Shown here: one piece after another, positions 1 to 49,169 of the stretch
How the letters are laid out: every line of letters starts with the position of its first letter
Numbering within the stretch: the first letter of the stretch is position 1
NCBI GenBank assembly: GCA_017462645.1
Contig: JAFTQR010000019.1
Coordinates: 1-49,169, forward strand
Length of the DNA stretch: 49,169 bases
From: Acholeplasmatales bacterium
GTDB lineage: Bacteria; Bacillota_I; Bacilli_A; Acholeplasmatales; Anaeroplasmataceae
Direction: 5' to 3'
Translations under genes and position numbers: made by a program
Notes under the pieces: model-generated
Database searches by the model: none
What the model saw: the letters and a program-made list of their open reading frames with translations, nothing else
Told to the model about the DNA's origin: nothing

Positions 1-226
1 TTACCTCATCCATTTCAAGCTCAAACATATCGCCATCCTTAGTGCTTGTAACAATAAATACTAAAGCCTCATCCTCTGCAATTCCTAATGATTTATCTAA
101 AGGCTTCATTATAGCATATGTATTATTATCATGCTCTATTGTTGCGGCAAGCATAAAGTCTAATGATTGACCATTCTCACCTGTTAAAGTTATTATTTGA
201 ATATCATTATTGTTGTTTTTCTTCAT
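1..226 (-). CDS. DUF1292 family protein, C-terminus cut by window edge
   Basis: Reading leftward from ATG at 224-226 an open frame runs off the window after about 75 residues. It begins MKKNNNNDIQIITLTGENG and continues with an acidic pattern (FMLAATIEHDNNTYAIMKPLD, then DEALVFIVTS), which matches small DUF1292/YrzB-type proteins of Firmicutes. Their role is unknown; they are small, acidic and cytoplasmic. The start overlaps the end of the upstream membrane-protein gene by 20 bases, so the two are probably translated together. The family call rests on pattern recognition only. Confidence 0.7.
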   Translation of the reverse strand, partial: MKKNNNNDIQIITLTGENGQSLDFMLAATIEHDNNTYAIMKPLDKSLGIAEDEALVFIVTSTKDGDMFELEMDEV

Positions 227-944
227 TTTTACTTCCTCTTTTTTCTAAGAAATTAATAATTTTATTTTGAAATATAAAGCATAATAATGCAAGTAATATA
301 CATATACATGTTAAAGTAATAGCCAGTGGCATTGATCCTGCTAATATAGATGTACCTAATAACACTGTAACAATTGTCATAGGTAATCTACCAAAGAAGG
401 AAATTATTATAAAATCCTTTAGCTTTATTTTAGTAAATGGAGCAATAAAGGCTATTATATCCTTTGGTAATCCAGGTATTAGCATATAGCCAACCATTAA
501 AACCTTGCACCTTACTTCATTCTTTAATAGCTTAGAATTTTTAATTGATTCTGGATCGAAAAATAAGGCTATAAACCTATATCCTAGAGTTTTAACTAAT
601 AGATATACAATTATGCTACCTATAGTTTGACCAACAAGACAAATAATAATTGCAATAACAGGATTAAATAATATTCCACTTATAATAACTATTGGTCCTG
701 ATGGAATAACTGTTAATATAACCTGTAATATTTGTACTAGTAATATAATTATTCCGGCTAATCCATCATATGAATTTAATTTTTCAACTATATATTCTCT
801 ATATAGCTTATCATCCTGTATCCTTTTAAAATAAGGAAATAGCTTAATTGTAGCGAATATTAAGCCAGCTATAATCAATAGTAATACTGATGTATATATA
901 GCTATTCTTATTTTTTTATATTTCTTTTTACTATCCTCATTCAA
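207..944 (-). CDS. TVP38/TMEM64-type (DedA-like) membrane protein
   Basis: A polytopic membrane protein with an N-terminal TM (about residues 30-50 of the longest reading) followed by a central hydrophobic block containing the family-like stretch VIPSGPIVIISGILF, a second glycine-rich segment (GQTIGSIIVYLLVKTLG), and LIPGLPKDIIAF before FFGRLPMTIV. This order is typical of TVP38/SNARE-associated proteins, proposed lipid scramblases or transporters. The longest frame opens at TTG 989 inside the preceding pseudouridine synthase gene. The better start is TTG at 942-944, just after GGGTGGGAG and the TAA of the upstream gene, giving about 245 residues. There is no ATG in this area. Function in this organism is inferred from family only. 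Confidence 0.75.
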   Translation of the reverse strand: MNEDSKKKYKKIRIAIYTSVLLLIIAGLIFATIKLFPYFKRIQDDKLYREYIVEKLNSYDGLAGIIILLVQILQVILTVIPSGPIVIISGILFNPVIAIIICLVGQTIGSIIVYLLVKTLGYRFIALFFDPESIKNSKLLKNEVRCKVLMVGYMLIPGLPKDIIAFIAPFTKIKLKDFIIISFFGRLPMTIVTVLLGTSILAGSMPLAITLTCICILLALLCFIFQNKIINFLEKRGSKNEEKQQ

Positions 945-945
945 T

Positions 946-1776
946 TTACTCCCACCCACTCTTAATAGATATTTCGATATATTTATCAATATATCTATTA
1001 TAAAATTTTACATAATAGCTACATAAACATAGATTATGCTCATCAGGTATTCCATACATATTATCACCTAAAATAGGATGGCCTATATAGCTAGAATGGA
1101 TTCTTATTTGATGAGTTCTGCCTGTATCTAATATGAATTGTACTAATGCCTTATCATTATCCTGTCTTAATACCTTATAATGAGAAATTGCTCTTTTTCC
1201 TTTATCTGATACAAATCTTTTATTAGAATCTATGCTTTTTTCAATATAATTATCTATTACACCATTTACATTATTAAATATACCATGACAAAGGCATTTA
1301 TATCTTCTTTCCATTTTTTCATGAGTTGGCTGTAAATAATATGCAGCCATTCTATTTTTAGCAACTACAACTAATCCCTTTGTTTCCTTATCTAATCTAT
1401 TTAAAATAGATACAGTTAATTCTAAATTTTTAATAGATAAATAATAAAGAATCTCCTGATATAGGCTTTTAGGCTCTGACTTAGTTGGAATAGATAATAA
1501 TCCTTGCGGCTTATTAACAACTAAATAATTATCATCCTCGTATAAAATATCTAATTTACTTTCGTATAAGGGCCATTCTATTTCCTTTTCCTTATGATAT
1601 AATACAGTAATTATATCACCCTTGTTTATTATTTTATATGTTTCTAATGGCAAATTATTCACCATTATTTTTGAATTAGATGATTTTATATTTTTATATA
1701 ATTTTTTTGATACATGATTCTTAAGTTCTTCACTTAATCTAATATTATCATTTTGGCATATAAATTCTAGTTTCAT
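946..1776 (-). CDS. RluA-family pseudouridine synthase
   Basis: 276 residues, slightly shorter than typical RluA/RluD proteins. An N-terminal S4-like segment (about 1-65) precedes the catalytic domain, with DILYEDDNYLVVNKPQGLLSIP, the catalytic motif NRLDKETKG (Asp retained; the usual His before Arg is Asn) and the closing LDTGRTHQIRIH plus GHPILGDNMYG. It would isomerise uridines in rRNA or tRNA; the exact site cannot be told. No Shine-Dalgarno sequence is visible before the ATG at 1774-1776. A TACAAT box lies only six bases upstream, so the mRNA may be leaderless. The gene is divergent from the GltD-like gene. Confidence 0.9.
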   Translation of the reverse strand: MKLEFICQNDNIRLSEELKNHVSKKLYKNIKSSNSKIMVNNLPLETYKIINKGDIITVLYHKEKEIEWPLYESKLDILYEDDNYLVVNKPQGLLSIPTKSEPKSLYQEILYYLSIKNLELTVSILNRLDKETKGLVVVAKNRMAAYYLQPTHEKMERRYKCLCHGIFNNVNGVIDNYIEKSIDSNKRFVSDKGKRAISHYKVLRQDNDKALVQFILDTGRTHQIRIHSSYIGHPILGDNMYGIPDEHNLCLCSYYVKFYNRYIDKYIEISIKSGWE

Positions 1777-1900
1777 GTGTATATTGTATCATAAAATTGA
1801 AAAATTCAATAATTTTCTCAAAAATTAACAGTAAATATTCTATTTTTATTATTTTAATAATAAATTTTATTTGATATAATATTAATAAAGAGGTGTTACT

Positions 1901-3151
1901 ATGTCAGATATTATTATTGAAGCCCAAAGATGCTTAAAATGTAAAAAGCCATTTTGTAAGGAGGCATGTCCTGTTAAAACAGACATCCCTATTATTATGC
2001 AAATGTTTTTAGATGGACAAATGGATGAGGCTGGAGAAAAGCTTTTCGAAAATAATCCATTAAGTGCGTTATGCTCATTAATTTGTCCTCATGAGAAAAA
2101 CTGTATGGGTAACTGTATTTTAGGAAGAAAGGGTGCTCCTGTTAAATTCCATGAGGTTGAAAATTATATTTCTACATTCTATTTAGAAAAGGCTAGACTT
2201 GAAAAGGCTCCTACTAATGGATTTAGAGTTGGTATTATTGGTGCTGGTCCTGCTGGTTTAACATTAGCTATTATCTTAGCTAAGAAGGGTTATAAGGTTA
2301 CTGTAATTGATTCTAAGGATAAAATTGGTGGAGTATTAAGATATGGTATTCCTGAATTCCGTTTACCTAAATCATTGCTTGATAAGCTATTATTAAGAAT
2401 GAGTGAATTAGGTATTCAATTTAGACCTAATACCTTAATAGGTCCTACTATTACTATTGATGATATGTTTAGAGATGGCTATGAAGCTATCTTTATTGGA
2501 ACAGGTGTATGGAACCCTAATAGATTACGTATTCCTGGTGAAACATTAGGTAATGTACACTTTGCGATTGATTACCTAAAGAACCCTGATTCTTATACTA
2601 ACCTTGGTGAAAGAGTTGTTATTATCGGTGCTGGTAATGTTGCGATGGATGCAGGTCGTACTATCTTACGTAAGTCTAATGCTAAGGTTGATGTTATCTT
2701 CTTTAGAGGTCGTGAAGAGGTTACTGCTTTAAAGGAAGAGCTTCTTCTTGCTGAGGTTGATGGTGTTAAGATGAATTATTATCTAAACACTGTTAAAATT
2801 GAAGAGGATGGAATTATCGTTGAGCCTGTTGTTCAAATCCAAAATGAGGATGGTACTATTGATTATAAGAACGATTCAGAAAATGCATATAAGATTCCTG
2901 CATCAAGTGTTATTATAGCAATTGGTCAAGGTGCATTAACTAATATCGTTAAAAATACTAAGGAGCAAATTAATACAACTAATAAGGGATTAATTGCTAC
3001 TACTTCTGGTGGTGCTACAACAAGACCTGGTGTTTATGCAGCTGGTGATGTTGTATCTGGAGCTAAAACAGTTGTTGAAGCTGTAGCTGCTACTAAGCAG
3101 GTTGCAGATGAAATTGATAGATATATCAAAACAAAAAATGGATTAATTTAA
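1901..3151 (+). CDS. GltD/NfnL-like NAD(P)H-dependent flavoprotein oxidoreductase
   Basis: 416 residues resembling the small subunit of glutamate synthase and related NfnL/SudA proteins. The N-terminal region is cysteine-rich (CLKCKKPFCKEACP near residues 11-24, then CSLICPHEKNCMGNC) and would hold Fe-S clusters. It is followed by an FAD Rossmann fold (GIIGAGPAGLTLA, about 109), the GIPEFRLPK segment, an NAD(P)H fold (VVIIGAGNVAMDAGRT, about 240) and a C-terminal FAD motif (GVYAAGDVVSGAKTVVEA). No large-subunit partner is encoded nearby, so the electron acceptor is unknown. The start follows AGAGGTG with good spacing; a TATAAT-like box lies at 1875-1880. A strong hairpin follows the TAA. Confidence 0.88.
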   Translation: MSDIIIEAQRCLKCKKPFCKEACPVKTDIPIIMQMFLDGQMDEAGEKLFENNPLSALCSLICPHEKNCMGNCILGRKGAPVKFHEVENYISTFYLEKARLEKAPTNGFRVGIIGAGPAGLTLAIILAKKGYKVTVIDSKDKIGGVLRYGIPEFRLPKSLLDKLLLRMSELGIQFRPNTLIGPTITIDDMFRDGYEAIFIGTGVWNPNRLRIPGETLGNVHFAIDYLKNPDSYTNLGERVVIIGAGNVAMDAGRTILRKSNAKVDVIFFRGREEVTALKEELLLAEVDGVKMNYYLNTVKIEEDGIIVEPVVQIQNEDGTIDYKNDSENAYKIPASSVIIAIGQGALTNIVKNTKEQINTTNKGLIATTSGGATTRPGVYAAGDVVSGAKTVVEAVAATKQVADEIDRYIKTKNGLI

Positions 3152-3158
3152 TAAATTA

Positions 3159-3183
3159 GGGGACTGAATTCAGTCCCCTTTTC
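3159..3183 (+). terminator. Rho-independent terminator after the GltD-like gene
   Basis: Perfect inverted repeat GGGGACTGAATTCAGTCCCC at 3159-3178 followed by TTTTCTT. It lies eight bases past the stop of the flavoprotein gene and directly beside the end of the convergent lipoprotein gene, so it may serve both strands. Confidence 0.9.
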
Positions 3184-3603
3184 TTATAATACTTTCTTTA
3201 AAATAATTTCCATTTCAACATTATTAATTATTCCATACATATTAATTTGGTTATTTAATATATCATATGTTTCAACTGTATATCCACCATCAACAGGAAG
3301 CTTAAATGTTATCTTATCATTAGAAATACTATAAGTTCCTTCCTCTACAATCACTTCATCATCGATTGTATATTTAATGATTGATTCATATAATCTTTTT
3401 TCCTTTAAATTAATAGTATATGATTCAAACATATCTAACACATCTACATCACCTAGCTTAGCTGATGTAATCTCATATGTTCCAATATATAGGTTATAAT
3501 CAACAGATTCCTCTATTGTTTCATCCTTATCATTACAGCTTGATAAATTAAATGTAAAAACAAATGCTATAAGTAATATTAAAAATTTTAAATATTTTTT
3601 CAT
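3184..3603 (-). CDS. Lipoprotein with one lipocalin-like beta domain
   Basis: 139 residues. The N-terminus is a lipoprotein signal (MKKYLKFLILLIAFVFTFNL, lipobox LSSC, Cys23). The mature part is a single short beta-rich domain starting YIGTYEITSAKLGDVDVLDMF and ending with IDNV-type strands. The same pattern, G-x-Y plus T-S-A-x-L plus V-D, occurs in the second half of the neighbouring 244-residue lipoprotein (VYGKYNLTSAYLASVDMDATS), so the two are paralogues. Function is unknown; lipocalin-like folds often bind small ligands. A hairpin lies between the two genes. Confidence 0.75.
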   Translation of the reverse strand: MKKYLKFLILLIAFVFTFNLSSCNDKDETIEESVDYNLYIGTYEITSAKLGDVDVLDMFESYTINLKEKRLYESIIKYTIDDEVIVEEGTYSISNDKITFKLPVDGGYTVETYDILNNQINMYGIINNVEMEIILKKVL

Positions 3604-3624
3604 CTTAAACTCCTTATCTCATAA

Positions 3625-3651
3625 AAATATGGGTGGTAATCACCCATATTT
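3625..3651 (-). terminator. Terminator between the two lipocalin-like lipoprotein genes
   Basis: Stem AAATATGGGTG (3625-3635) pairs with CACCCATATTT (3641-3651). On the minus strand it is followed by TTTTAT. It sits directly after the stop of the 244-residue lipoprotein gene. Confidence 0.8.
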
Positions 3652-3652
3652 A

Positions 3653-4387
3653 TTATTTTTCAAAAACAAATGAAATACCCTGTAATTCAAAAGATATTTT
3701 TCCATTAGTATAATTAAAAGAAATAGTTTCTCCTTCAATTGTAGCCTCAATTGTGTTCTTTTTCTCTGTATATTCAAATTCTAAGCTTTCAGTTTGTCCC
3801 ATTGATGATAGGTATAGAACACCTGTTCCATCCTTTTTCAGCTCTAAATATGTTCCACTAAGTATACTAGTAGCATCCATATCAACTGACGCAAGGTATG
3901 CAGAGGTTAAATTATATTTACCATAAACCTTATTAGTTTCCTCTACCTCAGGCTTACTTTCCTCAGGTAAAACACCAATACTAGAATATGATCCACTTCT
4001 CTTTTTAACAAATTCAATATTATAAATTTCACCATTATAAGACTGTTGACTCATAGTTATAACATAACACTCAGAATCATACGCTAAGCCTATAGTTAAT
4101 TCCTCAAATACAAGATCTATAGCCCCATATAAATAATCATATTCAAACTTTCCTCTATAATTATTTTTTTCACCATTACGTATTTCATTAATGACAACAT
4201 TACCACTTTTATTTAATGTCATATTTAATTTTGAATATGTACTAGATATATCACTTCCATTACATTTAACATATGTAGCATAATATTGACCATATACATT
4301 ATCATTTTCATTACTATCACAGCCTGTTAAAGCTAATGATAAAATAGCAATTATCATTAAAATAAAATATTTAACAACTCTTTTCAT
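3653..4387 (-). CDS. Lipoprotein with two lipocalin-like beta domains
   Basis: 244 residues with a lipoprotein signal (MKRVVKYFILMIIAILSLAL, lipobox LTGC, Cys23). Two similar beta-rich domains follow: one beginning VYGQYYATYVKCNGSDISS (about residue 31) and one beginning VYGKYNLTSAYLASVDM (about 153), joined by a short acidic linker (PEESKPEVEETN). Each ends with an amphipathic FVKK/FVFEK strand. The second copy matches the single domain of the downstream 139-residue lipoprotein. The start follows AAGGAGG. Role unknown; probably anchored outside the membrane. Confidence 0.75.
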   Translation of the reverse strand: MKRVVKYFILMIIAILSLALTGCDSNENDNVYGQYYATYVKCNGSDISSTYSKLNMTLNKSGNVVINEIRNGEKNNYRGKFEYDYLYGAIDLVFEELTIGLAYDSECYVITMSQQSYNGEIYNIEFVKKRSGSYSSIGVLPEESKPEVEETNKVYGKYNLTSAYLASVDMDATSILSGTYLELKKDGTGVLYLSSMGQTESLEFEYTEKKNTIEATIEGETISFNYTNGKISFELQGISFVFEK

Positions 4388-4441
4388 AGGATACCTCCTT
4401 ATACACTTTAATTATATAATAATTAATTATATTTTTAAATA

Positions 4442-5578
4442 TTATTTTGTAGTAATGTTAGCTGCAAGCTTACCCATTAATGAATAAGCATACTTTGAAG
4501 GATGTAAATGGTCACCAGAATCACATTTATCCTTAAAATGATACTCGTTATTAATTATTTCACCTATTTCATTATTGAAATCAATACAATTCAATGTCAT
4601 TAGCCATTCATTAAATTGATTTTTCAATTCCTCTCTAAAGCTAGCATATGTTCTCCAATTATAAATAGGTAATAATGTTCCTACATACGCCTTTAAATTC
4701 AGTTTCTTAGCCTCTTCTAAATAATAATTAATACCATTCTTTAATTCATCAAGTGTTGGCATATCAGACATTGGTCTAAATATATTTACCTCACTTCCAA
4801 CTGGATGAATAATATCATTTATTCCATGCTGAATAATTATTTTATTCGCACCAGATACACTAGATACCTCATGAATAAATCTATTCTTACCATGTAAGCC
4901 ATATGATTGATATGTAATACATTCATATTGTCTTAATATTCTAGTACCAGATACAGCTTTTCTAACAATAGCAACATTATTAATATCATTCTCTCTTAAT
5001 GATAATTGCATATAATCAGGCCAATCCTGACTTGTAATTGAATCACCATAACATATTAAGGCCTCATTATTATCATCAGTATAAATATCAATATTAGCTA
5101 AAAAATAAACCCATGATGTAGATTTAGATTTATTTATATCTAGCTTATTATTCTTTAATTGATTACCATACGCAAAATAACCCTTTGATAATGGTCCAAC
5201 AATATCTACACCAGATGTTAAATTAGTATATTCACCTAAATATAATGAAACAATTAAATATTCATCACTATTTAATTTAATATCTAATTCATCAGATACA
5301 ATAGTACCATGAGCATTAATATAAGCCTCATATTTACCATTAAAAGTTAAATCATAGCTTATATTAGATTGTAAATCAGATAGCTTATTTCCAATACTAA
5401 CTGAAACATTACTTATAGTTACAGCCTCATTACAACAATAATTATCTAATGTTATTCTAATTTTATTACCTGAAAAAGGTATAAAAATAGGATATCTTAA
5501 GGTTAAATCACGTGCGTATGTAGCTGGATTTGGCATTACTGTTGATTGAGCATTACCCCACATTGTTACCCATTTCAT
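4442..5578 (-). CDS. SGNH/GDSL-family hydrolase (esterase)
   Basis: 378 residues without a signal peptide. The first 170 residues form a beta-sandwich-like domain (NKIRITLDNYCCNEAVTISN). The SGNH core then has block I CYGDSITS (nucleophile Ser), block III GINDIIHP (oxyanion Asn) and block V SGDHLHPS (catalytic Asp and His). This arrangement is common in carbohydrate esterases that remove acyl groups from sugars; substrate unknown. ATG at 5576-5578 follows GGAGGATAGATATTA, and the stop of the upstream gene overlaps it as TAATG, so translation is probably coupled. Confidence 0.85.
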   Translation of the reverse strand: MKWVTMWGNAQSTVMPNPATYARDLTLRYPIFIPFSGNKIRITLDNYCCNEAVTISNVSVSIGNKLSDLQSNISYDLTFNGKYEAYINAHGTIVSDELDIKLNSDEYLIVSLYLGEYTNLTSGVDIVGPLSKGYFAYGNQLKNNKLDINKSKSTSWVYFLANIDIYTDDNNEALICYGDSITSQDWPDYMQLSLRENDINNVAIVRKAVSGTRILRQYECITYQSYGLHGKNRFIHEVSSVSGANKIIIQHGINDIIHPVGSEVNIFRPMSDMPTLDELKNGINYYLEEAKKLNLKAYVGTLLPIYNWRTYASFREELKNQFNEWLMTLNCIDFNNEIGEIINNEYHFKDKCDSGDHLHPSKYAYSLMGKLAANITTK

Positions 5579-6153
5579 TAATATCTATCCTCCATATCAT
5601 CATAATAGCTTCTAACTATTATTTTATTTTTCCTTTTCTTCTTTTCTTTTTTATTATTTTTATGTTTTATTATAAACTTTCTTAGCTTATAAATATCTAT
5701 AGCTAAATAAATAATTATAAATATTATAGATAAAGCATTTAACCAAGCTATTGCGCTACCACTATCTAATATTAAATTACCTACACAAATTAAAATAATT
5801 AAAAATGAATATTTTATTATTCTTTTAAACCAATTGAATATTATTTTAATATATTTATTTTCCCAGAAATTTTTATTAATAAACATCATCATATGATATA
5901 AAACTAAGCATAATAAATATACTAATACAATAGTAGCTATTAAAGTCTGTTTAAATATTAATGATAATATTAAAACTAATATACTTAAGCCAAAGAAGAT
6001 AAATCCTATTCCATATTTAACCCTTCTTCGCATTACAGGATCTCTATCTAAATCACTAAAAAAATGATTTAATACGGCAGACCCACCTTCCATAAATATT
6101 TCTAATATAAACTCAAATAGAAATTCAAATAATGCACCTAAAAGCTCTTCCAT
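5578..6153 (-). CDS. Unknown multi-pass membrane protein
   Basis: I do not recognise a family. The protein begins MEELLGALFEFLFEFILEI, a hydrophobic and acidic helix, then a charged segment RDPVMRRRVKYG, four to five TM segments, and a strongly basic tail (KHKNNKKEKKKRKNK). The longest frame starts at 6192, but ATG at 6151-6153 is preceded by GGAG at proper spacing and is preferred, giving 191 residues. It ends in a TAATG overlap with the SGNH hydrolase gene, so the two form an operon. Confidence 0.6.
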   Translation of the reverse strand: MEELLGALFEFLFEFILEIFMEGGSAVLNHFFSDLDRDPVMRRRVKYGIGFIFFGLSILVLILSLIFKQTLIATIVLVYLLCLVLYHMMMFINKNFWENKYIKIIFNWFKRIIKYSFLIILICVGNLILDSGSAIAWLNALSIIFIIIYLAIDIYKLRKFIIKHKNNKKEKKKRKNKIIVRSYYDDMEDRY

Positions 6154-6219
6154 AACAACTCCAAAAGAAAAATACAATAATCTTAATATCATTATACCAA
6201 AATTATTGTATTTTTTATA

Positions 6220-6903
6220 TTAAAATGTCATTTTTCCTAATTCATTGCATCTAAGTCTAAGCTTATCAGCAATTTCATCTCTAGTTAACCCCTCATTAAC
6301 TAGGCTAGAATATAATACTGGTTTATCTATAACATAGATGTTTTCTTCTTTTTGATAATAAGACACATAAATAGGAACATCTATACCATTCTTTAATGCG
6401 TATTCAGCCATTACTACAAATCCATTATGGAAGCCTTCTAATTCCTTTAAATAACCCTTTTCTGATATTTCAGGGAATATTACTATATTTTGTCCATCCT
6501 TTAAGGCATCTAGTGTTTCCTTAAGAGTCTTTTTAAGTCTCATATCTGGATATGTAGAAATTAATCTTAGTCCTCGATAAAACAAATTAGTTAATGGTGA
6601 AGCAATTAAGCAAAATAGTCTTGCAGCAAATAATGACCAATGCTTCTTTTCATGATAATAAATCCTAGTCTGATATTTATATAGCTTAATTAATCCAGAA
6701 TTCATTTCATAAGCGCCCCAAAATCTAATAGGTTTATCTAAATATAATTCATAAGCAAGTGGAGCTTTTGTACTTTCGTGGTTACTTACAATTAAAGAGG
6801 CTCCTCTAAATTCTTCTCCCAAATAAACATATTTTGGTTTATGCTTAAATATTCTTATAAAGGATTTAAAGCATCTAAACCAAAGCTTTCGATTCTTTTT
6901 CAA
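6220..6903 (-). CDS. PlsC-like acyltransferase family protein with altered active site
   Basis: 227 residues. The segment SLIVSNHESTKAPLAYE resembles the acyltransferase block I (NH-x4-D), but the Asp position is Ala (H-E-S-T-K-A). The later block is partly preserved as NIVIFPEISEKGYLKELEGFHNGF, comparable to the FPEGTRS region plus the substrate-binding stretch. It could be a divergent 1-acylglycerol-3-phosphate acyltransferase or a catalytically changed relative. The start is TTG at 6901-6903 with AGGTGG eight bases upstream. A reasonable sigma-A promoter lies just upstream. Confidence 0.65.
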   Translation of the reverse strand: MKKNRKLWFRCFKSFIRIFKHKPKYVYLGEEFRGASLIVSNHESTKAPLAYELYLDKPIRFWGAYEMNSGLIKLYKYQTRIYYHEKKHWSLFAARLFCLIASPLTNLFYRGLRLISTYPDMRLKKTLKETLDALKDGQNIVIFPEISEKGYLKELEGFHNGFVVMAEYALKNGIDVPIYVSYYQKEENIYVIDKPVLYSSLVNEGLTRDEIADKLRLRCNELGKMTF

Positions 6904-6942
6904 ATAGCATCCACCTTTCGAATTTTGTCAAACACACTTAAC

Positions 6943-6971
6943 ATTTTATCATAAGATGTCGAACTATTCAA
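6943..6971 (-). promoter_or_regulatory. Predicted sigma-A promoter for the acyltransferase-like gene
   Basis: On the minus strand, TTGAAT (complement of 6966-6971), a 17-base spacer and TAAAAT (complement of 6943-6948). Predicted by eye, about 40 bases before the TTG start. Confidence 0.5.
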
Positions 6972-7000
6972 TATATAATCATATTCTTTTTTATGTCATA

Positions 7001-7396
7001 TTATGATATAATAATGCATTCACTTTCATCATTATATCCTAAAATCCAATATTCATATGATGTAGATTTACAATGCCATATTTCAATCACAGAGTCTTTT
7101 TTTAATTTATTATAATCTAAATTAATTTTTTCCTTTCTTAATATGCCTTCTTCTTCATAATAAATCATTTTATTTTCAACATCTACTTCTATAATATTAG
7201 TAATTCTTCTTACCGTTCTTATTGACCCATCACTTTTAGGCATTTTACATATTAATACAATAATAGTAATTAAAAATGACAGTACAAATACACCTTCTAA
7301 TATTAGCATAAGCTTTTTATTTTTTATAAACAATAATAATAAAGTTATTAATAAGCCAGCAATATAACATACAAGACATGCAATTCTCACATTCAC
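7001..7396 (-). CDS. Unknown two-TM membrane protein
   Basis: 131 residues: two closely spaced TM helices (about 3-22 and 30-50), a positively charged turn, then an exposed beta-rich tail with VDVENKMIYYEEEG and ending EYWILGYNDESECIIIS. No family recognised. ATG at 7394-7396 has AAAGGAG upstream. It follows a 55-codon membrane ORF after only 11 bases and is probably co-transcribed with it. Confidence 0.6.
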   Translation of the reverse strand: MNVRIACLVCYIAGLLITLLLLFIKNKKLMLILEGVFVLSFLITIIVLICKMPKSDGSIRTVRRITNIIEVDVENKMIYYEEEGILRKEKINLDYNKLKKDSVIEIWHCKSTSYEYWILGYNDESECIIIS

Positions 7397-7407
7397 CCAC
7401 TCCTTTT

Positions 7408-7575
7408 TTAACCTAGCATCAAAAATAATATTCCTGTTATACCTATAAATAAACCTAATATCATAATATATATTACTAAATATATTTTATTTGGATTTGC
7501 AACATTTAGATACAAATCCATTATTAATATTAACAAACACAAAAAAACACTAATCATACCTATGACAAAAAACAT
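7408..7575 (-). CDS. Small membrane protein, 55 residues
   Basis: A short frame starts at ATG 7573-7575 behind GGTGGTGAATTT and ends in TAA at 7408-7410. The product is almost entirely hydrophobic: a first helix MFFVIGMISVFLCLLILI, a short polar turn (DLYLNVANPNK), and a second helix ending in GITGILFLMLG. It directly precedes the 131-residue membrane protein gene with good spacing, so it looks like a real operon partner. Function unknown. Confidence 0.5.
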   Translation of the reverse strand: MFFVIGMISVFLCLLILIMDLYLNVANPNKIYLVIYIMILGLFIGITGILFLMLG

Positions 7576-7654
7576 AAATTCACCACCTTTATTTCATTAT
7601 AAAATTATTTTGATAATATATAAGATGGTGTGAATTGTATTCGACAAAATTAAA

Positions 7655-7681
7655 AGGATTGTGAAAATAATTCACAATCCT
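7655..7681 (-). terminator. Terminator after the XRE regulator gene
   Basis: Stem AGGATTGTGAA pairs with TTCACAATCCT, loop AATAA. It overlaps the TAG stop of the regulator gene and is followed on the minus strand by a T-rich run. Confidence 0.8.
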
Positions 7682-8621
7682 AATTTATTCTTCTTTCTTC
7701 TTTTCCTTCTTCTTTAAGAATAAGATAATAAGATGAATAATTTATTGATTCATAATAGAAAACTAATATAGATATAATTGTTATAGCTATATTAATAACA
7801 AATACTGGTAACATTAATAAATTATAACACAAAAGTGTACAAATTAATGAAGTACTACATAATGATAGAACAAAATACATTCTAACATTCATATAGTTTG
7901 ATAATTCAATATTTTTAATATTTTTGTATGTTTTTAATGGTTTAGAAATCATTAATATTAATAGCATTATAATATTAACTATAAAATATGTAATAATAAT
8001 TGCTTTTTGTTCTTTATAAATAAACAATAATACAAATGATAGTAATGTAATTAATGACAGAGCTATCATATTAGTTATATATAGTTTATATAATCTATTA
8101 AAATATTTATTATCCTTAATATCACTTTTATAATATATTTTATCTTCATTATTTATAATTATATATGGTAATTCATCATCCTTATTTGAATATGAAAATA
8201 TTGTAATTATAGTTATAAAAATCAAATAAATAAAATGGATAGAATGGCTTTGTAATAAAATAATAATTATCGTTAAAGTAATTGCGAATGTAAGAGAAAA
8301 TAAGATATTTTCTTTAAAATTAGAGATATAACTTATATCATTAATTTTATACTTACGTTTTACACTTGTTTTAAAGTCAGCAGTATTATTTTTTTCTATA
8401 TGCTCTTTTTGTTCATAATATAAGTCATCTAATGATATTTGAAAATATTCTATTGCTGTATTAATATGTTCAATAGTCATTTTAGACTGTCCATTCTTCC
8501 ATTTAGAAATTAATGTTCTATCTATATTAGTCGCTTTAGCATATTCACTTTGGCTTATTTTTCTCTCTTCTAATAATTTAAAGAAATTCTCAATGATAAT
8601 TTGTTCTCTATTTTTATTCAT
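7680..8621 (-). CDS. Membrane-bound XRE-family transcriptional regulator
   Basis: 313 residues. Residues about 8-68 form an XRE/Cro-type helix-turn-helix (FFKLLEERKISQSEYAKATN, then DRTLISKWKNG), recognition helix included. The rest is membrane-embedded: about seven TM segments from residue 100 to 300 with short polar loops, and a charged end (EEGKEERRIN). Such fusions act as membrane-tethered repressors or sensors; signal and targets are unknown. It lies 15 bases downstream of the GGDEF-EAL gene in the same direction, so it may be co-transcribed with it. Its stop is the rarer TAG. Confidence 0.75.
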   Translation of the reverse strand: MNKNREQIIIENFFKLLEERKISQSEYAKATNIDRTLISKWKNGQSKMTIEHINTAIEYFQISLDDLYYEQKEHIEKNNTADFKTSVKRKYKINDISYISNFKENILFSLTFAITLTIIIILLQSHSIHFIYLIFITIITIFSYSNKDDELPYIIINNEDKIYYKSDIKDNKYFNRLYKLYITNMIALSLITLLSFVLLFIYKEQKAIIITYFIVNIIMLLILMISKPLKTYKNIKNIELSNYMNVRMYFVLSLCSTSLICTLLCYNLLMLPVFVINIAITIISILVFYYESINYSSYYLILKEEGKEERRIN

Positions 8622-8636
8622 ATCAATATCCTTTCC

Positions 8637-11111
8637 TTAATCAACTATTAATTCTGCAGAACCATAAGCCTTTACAGGTCTACCATTAGAATCAAATTCA
8701 GTAGTATATCTTACTTTAAATGGAATTCTATCAGGTGTTAATGGTATTACTGCTTCAAGCTTTTCTACACCATTTGCAATTTGAACATGCCAATCTCTAT
8801 ACATATCTGCATAATCTGGTGGGAATACACCAGCTTCTATTGCACTTTCAGGATAATTTCTTAATAATGGTGGAAAGCCTAAATCACGCATACATCTAAA
8901 GCATGGTCTCATTTCATGAGTAGCTATTGTATATTCCCAGTAATATACATTAAGCTGCTCACTTACTGCCTTAAATCTTTTTTCAGAATCTAATATAGAA
9001 TTATATTCATTCTTTTCTGCAGTAATATTTCTTATCATTGCGTAAAATAAGTATTGATCATCACTTATACCAATTAATCTAACGCTGCTTCTTACACATA
9101 TAATTTCATTTCCACAGCATTCAGAATGTAGCATTCTCCATGTTTCACATTCTTCCTCCTGTAGGCTTCCAATTGCTTTATCAAGCATATCTAAATATTT
9201 CTTCTTATTAAATGTATCAAACCAATCTAAAGGATCACATTTAACAATATCCTTTTCTGTTAAATTCATACATAATTCTTGAAGATATTTAGTATTTACT
9301 CTTAATATTTCTATCTTACCCTTATGATATACGAAAATAGCTGCGCCACCAACATAATTACTAAATATTAATGTTTCCTGTGATTTTGGATCCCAGAAGT
9401 TTCCAGCCTTCATTACATCTAAAAGCTGTAGCTGTGGTACTGTAGCACCAATCATACTACCACTTAATAGCTTTTCATAGTCTTCCTCTGGTATTGGCTT
9501 AGAATATAAATAGCCTTGAACATAATCACAGCCTATACTTCTTAAGAAATCAGCCTGATTTACATTTTCAACACCCTCAGCTATAACTGGAATATTTAAC
9601 CATTTAGCCATTCTTACAACAGAACTAAGAATAGTACCACCACGTTTATTATCAGTTCTTTCAGCTAAGAATTGCATATCAAGCTTAATAATATCAAATT
9701 CAATGTCCTTTAATACATTTAAAGATGAATAGCCACTACCGAAATCATCCATTTCAATAATATAACCACATTCATGAAGCTTCTTTATAATTTCATTAAT
9801 ATATGGAGCATTACCTACTAAGGCAGTTTCTGTAATTTCAACTCTTAAATATTTAGAGTCTATATCATATCTACTTCTTATAGCTTCTAAGCTTTCAACA
9901 AAGTTAGGATAATATAAATCATTTCTAGAGAAATTAGTAGATATAGCTACTACAGGTAGCTTTTTATCTAATATTTTTCTTAAGAATTTACATACATTTT
10001 CAAATACATATAAATCTAATTTAGTAATAAAGCCATTCTTTTCAAAGATTGGAATAAATAAGCCTGGTGAGATTAAGCCTCTTTCTGGATGCTTCCATCT
10101 AACAAGAGCCTCAGCACCTATAATCATACCTGTTGAATGATTATATTGAGGCTGATAATAAACAACAAATTGATTTTTATTTAATGCAGTTTGCATCATA
10201 CCTACAATTTCTTGTTCACTTAATAAGTTATATCTCATTGATTCCTTATAGTAATTATATTTTAAAGTATAGCTACCCTTTATTGATTTTTGTGCTAAAA
10301 TAGCTCTATCAATCATAGTATTAGCTGATATTTTATTTTCATTTGTTACATATATACCTAAATTACAGTAGATTTCAAATTGAATATCATAGGTATTTAT
10401 TATTTTTAATAAATTAGCTATAAGCATATCTAGATTATGTCCATATGTGTGCGTTAAAAAAGCAAATTTATCTGAGGTAATTCTAGATGTAGCACATACA
10501 TCACTAGATACGTTTTGAATAGCATCAGCAACATATGCTAATACCCTATCTCCTTCTTCAGAGCCAAAAATATCATTAATAGCCTTAAATCTTTGAATAT
10601 CAAAATAAACAATTGCATATTCTCCAGATAATGAGCCCATCCTATCCTCATTAAGAATAGCATCAACCTTTCTACAGAATGCATCCTTATTTAAAAGACC
10701 AGTTAAATCATCTCTATCATTTTTACTGTATAATTCACTAACTACCTCTCCAGTAATATCCGTTAAAGTGATGTTAATGACATTTCTGTTATATATAAAG
10801 CCTACTCTAAACCATTTCTTACCTTCTCTTGTCTTAAAAAGCATTTCAGTAAAATATACACCACCATGATCAATTAAATCATTAATAGCATTCATCATTT
10901 CAATGCCATATTTATGTTCAATAATATATGCATTAAATAATAATTCCCATAATGGTCTTTCATTAGTAAATTGACATTCAAATATTTCATCTAAGCCTTT
11001 AGGAAAAATAAATTTATTAGTTAAGCAATCATAGGTAATAAGTATATTCTTATCATACTTTCTTCCTTCTCTGCTGATGCTTAAAAAATTGTCTTTTGCT
11101 GGATTTAGCAT
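8637..11111 (-). CDS. PAS-(degenerate GGDEF)-EAL-PAS cyclic-di-GMP phosphodiesterase
   Basis: 824 residues, no TM segment. A PAS-like N-terminus (1-125) leads to a GGDEF-type domain (about 134-290) that starts normally (DDLTGLLNK) but has S-D-K-F at 213-216 instead of GGDEF, so cyclase activity is unlikely. The EAL domain (about 300-550) keeps its catalytic signatures: EALVRW at 334, STNFSRND, EITET, MDDFGSGYSS, IKLDMQF, AEGVE and QGYLYSKP. Two further PAS-like regions follow (AIFVYHKG; MRPCFRCMRDLGFP). It probably degrades c-di-GMP in response to a signal sensed by PAS domains. ATG follows AGAGGTGA. It has its own AT-rich promoter region. Confidence 0.9.
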   Translation of the reverse strand: MLNPAKDNFLSISREGRKYDKNILITYDCLTNKFIFPKGLDEIFECQFTNERPLWELLFNAYIIEHKYGIEMMNAINDLIDHGGVYFTEMLFKTREGKKWFRVGFIYNRNVINITLTDITGEVVSELYSKNDRDDLTGLLNKDAFCRKVDAILNEDRMGSLSGEYAIVYFDIQRFKAINDIFGSEEGDRVLAYVADAIQNVSSDVCATSRITSDKFAFLTHTYGHNLDMLIANLLKIINTYDIQFEIYCNLGIYVTNENKISANTMIDRAILAQKSIKGSYTLKYNYYKESMRYNLLSEQEIVGMMQTALNKNQFVVYYQPQYNHSTGMIIGAEALVRWKHPERGLISPGLFIPIFEKNGFITKLDLYVFENVCKFLRKILDKKLPVVAISTNFSRNDLYYPNFVESLEAIRSRYDIDSKYLRVEITETALVGNAPYINEIIKKLHECGYIIEMDDFGSGYSSLNVLKDIEFDIIKLDMQFLAERTDNKRGGTILSSVVRMAKWLNIPVIAEGVENVNQADFLRSIGCDYVQGYLYSKPIPEEDYEKLLSGSMIGATVPQLQLLDVMKAGNFWDPKSQETLIFSNYVGGAAIFVYHKGKIEILRVNTKYLQELCMNLTEKDIVKCDPLDWFDTFNKKKYLDMLDKAIGSLQEEECETWRMLHSECCGNEIICVRSSVRLIGISDDQYLFYAMIRNITAEKNEYNSILDSEKRFKAVSEQLNVYYWEYTIATHEMRPCFRCMRDLGFPPLLRNYPESAIEAGVFPPDYADMYRDWHVQIANGVEKLEAVIPLTPDRIPFKVRYTTEFDSNGRPVKAYGSAELIVD

Positions 11112-11210
11112 AAAACATCACCTCTATACTATATAGTTAAATCGATATTATATAATTATATTATATTATATAAAATTTAATTTTTAAATAGTAAATTGTA
11201 GATAAAAAAG

Positions 11211-11239
11211 AAAAAGACCTGAAAATCAGGTCTTTTTTG
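11211..11239 (-). terminator. Terminator at the end of the beta-glucan operon
   Basis: AAAAAGACCTGA (11211-11222) pairs with TCAGGTCTTTTT (11226-11237), with a T-rich run on the minus strand. It lies right after the triple-CBM lipoprotein gene. It is the first clear terminator met when reading down from the promoter near 29430. Confidence 0.88.
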
Positions 11240-11243
11240 TATA

Positions 11244-13586
11244 TTATTCGTAATAATTCCAAGAAATATTAGAGAATGTAATAGTATTTCTACAATCCTC
11301 AGACTTATCAATTTGAATATCTAATGAAGAAATATCTCCTTCAATATATTTTACTTCGATTGTGTTTTCGCCTGCTTGTAATGCTTGAACTGAATTATTA
11401 ATCTTAATTGAACATGCATCCTCAACTGTAATAGTTAGTTTTAATGTATATTCAGTACCTTGAACTAATTGTGAATTCTTATAGAATACTTGCATACCCC
11501 AATCAGTCGTAGAATCAGTAGTGTACTCATAATCAAATGCAATTGCATTATCAGTAACAGTTGAAGCATGTACAGTTACATAACTACCACACCAACCTTG
11601 ATCATTCCAAAATACTACTTCATCTTGTGCCATAGAAGTTTCTTCACCGAATATTATTGTAGCATCATCTTCAGCAAAGTTGATTGTTTTTAAAACCTTT
11701 TCTACTTCTGGTTCTTCAGCATCAGAGCCACCTGTAGTATCTTCAACATATGCATTACTCTTAAATGTTAAATCTTTAGAATAAGTAACATCATTTAATG
11801 TATAAGAAATATTAACAACCATTACTTGGTCTCCATCATTAGGGAAACCTGCTGATAATGTTGAATAGAAATATCCAGTATCAGCTATATAATGAACCTT
11901 TGTAGCACCTGCAAGAATTTGATCCTTATAGCCTGCAAATTGAGTAGATTCAAATGACTTAATAGTAATTGTAATATCATCTACAGTAACAGCTGGCTTA
12001 TCAGCTAGGTAAATCATGATACCTGCGCCTTCAACCTTAGTTTGAGTTGCATCAATTTTAATGCCTGTACCAGTTACAACGTCACCAGAGTCCCCTTCTT
12101 CTCCAGAACCACCCTCTTCAGTACCACCTGAAGATTTAGTTGTCCATTCAACATTAGAGATTACGACTGTATTAGTTAAGTCTTCAGACTTATCTAATTG
12201 AATTGAAATAGATGATGCTGCGCCTTGAGTGTATTCTACCTCAATTGCATTATCACCAGCAACTAAATTATAAGTCTTACCATTAACCTTAGCAACACAT
12301 GCTTCTGAAGAATTAATGTTCATTTTTAAAATATAAGTTTCACCTTGAGTTAAGCTAATATTCTTATAGAATACTTGCATACCCCAATCTGTAGTAGAAT
12401 TTGCATCATATGTATATGTAAATGTTGCAGCATTATTTAATAAATATGCTTCATTAACAGTTACACCACTACCACACCACCATTGATCATTCCAATATAC
12501 GAATTCATTTGCAGGTAAATTAGTTTCTTCACCAAATACAATATCAACCTTAGTTTCTGGATCTACTGTTTCTTCCTCACCTACTTGTAAATAAGCAAAT
12601 TGAGTTGAAATAACAGAATTTGAATATGAAACACCATCACCTACAGAAATAAGCTTAACGTTATAAATACCATCTGCAAGCTCGCTAACCTTAGTCATCT
12701 TAGCACCAGGTGCAGTGATTTCTTCTCTTGCTACTTCCTTACCAGTTTCATCCTCATATACTACGATATATGATACGGCACCATTTACTGCAGCAAATTG
12801 AATAACCTTAGAGTTATCAGCTGGTTCATCAGCTATAACGATTCCCACTGGAGCAGTTAATTGAGTAATAGTTTCTTCCCACTTAGAATCCTTAATAGTA
12901 ACTACGTTGCTTAAATCAGAAGTTTGATCAAATTGGAAGCATAATGATGATTTTAAATCTGCTCCATTATCAGCAGGTTCAATATAAGTGATTTCAACAT
13001 TATTATCACCAGCAACTAAAGCTATAGCTGTTCCATTAATATTTACATTGCTATCTTTTTCTGAATTAATAGTACATGTATATTTGTAAGTCTTACCTAC
13101 AGTAAGCTTTGAATTATCATAGAATACCTGCATACCCCAACTTGTTGCAGAATTTTCAGAATATGTATAATCAAATGTTGCAGCACCATCTAATGAATAT
13201 GCCTTATCAACAACTACATTGCTTCCAACCCACCATTGATCATTCCAATAATACCATGTATCAACAGGGCCTGTTTTTTCTTCACCAAAATAAACTTCCT
13301 CAGCACCATCTGGTAATTTATCTTCAACAGGTTCAGTAGGAGTTGGTGTCGGTGTTACTGGATCTGTAGGAGTTGGTGTTGGTGTTGGAGTCGGTGTTGG
13401 TGTTACCGGCTCTGTTGGTGTTGGAGTCGGAGTTGGTGTTTCAGTCGGATTCTCATCCGGTGTTGGTGTTTGTTCTACTGTATCAGTAGGACTTGGTTTC
13501 TTTTCTTCTTCCTCACCGCCACAGCTAGATAATGAAAGTCCAGCTAAAACGGCTAAGCCTAAAAAGGCTAAATTTTTCTTTTTCAT
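11244..13586 (-). CDS. Surface lipoprotein with three carbohydrate-binding-like modules
   Basis: 780 residues. The lipoprotein signal (lipobox LSSC, Cys22) is followed by an acidic patch and a Thr-Pro linker (about 50-86). Then come module A (about 97-240), an Fn3-like domain (about 243-340), module B (about 345-490), a separate beta domain (about 508-620) and module C (about 635-780). The three modules repeat YWNDQWWCGS-like and WGMQVFYKN-x-x-L motifs. Their Trp/Tyr-rich faces resemble CBM4/CBM9-type glucan-binding domains. No catalytic domain is visible, so it is probably a surface glycan-binding protein. It is last in the operon, 64 bases after the LacI gene, with GGAGG before ATG. Confidence 0.8.
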   Translation of the reverse strand: MKKKNLAFLGLAVLAGLSLSSCGGEEEEKKPSPTDTVEQTPTPDENPTETPTPTPTPTEPVTPTPTPTPTPTPTDPVTPTPTPTEPVEDKLPDGAEEVYFGEEKTGPVDTWYYWNDQWWVGSNVVVDKAYSLDGAATFDYTYSENSATSWGMQVFYDNSKLTVGKTYKYTCTINSEKDSNVNINGTAIALVAGDNNVEITYIEPADNGADLKSSLCFQFDQTSDLSNVVTIKDSKWEETITQLTAPVGIVIADEPADNSKVIQFAAVNGAVSYIVVYEDETGKEVAREEITAPGAKMTKVSELADGIYNVKLISVGDGVSYSNSVISTQFAYLQVGEEETVDPETKVDIVFGEETNLPANEFVYWNDQWWCGSGVTVNEAYLLNNAATFTYTYDANSTTDWGMQVFYKNISLTQGETYILKMNINSSEACVAKVNGKTYNLVAGDNAIEVEYTQGAASSISIQLDKSEDLTNTVVISNVEWTTKSSGGTEEGGSGEEGDSGDVVTGTGIKIDATQTKVEGAGIMIYLADKPAVTVDDITITIKSFESTQFAGYKDQILAGATKVHYIADTGYFYSTLSAGFPNDGDQVMVVNISYTLNDVTYSKDLTFKSNAYVEDTTGGSDAEEPEVEKVLKTINFAEDDATIIFGEETSMAQDEVVFWNDQGWCGSYVTVHASTVTDNAIAFDYEYTTDSTTDWGMQVFYKNSQLVQGTEYTLKLTITVEDACSIKINNSVQALQAGENTIEVKYIEGDISSLDIQIDKSEDCRNTITFSNISWNYYE
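13329..13439 (-). repeat. Thr-Pro linker-coding DNA repeat in the triple-CBM lipoprotein gene
   Basis: The plus strand reads as repeats of six-base GGTGTT/GGAGTC-like units, encoding Thr-Pro runs broken by TEPV and TDPV spacers (residues about 50-86). Six-base unit changes would alter linker length without shifting frame. Confidence 0.8.
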
Positions 13587-13650
13587 TTTTATTTTCCTCC
13601 ATTTTATTTTTTATTTATGCTCATCTAGTATTGTTAATAGAACTTAAGAT

Positions 13651-14652
13651 TTATATTTTTTTAGTAGAATTCCTTATAATTACCTTTCCTGGAATTGATA
13701 TTGATTCCGGTTTAGCATTTTTTTCAATCGCATTAAGTAAAAGCTTTGCGAGTGTTTGTCCAATTTTTTTAGTGTTTTGTTTAGCGGTTGTAAGTGGTGG
13801 GTTAACTATTTCACCAAATTCAATTCCATCAAAACCAACAACTGAGATATCATTTGGACATTTTAGCTTATATTTTTGAAGTAATGATATACCTCTAATA
13901 GCCGAAATATCATCAGAAAAAATAATTGCGGTTGGACGTTTTTTTCTATTTACAATACTATCAATGATTAATTCAAGGCTAGCTAAATCAACATATTTTG
14001 ATTTAATTAGCATATCATCATGAAATTCTATTCCATGATTAATTAAGCAATCCTTAAATGCTTCAATTCTTAAATCTGTAATTTTATTATCATCACCAGC
14101 AATATATACAATATTCTTGTGATTATAATCAATTAAATGCTTTGTTAGCTCATATGCTAAATTATAGTTATTAGATACTACTGAGCTCATTAGTTCACCA
14201 ACATAGTCAAAGCCTACACTAGGAATATCACTTTTTATAACCTCAAGCATTTCCTTATCATTCATTTCACCTAATAGTAAAACACCATCTACATTTCTTG
14301 AAATACAATTTTGGTAAAATGTACCAGTGTTTTCACCTACAGTTCTTGAAATAAACAATAAATCATATCTCTTTTTATTAATAACACTCTGAAATGAATC
14401 TAATATATCCATAAATAGTGAATGCTTAAATGGTGTTATTTGTGTACCAAAGTATGATAACACACCAACATTAAAGGATTTACCCTTTGATAACTGCTTA
14501 GCACTACTATTTGGAATATATCCCATTTCCTTCATTACGGCTAATACCTTTTCCTTGGTAGCCTCAGGTATTGAAGAATAGTTATTAACAACCTTTGATA
14601 CGGTAGATGGGGAAACTCCACATTTTTTTGCAATATCATATATCGTAACCAT
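13651..14652 (-). CDS. LacI-family transcriptional regulator of the beta-glucan locus
   Basis: 333 residues. A LacI helix-turn-helix at the N-terminus (TIYDIAKKCGVSPSTVSKVV) includes the hinge region (MGYIPNSSAKQLSKGKSFNVGV). A periplasmic-binding-protein-like effector domain follows, with GVLLLGEMNDKEM, the DGVLLLG segment, VSVVGFDGIEFGEIVNPPLTTAKQ and an IRNST-like end. ATG follows GAGGTGATAGA. The gene sits near the end of the long operon. The 12-bp palindrome GAAACCGATTTC at both divergent promoters near 29400-29530 is the expected type of operator, so autoregulated repression of the whole operon is likely. The inducer, perhaps a beta-gluco-oligosaccharide, is unknown. Confidence 0.9.
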   Translation of the reverse strand: MVTIYDIAKKCGVSPSTVSKVVNNYSSIPEATKEKVLAVMKEMGYIPNSSAKQLSKGKSFNVGVLSYFGTQITPFKHSLFMDILDSFQSVINKKRYDLLFISRTVGENTGTFYQNCISRNVDGVLLLGEMNDKEMLEVIKSDIPSVGFDYVGELMSSVVSNNYNLAYELTKHLIDYNHKNIVYIAGDDNKITDLRIEAFKDCLINHGIEFHDDMLIKSKYVDLASLELIIDSIVNRKKRPTAIIFSDDISAIRGISLLQKYKLKCPNDISVVGFDGIEFGEIVNPPLTTAKQNTKKIGQTLAKLLLNAIEKNAKPESISIPGKVIIRNSTKKI

Positions 14653-14661
14653 TCTATCACC

Positions 14662-15975
14662 TCACCTTACTGTTAAAGTTACTACTGATTTTTTAGGAAT
14701 ATCTAATATATATCCCTTTTTATCTATTGATATTTTTACGTTAATATCATAATCATTATCATTTAAAATAACTGAAATAATACTATTATTTTGTTTTTTA
14801 TAGCTTGTCGCAATTACATTTTCTTTATATATTTTTGTATCTATTCTTATATCATTATTTTCTATAAATCTCGAAAAATGAGAGATTATGTAAAATGATG
14901 GATTAAAGATTAATTTATCATTATTTTCATCATACATTATTGGTGATTCACAATAATTACCTACATAATTAGGACCACCATTTATATCCAAAATTAAATT
15001 CCAATCAATAAAGGCATTTGAATAATTTTCTGAATCTGATATGTAGTTTCTACAATATCTTAGTCCATTTTCAAAATTACCAATATTTGAGCTTGGATTA
15101 TTCTTATCAAGATTAAGAAGTTCAATGCAGCCTTCTGTAAAAAACATCACCTTATCATTATATTCTTTATGTATCTTAGATAATTCTGCTGAGCATCCAT
15201 TATCATACCAATGGTATGCAATACCATAGGCTTGATTATAATTATTATCATTTAAGGTTTCATTAACTCTATCAAAGATAATATCTCTATTATGATCCCA
15301 TATAAATATTTTAGTATCTATATTAGAGTTTTTTATTTCATTATATACTAAGCTTAAAAGTCTAGCCTCTTCACTTGATTCATATATACAGGAATCCCAT
15401 ATTTGAGTAGCCTGTGGCTCATTTTGAAGTGACATATAAGAAATAGCTAAATCATTATTCTTCATTTCATTTAAATATGTAGATAAATATTTAGCATAAT
15501 CATTATATGATTCTTCCTTTAATTTTCCTCCATTCTGTCTTATACCATTTGTTTTATAAATTGCTGGAGGGCTCCATGGCGAAGCAAATAGTTTTATTTG
15601 CTTCATTTTTTTAATTTTTTTTAGAAATGGGATAATTACCTCTTTATCATGTGATAAGTTGAAATAGCCATCTTCTAAATAGTCATATGTTTTAGTTGAA
15701 AAATCACATGAGCCTATCGTTAGTCTGATTAAAGAATAATTTAAATAATTAGAACTAAAAACCTTATTTATAAATTCCTTTTTAACATTATCACTCATTT
15801 TAGCTATTAATGATGCCGAAGCATCAGTTAATGCTCCACCAAATCCCATATTCAGTTGATAATTGATTTTACTTTCTATTATTATATCATATTTTAAAGA
15901 TTCTTGCATTAGTATATCTGCTTCTTCAAAATATTTATTACAATTTGATATATAAACCTTATTCAATATCCTCAA
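14662..15975 (-). CDS. GH30-family glycoside hydrolase, cytoplasmic
   Basis: 437 residues, a normal GH30 length. Family landmarks are GFGGALTDASA near the N-terminus, ASPWSPPAIYKTNG, the acid/base region SLQNEPQA, and the nucleophile region MFFTEGCIE. A C-terminal beta-sandwich closes the protein (SVILNDNDYDINVKISI). GH30 members act on beta-1,6- or beta-1,3-linked glucans or glucosides. No signal peptide is present, so it should act inside the cell on imported oligosaccharides. No ATG is available: TTG at 15975 or, with better spacing from GGGGG/GAGG, TTG at 15966. It overlaps the upstream membrane gene and stops with TGA. Confidence 0.85.
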   Translation of the reverse strand: MRILNKVYISNCNKYFEEADILMQESLKYDIIIESKINYQLNMGFGGALTDASASLIAKMSDNVKKEFINKVFSSNYLNYSLIRLTIGSCDFSTKTYDYLEDGYFNLSHDKEVIIPFLKKIKKMKQIKLFASPWSPPAIYKTNGIRQNGGKLKEESYNDYAKYLSTYLNEMKNNDLAISYMSLQNEPQATQIWDSCIYESSEEARLLSLVYNEIKNSNIDTKIFIWDHNRDIIFDRVNETLNDNNYNQAYGIAYHWYDNGCSAELSKIHKEYNDKVMFFTEGCIELLNLDKNNPSSNIGNFENGLRYCRNYISDSENYSNAFIDWNLILDINGGPNYVGNYCESPIMYDENNDKLIFNPSFYIISHFSRFIENNDIRIDTKIYKENVIATSYKKQNNSIISVILNDNDYDINVKISIDKKGYILDIPKKSVVTLTVR

Positions 15976-16741
15976 GCCCCCTTCTTATAAGCTCAGGATA
16001 ATAGCTTTTATTAATTGTTTGATCAAATATACTATAAGAATATAAGGTATAAACAAGTACAGAAAATCCAATATAACCAAAAATTAAAATTATTATGCTT
16101 ATATAGTAAATTGTACTTCCACCTATAAATTCTATTAATAGTAATGGGAATAATAATGCTATTAATAGAATTATATTTATTAATATTTTACCAATAGTAA
16201 ACTTAAGTGCATTTTTAAATAGCTGATATGTTGTTGCAACATATATAACTGATTGAGTCTGCATAAATATTGATATAATTAAGAATAGTCCAAATATTAA
16301 ATAAATTATAACAATAATTATTATTGATAAATTGTTATCAATATTAGAATGGGCTAATATAGCTATATTGACATGTAATATTCCATATAATAGACCTATC
16401 CAAAAATAGATAATTAAAAATTGCTTTAGATTTTTTCTTATTCCCTCAAAATAATCCTTCCTTACTGAAGCACCTTCAGAAAATACCAACTTTTTAAAGA
16501 AATAAAATGCACCTGATATACCAACACCAAATATCATAATTAATATTATTTTTATTGCATATACTAATATAACATTAAGTAAATAATCTTGATTTAAAAA
16601 TGTATTTCCGACAAATATATTAAATAGTATATTAGGAATTAGAAACAAGCTTATACATAGTGAACAGGTAATTATATCTAAGAATCTATATCTTAAAATA
16701 TTCTTTAACAAGGCTTTTCTTGTTAATATTTTAGATGCCAT
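15959..16741 (-). CDS. DUF624/YesL-like six-TM membrane protein
   Basis: 260 residues with about six TM helices and a short cytosolic N-terminus (MASKILTRKALLKNILRYRF). A charged loop FSEGASVRKDYFEGIRKN follows the second or third helix, as in DUF624/YesL proteins that accompany CUT1 sugar transporters. The function of that family is unknown. It begins inside the end of the 206-residue gene (AGGTGATATAA before ATG) and overlaps the GH30 gene by 17 bases, so all are translationally coupled. Confidence 0.7.
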   Translation of the reverse strand: MASKILTRKALLKNILRYRFLDIITCSLCISLFLIPNILFNIFVGNTFLNQDYLLNVILVYAIKIILIMIFGVGISGAFYFFKKLVFSEGASVRKDYFEGIRKNLKQFLIIYFWIGLLYGILHVNIAILAHSNIDNNLSIIIIVIIYLIFGLFLIISIFMQTQSVIYVATTYQLFKNALKFTIGKILINIILLIALLFPLLLIEFIGGSTIYYISIIILIFGYIGFSVLVYTLYSYSIFDQTINKSYYPELIRRGLEDIE

Positions 16742-17351
16742 TTATATCACCTGCCAAAATATAATCTAATACACTATATCCAATATCCTGTTCATTATCA
16801 AAATGTACACTTTTTTTATTAATCAAAATGTATACATCTTGATTTTTTTCGCCAGAAAATACATTATATTTATTAATTAATGAATTATTATATTCATTAT
16901 TTTCATTGTCATAAAGCTTAATACCATATGGAGCTTCATTATATTTAAAACAATCAAATTGATTTGAATATTTTGATGGTATTACCATATAGTAATCATC
17001 AATGTATTCATCCATATCATTTAAATCAAATTCATATAAAATTAAAATATCACTTTTCACTCCGAAGTTAGTATAGTAGCTTGATAAATCCTTATCATCT
17101 ATAGAGAAATTATATACATTAAAGTCTAATATTCCATCATCCTTAAATTCATTATATAATTCATCCTCTAATTGATTGTTCCAATCATATGATGTTATAA
17201 ATATCGAGAATGTTTCTTCTTTTTTATATTCAGTTCTCCAGGATACAACATAATACCAAAAAGCATATGAGAATATTAATACTATTAATAATAGTCTCCA
17301 GCTATAGGTTATATAATCCTTAAATGTTCCTTTTTTATTATTCACATTCAT
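16731..17351 (-). CDS. Unknown membrane-anchored extracytoplasmic protein in glucan operon
   Basis: 206 residues: one TM helix at about 17-37 (LLLIVLIFSYAFWYYVV) followed by an acidic exposed domain. The domain alternates strands and helices (TFSIFITSYDWNNQLEDELY, SDILILYEFDLNDMDEYIDD, DVYILINKKSVH) in a way that resembles half of a solute-binding fold; this resemblance is weak and inferential. GGTGGTGATAAGCT precedes its ATG. It overlaps both neighbours by 11 to 14 bases, forming a coupled trio with the 166-residue and DUF624-like genes. Confidence 0.6.
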   Translation of the reverse strand: MNVNNKKGTFKDYITYSWRLLLIVLIFSYAFWYYVVSWRTEYKKEETFSIFITSYDWNNQLEDELYNEFKDDGILDFNVYNFSIDDKDLSSYYTNFGVKSDILILYEFDLNDMDEYIDDYYMVIPSKYSNQFDCFKYNEAPYGIKLYDNENNEYNNSLINKYNVFSGEKNQDVYILINKKSVHFDNEQDIGYSVLDYILAGDINGI

Positions 17352-17808
17352 AGCTTATCACCACCTGTGAATATAAAAGGAGCTTATATTCTTTATTTAT
17401 TTCTAAATTTGAATCTATATCACATAAAATTCTAAATTTATTATCTTCCTCATCTATTACAAGATAAGAATTAAATTTAATCTTTTCAAATGTTTCTATG
17501 TTTAAATCATCTATTATCTTAGCCTTTACTTCTTTTCTTCTTTGACTAGACAATATTTTTTGATAGTATTTATATTTATTTCTTAAGTATAAGTAAACAT
17601 AAATCAATTGATATAATAAATAATTTATTAAAATAGAGAATACAAGAAATCCAGAAAATACAAATAGACCTTTGTATTCTCTATTAATAAATACAATAAG
17701 TAAAATTGTAGAAATAATTATTAATATGAATGTTAATATAATTTTAATCAATGATATTTTTTTATATTTTGTTATATTAGCAATTATCTTATTATTAATT
17801 ACTTCCAT
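17338..17808 (-). CDS. Unknown two-TM protein in glucan operon
   Basis: About 156 residues from ATG at 17806-17808. The longer frame starts at GTG 17838 inside the preceding GH16 gene and has no ribosome-binding site, whereas ATG 17808 is preceded by AAAAGGAT. It has two TM helices near the N-terminus (ILTFILIIISTILLIVF and GLFVFSGFLVFSILINYLLY) and a basic cytosolic tail (RNKYKYYQK) leading to a small beta domain (YLVIDEEDNKFRILCDID). No family recognised. Placement in the operon suggests a part in envelope or transporter function. Confidence 0.6.
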   Translation of the reverse strand: MEVINNKIIANITKYKKISLIKIILTFILIIISTILLIVFINREYKGLFVFSGFLVFSILINYLLYQLIYVYLYLRNKYKYYQKILSSQRRKEVKAKIIDDLNIETFEKIKFNSYLVIDEEDNKFRILCDIDSNLEINKEYKLLLYSQVVISYECE

Positions 17809-17824
17809 AATATCACGTATCCTT

Positions 17825-19324
17825 TTATTGATATACACGAATATAATCTACTGACATTGCTTGAGGGAAACTATCACCAATATTAAATCCTGGCCAATTT
17901 CCACCTACAGCAACATTAAATAGAATATAAAATTCATTATTAAAGCATGACATTGATGAATTTGTAGAGATATCAACTGAATATATTTCAGTACCATCTA
18001 CATAGAATGTCAATTTAGTGCTAGTCCAATCAAGAGCGTATGTATGATATTCACATCTATTTCCTACATTAATAGCACTTGTTCCAGTATAAGCATGAGA
18101 ATATGATGAGCCCTGATTCCAGTGGATTGTAGAATATATTTCATTATTATAATTAATAGCCTCCATAATGTCTATTTCACCACTAAATGGCCATGGATTT
18201 TCATCTATATCTGCTCCTAGCATCCAAAATGCTGGCCATATTCCATTCATTGAAGGTAAAGCCATTCTAGCTTCAATATAGCCATATTTAAATTCATATT
18301 TATCCTTTGTAATAATTCTCGCAGAGGTATAATTATAGCTATTCATGCTTTCTTTTCTTGCAACAATTTTTAATGAGCCGTTGCTTACATATGAATTACT
18401 AGTAGATGATGTGTAATATTGAAGCTCATTATTACCCCATCCACCACTACCATTACCAATTTGATGAGTCCACTTAGTTTCATCTAATGTAGTAGAATTA
18501 AATTCATCATTCCATACTAATGTTTTTCCATTTTTACTTGTTGTTGCGGCATCATATGTACCATCTAGGCCCTCTTGGCTTTCTATTTCTAATTTATCAC
18601 CTAAAAGTGATGGGTTTTTAATAGTAATTATATGATTGTCATTTAATGTACCATTAACATTACCAAGCATAAAGCCATATAGGTATGTTGATGTTTGATC
18701 AACAATAAATTTTTCCTTAACAATTAATGGCTCATTAGCATTTAAGCTATATGTTTTATTAAATGGAATTGGTGAATAAGATGTATCCTGTTGAATTAAA
18801 AACTGAATACTTCTTGTATATGAGCTTGTAATTTCAAAGCTTAATTCATATTCCTTACCATTTTCTAAAATAATACCATTTTGTAAACATTGTACTGACC
18901 AATTTTGAGCGCTATTTTTATTATTTATCTCTAGCTTTAAAACACCATTACCATTTGAAACAACCTTTTGAGATACATTTCCATCATTATAAATAGTCCA
19001 GCTATTTAATGAATCAAAGCTATTATTTTTTAATAGTTCTTCTCCATCCTCTTCAATATAAGGTGTTGGAGTTGGGGTTGGAGTAACCTCAATTGTAGGT
19101 GTTGGAGTTGGGGTTGGTGTTTCAGCTATTGATGGAGTAGTGCTACTTGGTTCTATAGTAGGCTCAACATCTTGTGAATTGGTAGGTTCTTCTGTTGAAT
19201 CAATAGATGGTGTTAATTCATCAGATGAATTACTACCAAATATATCTCCTATTTGTATATCACAGGATGTTAAGCTAATTAAAAATATAAATAATGTTAG
19301 TAAATATAAAACTTTTCTTCTCAT
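17825..19324 (-). CDS. GH16 endo-beta-glucanase lipoprotein with N-terminal CBM4/9-like domain
   Basis: 499 residues. The lipoprotein signal ends at Cys21 (LTSC). A Ser/Thr-rich region and Thr-Pro linker (about 69-88) precede a CBM4/9-like domain (about 97-250; ELLKNNSFDSLNSWTIYND and NGKEYELSFEITSS). The GH16 laminarinase-type domain (about 260-499) has LVWNDEFNS, WTHQIGNGSGGWGNNELQYY, the catalytic [11 protein letters not shown] (two Glu and the Asp) and WPAFWMLG. It would cut beta-1,3 or mixed-linkage glucan at the cell surface. The gene starts nine bases after the MsmK-type ATPase gene with only a weak ribosome-binding site, implying coupling. Confidence 0.93.
   Translation of the reverse strand: MRRKVLYLLTLFIFLISLTSCDIQIGDIFGSNSSDELTPSIDSTEEPTNSQDVEPTIEPSSTTPSIAETPTPTPTPTIEVTPTPTPTPYIEEDGEELLKNNSFDSLNSWTIYNDGNVSQKVVSNGNGVLKLEINNKNSAQNWSVQCLQNGIILENGKEYELSFEITSSYTRSIQFLIQQDTSYSPIPFNKTYSLNANEPLIVKEKFIVDQTSTYLYGFMLGNVNGTLNDNHIITIKNPSLLGDKLEIESQEGLDGTYDAATTSKNGKTLVWNDEFNSTTLDETKWTHQIGNGSGGWGNNELQYYTSSTSNSYVSNGSLKIVARKESMNSYNYTSARIITKDKYEFKYGYIEARMALPSMNGIWPAFWMLGADIDENPWPFSGEIDIMEAINYNNEIYSTIHWNQGSSYSHAYTGTSAINVGNRCEYHTYALDWTSTKLTFYVDGTEIYSVDISTNSSMSCFNNEFYILFNVAVGGNWPGFNIGDSFPQAMSVDYIRVYQ
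19061..19120 (-). repeat. Thr-Pro linker-coding repeat in the GH16-CBM gene
   Basis: Two GGTGTTGGAGTTGGGGTTGG-like blocks encode TPTPTPTPT and TPTPTPTP. The linker joins the lipid anchor to the CBM and is similar in DNA and protein to those in two other lipoproteins here. Confidence 0.75.
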
Positions 19325-19330
19325 AATCTT

Positions 19331-20554
19331 TTAAAATATAAATTTTGTAGTTTCAGTATCAAATAAATGAATAGCATCTCTATCTAAAATAATAGATACC
19401 TTTTCCTTAGAATAAATAGGTCTATCAAAATATACCTTACTAATCACTTCAGCTTCGTTTAGCTTGAAATGTAAATGATATTCATTACCTAAAAGCTCTG
19501 CGTTTTTAATTTCTAATTCTGTTGAATTAGTTTTATTTTTAGCAGTTGTGAAGCTATCAGCTAAGGCAATATTTTCAGGTCTTATTCCAAGTAAAATATC
19601 CTTTTCTGCTATACCATCATTATTATAAAATTCATTATATTTATTCATTTCATTCTCTGTTAAATTAATTATAATATCTTCATTAACAATGATATTACCA
19701 TTATTAAATTTAGCAGGAATTATATTCATTGCAGGAGAACCAATAAATGTCGCAACAAAGGTATTATTTGGTCTATCATATACCTCCTTTGGACTACCAA
19801 TTTGTTGGATATATCCATCCTTCATTACAACAATTCTAGTCGCCATTGTCATAGCCTCTGTTTGATCATGAGTAACGTAAATTGTTGTTGCCCCAAGCTC
19901 TTGATGAAGGTTAACAATTTCGCTTCTCATTTGAACTCTAAGCTTTGCGTCTAAGTTAGATAGAGGCTCATCCATTAGGAATACCTTAGCATTTCTAACG
20001 ATTGCACGACCTAATGCTACTCTTTGACATTGTCCACCAGATAATGCCTTTGGCTTACGGTCAAGATATTGACTAATCTGTAAAATTTCAGCAGCCTTTT
20101 TAATTCTTTGTTCAATTTCTGCCTTTGGAATTTTTCTAACCTCTAAACCAAATGCTAAATTATCATATACACTCATATGAGGATATAATGCATAGCTTTG
20201 GAATACCATTGCTACATCTCTATCCTTAGGCTCTAAATCATTAGCGTATTCTCCATTTATATATAAATCACCACTTGTAATATCCTCAAGACCAGCAATC
20301 ATACGTAATGTTGTAGATTTACCACAGCCAGATGGACCTACAAATACTATAAATTCCTTTTCATTTATTTCTAAATTAAAGTCATAAACAGCTTGTACAT
20401 GATTTGAATAAATTTTATTTATATGCTGTAAGGAAATAAAGCTATCCTTAGGAGCTATTTTTTCTTTTAGCTTATCTATTTTAGCTTGTTCTACCATTTC
20501 CTTATGCTTTTGTTCAAGAAGCTTTAATTCTTCATTACTTTGTTTTTTCTTCAT
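19331..20554 (-). CDS. MsmK/UgpC-type sugar ABC transporter ATP-binding protein
   Basis: 407 residues. An unusual charged, coiled-coil-like extension (about 1-38) precedes a complete CUT1 ATPase: Walker [11 protein letters not shown]-loop [14 protein letters not shown], signature LSGGQCQR, Walker [13 protein letters not shown] and H-loop [12 protein letters not shown]-terminal OB-like regulatory domain follows ([15 protein letters not shown]). This subunit would power the two permeases of the same operon; such ATPases often serve several sugar transporters. AAGGAGATATAAGCATT precedes ATG. The ATPase lies six genes downstream of the second permease gene, between two GH16 genes. Confidence 0.93.
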
Positions 20555-20559
20555 AATGC

Positions 20560-21450
20560 TTATATCTCCTTAAATATACGAACATAATCTACCTTCATTT
20601 GTGCTTCAGCAAAATCATTTGGAGGTAATGTAAAATCATCAAAATGACCTCCAACAGCCATATTTAATAATATATGGAATTCATGATCAAATGGTGCAGT
20701 ATATGATGTTGGGTCAGCTGCCGAATACCATTTTTGGCCTGGCTTAGATGGGTCATTATCAATAGAAAAAAATTCCTCATCATCAACGTACCAAGTCATT
20801 TTATATTCAGTCCATTCTAACGCATATACATGATAGCTAGAGATTGTATCATCTCTAAAAATTTTTGTTTTTGTTTGATATGTGTGACCACCAGATGAAG
20901 AATTATAGTGTAATGCTGCGCTAGTCATATCATTAACTCTTCCTCTTGCCTCCATGATATCAATTTCACCAGATGTTGGCCATTCACCATATGGTGTATC
21001 AGATTCTGGCAGCATCCAAAATGCTGGCCACATTCCTTCAACCTCTGGCAATGAAATTGAGGCTTCAATTCTACCATATTTAATTGCTACCTTATCTTTA
21101 GTAGATAATCTAGCTGATGTATATTCATAATTACCAACAGATTCCTTTCTTGCAGTAATTACTAGCTTACCATCCTCTACACTAACATTTTCCTCTTGGT
21201 AATATTGTGCCTCTTGGTTACCCCATCCAGGGTTTCCATACATAGAGCCATCACCATACATATAATTCCAATATTCTAGGTTTAATTCATCACCATCAAA
21301 TTCATCATTCCAATATAATTCATACCCCTCAGGGATTATCATTTCATCATTATTCTCATTATTATCTTTACCATTACAACCAACTAAAAGTGCTGTAATG
21401 GTAAATGATAAAATTAAAAGCTTTTTTAAGCTAGCCTTCGATAAAGACAT
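20560..21450 (-). CDS. GH16 endo-beta-glucanase lipoprotein
   Basis: About 296 residues, a lone GH16 laminarinase-type domain behind a lipoprotein signal ([15 protein letters not shown]). Core motifs: [37 protein letters not shown] and the catalytic [12 protein letters not shown]-terminal [10 protein letters not shown] ends the fold. It lacks the linker and CBM of the other GH16. Start choice: the longest frame begins at 21471 within the phosphorylase gene; ATG at 21448-21450 gives a normal signal peptide and is preferred, although its ribosome-binding site (AAAGG) is distant. Confidence 0.9.
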
Positions 21451-22642
21451 CAATATTGCTAACCTTTCCATTTCTAATATCTTGTGCTAATTGACCACAA
21501 ATAGAATCATATTTAATGTTATTTATAACATAATAAATATTTTTAGCATCATATGTATTGATTCTATTTTCATTATGATAAGTTATTAACACATTAGAGA
21601 ATAATGTGAATTTAGCTTCATTATTTTCATCAAATAATTTGCTTGATAATTTTGGTGACAGACAGAATATTAATTCATTATTTTCGTTAACATCAAATAC
21701 CTTATCTCCTAAGAACATAATAGTAATTATGTTTAAAACCTCTGAATTAGCTCCTGTTAATCTTGCAAAAAAGCCTTGTCCATGTAATTCATCATCAGGA
21801 TTACATGTAGGTACGATAAATGAGCTATTCTCTATTATACTTCTACCATATACATATGGATCCATATAGATAGGGAAATTATTCTTTATTTCATAGTAGA
21901 ATTCCTCGTAATAGCCTGCCTTTAGTAATCCTAAAAGATATTTATAAGTCATATGTAGGAAATTACATTCTCTTTCAAGCCAGCCCTTAGTAAAGGCATG
22001 AACTCTACCAATTTCAAATGGTGCATTATCAATATCTGCACATGTTTTATAGAATTTTAGCTTCTTATCATATATTTCAGTAGATTGAATTTTTAAATAG
22101 TCTTCTTTTTTATAGAATTCCTTACCTAGCTTTAATACTCTTGCTGTTGCTTCTAGGAATGGTGGAATTGTTTCTACCTCAAAGCTTAAAGGTAGAACTG
22201 TTTCATAGCCTAAATGATTGATTAGACCTGTTTTTTTATAATCCTTTACATGATGAATTAAATAGCTTGGAATTATTCCATCAGCTAGCTCCTTAGAGCG
22301 CTTAATACCATCAGTAAGAATCTCTTCCATTTGATTTAATAATTCATCGGCATCATTAACATTAATATAAGCCATTTCACCAGAGACATTATTTTCAATT
22401 TTTTCTCTAAATAATTCTCTTGATGTTGTAGCCTTATCCCAATAATCAAATTGTGATAATTGATTATTTAATCTTAATGGTACTATTTCCTTAATTGAAT
22501 TAAATAAATCATATTGCTCCTTATATACCTTAAACTCATTAATATTAAGCATGTTGATATATTTTTTAAGGAATCTTAATAATCTTAAAAGCTCTATTGT
22601 TTCACTTAAGGCTGATCCTGAAATACCAGGTAATCCATTCAT
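21431..22642 (-). pseudogene. Beta-glucan phosphorylase (GH94/149/161-like), C-terminal part after in-frame stop
   Basis: This 403-codon stretch is the same reading frame as the 631-codon gene upstream and is separated from it only by TAA at 22664-22666. The seven codons between the stop and the first ATG read KPGWNDA, and MNGLPG follows directly. That is the catalytic-loop motif of these inverting phosphorylases, with the proposed general-acid Asp. The downstream part includes ETIELLRLLRFLKK, ADELLNQMEEIL and GWLERECNFLHMTYKYL, then the C-terminal region PDDELHGQGFFARLTGANSEVL. Translated alone from 22642 it would lack most of the catalytic barrel. No good ribosome-binding site precedes the ATG. 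Confidence 0.8.
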
Positions 22643-22663
22643 TGCATCATTCCAGCCTGGCTT

Positions 22664-24559
22664 TTAACACTCCATTTCAATACCCATTTGTAGTGAATCT
22701 AATGTAGAGAATTTTACAACTATTAAAGAGAATATTTTATTTAATAATGATGTCTTAACAATATTTCCATTAGTATCATGCAACCAATTTGTTTTGTTAA
22801 TATCAATATTATATTTTTCCTTCTTTTCCTTTGCCTTTTGTAGGTTTATTGCACCATATTGGCGAACCTTTGTTGGATTAATAAGACAATATTTTTCTTT
22901 TCTTGGTTCAACATACACTGGTGAATAAAAATATTTGTATTCCTTGTTTAATAATAAATCCTTAATTAAATCTGGATATACTGCTGCATAATTCTCTAAT
23001 AAATCAACATTATATGTCCAGTGATCAACCCAGTAGCCTTCTGCGAATGTTGCTTGAATTTGTTGGCTACATTCATTGATAATAGCTGAGAAAATATTAT
23101 CCTCATTATCAGATAATAAACTATTATTATCCTTTAATAATGTATAAAGCTGACTTGGCTCAAAGCCCTTAACTAAATCTATTACTTGTTCTTTAATAGG
23201 TGATGATATTTTAGCCAATATTGCGTCTATATTACCATCCAGCTTAAAGATAAGTGGTTTAACATTTAATGGATTTTGTCCATCCATTTGAATAAGCTCA
23301 AAGAATATTTTAATATTATAATCCTTAACAAATGGATAATAATATAAATCACTTCTTCTATTTTGATTTACATCTCTAAAATTACCTTGTCCTGATGAAT
23401 AATATCTTGAAGGAATTTGGAATGAGTTATAATCTCTTTCCATATCACCATGCTTACGGCTATATAAATAATATACCTCATCAGTTCCCTTAATTTTATG
23501 TGGGAATCCACCACGTAGGTTATTATCAAGGAATGATTGTTTAATATATTCATCTAATAAATTATCACCTGTTTTTACATAGCTTGGAGCTAGTAGCTCT
23601 TCTATTAGTTTTTCATTTTCTTCTGATACATTTGATAATCTTTCAAATGATTCATTTTCATATGCTAGCTTAAACATATCCTTATTATCAAACATTCCAT
23701 ATAATGAAATAAATGAATATGATTCATTTGGATTCAATGTTACCTCAAAAGCTGTAAAGGCACATGGTAATTTATTTTCTGTTTGTTGCTTAGAATTAAT
23801 TAATTCATGATAAGGTTTATTTATAAAGCCAAGAGGATTAATTAATGACTTATCCTTACCAAATATTAATCTTAAATCTACAATTGAATTTAATAGATTA
23901 TTATTTTGATCAACTGTAAAGAAACCATTACCTGAATTACTTTCCTCCACTATAGAATTATCTGCAGTTGATGTTTTAAATTTAATAAATGGATGATTTG
24001 AATCTAATTGTTCTACCTCACAATAGGCAGCCATAAGAGATACTAGCTCCTTATAGCAATAATTAGATAATCCATTAGGGAAAATTATTGGTAGACCATC
24101 TAACACCTCAAAGCTTCTTTTTTTATTTGAAGTATTAGTCATTGTTACCTTTCTAACTAAACCAGCATATTTTCTATGTGGTAATGTAGAATAATTAACC
24201 TCATATTTTATATCATTATCTACTTCAATGATAGAAACGTCTGATTTGCCAATAATTAATGTATCTGTTTCTATCATTGAAGAGAATGGAGAAAATACTT
24301 TATTATCTTCTTTAATAAATGTTCTAAAAGAACGAGTTGATAAGTTTTGATATGCTAAATTAGCACTATCAAATGGTGTAATAGGAGTGTCCTTATTATT
24401 CACACCAAAGCCTGCCATTGCTTGTCCTACATTAGCATAAAATGCCCATAGTGGTTTACCATCGATACCGGAAATAGCTGGCAAAAAATTTGCAAAAGTT
24501 TTTGCATTTTGGTAATCTTTAATAACAAATTTACCATTTTCAAATTTGTAATTTACCAT
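22664..24559 (-). pseudogene. Beta-glucan phosphorylase (GH94/149/161-like), N-terminal part ending at premature TAA
   Basis: 631 codons. The sequence follows large cellobiose-phosphorylase-like enzymes: an N-terminal beta-sandwich (FLPAISGIDGKPLWAFYANV, GQAMAGFGVNNKDTP), a linker, and an alpha/alpha-barrel with KHGDMERDYNSFQIPSRYY, GNFRDVNQNRRSDLYYYP and YWVDHWTYNVDLLENY. It stops at MGIEMEC followed by TAA, exactly where family members continue into KPGWNDA. With the downstream part the protein would be about 1,042 residues, the size range of beta-1,3-glucan phosphorylases. Such enzymes release glucose-1-phosphate from imported oligosaccharides with inorganic phosphate. AAAGGGATTTTTAAA precedes ATG. 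Family number within GH94/149/161 is not certain. Confidence 0.8.
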
Positions 24560-24578
24560 TTTAAAAATCCCTTTCGTT

Positions 24579-26000
24579 TTATGCTATATAAGTCTTAATA
24601 ACAGGATAACTTAATGTTGGATAATTACCATTAGTAATATTCCAAACATTTGTATCATATGCTGCATATAAAGTAGAATCCTTTAATTCAGCAGCTGTTT
24701 TAACGTATGAGTCAATAACTGTACCTAAATCAGTGTCACCACTACCTGGCTTATTTGCTGCTAAATGTGTTTGAGTGAAGCAAATATCTCTTGATTGACC
24801 CTCGTATACAGTGTTTGTATATGAAATTGCATAACAATTTTCAATTACGCCCCATGTCTTACCAGCAAATGCATATTTACCATTTGTTTGAACACCATTA
24901 CTATCAATTTCTTTAGAACCAGAATCAACTGGGCTACCACTTGAATAGTTCATTAATGGTCTATCTACATTTGCAAATTGCCATGATGGATCTGTGTTGT
25001 TTGGTTGAGAAGTATGGTCCCAACCATTACCTATTTTACCAATATAATCAGATGAATAATCCTTAAATGTATTAGGTAATGTTAAATTGCTTGTTAAGCA
25101 AATTGTATTTCTAATAATACCAGAGCCTGCAACAATACCTGCTACACCACCCATATTACAGTCATTATCATAGAAATGTGTACCCATTTGAGCAGAACAT
25201 GTTTCAGTAATAACACAGTTTTCAACTAGTCCTGATACATTACCTGCAACAACACCAACGATTGTTTTACCGCGAACCTTAATATTATCGAAAACAACAT
25301 TTCTAACTACACCAGATGAACCAATAATTTGGAATAAACCAATATTGTTTCCTGATTGATGACATTCCTCTTTAAATAATGAATTATTATTGTAAACCTC
25401 TTCTGCACTTGTTGTTGAGCTACAATAATAAACACTCGCATTTTTAACTGTATAACCATTTCCTTCTAAAATACCATGGAAATAATCATTCTTTGTACTT
25501 GTTTCATCATAATAATAGCCTAATGGCTCAAAATTAGGAATTGATGATAAATCTATATCATTTCCTAATACATATACGCCTTTAAGATTTTCATTGATAT
25601 CTTGAAATTCTTGAGCTGTAGTAATAACCTTAGTTGCGATTAGCGCATCTATTTTTTCCTTAGAATCATCTGAATATGTTACAGTGATTTGCTTTTCACC
25701 AGAACCAATTTGCTCCATGAAAGATCCTTGTAATGTTAAAACCTGGTTCTTAACACCAAATTCTAGCTTATCACCCTTAGCTCTACCGCATGAAACTGCT
25801 GTAACAGATTTATCCTTATCAAGCTTTACAGAAACTGCATAAGCCTCTTTTGATGAATCATAAATAATTTTATCCTCATAAACAGTATCACCTGTACCAT
25901 ATGTTGGACCTTGCTTTGGTTCATCAGAGCCACATGCACTTAAAGCAACAGTACCAAATAATAATGCTGCACAGTTGAAAAATCTAAATATTTTCTTCAT
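24579..26000 (-). CDS. Lipoprotein with beta-helix/GLUG-like repeats in sugar transport operon
   Basis: 473 residues. Lipoprotein signal with lipobox LSAC (Cys23). A beta-sandwich (about 40-130, EAYAVSVKLDKDKSVTAV) resembles a small Ig-like domain. After it a parallel beta-helix-like region begins TTAQEFQDINENLKGVYVLG, DIDLSSIPNFEPLG, GILEGNGYTVKNAS and repeats G-V-V-x-N-V-V-F and G-x-x-A-G-x-V-x-G turns (GIVRNV-like), as in GLUG-repeat proteins. It lies between the permease and phosphorylase genes. It has no recognised catalytic residues and probably binds glycan at the surface. Confidence 0.65.
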   Translation of the reverse strand: MKKIFRFFNCAALLFGTVALSACGSDEPKQGPTYGTGDTVYEDKIIYDSSKEAYAVSVKLDKDKSVTAVSCGRAKGDKLEFGVKNQVLTLQGSFMEQIGSGEKQITVTYSDDSKEKIDALIATKVITTAQEFQDINENLKGVYVLGNDIDLSSIPNFEPLGYYYDETSTKNDYFHGILEGNGYTVKNASVYYCSSTTSAEEVYNNNSLFKEECHQSGNNIGLFQIIGSSGVVRNVVFDNIKVRGKTIVGVVAGNVSGLVENCVITETCSAQMGTHFYDNDCNMGGVAGIVAGSGIIRNTICLTSNLTLPNTFKDYSSDYIGKIGNGWDHTSQPNNTDPSWQFANVDRPLMNYSSGSPVDSGSKEIDSNGVQTNGKYAFAGKTWGVIENCYAISYTNTVYEGQSRDICFTQTHLAANKPGSGDTDLGTVIDSYVKTAAELKDSTLYAAYDTNVWNITNGNYPTLSYPVIKTYIA

Positions 26001-26012
26001 ATTTCCTCCTTT

Positions 26013-26957
26013 TTATCCCTTTAATCCACCAACTGATGTATTTTCCATAATTGTTTTAGAAAATGCTACAAACACAGATATGATAGGGATTATTGCGATT
26101 ATAATTGTTGCGAATAATAGTGTATAATTACCACCATTACCAATTAATGTTTCTGTTAAATAGTCTAGACCTACTGCGATTGTAGGTTTTTCAGGTAAAT
26201 AAATTGATGGCGTTAAATAATCATTCCATAAGCCGATTAATTGAATAATTGAAATAGCAACAATTGGACCCTTTGCCATAGGAATAATTATTCTAAAGAA
26301 TATTGTAAAGTCATTAGCTCCGTCAATTCTTGCTGCTTCTACATAAGTCCATGAAAGATTCTTAAAGAAGCTATATAATAGTAAGAAATTCATTCCAAAT
26401 CCACCGGAATATAAGAATATACATCCTATTACAGTATTAGATAAATGTAGATTATCCATTAATTGAATTTGGCTTGGTAATGAACCTACTATTGGGACAA
26501 TTAATGAGAAAATTACTACACTAAATAATAAATTTCTACCTGGGAATTTATATTTTGCAACAACATATGCTGCTGCAGATGATGTAAATACTGTAACAAT
26601 TGTACCTACACCTGCAATTAAAACACTCATACCCATCATTTCTAAAACTGTAAAATTTTTAGTTGCTCTATCTTTAAAAGTGAAAGCTTCTATAAAATTT
26701 TCTGCAGTCCAATTAGATGGAAATGACATAAAATCACTTGCAAATTCCTTTTGCTCCTTAAATGCATTCATTACAACCCATAAGAATGGGAATATAAATG
26801 ATACAGCAAATAATACAAATATAACAAACATAATTATAAATAATACTTTTTCGCCCTTATGTCTTTTATATAAGATATCATGCTTTTTTTCGTATTTTTC
26901 TTTAAGACGTTCTGCTTTTCTTTGTGATAATTTTTCACTTATAAATTCTTTTACCAT
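26013..26957 (-). CDS. CUT1 carbohydrate ABC transporter permease (MalG-type)
   Basis: 314 residues. A charged N-terminus (about 1-35) precedes six TM helices. The EAA loop for ATPase contact is EAARIDGANDFTIFFRIIIP near residue 210, followed by GLWNDYLTPSIYL. The end (IIAIIPIISVFVAFSKTIMENTSVGGLKG) is typical of MalG-type subunits. It starts at the stop of the other permease gene (TAATG overlap), indicating coupled translation and a heterodimeric channel. Confidence 0.93.
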   Translation of the reverse strand: MVKEFISEKLSQRKAERLKEKYEKKHDILYKRHKGEKVLFIIMFVIFVLFAVSFIFPFLWVVMNAFKEQKEFASDFMSFPSNWTAENFIEAFTFKDRATKNFTVLEMMGMSVLIAGVGTIVTVFTSSAAAYVVAKYKFPGRNLLFSVVIFSLIVPIVGSLPSQIQLMDNLHLSNTVIGCIFLYSGGFGMNFLLLYSFFKNLSWTYVEAARIDGANDFTIFFRIIIPMAKGPIVAISIIQLIGLWNDYLTPSIYLPEKPTIAVGLDYLTETLIGNGGNYTLLFATIIIAIIPIISVFVAFSKTIMENTSVGGLKG

Positions 26958-27874
26958 TAGAAGCTCACATCCTCATACTTTTTATTTAATAAACCTCTAA
27001 CTGTTAATATAATTGGAGCACCAATTAAAGAACAGAATAAACCTAATGTTGCAGGTGTATGTAAGGCACTACCACCACTTTGTTGGTATATTTGTAATCC
27101 AATTGTCATTGTGTCATAATTACCCGATGTTAAGAAGAATGGCTGTAAATATACATTAAATACAGACATCATACCTAAGACAAATAAAGTAGTTATTGTA
27201 GGCCATGTTAAAGGTATTATTATTTTGAAAAATTCTCGCATTGGAGAAACTCCATCCATTTTACATGATTCTAATATATCTCTTGGTATTCTACTCATAC
27301 CTGATGTTAATAGAATAACATCGTAGCCAATACCAGCCCAAATACAGAATATCCATACCATCCATTTAGCATTATCTCCTATAAATAAATCACTAGTATC
27401 TCCACCAAAGAATTCTAATAAAGGATCCATTAAGCCTTGGTTAGAAAAGCTTAAAGAAAAGACTAGGGTTAATATTACTAAAGGCAATATGCTTGGAATA
27501 TAAAATATAATTTTAAAAAATTTATTACCAGCTATTTTCTTAAATATAAAATATGAGAAAAATAAAGCTACTGGTAAAGTCACTAAGCATGAGACTATAA
27601 AGTATGCTCCCGATGCCATAAATAATTTCTGTGTTGAATCTTGCTTGAATGAATCAAATAAGGTTTCATAATTAAAAAATAATTCATTCCATTCATTCCA
27701 TTGGAGTTTACCTCTTACAGGTGATTGGAAGGTTAATAATATCGAGTTTATATTTACACCAATCCACATTATTAAGAAATGTAGAACTGGATAGATTAGC
27801 ATAAGAAAGACGAAAATATTTTCGCCTTTAATACGCCATTTTTTCCTTCTTTTAGGTTTTACTTCTTCGTTCAT
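26957..27874 (-). CDS. CUT1 carbohydrate ABC transporter permease (MalF-type)
   Basis: 305 residues: basic N-terminus (KPKRRKKWRIKGENIF), six TM helices and the EAA loop ESCKMDGVSPMREFFKIIIP followed by TWPTITTLFVLGMM. Partner of the MalG-type subunit encoded directly downstream. The gene follows the solute-binding protein gene after six bases, the standard order of CUT1 operons. Confidence 0.93.
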   Translation of the reverse strand: MNEEVKPKRRKKWRIKGENIFVFLMLIYPVLHFLIMWIGVNINSILLTFQSPVRGKLQWNEWNELFFNYETLFDSFKQDSTQKLFMASGAYFIVSCLVTLPVALFFSYFIFKKIAGNKFFKIIFYIPSILPLVILTLVFSLSFSNQGLMDPLLEFFGGDTSDLFIGDNAKWMVWIFCIWAGIGYDVILLTSGMSRIPRDILESCKMDGVSPMREFFKIIIPLTWPTITTLFVLGMMSVFNVYLQPFFLTSGNYDTMTIGLQIYQQSGGSALHTPATLGLFCSLIGAPIILTVRGLLNKKYEDVSF

Positions 27875-27880
27875 AATATT

Positions 27881-29335
27881 CTAATCCTTTATACCAGCAT
27901 TTCTCATCCAAACAGACCAACCAGTTTTTGCACGGTTATAAATATCAGAACCTACTATAGCAGGTGTAGCACTTGAAGTATCAGAGCATGCCTTTTGATA
28001 GAAATATTGATTTTCAACCCATGGCATAAAGATATTAGTATTCCATACTGTAATTTCATTCTTACTAGCTAAATGGAAACTCTTAGAGTTAACTAGCTTT
28101 TCATGAACAGATTTAATATATGTATTAGTTGATTCTAATTCAGATAAATCAACATCATCATAATCAAATGCTAAGAAGGCACCCTCTGCCTTTTCAACAA
28201 ATGTCTTACATGCATCATATGTTGCCATATATGCTAAGAAATCCTTTGCTAGCTCTTGATTTGGTGTATTTTCAGGAATAATCATTGAATCACCAAAGCC
28301 TACTAAATAGTTACGAGCCTCTGCACCCTCATATGCTGCAGGCGTAGGCATCATAGCTATATCAAATTCTAATGTACTATCTGTTGATTTTTCAATTTCT
28401 TTCTTTGCCCATTGTGCATAAGGAATCATTGCTGCCTCGCCATTAGCAAATTGAGCTTGAGCTGAAATAAGCTTTTGTGAATATGAATCACTTGTTGAAT
28501 TTGCAGGATTTAAAGCAATTAGGTCATACCACATTTCATATGCTTCAACAAATTCCTTATAATTTCCATTTGGATTATAAACCTCATAGCCAGTTGAATT
28601 CTTATTTGATGTTGGATCAACAAATGCTTTATATGCTTCAATCTTTTCATCACCAGCTAATTGAGCCCACCATTCAAACACTAAATAATCCCAATAATAT
28701 TGTCTATCTGCACCACTCCATGCGAATGGCTTAACTGTTTGTCTTGTACCCTCAACAACTACAGCATCACTATTAATTTCATTACATAACGCAACTAAAT
28801 CATCATAAGTTTCTGGTACTGTCCAACCATTTTCTTCAAACATATCCATGTTATATACGATACCACCAGCACCTTGAGTATAACATACCTTATAGAAATG
28901 CTCTTGTCCATCTTCACCTTTAGTCTTAGAGTATTCTACTGCACTATCAATAACTCTTTGTTCAAATGTTTGACCAGTGCCTTCAACCTCTCTTGTATAT
29001 AAATCATCAAGATTTGCTAATAAGCCTCTTGCTGCAAAATTTTGCCAATTAATATCATGAGACATATAAATATCATAATCACTAACATTTTCTAATTGAT
29101 CTTCCATTCTATCAAGAATTGTAGAATCAACCTCTGGAGTTACAACAATACCAGTCTTCTCTTGATAATCAGCAGCAATAGTTTCAATCCATTCTGTACC
29201 ATATCCACCATCATATACACAGATTCTTAATTCACCTTCTACAATTTTTGAATCATTTCCTCCACCACATGATGCTAATGCTAATAAAGAAACACCTGCC
29301 ATTGCTGACATTCCACATAATTTTTTTAGCTTCAT
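27881..29335 (-). CDS. Carbohydrate ABC transporter solute-binding lipoprotein
   Basis: About 484 residues. The lipoprotein signal ends LALASC. The mature protein is a cluster-1 extracellular solute-binding fold (RICVYDGGYGTEWIETIAAD, DIYMSHDINWQNFAARGLL, YNMDMFEENGWTVPETYDDL). Its C-terminal half contains AAMIPYAQWAKKEIE and MNAGIKD-like ending. Given the operon it probably captures beta-gluco-oligosaccharides. Two ATGs are available; the second (29333-29335) has AGAGG at eight bases and is preferred over 29341. It is the first gene of the operon, behind a perfect TTGACA-17-TATAAT promoter. Confidence 0.92.
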   Translation of the reverse strand: MKLKKLCGMSAMAGVSLLALASCGGGNDSKIVEGELRICVYDGGYGTEWIETIAADYQEKTGIVVTPEVDSTILDRMEDQLENVSDYDIYMSHDINWQNFAARGLLANLDDLYTREVEGTGQTFEQRVIDSAVEYSKTKGEDGQEHFYKVCYTQGAGGIVYNMDMFEENGWTVPETYDDLVALCNEINSDAVVVEGTRQTVKPFAWSGADRQYYWDYLVFEWWAQLAGDEKIEAYKAFVDPTSNKNSTGYEVYNPNGNYKEFVEAYEMWYDLIALNPANSTSDSYSQKLISAQAQFANGEAAMIPYAQWAKKEIEKSTDSTLEFDIAMMPTPAAYEGAEARNYLVGFGDSMIIPENTPNQELAKDFLAYMATYDACKTFVEKAEGAFLAFDYDDVDLSELESTNTYIKSVHEKLVNSKSFHLASKNEITVWNTNIFMPWVENQYFYQKACSDTSSATPAIVGSDIYNRAKTGWSVWMRNAGIKD

Positions 29336-29380
29336 AACCATTACCTCTTTCTTATTTAATTATATAAACTCGCACATTAA

Positions 29381-29392
29381 GAAACCGATTTC
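29381..29392 (-). promoter_or_regulatory. LacI-type operator for the 18-kb beta-glucan operon
   Basis: GAAACCGATTTC, a near-palindrome around CG, lies about 10-21 bases downstream of the predicted start of the minus-strand promoter. An identical 12-mer stands at the divergent promoter. Confidence 0.8.
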
Positions 29393-29408
29393 CTAACTTT
29401 CTAATTTT

Positions 29409-29437
29409 ATTATATACTGATAAAAATGCTATGTCAA
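29409..29437 (-). promoter_or_regulatory. Consensus sigma-A promoter of the beta-glucan operon
   Basis: On the minus strand TTGACA (complement of 29432-29437), a 17-base spacer and TATAAT (complement of 29409-29414). Both hexamers are perfect, which is unusual and suggests a strong promoter held down by the repressor. Confidence 0.88.
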
Positions 29438-29477
29438 CCCCAAAGTTAAGCGTTTTCATTATTTTTTTTATAAATTA

Positions 29478-29506
29478 TTGAAAAACTGATATGGTTATGT
29501 TATATT
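29478..29506 (+). promoter_or_regulatory. Sigma-A promoter of the divergent GH16 gene
   Basis: TTGAAA at 29478-29483, 17-base spacer, TATATT at 29501-29506. The predicted start is just before the operator at 29524. Confidence 0.82.
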
Positions 29507-29523
29507 AAAAATAGAAAGTTTAA

Positions 29524-29535
29524 GAAACCGATTTC
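29524..29535 (+). promoter_or_regulatory. LacI-type operator at the divergent GH16 promoter
   Basis: GAAACCGATTTC, identical to the operator at 29381-29392 and at the same place relative to its promoter. Both are preceded by a TAGAAAGTT box. Confidence 0.8.
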
Positions 29536-29554
29536 GTATACGGAGGATAAATGT

Positions 29555-30994
29555 ATGAAGAAAAAAATTTTATTAGCAATGGCATTACCACTTTTTTTAG
29601 TTGGATGCGATTCAGCAGAAACAAATGAGCCTACTAGTTCTAAGGAAATTAATTATGAAACATATTACGAGGATATTGAAGATAGAGTATCTTATGATAT
29701 GCAAAATGAAAATAATTTTGTTCAAACAATGGAAAATGGATTAAATGATGATATCTTCTATTCATTAGAGGGAGCATGGCATACAGATGTTGCCGGTGGT
29801 GAACATAATGGTATGAAGCATAGAAACCTATTCTATACTAATGATGGCACAAATGATTTATTAGCTATTAAGGGTAGAGGCTATTATAATCGTGAGGAAG
29901 GTACAATTGATGGAAAGCCTGAAGGTGGTTGTATTGTAACTAAAAACCATTTAGGTCCTGGTAGATATGAAATCCAAATGGCAGCGATGCCTAGAGAGGG
30001 TGGAGTTACTGCAATGTGGACTTACTGTACTACAACTGGTAGTGAGGCTTCAAGTCAAAATGAAATTGATATTGAAATTGGAGGTACTACTAATGCTACA
30101 AATTTCGAAAGCATGTGGTGCACTTCTTGGGTTAAAAAAACACTTAAGCAAACTGACACAGTAGATGTAACTGAGGATTTATATTTAAATGATGGTAAAA
30201 TTCACACATATACATTTGACTGGTATACAAATTATAATGATGAGGATGTAAAAAGAGTAGATTGGTTTATAGATGGTAAGCTAATTGATTCAATTGAAGG
30301 CAATGTTGTACCTGAGCATGAAATGCCTTTATGGATCGGATTATGGTTCCCACCATTATGGTCTGGTCAAGCATCATTTGAATCAGATTATTTATTAATT
30401 AAAGAAATATCTTATACTGCATTTGATGAAACTCAATATTATGAAACTTGTAGAAGTGAACCAGGATATAATAAAATTGATCCAAGTGATGCAAATATTC
30501 AAACATTAGATTATTCTATTATAAAGAATTTAAACAAGCTATCTAACTCTACATTTGAATCATTAGATATAGCTTCTAAAGATGATTCATATTATGGATG
30601 GAAGGTAGATACTGCTTCTTCTGGCTCTGTTGAGCTTACTGAAGGTAAATCAGGTAATGGTTTTAAGCTTAATGCTGGAACTAATACCTCAGATGCTTTC
30701 CATGGCCAATATCTAAAGCAAACCTTAACAAACGCATTTGAAGGCTATAAATATAGCTTCTCAATTGATGCTAAAAAATACTCTTCTGAAAGCTCTGGTA
30801 ATGTAGAAATATATATTAAAAATGCTACTGGTAAAACAATAGAAAAAGAAATTATACCTGTAGAATCATTAGAATATACAACTATTACCAGAGAGTTAGT
30901 ATTACCTGAAAATGCATATCAAATTGAAATAGATATTACTGCTGAGGATGGTTCTATTTGTTATGATAATGCATCATTAATTTTCAAAGCATAA
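29555..30994 (+). CDS. GH16-type lipoprotein with C-terminal CBM-like domain
   Basis: 479 residues. Lipoprotein signal MKKKILLAMALPLFLVGC. The central domain (about 60-290) is a GH16-like beta-sandwich with GPGRYEIQMAAMPREGGVTA and the catalytic-type segment NEIDIEIGG, followed by THTYTFDWYT-like strands and WFIDGKL. The motif E-I-D-I-E differs from the EIDIME of the other two GH16 proteins, so the substrate or subfamily may differ. A C-terminal CBM4/9-like domain (about 325-479) starts NKLSNSTFESLDIASKDDSY. The gene has its own promoter, divergent from the main operon, with an operator identical to that operon's. GGAGG precedes ATG. Confidence 0.87.
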   Translation: MKKKILLAMALPLFLVGCDSAETNEPTSSKEINYETYYEDIEDRVSYDMQNENNFVQTMENGLNDDIFYSLEGAWHTDVAGGEHNGMKHRNLFYTNDGTNDLLAIKGRGYYNREEGTIDGKPEGGCIVTKNHLGPGRYEIQMAAMPREGGVTAMWTYCTTTGSEASSQNEIDIEIGGTTNATNFESMWCTSWVKKTLKQTDTVDVTEDLYLNDGKIHTYTFDWYTNYNDEDVKRVDWFIDGKLIDSIEGNVVPEHEMPLWIGLWFPPLWSGQASFESDYLLIKEISYTAFDETQYYETCRSEPGYNKIDPSDANIQTLDYSIIKNLNKLSNSTFESLDIASKDDSYYGWKVDTASSGSVELTEGKSGNGFKLNAGTNTSDAFHGQYLKQTLTNAFEGYKYSFSIDAKKYSSESSGNVEIYIKNATGKTIEKEIIPVESLEYTTITRELVLPENAYQIEIDITAEDGSICYDNASLIFKA

Positions 30995-31001
30995 AGACAA
31001 T

Positions 31002-31028
31002 AAAAGGATGTGAATTCACATCCTTTTT
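31002..31028 (+). terminator. Bidirectional terminator after the divergent GH16 gene
   Basis: AAAAGGATGTGAATTCACATCCTTTT at 31002-31027, a perfect palindrome with a T run. It separates this gene from the convergent 76-residue gene and can serve both. Confidence 0.9.
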
Positions 31029-31034
31029 TGTTTT

Positions 31035-31265
31035 TTAATCGAAATAATTTCCGATTGAATATCCAGTTACAGCCTTCTTAATGCTTAAAACTACAGTTCC
31101 ATCTGGGTTATGAATTTCATTTACAATTTTAACCCTATTACCCATCTGTGCTTTATAAGCTGCGACTTCATTCTTCACCTTTTCAATTGCTTCTACATTA
31201 CTAACATTTGGATCTAGCACAAAGTGTAGTGTTTGAAGAATACATTGACTATGAATTCTTTTCAT
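31035..31265 (-). CDS. Small conserved Firmicutes protein of unknown function
   Basis: 76 residues. The layout MKRIHSQCILQTLHFVLDP, then KNEVAAYKAQMGNRVKIVNE, NPDGTVVLSIKK and a final GYSIGNYFD looks like a short conserved clostridial protein family I have seen without a known role. It has no signal peptide or TM helix and reads as a compact alpha/beta fold. AGGAGGTAAGG directly precedes ATG. An imperfect inverted repeat sits about 50 bases upstream. Confidence 0.65.
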   Translation of the reverse strand: MKRIHSQCILQTLHFVLDPNVSNVEAIEKVKNEVAAYKAQMGNRVKIVNEIHNPDGTVVLSIKKAVTGYSIGNYFD

Positions 31266-31316
31266 CCTTACCTCCTGTTTGTAGCTGGAAATTGAAATAT
31301 ATAAATATTTAATTAC

Positions 31317-31341
31317 ACACTATTTATAATAATTATAGTGT
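31317..31341. repeat. Inverted repeat in the promoter region of the 76-residue gene
   Basis: ACACTAT (31317-31323) and ATAGTGT (31335-31341) are complementary around an 11-base AT-rich centre, inside an otherwise gene-free stretch. It may be an operator; no poly-T follows. Confidence 0.4.
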
Positions 31342-31386
31342 ATATTTTTTTAAATTTTAAGACTTGTTTTTTAATTTTTTTTGATA

Positions 31387-32664
31387 CTATTCTTCTATTA
31401 ACATTAATACCCAATCATTAGATAATTCTCTTTTTCTTGTAGGTCTAAATTTATAAGAATCATAGCCCTCAAATGTATCAATATAGCTTCTTGAATTATT
31501 TTCAGGATTTATCCAATAAGCAGCCATTTTCTTGTTTTTATATTTAGATAAATCTAATTCTATTAAATCACCGTAGAATGTATAGCATAAAATATAATTT
31601 TCACCCGCAAAGCATGAAATTCTATGACATCTTTCCTTTTGATTTAAAATATATTCAGTATGTGCTGAGCCATTAACAAAATCAATAGATTCCATTAGTT
31701 CCTTTAGATATTGCATTTGGCTACCACCTGGACTATGAAGCCCTTCTTGCCATGTTTCTCTTACTCCATATGAGCCTTTGTCACCTGGAATATAAAATTG
31801 AATAATAGCATTATTACCATAGGTAAAGCCACATGCACCCTCAAATACACTGAAATATGCGTATCTTCTTACATGACATGCCTCCCAATAAGGCTCATGT
31901 GGATCATGTAGGCCTTGAACTACTCCCTCATATGATGGCTCTGCATCTAAGCAAGGCTTTTTAATATTATATGAGAAATTTTTAATAACATATTTATATG
32001 ATGATTCACCAAATGTATCCTCATTTGGATCATTATCATCCCAACGCTTTGTTACTAATTGGTCATATCTTCTATGTCCTGATTGGAACATATTAAAATC
32101 TAACCAATTTTGTTCATTAAACCATAAATATGAGCCAGTTCTTCCAAATGGGTGGAAGGTTACTAATCTATTTGGATCTAATTTTTTTAATTCATTTCCA
32201 AATGTATTAAATACATCATAACATGCATCACCTCTAACATCTCCACCTAATACCCAAATGATATTATCAGAATTAAAGAATGATGTTAAAAACTTTACAT
32301 ATTTAATAACATTATCATTATTTAAATATCCAAGCTTAGCAAATGAACCCCATGTAGGTAATAATGCCATATATATTTCTAAGGATTTTGCATATTCTAC
32401 TATTTCCTTCACATAATTCCAATATTCTAATTTATGAACATTATTATCACTATGTGGCATTCTATCTTGTGTTTCAAACTCAGGTATTGCATAAACTAAT
32501 ACTGCTTGAATAACATTATAACCTAATGATTTTCTGTTTCTTAAATATATTTTTGCCTCATTTTTATTTAGCTTATCAAATAATAGCCAAGCTGTATCAC
32601 CAAGCCAAAAGAAAGGCTTATTATTTTCATATAGATAATTATCTTTTACAGTTAATTTATTCAT
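31387..32664 (-). CDS. DUF4038/GH140-like glycoside hydrolase, cytoplasmic
   Basis: 425 residues. The N-terminus KPFFWLGDTAWLLFDKLNKN and the segments IIWVLGGDVRGD, DFNMFQSGHRR and PCLDAEPSYEG match DUF4038 TIM-barrel hydrolases, some of which are GH140 apiosidases. Putative catalytic carboxylates lie in GGDVRGD and LDAEPSYEG. A short C-terminal beta domain (KMAAYWINPENNSRSY) resembles the associated collagen-binding-like fold. No signal peptide. It lies 15 bases after the PP2C-like gene. Substrate unknown. Confidence 0.82.
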   Translation of the reverse strand: MNKLTVKDNYLYENNKPFFWLGDTAWLLFDKLNKNEAKIYLRNRKSLGYNVIQAVLVYAIPEFETQDRMPHSDNNVHKLEYWNYVKEIVEYAKSLEIYMALLPTWGSFAKLGYLNNDNVIKYVKFLTSFFNSDNIIWVLGGDVRGDACYDVFNTFGNELKKLDPNRLVTFHPFGRTGSYLWFNEQNWLDFNMFQSGHRRYDQLVTKRWDDNDPNEDTFGESSYKYVIKNFSYNIKKPCLDAEPSYEGVVQGLHDPHEPYWEACHVRRYAYFSVFEGACGFTYGNNAIIQFYIPGDKGSYGVRETWQEGLHSPGGSQMQYLKELMESIDFVNGSAHTEYILNQKERCHRISCFAGENYILCYTFYGDLIELDLSKYKNKKMAAYWINPENNSRSYIDTFEGYDSYKFRPTRKRELSNDWVLMLIEE

Positions 32665-32679
32665 AGCCTATTCCTCTAA

Positions 32680-33477
32680 TTAAAACTTAATTTTAACAAC
32701 AGCTATATCATCAATCGTTTTAAATCTTGGAAATTTATCACATGATTTATCACGAAATGCTACATCTACAATTTTATTTATTTCTTCTTGTAAATTTAAA
32801 GACTTTTTAAACATTTCATTATATGAACTATATATATTTAAAAACTCATAGGCTTGAGCAAAGCCATCAGTAAATATATATATTTCATCAATATCATTTT
32901 TATTAAAGCTTTTATTATAATATATAAAATCAGGATTTTCAGATATAGTAAATACAGGATATCCATTTTGCTTATTCATAAGCATTCTATTTTCTAATAG
33001 CATTGGCTTAACTTCATTATATGTATCTAATAATGGAATTTTTTTATCATTAGATATTTTCTTCATTTCATTAATAACCATCATATCTAGCTTAGGTAAT
33101 GATTCAATAAGCATTCTTTCTATTTTACCATTTTTAAATTTAATAATAGCTTCACAATCACCAATAGTATTAATAGTTATTAAATCATTATTAAATGATA
33201 TTGCTGCAATACCGCAGCTTGGTAAATATTTCAAATCCTTATATTCATATTTACTATAAGCATATTTAGATATTGAAGCTAAATCTTCAATAATATTATT
33301 GCTACTTTTAGGTAATTTCTTTTTTATTAAAGATACAAACCATGAAGCCTCTGTAGGCTTAATATTTGTTTTAACAAGTGATGTTGCTCCATCACATACC
33401 ATCGCATAATTATCACCTATTATAATTCTATCCTCATCATAATAGCGTGATCTTCTATTTGCCTTTTCTATAATCAT
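32680..33477 (-). CDS. PP2C-like serine/threonine phosphatase
   Basis: 265 residues. Metal-binding motifs of PP2C/SpoIIE-type phosphatases are visible: MVCDGATSL near residue 28, CGIAAISFNNDLITINTIGDC in the middle, IYIFTDGFAQ near 215 and TIDDIAVVKI at the end. The DGA replaces the usual DGHGG. It would dephosphorylate a protein or small molecule. The 368-residue gene upstream ends 11 bases before it and the GH140-like gene follows, so it sits in a small operon without a visible kinase. Confidence 0.78.
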   Translation of the reverse strand: MIIEKANRRSRYYDEDRIIIGDNYAMVCDGATSLVKTNIKPTEASWFVSLIKKKLPKSSNNIIEDLASISKYAYSKYEYKDLKYLPSCGIAAISFNNDLITINTIGDCEAIIKFKNGKIERMLIESLPKLDMMVINEMKKISNDKKIPLLDTYNEVKPMLLENRMLMNKQNGYPVFTISENPDFIYYNKSFNKNDIDEIYIFTDGFAQAYEFLNIYSSYNEMFKKSLNLQEEINKIVDVAFRDKSCDKFPRFKTIDDIAVVKIKF

Positions 33478-33488
33478 AAAATCATTCC

Positions 33489-34595
33489 TTACAATAAGAT
33501 TATCAGCATAGCACTAGTGATAATAATAACACCAAGCACAGTTATAAAAAATTCATATTTTATAGATTTTAAATTAATACTCTTTTTATACATAGCTCTA
33601 ATTCCTATTAATACAATACCAGCTAGAATTAAAACTAAGCCTAAATAAGACATTAATAGCATAGCTAAGGTGAATGTATCCTTAACCTCTGCAAATATAG
33701 ATATTGAACCAAGTATAAAGCTTAATAATGTAGTTATTAATGTAATTGTTTTTAATGAATCTAATTTAACATCCTCTATTTCATGTTGATTCTTTTTCTT
33801 AATTTCCTCACTTGTTCTTATAATTGAGGATTTAATAAGATATTGCTCATATTCACGAGCTGTACTTTCTCTATCTGGCCCAGATTTAATATTTTGAATT
33901 CCTTTTATTATACTATTCTCTCCTTCGCCATATTCACCCATTAATATTAATACTCTACCATGATTTAAATAAAACTTAGGATATGCACAATCAGAATCAG
34001 TAGAGCTAGCTATTGCTGCTTCTATTTTCTTCTTTGCTTCTTTTAAGTATTTATCTTTATCATTTTTAATATCAGTATCAATATTATTTTCAAAATATGT
34101 ACATATTAATTCAACATAGAAATTATTTAAACCTTGATGGTTAATAAATTCTGGTTCTTTAATTAAATCTCTTAATTCAACTACTAATCTACTAATATTT
34201 TCATCTGATTTATCTACATTATAGCTACATAATAAATCAATAAATTTACAAATTTTATAATCAAATTTCTTAATATATTCATTTTTGAATTTTTCTAAAT
34301 CACTTAATTTTGTTTTTCTAATTTTTGTAAATAGGGTAAAAAATAATACAAAGGCTAATTCCTTATTAATATTTAGATTTTCATCTATTTTTTGAATTAT
34401 ATCATTAATATATAAGTCATCATTATTAGCTTCTATTGCATCAGAATTTGAATTTTTTGTTAATTTAAATTTTTTAGTTAAATCATCAATTTTAATTTCA
34501 AAGGCTCTTGTGTTTACAATAGAATCAAAATTTTCCTCTACTATGGCTTGTGCCTCATTAACTAATTCATTAACACTTTTTAATAAATTACTCAT
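33489..34595 (-). CDS. Unknown protein with helical domain and two C-terminal TM helices
   Basis: 368 residues. The first 270 residues are charged and helical, with a TPR-like part around 185-250 (YLKEAKKKIEAAIASSTDS, YPKFYLNHGRVLILMG). Two TM helices follow at about 278-345, and one more near 350-368. A coiled-coil-like stretch TSEEIKKKNQHEIEDVKLDS leads into the membrane. No family recognised. Directly upstream of the PP2C-like gene, it may be that phosphatase's membrane partner; this is inference. Confidence 0.6.
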   Translation of the reverse strand: MSNLLKSVNELVNEAQAIVEENFDSIVNTRAFEIKIDDLTKKFKLTKNSNSDAIEANNDDLYINDIIQKIDENLNINKELAFVLFFTLFTKIRKTKLSDLEKFKNEYIKKFDYKICKFIDLLCSYNVDKSDENISRLVVELRDLIKEPEFINHQGLNNFYVELICTYFENNIDTDIKNDKDKYLKEAKKKIEAAIASSTDSDCAYPKFYLNHGRVLILMGEYGEGENSIIKGIQNIKSGPDRESTAREYEQYLIKSSIIRTSEEIKKKNQHEIEDVKLDSLKTITLITTLLSFILGSISIFAEVKDTFTLAMLLMSYLGLVLILAGIVLIGIRAMYKKSINLKSIKYEFFITVLGVIIITSAMLIILL

Positions 34596-34662
34596 AGCTT
34601 ATACTCCTTAATCGAAAATAATAATATACTTTAATTATATATTATAATTATTAATTTTTAAA

Positions 34663-35103
34663 CTATAATTTTCTATGATAGCATCTAATCATATTGCCAT
34701 CATCCTCTTCAATCATATCTAAAAAATTAAAGCCACAATGCTCATAAAATTTAGTATGAGTAGTTATTAAATATACATTATTAATATTATTCTTCTTTAA
34801 ATCATTAGAGATATAATTTAATAATCTTTTAGCAAGTCCATTACCTCTATATTCTTCTTTAACATATAAGGCACATATATTAGGTGTTAGATCATGTCTT
34901 TTATGAAAATCATTTTCTATAACTCCAGCACCTGCAATAATATCATTATTATCTAAAATATAATACCATGCTGGTACTATATTATTTAATGATTCATTCA
35001 TACTATCTATATATGCCTCTTTAGGAACACCCCATTTATTATGAAAGAATAACGCTAATTCTTCTATTATATTTTTATTATTTAATTTAATAATTTTAAA
35101 CAC
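34663..35103 (-). CDS. GNAT-family N-acetyltransferase
   Basis: 146 residues. Acetyl-CoA binding motif EEYRGNGLAKRLL, core strand PNICALYVKEEY and the C-terminal FYEHCGFNFLDM pattern mark a complete GNAT enzyme. The segment WGVPKEAYIDSMNESL is a common N-terminal signature of this subfamily. Start is GTG at 35101-35103, overlapping the stop of the short remnant upstream; AGGTAGG lies 11 bases ahead. Substrate unknown. Confidence 0.82.
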   Translation of the reverse strand: MFKIIKLNNKNIIEELALFFHNKWGVPKEAYIDSMNESLNNIVPAWYYILDNNDIIAGAGVIENDFHKRHDLTPNICALYVKEEYRGNGLAKRLLNYISNDLKKNNINNVYLITTHTKFYEHCGFNFLDMIEEDDGNMIRCYHRKL

Positions 35104-35233
35104 TATGTATCAAACCTACCTAACTCAGTAATTTCTTTATTTCGATATATTAAATTATTCAAGCTATACCCTTACATGACATCCAAAGTGAATAAATGCC
35201 TTCATAATCGGATATTTTCATTTCTCTTATCAT
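35103..35233 (-). pseudogene. Truncated and frameshifted GNAT gene remnant
   Basis: From ATG at 35231-35233, which overlaps the TGA of the exporter gene, the frame reads MIREMKISDYEGIYSLWMSC and KGIA before TGA. This is a normal GNAT N-terminus. Another frame then continues LNNLIYRNKEITELGRFD before TAG. Family relatives usually read GLNNLDDS after this point, so a frameshift and loss of the rest is likely. About 25 residues of the original enzyme remain. Confidence 0.6.
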
Positions 35234-36711
35234 TTTAATAATGCCTCTACTGATTCTTCTACAAATTGATTTTTATATAATTCAAAATAATATCCCTTTT
35301 TATTTAATAATTCTGAATGATTGCCTTGCTCAACAATCTTACCATCCTTCATTACTAAAATAATATCTGCATTTACTACTGTTGATAATCTATGAGCAAT
35401 CATAAAGCTTGTTCTACCCTTTAAAACCACTTCTACAGCATGCTGAATTAGATTTTCTGTTTCAGTATCAATACTAGATGTAGCTTCATCTAGTATTAAT
35501 ATTTTAGGGTTAGCAACAATGGCTCTTGCGAATGAAATTAATTGCTTTTCACCTAAGGAAAGCTTATTTCCACCCTCGCCTACATGAGAATTATATTTAT
35601 CATCAAGCTTTTCGATAAATGAGTCTGCAGAAACAAGCTTTAAAGCTTCTATACATTCATTATCTGTCGCATTTAATCTACCATATCTTACATTATCTAG
35701 GATTGTACCACTAAATAACTGTGGTGTTTGTAGTACATAGCCTAGATTTGAATGTAACCATGTAATGCTTCTATCCTTATAATTTTTATTATCAATTAAT
35801 ATTTCACCCTCTGTAGGCTCATAGAATCTACAAATTAGATTTACAATAGTAGATTTACCACTACCTGTATGCCCTACTAGGGCAACATTTGAGCCTTTTG
35901 GTATTTTTAAATTGAAATTTGTTAATACCTCATCTCCTATATTATATTTAAATGAAACATTTTTAAATTCTATGTCACCTATTAGCTCCTCAAAGTTTTC
36001 ATACTTAGGATTAAAGGTCGTTCCATATTTTTCTATTACATCATCTCTATCCTTTATTTCTGGTTCTTCCTCTATTAAAGAAATTATTCTTTCTGCAGAG
36101 GCTTGAGCCTGTTGGAATTCACCAAGCTTATTTGAAACAGACATAACTGGCTCAAAGAATTTAATTGTATAATCAACAAATAAATATAATGCAGGAAGGC
36201 TTACAGCTAATGTAGCACCGACATATAAAGTTGTTCCTACACAAAAATAACATGTTATAAATACAATTGGACCAAATAATGCTGATAGCATTACAGCACG
36301 AAGTGATGATCTTTTATATTTATAGGCAACACTTTCAAATTCTTCATTATTTTTATCCTCTATTACTAATGATTTAGTTGCCTTAACACCCATAAAGCCT
36401 TCATTTAAGGCTGCAGTAATTTTAGAGTTTTCATTTCTTGCTTTTCGATATGCCTTTAGAATTCTTCTATTTAGGAATATAGTTATGAATAAAATAAAAG
36501 GTAAAGTAATTAATATAATCAATGATAAAGTGAAATTATAATAAATTAATACAATTAATGTACCTATCATTGTTAAAATACCCCAAAGTAGGTCTACAAC
36601 ACCCCAAGAAATTATTTCACTTAATCTTCTCGCATCACTTGTTAATCTTGCCATAATCCAGCCTTGTGCTGTTTGATCAAAATATGAAAATGATAGATGC
36701 TGAAGCTTCAA
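35230..36711 (-). pseudogene. ABC exporter (TM-ATPase half-transporter), main part after in-frame stop
   Basis: 493 codons continuing the frame of the 90-codon piece upstream. After TAA at 36760-36762 come GRIEAHTAYELRREAYLKLQ, HLSFSYFDQTAQGWIMARLT and the remaining TM helices, then a full ATPase: Walker A ALVGHTGSGKST, signature LSLGEKQLISFARA, Walker B ILILDEATSSID, H-loop AHRLST. The signature motif is LSLGE rather than LSGGQ. Restart at TTG 36709-36711 has no good ribosome-binding site and would miss the first TM helices. Partner of the exporter encoded upstream. Confidence 0.82.
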
Positions 36712-36759
36712 ATAAGCTTCACGCCTTAATTCATAGGCTGTATGTGCTTCGATTCTTCC

Positions 36760-37032
36760 TTAGTAGAATAAAAAGCCAAATACAGTAAATCCATAGAATA
36801 GAGCTAAAATTAAATAGCCTACTATAAAGATTGTTACATTATTAAAGTTTGGATTATCACTAAAATATTGGTTAATTGCATATTGATTTAATAATGGATA
36901 TATTACATCTAATAATGCAAGTAATACAACAAAGCTTATTAAGCCTATTGCATATCCTGGCTTTTTAAATACTGTTTTAATTATTTTTCTCCATGGGTGA
37001 TTATTAGTAATTTTTATTTCATCATTTCTCAT
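36760..37032 (-). pseudogene. ABC exporter N-terminal piece ending in premature TAA
   Basis: 90 codons with the first two TM helices (YAIGLISFVVLLALLDVIYP, IFIVGYLILALFYGFTVFG). It ends FGFLFY and TAA at 36760-36762. Reading through restores a full half-transporter of about 600 residues in the same frame. Start ATG overlaps the stop of the preceding exporter gene (TAATG). Confidence 0.8.
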
Positions 37033-38318
37033 TACTTATTCACCTCACTATCTAATAAGCTATTAAAGTCATCATATAGCTCGCCTTGAATACCCCAAAG
37101 GTTTTTATATAAGCCATCCATATTAACTAATTCCTCGTGACTACCTACCTGAGCTATAGCTCCATCCTCTAAAACTAAGATTAAATCAGCTTCCTTAGCT
37201 GTCGTTGTTCTATGAGTTATAATAATCATTGTTTGATTATCATCCTTTAGCTTTAATGCCTTTCTTATTAATACATCAGTTTTAGTATCAAGTGCTGATA
37301 ATGAATCATCAAAAATAATTACTGGTGATTCAGTTACTAGCATACGGGCAATTGCAACTCTTTGTTTTTGACCACCTGATAGGGTAGTACCCTTTTCACC
37401 AACAATCGTATCGTAGCCCTTATCAAATTTTAAAACCTCTGAATGGATTGCGGCAATTATGGCAGCCTGATATACATTTTCCTTAGATGTATTACTATTT
37501 GAAATGGCTATATTTTCATAAACAGTTTTAGAAAATAGGAATGGATCCTGTAAAACATATTTAATATTTTCTCTTAAATATTTCTTTTCAATATCCTTAA
37601 GCTCTACTCCATCAATTAAAATAGAGCCCTCATCGTATTCTAGGAATCTAGTTAAAATATTACAAATTGTAGATTTACCACTTCCTGTTTTACCTACTAA
37701 CGCTATTGTTTGACCCTTTTTAATTTTAAATGATACATTATTTAATAATGATTTATTTGTATCATTAAATTTAAACGAAACATTCTTAAATTCAATATTA
37801 CCTTCAATTTTTGGCGTTAATGAGCCATTTATTTCAAATTCGCTAGTTTGTACTAATAGCTCATCAATTCTATTTGCAGCAACAGATGCCTTACCAAATG
37901 AGGCAATAATTCTTCCTAATCCTCTCATTGGCCATATCAGCATACCCATCAATAATAATGCCGCTACAATATCAGCACCATCTAATATACCTTGCTTAGC
38001 TAAATAGATACCTACTAATAATGTTAAGGCATATTGAATAAATGTCATACCATCATTAAAACCCCAAAAAAATGCCATAACAGTTGAGAATTTTCTTGAT
38101 TTATTACTAAAATCTACACTAGCCTTATCCATTTTTTCAAATTCATATTTTTCGTTTGCGAAGGCTCTTACTACTCTAGCACTATTAACATTTTCTTGAA
38201 TAATTGTTGTCATTTTACTTTCAGCATTTTCAATTCTTAAGAATGCCTTATTACAATATTTAAAATATATAATTGATGAAATACCTGTAATAGGTACTAT
38301 TACAAGGCTTATCCACAT
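37032..38318 (-). pseudogene. ABC exporter (partner half-transporter), main part after in-frame stop
   Basis: 428 codons counted from ATG 38318; the same frame runs back without a stop to TAG at 38505-38507. That upstream stretch reads SHVCNLPFSYHNSADVGD and LIQRSTSDIEEVSKFAS, typical early TM-domain sequence. The ATPase has ALVGKTGSGKST, LSGGQKQRVAIARML, VIIFDDSLSALDTKT and ITHRTT. Walker B carries D-D instead of D-E at the catalytic position, common in the degenerate site of heterodimeric exporters, whereas the partner has DEA. Together they look like a heterodimeric multidrug or peptide exporter. Confidence 0.82.
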
Positions 38319-38504
38319 TAAAACAGGTGATATTTGATATACCTGATATGCACCTAAGCCAATAGTTACAAATATATTAATAAAATTTGGAACATTTGAT
38401 GAGGCAAATTTTGATACCTCCTCTATATCTGAGGTTGACCTTTGAATTAAATCACCAACATCAGCGCTATTATGATATGAAAAAGGCAGGTTACATACAT
38501 GTGA

Positions 38505-38846
38505 CTAAACCTTCACCCTCATATCATATCCAATATATTGTGCAAGTGCTCCTTGATAATAATTACATAAAAATCTCATTATAGATCTTACTGCTTGTAA
38601 TACTATCATTGATACACTTACCATTATAATAATTCTTAATACATCATTTTCACTTTCATACCAGTTAATTAGAAAATTTGGTAATGCAACATCCTTACTA
38701 CCATATCCTAAAGCGCCAAAGGCGTATTGAACAAATAATGGTAAGTAAGAGAAAAACCATTGTAATACTGTATTAAGAAATAAAATAAATAAGAAAACTG
38801 ATAAATACTTAATACTCCAGCCAATTATTTTCTTTATTCCCTTCAT
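38505..38846 (-). pseudogene. ABC exporter N-terminal piece ending in premature TAG
   Basis: 113 codons with the first TM helix (WSIKYLSVFLFILFLNTVLQ) and second one (IIIMVSVSMIVLQAVRSIM), ending YIGYDMRVKV and TAG. Relatives usually have Leu-Tyr here, so TAT or TAC to TAG is the simplest change. AAGGAGTAGATATT precedes ATG, five bases after the TetR gene. Confidence 0.8.
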
Positions 38847-38851
38847 AATAT

Positions 38852-39421
38852 CTACTCCTTCATTATAAGCATAATCATTGCCCTAAATTCTTTTCCAAGC
38901 ATATCAATTATTTCATCATTGCTAAATACACATGACTTTGTAGCACATAGTGCTCCAATGCCAAATGTATATATCCATAAATGCTTAAATAATTCATATG
39001 ACTTATCATATGTCATATTATAATCAGCCATAATAGTTTTAATACTTAAATCAGCTACTGGACCTAGATGTGATAATACATCATTAAAGCTTTTTTCATT
39101 TTCATGTTCAGACATAAATAATAGCTGATATAGCTTTGGTTCTTTTATTGCAAAATTAATCATAGATATACCAATTTGTTTAAAATTTGGTATTCCTTCT
39201 ACTATTTGATTTGCATATATTCCAAACAATTCCATAGCTGAATCATAAACCTCTTTTAAAACCTCATCCATATTATTAAATATAGTAAAAATAGGTCTTG
39301 GAGAGCTACCCAATCTTTCTGCAAGATCTCTTGCGGTTAGCTTTTGAACGCCTTTTTCACTTACTAATAATAAAGCATTATTTACTATTTCCTCTTTACT
39401 AAATTTTGGTTTTGGTGGCAT
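38852..39421 (-). CDS. TetR-family transcriptional regulator
   Basis: 189 residues. TetR helix-turn-helix at about 9-55 (FSKEEIVNNALLLVSEKGVQ, TARDLAERLGSSPRPIFTIF). The C-terminal ligand domain is all-helical (LYQLLFMSEHENEKSFNDVL, KSYELFKHLWIYTFGIGALC). It is first in the exporter operon and probably represses it. Two adjacent 14-bp operator-like repeats lie between its promoter and start codon. Confidence 0.88.
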   Translation of the reverse strand: MPPKPKFSKEEIVNNALLLVSEKGVQKLTARDLAERLGSSPRPIFTIFNNMDEVLKEVYDSAMELFGIYANQIVEGIPNFKQIGISMINFAIKEPKLYQLLFMSEHENEKSFNDVLSHLGPVADLSIKTIMADYNMTYDKSYELFKHLWIYTFGIGALCATKSCVFSNDEIIDMLGKEFRAMIMLIMKE

Positions 39422-39437
39422 ATTAACACTCCTTTTA

Positions 39438-39465
39438 AAAACATTTGTTTTAAAACGTTTGTTTT
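39438..39465 (-). promoter_or_regulatory. Tandem operator repeats of the TetR-exporter operon
   Basis: AAAACATTTGTTTT (39438-39451) and AAAACGTTTGTTTT (39452-39465) are adjacent, imperfectly palindromic 14-mers directly after the -10 box, a position suitable for autorepression by the TetR protein. Confidence 0.65.
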
Positions 39466-39494
39466 ATTATAATATTATATATATAATAAGTCAA
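39466..39494 (-). promoter_or_regulatory. Sigma-A promoter of the TetR-exporter operon
   Basis: On the minus strand TTGACT (complement of 39489-39494), 17-base spacer, TATAAT (complement of 39466-39471). Confidence 0.8.
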
Positions 39495-39510
39495 TAATAA
39501 ATTAGAAAAA

Positions 39511-39528
39511 GGACTAGAAAACTAGTCC
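39511..39528 (-). terminator. Terminator after the Sel1-repeat gene
   Basis: GGACTAG (39511-39517) pairs with CTAGTCC (39522-39528); the minus strand continues with TTTTTCTAATTT. Confidence 0.85.
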
Positions 39529-39529
39529 A

Positions 39530-42500
39530 TTATTTCTTTAAAAATTCTTCATAAAATTCCTTAGCTGGCTCATAATCATCTTGAACAGCTTGATATATAT
39601 AATCATAAGCCTTTTTCTTATCCTCATTTACACCATGACCAAAGTAATAGCATCTTCCTAATCTATGCTGTACAGCAGCATTATCAGCTATTTCACTAGC
39701 TAGGCTATATTGCTTAAAGGCTTCATTATAATCCTTTGGAACATAATAGCCATTATAAAATAAATCACCATATAATAATGTTGTAATAGTTTTAGTACGA
39801 TTTATTTTACTTAATAGCTCATATGCCTTTTTATAATCCGTCTTATTCCAAATATAAATATCAGCAAGTAATCCAATTCCTTCTTCTGATTTAGGATTTA
39901 TTTTTATAAGATTATTTGCATATTCCAATGCTTTATCTATATTATATACATTACATTTATTATCTTTTAATAAATATATTGCATTTATAAATGATTTTTC
40001 ATAATCCAAATCCATAGCCTTTTTATAATAATCTAAAGCTTTGTTTAAATCCTTATCTACTATTAAGCCTTGTTCATAAAAGTGTCCTAAGTTATTTAAG
40101 GCTATTTCAGATTTTGGATTTAATTTTATGGTTTTTTCATAACATTCAAATGATTGTTCAAAATCTTTATTTTTATAATAAGCAATAGCTAAATCAAGTG
40201 ATATATTATCATCCTTAGGATTTGTTTTATTAGCCTCTAATAAAAGTTTTATAGCTTTTTTATAATCTGGCTCTACTACTCCTTCAACTCCATATAAATA
40301 TCTTCTAGAAAATATATATATTGGATATGCTTCCTTAGTTTTATAGCCTTCCTTAATAAGATTAAATCCTTTTAATTTATCAGATGCTACTCCTTTTCCA
40401 TCCTCATAACATTTACCAAGCATTGTTGAAGCCTTTAAATAGCCATTATCATAGGCTTTTTGATAAAACTTAAAGGCTTTATTATATTCCTTTAAATTAT
40501 CATAGCAATTACCAATCATATAAATTGCATATATGCTTCCCTTTGATTGAGCCTCTTGATATAATTCTAAGGCTTTATTATAATCTATTTTTATTTTAAG
40601 CTTATCATTTCCATTATAATAAAAATCAGCTATCACATTGATGCAATAAGCATCTTCCTTTTCAATTCCCTTTAAGGCATATTCATATGCTTTAGATACA
40701 TTTATAGCTACACCTATACCATTCATATATGCTTCTACAGTATCTGATATTGCATCAGTATGATTATTATTTGCAGCTCTTAATAAATATTTAAAAGCAA
40801 ATTCTTTTTTTGCTTTTTTATAATTAGACTCTTTAATAATGTCATATACCATATAGCAGGCATATGGATAATTTGTTTTATTTGCAGATTCTATGAAATA
40901 GTCATATGCCTTATCTAAATCTTTATCTACTCCAAGACCATTATAATAATGTATACCTAATTGATACAATGAAGTTTTATTTTCTTTTAAATAAGCTAGA
41001 TTTAAGCATTCAAAGGCTTTATCATAATCAGTATCAACAAATTTAGCATTTCTATATAAATATGCTTTATTACATAAGGCTACTGTTGAGCCTAGCTCTA
41101 TAGCTTTATTTAAAGCCTCTAATGCTTTTTCACCATCATCCATCATATTATAATAAATATAATATAAATTATATGAATGATGTCCATTCTTCTCTAAGCC
41201 AATATTTATATATTTAATGAATTTAGATATATCCTTTTCTACTCCATTACCCATTAAATAGCAATTAGCTAATGGAACTGTAGAATCAGGATTATTAGTA
41301 GATTCATATATTATATTAGCTAGCTTAAATTCTAATTCTATATTTTGTTCTAAGATATGATGTGACATTAACATTATATATAATTCATATTGCTTATCAA
41401 AATTATCAGTAGCAATATATGATTTCAAAGCATTTACTTGATCATTAAAAGATTTATCTTTAATTACTAAAGAATCAAATAGCTTTCTTTTCTTTTCTAA
41501 TATAGCTTGATTAGCTATTGTGCTTTTAGATAATGCTGATGCTTTATCTAAATCAGCTTCTACACCTATTCCTTCTGTATAGAAATGAGCTAGCTTTTCT
41601 AATTGTTTATCATTTAATAATTCTTTATTTTCTTCATATAGCTTTATTGCCTTATCAAAGGCTTTTTTATCTGTTATATTATCTAATATTAGGGATTGTT
41701 CAAAATATAAGTCAGCTAATAAAATTTTATATTCATTATCATTTTTATATTTTTTAATATGATTAGATAAAAATTCTATGCATTCCTTTTTAGAATTTTT
41801 ATTAATCTCATAAATATATTTAGCTGCATCCTTATAGCCATTATTATATGCCTCCATTAATAATGACATACCTTTTTCTTTATTAGGCTTAATAAATGAA
41901 TTTGGATTACAATAATATGTAGATGCATATATACATTTACTTTTATCATCCTTCTTTTTATATTTATAATTATTATATGCTTTTAAATATTCATAAATAG
42001 GCTTATAAGAGCTACTATCAATCTTATCTAATAAGGCAAGATATTCATCTACATCCTCTTTTGTAAAATCTTTAACATATTCATTTTTAGGAGTATAAAT
42101 TAAAACAGAAAAATAATGAGCTAAATATAAATGCTTATAACCATATGAATCATTATTAAAAATATCAATAAGCTTTAAGGCTGTTTCTCTTTTAAAGCTT
42201 AAAAATGTATTTTTAGGCATTTCCTTAAAAAGTAATAATAGAGAATCAACCGCATTATTTAAAGCTTTTTTATCCTTTAGCTTATTTTTATCATCAAATG
42301 CCATTATTAATAATATATCAATATAATATATACAATTATGTTTATCAATTTTATTATTGTGGTCATATAGATTATCCTTTAAATATAATAGCCTATAATA
42401 AATATATTCCTTATTTTTTCCTAGCTTTTCGTATATAGTATATAAATAAATATAAATTAGTGTTTTATTTTTATAGATTGGGTCATCTCTTTTTTCCCAA

Positions 42501-42655
42501 TGATGTAATAGCTTTAAGGCTGCCTTATAATCAGGCTTTAAGCCTAGTGCATTATCACCATCCATTAAAACCTTAATAACAGTTGTAAAGCTATAATATT
42601 CCTTTTTAGCTTTATCTTGCATTTGTTTAAAATGCTTAATATCCTTTATTAACAT
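39530..42655 (-). CDS. Giant cytoplasmic Sel1-like/TPR repeat protein
   Basis: 1041 residues, no signal peptide or TM helix. Many degenerate 36-residue Sel1-like units run nearly end to end, for example YQLGIHYYNGLGVDKDLDKA, STMLGKCYEDGKGVASDKLK, LNNLGHFYEQGLIVDKDLNK and QHRLGRCYYFGHGVNEDKKK. TPR-like helices lie between them. Lysine and aspartate rich. Such solenoids are scaffolds for protein complexes; partners are unknown. AGGTGATTTAA precedes ATG. It appears to be a single-gene transcript, with a terminator on each side. Confidence 0.85.
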   Translation of the reverse strand: MLIKDIKHFKQMQDKAKKEYYSFTTVIKVLMDGDNALGLKPDYKAALKLLHHWEKRDDPIYKNKTLIYIYLYTIYEKLGKNKEYIYYRLLYLKDNLYDHNNKIDKHNCIYYIDILLIMAFDDKNKLKDKKALNNAVDSLLLLFKEMPKNTFLSFKRETALKLIDIFNNDSYGYKHLYLAHYFSVLIYTPKNEYVKDFTKEDVDEYLALLDKIDSSSYKPIYEYLKAYNNYKYKKKDDKSKCIYASTYYCNPNSFIKPNKEKGMSLLMEAYNNGYKDAAKYIYEINKNSKKECIEFLSNHIKKYKNDNEYKILLADLYFEQSLILDNITDKKAFDKAIKLYEENKELLNDKQLEKLAHFYTEGIGVEADLDKASALSKSTIANQAILEKKRKLFDSLVIKDKSFNDQVNALKSYIATDNFDKQYELYIMLMSHHILEQNIELEFKLANIIYESTNNPDSTVPLANCYLMGNGVEKDISKFIKYINIGLEKNGHHSYNLYYIYYNMMDDGEKALEALNKAIELGSTVALCNKAYLYRNAKFVDTDYDKAFECLNLAYLKENKTSLYQLGIHYYNGLGVDKDLDKAYDYFIESANKTNYPYACYMVYDIIKESNYKKAKKEFAFKYLLRAANNNHTDAISDTVEAYMNGIGVAINVSKAYEYALKGIEKEDAYCINVIADFYYNGNDKLKIKIDYNKALELYQEAQSKGSIYAIYMIGNCYDNLKEYNKAFKFYQKAYDNGYLKASTMLGKCYEDGKGVASDKLKGFNLIKEGYKTKEAYPIYIFSRRYLYGVEGVVEPDYKKAIKLLLEANKTNPKDDNISLDLAIAYYKNKDFEQSFECYEKTIKLNPKSEIALNNLGHFYEQGLIVDKDLNKALDYYKKAMDLDYEKSFINAIYLLKDNKCNVYNIDKALEYANNLIKINPKSEEGIGLLADIYIWNKTDYKKAYELLSKINRTKTITTLLYGDLFYNGYYVPKDYNEAFKQYSLASEIADNAAVQHRLGRCYYFGHGVNEDKKKAYDYIYQAVQDDYEPAKEFYEEFLKK

Positions 42656-42720
42656 TTAAATCACCTCAAAATCGTTGCCTTTATAGTATTATAACATGAA
42701 TTAAAATAAAAAAATAGAAA

Positions 42721-42739
42721 AATGGGGTAAAACCCCATT
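42721..42739 (-). terminator. Terminator after the pectate lyase gene
   Basis: AATGGGGT (42721-42728) pairs with ACCCCATT (42732-42739), followed on the minus strand by a long T-rich tract. Confidence 0.88.
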
Positions 42740-44278
42740 CTAATTAAGATTAGCACCTATATTTAAATTACTTTTAATTTCTAAAAATGAATTTAGATTA
42801 ACAGTGTAATCTTTATTTCTATAATTATAATGAATGTTATCTAAATCAGATAAATCAATTTCAGTAGATACAAATGGATTATATCCAACTGTAGATAATC
42901 CAGCATTATATTTTGAATTACATAATGATGATTGGTTAAATACTGCATATGAATTATTTGTATTATAAAAATAACAATTAGTTGCCTCACCACTATAGGC
43001 ATCCGTTATACCACCTAGATAGGAAATACAATTTTCATAGATATTATGTGATTTTGGTACATTTTCTATTGGGCCATATAAGGTATCACCCTCATACCAT
43101 GTTGATGTGTAGGTATTAGTTTTATCTAAGAATCTACCCATTGCGTAATTTCTACTACCATTTTTATAGGATATACAATTTGTAATGGTAATTGTACCTG
43201 GGTTTGAATTATCATCAAAGCCATTTGATTTATTATAGAAAGCTACACAATTTGTTACAGTATGATCTACCTCTATAGCTCTACCACCTAGCTTAAAGCC
43301 TTGACCATTTTTTAGTTCTACTCCTTCTAATGAGTAGCCATTAGAAAAGGCTACTGAATTTTTAATAGTTACTGATCCTATTTTACCTGTTTTATGTTTG
43401 GTAAATAGGTCCCAGCCATCATCTGAGTTATTATAAGCTATACAGCCATCAAAAACATTATTATATCCAGATGTTAATTTAGCTCCAAAGCCATCGGCAT
43501 CCTCGCCTTGATTACCATCTGTTCTATCCCAATCATAATTACCATATGATGTACAATTTTTAATTAGATTATCATGTGGCCACTCATCAATTGTTTCACT
43601 ACTTGAGCCTGCAATAGTACATCCTGAATTACCATTATAGGAAAATACACAATTTTCAACTATATTATAATCTCCCGCAACAACCATACCCTGGGCATTA
43701 GCACGAGTTATAGTTATACCCTTAATATGGTAATATGAGCCATTAACAGTTATACCTCTACACTTAGAGGTATTATAATTACCATTAATTGTTGGATTTT
43801 TTGTATAATCAAAGCCATAATCTAATATTACCATTTCATCCTTATAAGCATAAATATTAATATATTTATCCTTCATACCACTATTATTTAGCTTAATAAC
43901 AGATGATGGATAATATGTACCACCCATTAGATATAGTGTTTTTTTATAGCTAATATTTTTAATACCATCCTCTAAAGAATATGGTTTTTCAAATGTTCCA
44001 TCACCATTTCCAGTTGGAGAAGCAAATATAGAATTTTCATAATCAATTATATCTTCCTCTATAGTCGGTGTTGGGGTTGGTACTACAGTTGGAGTAGGAG
44101 TTGGTTCAGGTGTTGGGGTCGGTACAACACTTTCCTCTATAGTTGGAGTAGATGTAGGACTACTATCTATAGTTTGGGTTACATCAGAGCCAATATTATT
44201 ATCATTTTTATTATTACAGCCTGAGCAGGTAAATATTAAAAATAATATTAACATTAAAAATACGCCTTTTCTATTCAT
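42740..44278 (-). CDS. Family 9 pectate lyase (PL9) lipoprotein
   Basis: About 512 residues from ATG 44276-44278. The longer frame begins at GTG 44287; ATG with GGTGA upstream is preferred. Lipoprotein signal with lipobox TCSGC, then a Thr-Pro linker. The catalytic part is a parallel beta-helix with PL9 landmarks: NIVENCVFSYNGNSGCTIAG, GEDADGFGAKLTSGYNNVFD, GCIAYNNSDDGWDLF and the Lys-containing GQGFKLGG. The Asp cluster would bind calcium and the Lys act as base in polygalacturonate cleavage. It is surface-anchored. No pectin transporter is nearby. Confidence 0.85.
   Translation of the reverse strand: MNRKGVFLMLILFLIFTCSGCNNKNDNNIGSDVTQTIDSSPTSTPTIEESVVPTPTPEPTPTPTVVPTPTPTIEEDIIDYENSIFASPTGNGDGTFEKPYSLEDGIKNISYKKTLYLMGGTYYPSSVIKLNNSGMKDKYINIYAYKDEMVILDYGFDYTKNPTINGNYNTSKCRGITVNGSYYHIKGITITRANAQGMVVAGDYNIVENCVFSYNGNSGCTIAGSSSETIDEWPHDNLIKNCTSYGNYDWDRTDGNQGEDADGFGAKLTSGYNNVFDGCIAYNNSDDGWDLFTKHKTGKIGSVTIKNSVAFSNGYSLEGVELKNGQGFKLGGRAIEVDHTVTNCVAFYNKSNGFDDNSNPGTITITNCISYKNGSRNYAMGRFLDKTNTYTSTWYEGDTLYGPIENVPKSHNIYENCISYLGGITDAYSGEATNCYFYNTNNSYAVFNQSSLCNSKYNAGLSTVGYNPFVSTEIDLSDLDNIHYNYRNKDYTVNLNSFLEIKSNLNIGANLN
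44063..44125 (-). repeat. Thr-Pro linker-coding repeat in the pectate lyase gene
   Basis: GGTGTTGGGGTTGG-like units encode VPTPTPEPTPTPTVVPTPTP. This is the third gene in the window with the same type of linker directly after the lipid anchor. Confidence 0.75.
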
Positions 44279-44356
44279 CTTAATCACCGCATTTGTAAAG
44301 TATTATTTATTTATATTAAATAATACCTTTAATACTTTTTCAATAATAAAAAAGAA

Positions 44357-44380
44357 AAATGGTTGATTATTCAACCATTT
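44357..44380 (-). terminator. Terminator after the RsgI-domain lipoprotein gene
   Basis: AAATGGTTGA (44357-44366) pairs with TCAACCATTT (44371-44380) and overlaps the stop codon; the minus strand continues with a T-rich run. Confidence 0.85.
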
Positions 44381-45392
44381 CCTCTTGTTCTAGCTCCATA
44401 TTAGCACGCCATTCTTTAATTTGAGCTTCAATTTCAGCCTTTCTTTCTTGGAATAATTGTTCATGTAGCATCATCTTAGCCTCAAATCTTTCTCTACGCT
44501 CATGAGCATGCATTCTAATTTCCATTCTTACCTCATCTATTTTAGCCTTATGCTCCATTTTAAGCTCCATAACTGCAGCCTCAAATTGAGCCTTAAGCTC
44601 TTCAAATTGAACCTTTTTAGCTTCAATTTCAGCCTTTATAGCTTCAATTTCCTCTTCAGTTAATTCTTCATTCTTAATAGTATCATAAAGTGCCTTTAAT
44701 TCTTCAGCTAATTCAAAGAATTCACTATATTCTTCCTTTAATGCTTCAACAGCTTCCTTATAATCATCTCTAATATGAGCAGGTAATCCATTCTTAATCT
44801 TATCTTCCTTAATAAGATCAATTCTTTCCTTAAATGATAATGCTAAAATTTCTTCTAAAGTCATTTCAGGATATAATTCCATAATTCTATCAATAATCAT
44901 AGCATCCTTTAAAGAAACACCCCATTCTGTAGCTAAAGCCTCATATTCCTCTAGCTCTTCAGGAGATACCTTACCATAAATACCCTTCTTATCAAAGAAG
45001 TCATTAATTTCTTCTTTAATTTCTTCTTCAATTTCTTCTACTAATTCTTCATTTTCGCCTTCAACTAATAAATAAACTGTTGCATTTTGTGAATCAACAT
45101 CTAAGAATCCTAGCTCTGTAGCTGTTTCAGTGAATGCTTCACCAGCATCCTCTGCAGATAATCCAACAAGATTAAGCTCACATAATACTGTTTCGCCATC
45201 CTCATTAATTGCGTTAGCAGCAACAACTAAGCCTTCACTATCAACTACTAATTCAATTTCTGGATTAATTCTTAAGCTAACATAAGAAAACTCCTTTTCT
45301 TCAGTATTAGAATCTGAATTACATCCTACTAAGCATAAAGACATTAATGCTAAGCAACTAGATACTTTTAAAACCTTACCAAATCTTTTCAT
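44367..45392 (-). CDS. Lipoprotein with RsgI-like middle domain and long coiled coil
   Basis: 341 residues. Lipoprotein signal with lipobox LVGC (Cys24). Residues about 35-115 match the RsgI-type anti-sigma middle domain: YVSLRINPEIELVVDSEGLV, AANAINEDGETVL, and LVGLSAEDAGEAF. The Asn43-Pro44 pair is the site at which RsgI proteins are known to self-cleave. The remaining 220 residues are a very charged helical coiled coil, rich in Glu, Lys and Met (EEIEAIKAEIEAKKVQFEEL), ending EEMVE. No sigma-binding N-terminus or TM helix is present. It looks like an extracytoplasmic derivative of the RsgI sensor. No sigI-like gene is in the window. Confidence 0.72.
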   Translation of the reverse strand: MKRFGKVLKVSSCLALMSLCLVGCNSDSNTEEKEFSYVSLRINPEIELVVDSEGLVVAANAINEDGETVLCELNLVGLSAEDAGEAFTETATELGFLDVDSQNATVYLLVEGENEELVEEIEEEIKEEINDFFDKKGIYGKVSPEELEEYEALATEWGVSLKDAMIIDRIMELYPEMTLEEILALSFKERIDLIKEDKIKNGLPAHIRDDYKEAVEALKEEYSEFFELAEELKALYDTIKNEELTEEEIEAIKAEIEAKKVQFEELKAQFEAAVMELKMEHKAKIDEVRMEIRMHAHERRERFEAKMMLHEQLFQERKAEIEAQIKEWRANMELEQEEMVE

Positions 45393-45496
45393 AATTATTA
45401 TTTCTCCTTTTAAAATTTTAGATAGATTTTTTATCTTTTCATAAGAATAATAATTAAATATTAATTTTTATCGCAAAAATTTTAAAAAAAATTAAA

Positions 45497-45515
45497 AAAG
45501 GGAAAAATTCCCTTT
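45497..45515 (-). terminator. Terminator after the 297-residue lipoprotein gene
   Basis: AAAGGGAA (45497-45504) pairs with TTCCCTTT (45508-45515), followed on the minus strand by a long T tract. Confidence 0.85.
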
Positions 45516-45525
45516 AATAAATTTA

Positions 45526-46416
45526 TTAAATTACTTTTGTATTAAATGTATATTGAGCATAATCACCATCCTCAAATGTTAGCTCATATACATATATTTT
45601 ATTTAACTCTAAATCAATCTCAATACGTTTAAACCAAATATCATTATATACTATTTCCTCATTTGATAATTCTTGATTATAATCATATGATTTAATTGTG
45701 ATTGAAGTGAATTTTTCATTACAACGATAATTTGTTGTTTCTAATATTAATTTATATTCTTTATCAGTAGAGAAATAATCAGCACTATTCTTTTCATTTA
45801 ATTCATATAGGTTTATATTTTCCTCACTAAACTTATTCCATATATAATTATACTTCTTAGCAGAATTATGAATATTTTTACTATCACTTTTACAATAACA
45901 ATCAAAATCTACATTTGGAGCTTCATAGTAGTATGATGGTAATGTACCTAATATTTCTTCTCTACATATATCATAAAAATAAGTAGAGCATTTATTAAAA
46001 ACTATTGTTGGAGTCTCATTTATACCTCTTGAGGTTTTAATTGTCCCATCACTAAACTCAACAATTAATTGCCATTCTCCACCATCTATAAAATCATAAT
46101 TGGCATAAAGCTCATCAATTTTAAATAAACCATTATCATAACAACCATCAATAAAATATTTTTCTTCCTCTTCAGTGAATTCCCTTCTTACTTCAAGCTC
46201 TGGCTCTTCCTCATATTCTGGTGTATATCCATTTTTAAGGAATTGATTATTTTCAAAATCTAAAACCTCATTAGTTGTATAACCACCAAAATAATTTATA
46301 CGTTTAAATGTTAGTTTTAAAACACCCATACGTTCTTCTTCATTATCATTACATGAAACTAATAATAAAACTAATGATATGCATAATATAGATAAAACTC
46401 TTCTAAATTTTTTCAT
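45526..46416 (-). CDS. Lipoprotein of unknown function
   Basis: About 296 residues from ATG 46414-46416, which follows AAGGGTGGG and gives a normal lipoprotein signal (MKKFRRVLSILCISLVLLLV, Cys after VS). The frame extends back to 46476 but those extra residues overlap the upstream gene and carry no signal features. The mature part is beta-rich and acidic (MGVLKLTFKRINYFGGYTTN, GGEWQLIVEFSDGTIKTSRG). No family recognised; it may be a surface-exposed domain. Confidence 0.65.
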   Translation of the reverse strand: MKKFRRVLSILCISLVLLLVSCNDNEEERMGVLKLTFKRINYFGGYTTNEVLDFENNQFLKNGYTPEYEEEPELEVRREFTEEEEKYFIDGCYDNGLFKIDELYANYDFIDGGEWQLIVEFSDGTIKTSRGINETPTIVFNKCSTYFYDICREEILGTLPSYYYEAPNVDFDCYCKSDSKNIHNSAKKYNYIWNKFSEENINLYELNEKNSADYFSTDKEYKLILETTNYRCNEKFTSITIKSYDYNQELSNEEIVYNDIWFKRIEIDLELNKIYVYELTFEDGDYAQYTFNTKVI

Positions 46417-46447
46417 ACAACCCACCCTTCTAAACATATTTATTAAT

Positions 46448-47209
46448 TTAATTTTCTTTAAATTTAATAGCAACATATCTATTCTTATCTAATGTCTTCT
46501 TTCCATATTCAATAACCTTTTTAGGACATCTATTGATACATGCTGTACAATGTACACATGATTTACCCCAAATAGGCTTACCATCAATAAGCTTTATATT
46601 ATTTAATGGACATGAATTAACACATATTGAACAGCTTATACAGCCATCCTTAATATAAAACTTTTTAGGCTTTATAAAGAATTTATCAAACATCCATATT
46701 ACAGGCTTAATAGATATTTTATGCATAAAGTCTACCTTATCCATATTAAAGTCTAAATTATTTTTTATTTTATCAGCTAAGGCTGGTATTTTTGATATTG
46801 CCTCTTGCATTTTAATATCATTTTCTTCTTTATTCTTAACAGTAAAAAACATTAAATAATTTTGAGGCATTGATAAATGCTCAACTCCTCTATATATTAA
46901 GCCCATATCTTTAACTAATGGTCTTATAAAGGCATCAGCGCCACTTACTCCACTACCTGCACATGTCATAATAAAATATATGTTTTTATTACCATTTAAT
47001 TTTGATTTTTTTAATAGCTCTATTATTATTGTTGGTAAGGTTGAAATATAAATTGGGCAAACTACAAGATATGGACTATCTGATGTTAAATCCATAATTT
47101 GATTTGACTTTAGGTAAAAAGACATATCAACTGTTTGATCATTATTTATATAAGCTATATTTTTAGCTACATATTCACTATTACCGGTTGCTGAAAAATA
47201 TAAAATCAT
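46448..47209 (-). CDS. EFR1-type flavodoxin-ferredoxin fusion protein
   Basis: 253 residues. The N-terminal flavodoxin-like domain starts MILYFSATGNSEYVAKNIA, with the phosphate-binding loop FSATGNSEY. The C-terminal part has two [4Fe-4S] motifs, CISCSICVNSCP and CVHCTACINRCP, as in EFR1-family ferrodoxins of anaerobic Firmicutes. It would carry electrons in the cytoplasm; partners unknown. AAGGAG precedes ATG at nine bases. Divergent from the VWA gene. Confidence 0.88.
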   Translation of the reverse strand: MILYFSATGNSEYVAKNIAYINNDQTVDMSFYLKSNQIMDLTSDSPYLVVCPIYISTLPTIIIELLKKSKLNGNKNIYFIMTCAGSGVSGADAFIRPLVKDMGLIYRGVEHLSMPQNYLMFFTVKNKEENDIKMQEAISKIPALADKIKNNLDFNMDKVDFMHKISIKPVIWMFDKFFIKPKKFYIKDGCISCSICVNSCPLNNIKLIDGKPIWGKSCVHCTACINRCPKKVIEYGKKTLDKNRYVAIKFKEN

Positions 47210-47311
47210 AGAAATCGACTCCTTTATATAATTATATCATTATTTATAATAAAAGGATATATAATTTTAATTGCCTAACATGTAATATTATATTCTCATA
47301 ACCTATAATGG

Positions 47312-47327
47312 AGCCTTTTAAAAGGCT
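47312..47327. promoter_or_regulatory. Perfect palindrome before the VWA gene
   Basis: AGCCTTTTAAAAGGCT is a perfect 16-base palindrome just after a TATAAT-like box at 47304-47309 and 19 bases before the ATG. No T run follows, so an operator or a leader hairpin is more likely than a terminator. Confidence 0.5.
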
Positions 47328-47345
47328 TTAGAAAGAAGGTTATTT

Positions 47346-48695
47346 ATGGGTGTTACAAACACAAATAAGGAAGTTAGTGTTTCTTCCATTAGATTTAGTG
47401 AATCATTTAAAGTTAGATTATCAATAGTTGCTGAGCCTGACATTGTTAATAATCCAACTGATATTGTTTTAATTTTAGATAGATCTGGAAGTATGGCGGG
47501 TGACCCATTAGCAAATTTAAAGGCTGGTGCTAATAAATTTATTGATATAATCGATGAATCTACTGATGGAAACCAAGATGGACAAATTGGTAATGGTAGC
47601 CATATTGGTATTGTTAGCTTTGCGACAAACGCAACTCAAGATACTCAGCTTATTACCTCAGTAGCTGATTTAAAGGCTGCGATTAATGATATTGCAGCTG
47701 GAGGTAATACCAACCATGAGGATGCATTTACAAAGGCATTAGATCTATTTGATCCAAATAGTACAAACGCAAAGGTTATGGTTATGTTTACAGATGGTAT
47801 TACTACTGCAGGTGGTAATGCTAACACAATTGCAACACTTGCGAAGCAGCAAGGTGTAATCATTTATGTTATAGGTCTTGCAGGCCAAAGTGGCATTGAT
47901 GAGGATGCATTAAGAGATTGGGCCTCAGACCCTGATTCTGCTTATGTTGTTATTACACCTGATGATGCAGAGCTTGAGGATTTATTTGAAAATTTAGCTA
48001 GAAATATATCAAATCCTGGTGCGACAAATATTGTTATTACAGATGAAATTGCTGATTGCTTTAGAATTACAGCACTATCAGCACCATCTAAGGGTACTGC
48101 AGAATTAATTAACTCTACTACTGTACAGTGGTCTATTGATGAACTAGGTGTAACTCAAAGTGAGGCTGCAACCTTAGAATTTACTGTATTACATGAGGGA
48201 GATTGTACAGGTATTGTTGAGGTGAATGAAAATATTACTTATACTGATGATGAAAATAATATTATTACATTCCCTTCACCTACAATAGAGATAGGCTGTG
48301 GTAATATAATTACCGAGCCATGCCCTACTCCAATTGATATTACAATTGATGGTTGTACAGATTCTGTTATTTTTGATGCAGGAGATATTGAATTAACATC
48401 ACTAGGACGTATTTTACAATTAGATGTTACATTAAGAGGAATCTGTCCAAATAAAAGAGTAGCCTTAGCTATTCTTTTAAATGAATTAGACGATGAAGAT
48501 AATGAGGCTGTTATAGGTATGAAAACATTGATAATACCTGCCCAAACAGGAACATCATGCCAAGATATATTAATAAGATGTATTAAATTTGTATTACCAG
48601 ATACATTACCTATGTGTAATGAAAGAAATATAAGAGCAAGATTTATTGCAAATTATATGGATTTTGATTTTGAATGCTGTAATTTAATATTATAA
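47346..48695 (+). CDS. VWA-domain protein without signal peptide
   Basis: 449 residues. A von Willebrand A domain (about 35-225) has the MIDAS motif DRSGSMAG, the Thr position in GGNTNHEDAF and Asp in MFTDGIT. The middle part (about 228-320) is an Ig/DUF11-like beta domain (TDEIADCFRITALSAPSKGT). The last 120 residues are cysteine-rich with the segment LGRILQLDVTLRGICPNKRV and end FDFECCNLIL. No signal peptide, TM or anchor is visible, so secretion would need another route, or it is cytoplasmic. It binds protein partners in a metal-dependent way by family. AGAAGG precedes ATG. Confidence 0.85.
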   Translation: MGVTNTNKEVSVSSIRFSESFKVRLSIVAEPDIVNNPTDIVLILDRSGSMAGDPLANLKAGANKFIDIIDESTDGNQDGQIGNGSHIGIVSFATNATQDTQLITSVADLKAAINDIAAGGNTNHEDAFTKALDLFDPNSTNAKVMVMFTDGITTAGGNANTIATLAKQQGVIIYVIGLAGQSGIDEDALRDWASDPDSAYVVITPDDAELEDLFENLARNISNPGATNIVITDEIADCFRITALSAPSKGTAELINSTTVQWSIDELGVTQSEAATLEFTVLHEGDCTGIVEVNENITYTDDENNIITFPSPTIEIGCGNIITEPCPTPIDITIDGCTDSVIFDAGDIELTSLGRILQLDVTLRGICPNKRVALAILLNELDDEDNEAVIGMKTLIIPAQTGTSCQDILIRCIKFVLPDTLPMCNERNIRARFIANYMDFDFECCNLIL

Positions 48696-48703
48696 ACAAT
48701 ATA

Positions 48704-48729
48704 GAGTAGCTCAACTGAACTACTCTTTT
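48704..48729 (+). terminator. Terminator after the VWA gene
   Basis: GAGTAG (48704-48709) pairs with CTACTC (48720-48725), extended inside by TCA/TGA, and is followed by TTTT. Confidence 0.75.
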
Positions 48730-48896
48730 CTCATCTACTTATCATTTCCTAATACGTCCCATAAATTAAAATAAGCATACAATATTGCTTGACTTAAAAT
48801 GTATATTTTCATTGACTTTCGTTCAAAAATCACCATTTCTACTGACCAGAACTATATCTTCAAACACCCATTTCAAAACCTTCAAAACATCAAAAA

Positions 48897-48916
48897 AACG
48901 GCTTAGTTAAGCCGTT
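48897..48916 (-). terminator. Minus-strand hairpin with T run in gene-poor stretch
   Basis: AACGGCTTA and TAAGCCGTT pair around GT. The minus strand then reads TTTTT, so it could terminate leftward transcription. Between 48917 and 49061 no gene of useful length is seen on the minus strand; a five-codon frame MRLLG behind AAGGAGATT lies there. Confidence 0.6.
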
Positions 48917-48989
48917 AATTCTACTAACCTAATAATCGCATAATCTCCTTTTTACTTTTTTCAATTCTCCTTTTTATAAAAAGAAAAAG

Positions 48990-49036
48990 TGAATAATTAA
49001 ATTATTCATTTCGGGGCTAAATAGCCCATATTTTAT
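48990..49036 (+). terminator. Two hairpins upstream of the last gene
   Basis: GAATAATT/AATTATTC (about 48990-49007) and GGGCTA/TAGCCC (49014-49027). The second is followed by ATATTTTATTTTTTAG and looks like a plus-strand terminator, or an attenuator, 35 bases before the last ATG. Along with the rest of 48726-49061, no gene is seen here. Confidence 0.5.
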
Positions 49037-49061
49037 TTTTTAGTTTTGGATTATAATAATT

Positions 49062-49169
49062 ATGGTGATTATATTGAATACTCCTCTTAATAACTCTTAT
49101 TTAAGTGAATATACTAAATTTAAATTATTAACAGCTGCTAAAAAAGGTGTGTCTGTATATGAAAACCAA
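49062..49169 (+). CDS. Partial gene running off the window
   Basis: ATG at 49062 opens a frame of at least 36 codons (MVIILNTPLNNSYLSEYTKF, then KLLTAAKKGVSVYENQ) with no stop before the edge. An in-frame TAG lies seven codons upstream. A weak GGA is 11 bases ahead. Too little is present to name a family. Confidence 0.45.
   Translation, partial: MVIILNTPLNNSYLSEYTKFKLLTAAKKGVSVYENQ

Follow-up and report, generated by a model that had tools for sequence, protein, structure and literature searches.

We found that two adjacent minus-strand open reading frames in the window (the whole 49,169-nucleotide stretch of Acholeplasmatales DNA that was analysed) form one gene for a GH161 beta-1,3-glucan phosphorylase, which is interrupted by a single in-frame TAA codon. 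On balance we lean towards the view that this TAA results from a wrong consensus base in a metagenome-type draft assembly (65% complete), whether through an error or through the allele of a minority strain.

A single GH161 gene with one altered codon

As the original prediction had stated, the two ORFs (631 and 403 codons) share one frame and are parted by the TAA alone. The read-through protein, with the stop counted as X, has 1042 positions, and its residues 8-1040 match the solved GH161 structures 9qqk and 9h8v (E about 1e-203, with 680 bits for 9qqk). Since this match extends from end to end, the two ORFs belong to one gene, which in the present assembly is not an intact single ORF. The alignment loses no length, in agreement with the proposal that one codon was altered without an indel. 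The PF06165 domain is located at residues 83-288 of the 5' part. The protein shares with the known GH161 enzyme PapP (9qqk, 9h8v) both the match of about 1040 residues and the KPGW(N/Y)D motif, and the assembled gene differs from it by the TAA at codon 632. In contrast, the GH149 beta-1,3-oligosaccharide phosphorylase (6hq6) and the GH94 laminaribiose phosphorylase (6ggy), which belong to the same clan, are distant in sequence and give partial matches only. By homology, we assign to the protein a putative role in the phosphorolysis of beta-1,3-gluco-oligosaccharides.

The stop codon directly adjoins the catalytic motif, as had been predicted, with KPGWND starting right after the TAA. The catalytic-type aspartate is indeed encoded downstream of the stop; however, it is residue 638 of KPGWND and thus lies ahead of the MNGLPG segment, in which it had originally been placed. 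Asp638 is invariant in 86 homologues, and in profile comparisons its motif was aligned with the WND of 6hq6 and 6ggy; it corresponds to the catalytic-type aspartate of the WND motif common to GH94 and GH149. In GH94, the matching aspartate serves as the general acid. Conservation of the catalytic aspartates between the families has been described (PMC6484121). The next ATG after the TAA encodes Met640, and the second ORF counted from this codon does not include Asp638. Because Asp638 falls between the TAA and Met640, neither of the two predicted pieces would carry it.

A search of genome contigs for relatives yielded 80 loci, the closest of which are 50-58% identical and come from Bacilli metagenome genomes. 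The comparison gave a uniform result: the gene is single and full length in all close relatives, and every relative with the motif has a sense codon at the TAA position. The near group invariably has MECE-KPGWND, with the glutamate encoded by GAA or GAG, so that the TAA needs only one G-to-T substitution in the coding strand. Relaxed selection was sought on both sides of the stop among the 100 columns that are invariant in the 86 homologues (63 before and 37 after the stop), and none of the 100 sites was changed. The absence of decay on either side implies that the lesion is either very recent or absent from the organism; a very recent pseudogene would look alike. The gene was not found in 26 other genomes of the same genus, representing 26 other species, and is thus accessory in the genus.

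Genomic context of the interrupted gene

The gene is part of a glucan-use cluster that spans positions 8637-30994 of the window (Table 1). The neighbours of GH161 include genes for an ABC sugar transporter and for enzymes of GH16 and beta-glucosidase type, and the cluster is of the same type as previously described GH161 loci, in which GH16/GH30 enzymes and an ABC transporter accompany the gene (PMC6484121). Near relatives have the same gene order, namely the binding protein, two permeases, the lipoprotein, an uninterrupted GH161 gene, GH16 enzymes, and the ATPase. The conservation of this order in other Bacilli metagenome genomes, together with the absence of GH161 from the genus, suggests either horizontal gain or wide loss. 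About 40 bases at the 3' end of the GH161 gene are shared with a GH16 ORF, whose translation might likewise be reduced by a premature stop in GH161.

The original prediction had described the enzyme as the sole phosphorylase of the locus, and we extended this claim to the recovered genome (65% complete), where GH161 is the only GH94-type phosphorylase found. Neither a GH3 nor a GH1 beta-glucosidase was found in the same recovered genome. The GH30 enzyme of the cluster could act on glucan oligosaccharides. Given the level of completeness and this GH30 candidate, the suggestion that the stop decides whether the pathway works was too strong.

Table 1. Location of the cluster genes and of the in-frame stop codons. 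Plain coordinates are window positions; those with an L prefix lie elsewhere in the draft genome.
Feature	Location	Strand	Remark
In-frame TAA, codon 632 of GH161 gene	22664..22666	-	Glu in all close relatives
GH161 gene, 5' part	22664..24559	-	631 codons; supersandwich domain and first part of barrel
KPGWND codons with catalytic-type Asp638	22646..22663	-	Between TAA and next ATG
GH161 gene, 3' part	21431..22642	-	403-codon ORF from first ATG, not preceded by a convincing ribosome-binding site
ABC sugar transporter substrate-binding protein	27881..29341	-	Same operon
ABC sugar permease 1	26957..27874	-	
ABC sugar permease 2	26013..26957	-	62-81% identity in near relatives sharing the operon
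Lipoprotein adjoining GH161	24579..26000	-	Same place in relatives
GH16 glucanase	20560..21471	-	ORF overlaps GH161 3' end
ABC sugar transporter ATPase (UgpC/MsmK type)	19331..20554	-	
Second GH16 glucanase	17825..19324	-	Carbohydrate-binding domain
GH30 glycosidase	14662..15975	-	
LacI-type regulator	13651..14652	-	
Nonsense TAG, ABC exporter subunit	38505..38507	-	Tyr in same-genus relatives
Nonsense TAA, partner ABC exporter subunit	36760..36762	-	
TGA, pyruvate:ferredoxin oxidoreductase (PFOR)	L179:19112-19114 (contig C38)	-	38 codons before end
TAA, MiaB-like gene	L172:1849-1851	-	Near start
TAA, another ABC exporter	L173:71-73	+	
TAG, pectate-lyase-like protein	L115:15090-15092	+	
TAA, RecX-like gene	L113:9087-9089	-	Weaker alignment

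Internal stop codons across the draft genome

The predicted single-stop lesion is real in the sequence but it is not isolated, since two further in-frame nonsense codons occur in the window. They fall in the adjacent subunit genes of a heterodimeric ABC exporter, one in each, and both genes are uninterrupted in same-genus relatives. Mis-binning of the contig was ruled out, as the best matches of the exporter are in genomes of the same genus (72% identity) and the composition of the contig fits that of the other contigs.

We surveyed internal stops in about 645 kb of the draft genome against stretches of two same-genus genomes, using tblastn with filtered ORFs (antisense ORFs removed) and query genes encoding 200 residues or more. 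Six single-stop interruptions were counted in 284 kb of aligned sequence of the draft and none in 532 kb of the two sister genomes (p=0.0018), where the zero requires setting aside multi-stop matches (antisense frames and 5' extensions) by a filter chosen after those matches had been seen in the sister genomes. Under the same filter, the counts were 4 versus 0 with the window excluded (p=0.014); when the multi-stop matches are retained, the draft and the sister genomes do not differ significantly (p=0.14). Thus, provided that these matches are set aside, the draft shows the excess of internal stops over related assemblies that is characteristic of spurious pseudogenes.

The six interruptions comprise the two exporter genes of the window and the PFOR, MiaB-like, other exporter, and pectate-lyase-like genes. 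Outside this count remain the RecX-like gene and GH161 itself, which has no homologue in the sister genomes. The names of the PFOR, MiaB-like, other exporter, pectate-lyase-like and RecX-like genes were assigned by reading the sequences. Four of the six interruptions affect genes with 75% or more identity to the sister genomes (such genes make up 48% of the aligned bases), including the PFOR gene, which is 94% identical to its counterpart in a same-genus genome; the stops are therefore not limited to fast-evolving genes. TAA, TAG and TGA are all represented among the interrupted genes, and they replace different residues. The stops showed no shared mutation signature of the kind that G-to-T damage would leave: the GH161 stop fits a G-to-T change, whereas the TAT-to-TAG change in the exporter is T-to-G.

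Several other irregularities were observed. Split tblastn matches point to candidate frameshifts at L116:5906-5918, L130:18360 and L170:1813 of the draft genome. The 1957-base contig C7 (L118) seems to be wholly masked, as it contains neither G nor C and yields no tetranucleotide counts. In the window, the minus strand at 39530-42655 encodes a 1041-residue ORF with short repeated segments, Sel1-like in appearance, which has only partial matches in the genus.

Explanations for the stop and their consequences

The occurrence of all three stop codons at varied residues, including those of well-conserved genes, fits random base errors in the draft. Low coverage or poor reads are known to create internal stops and are a source of false pseudogenes, and the number of internal stops tracks assembly correctness (Cooley and Wright 2024, PMC11017572). 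The present draft resembles the spurious pseudogenes of that study (PMC11017572) in having scattered single stops in otherwise intact conserved genes, in excess over related genomes. Under this explanation the T of the TAA would be a base absent from the organism. Several observations weigh against it: few nonsense codons were counted; the errors would amount to about 3e-4 per base, a high figure where an assembly is well covered; and most of the other interrupted genes belong to dispensable types (ABC exporters, pectate-lyase-like, RecX). Moreover, the PFOR stop near the gene end and the MiaB-like stop near the start would suit real mutations too, and the lesions in both exporter subunits would suit a genuine loss of that system.

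A close rival, which we regard as quite possible though not the leading explanation, is that a nonsense mutation arose very recently in this lineage, whether fixed or still polymorphic, and inactivates GH161. The 631-residue product would then be inactive, lacking the catalytic aspartate and half of the barrel, and the downstream ORF would provide no rescue. Such a mutation would be a clean one-base change in an otherwise undamaged gene, it would accompany the nonsense codons of other dispensable genes, including both exporter subunits of the window, and the loss of an accessory gene missing from 26 species of the genus would be tolerated. On the other hand, neither part of the gene shows relaxed selection at the invariant sites, the remaining genes of the operon are open and conserved, and the single-stop excess reaches well-conserved genes.

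The original prediction had also allowed that the organism reads through the stop. We consider it very improbable that read-through or suppression of the TAA yields a full-length enzyme from the present allele, even though the frame after the stop is still open and conserved and a suppressor tRNA could be encoded in the missing part of the incomplete genome. The relatives have a sense codon where the stop occurs here, no RNA structure was detected downstream of the TAA (z=0.03), and the 12 tRNAs recovered from the 65%-complete genome all lack a suppressor anticodon. Normal genes in this genome also end in TAA, TAG and TGA, and the presence of all three stops in place of different residues rules out codon reassignment or any one suppressor. 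Programmed read-through and recoding are thus unlikely. The chance is slimmer still that unusually leaky termination tolerates all three stops, with the interrupted genes, GH161 included, still giving full-length proteins. Equally far-fetched is a split phosphorylase whose two parts come from genuine genes of their own, each translated separately: the two ORFs are long and have an ATG each, but no convincing ribosome-binding site precedes the second ATG (compare AAAGGGA at the GH161 start), KPGWNDA with its invariant Asp638 would be omitted, and all relatives having the operon possess one full-length gene.

The proposed loss of the phosphorolysis step is not established, given the single-stop excess among the conserved genes of this draft. 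If the stop is real, this step would be lost; the fate of the pathway would also depend on the roughly one third of the genome that is absent from the draft. A real mutation would capture a glucan-use operon in the course of shedding its cytoplasmic enzyme, a biologically ordinary event. As a general caution, a lone stop in a draft should be judged against the genome-wide rate of internal stops before a pathway loss is called. According to the explanation by consensus error, this would be an ordinary GH161 gene of a glucan-use operon with one wrong consensus base. In the living population, it would most likely encode the full-length protein, which would act by phosphorolysis on its presumed substrates, beta-1,3-gluco-oligosaccharides, after their import by the adjacent ABC transporter.
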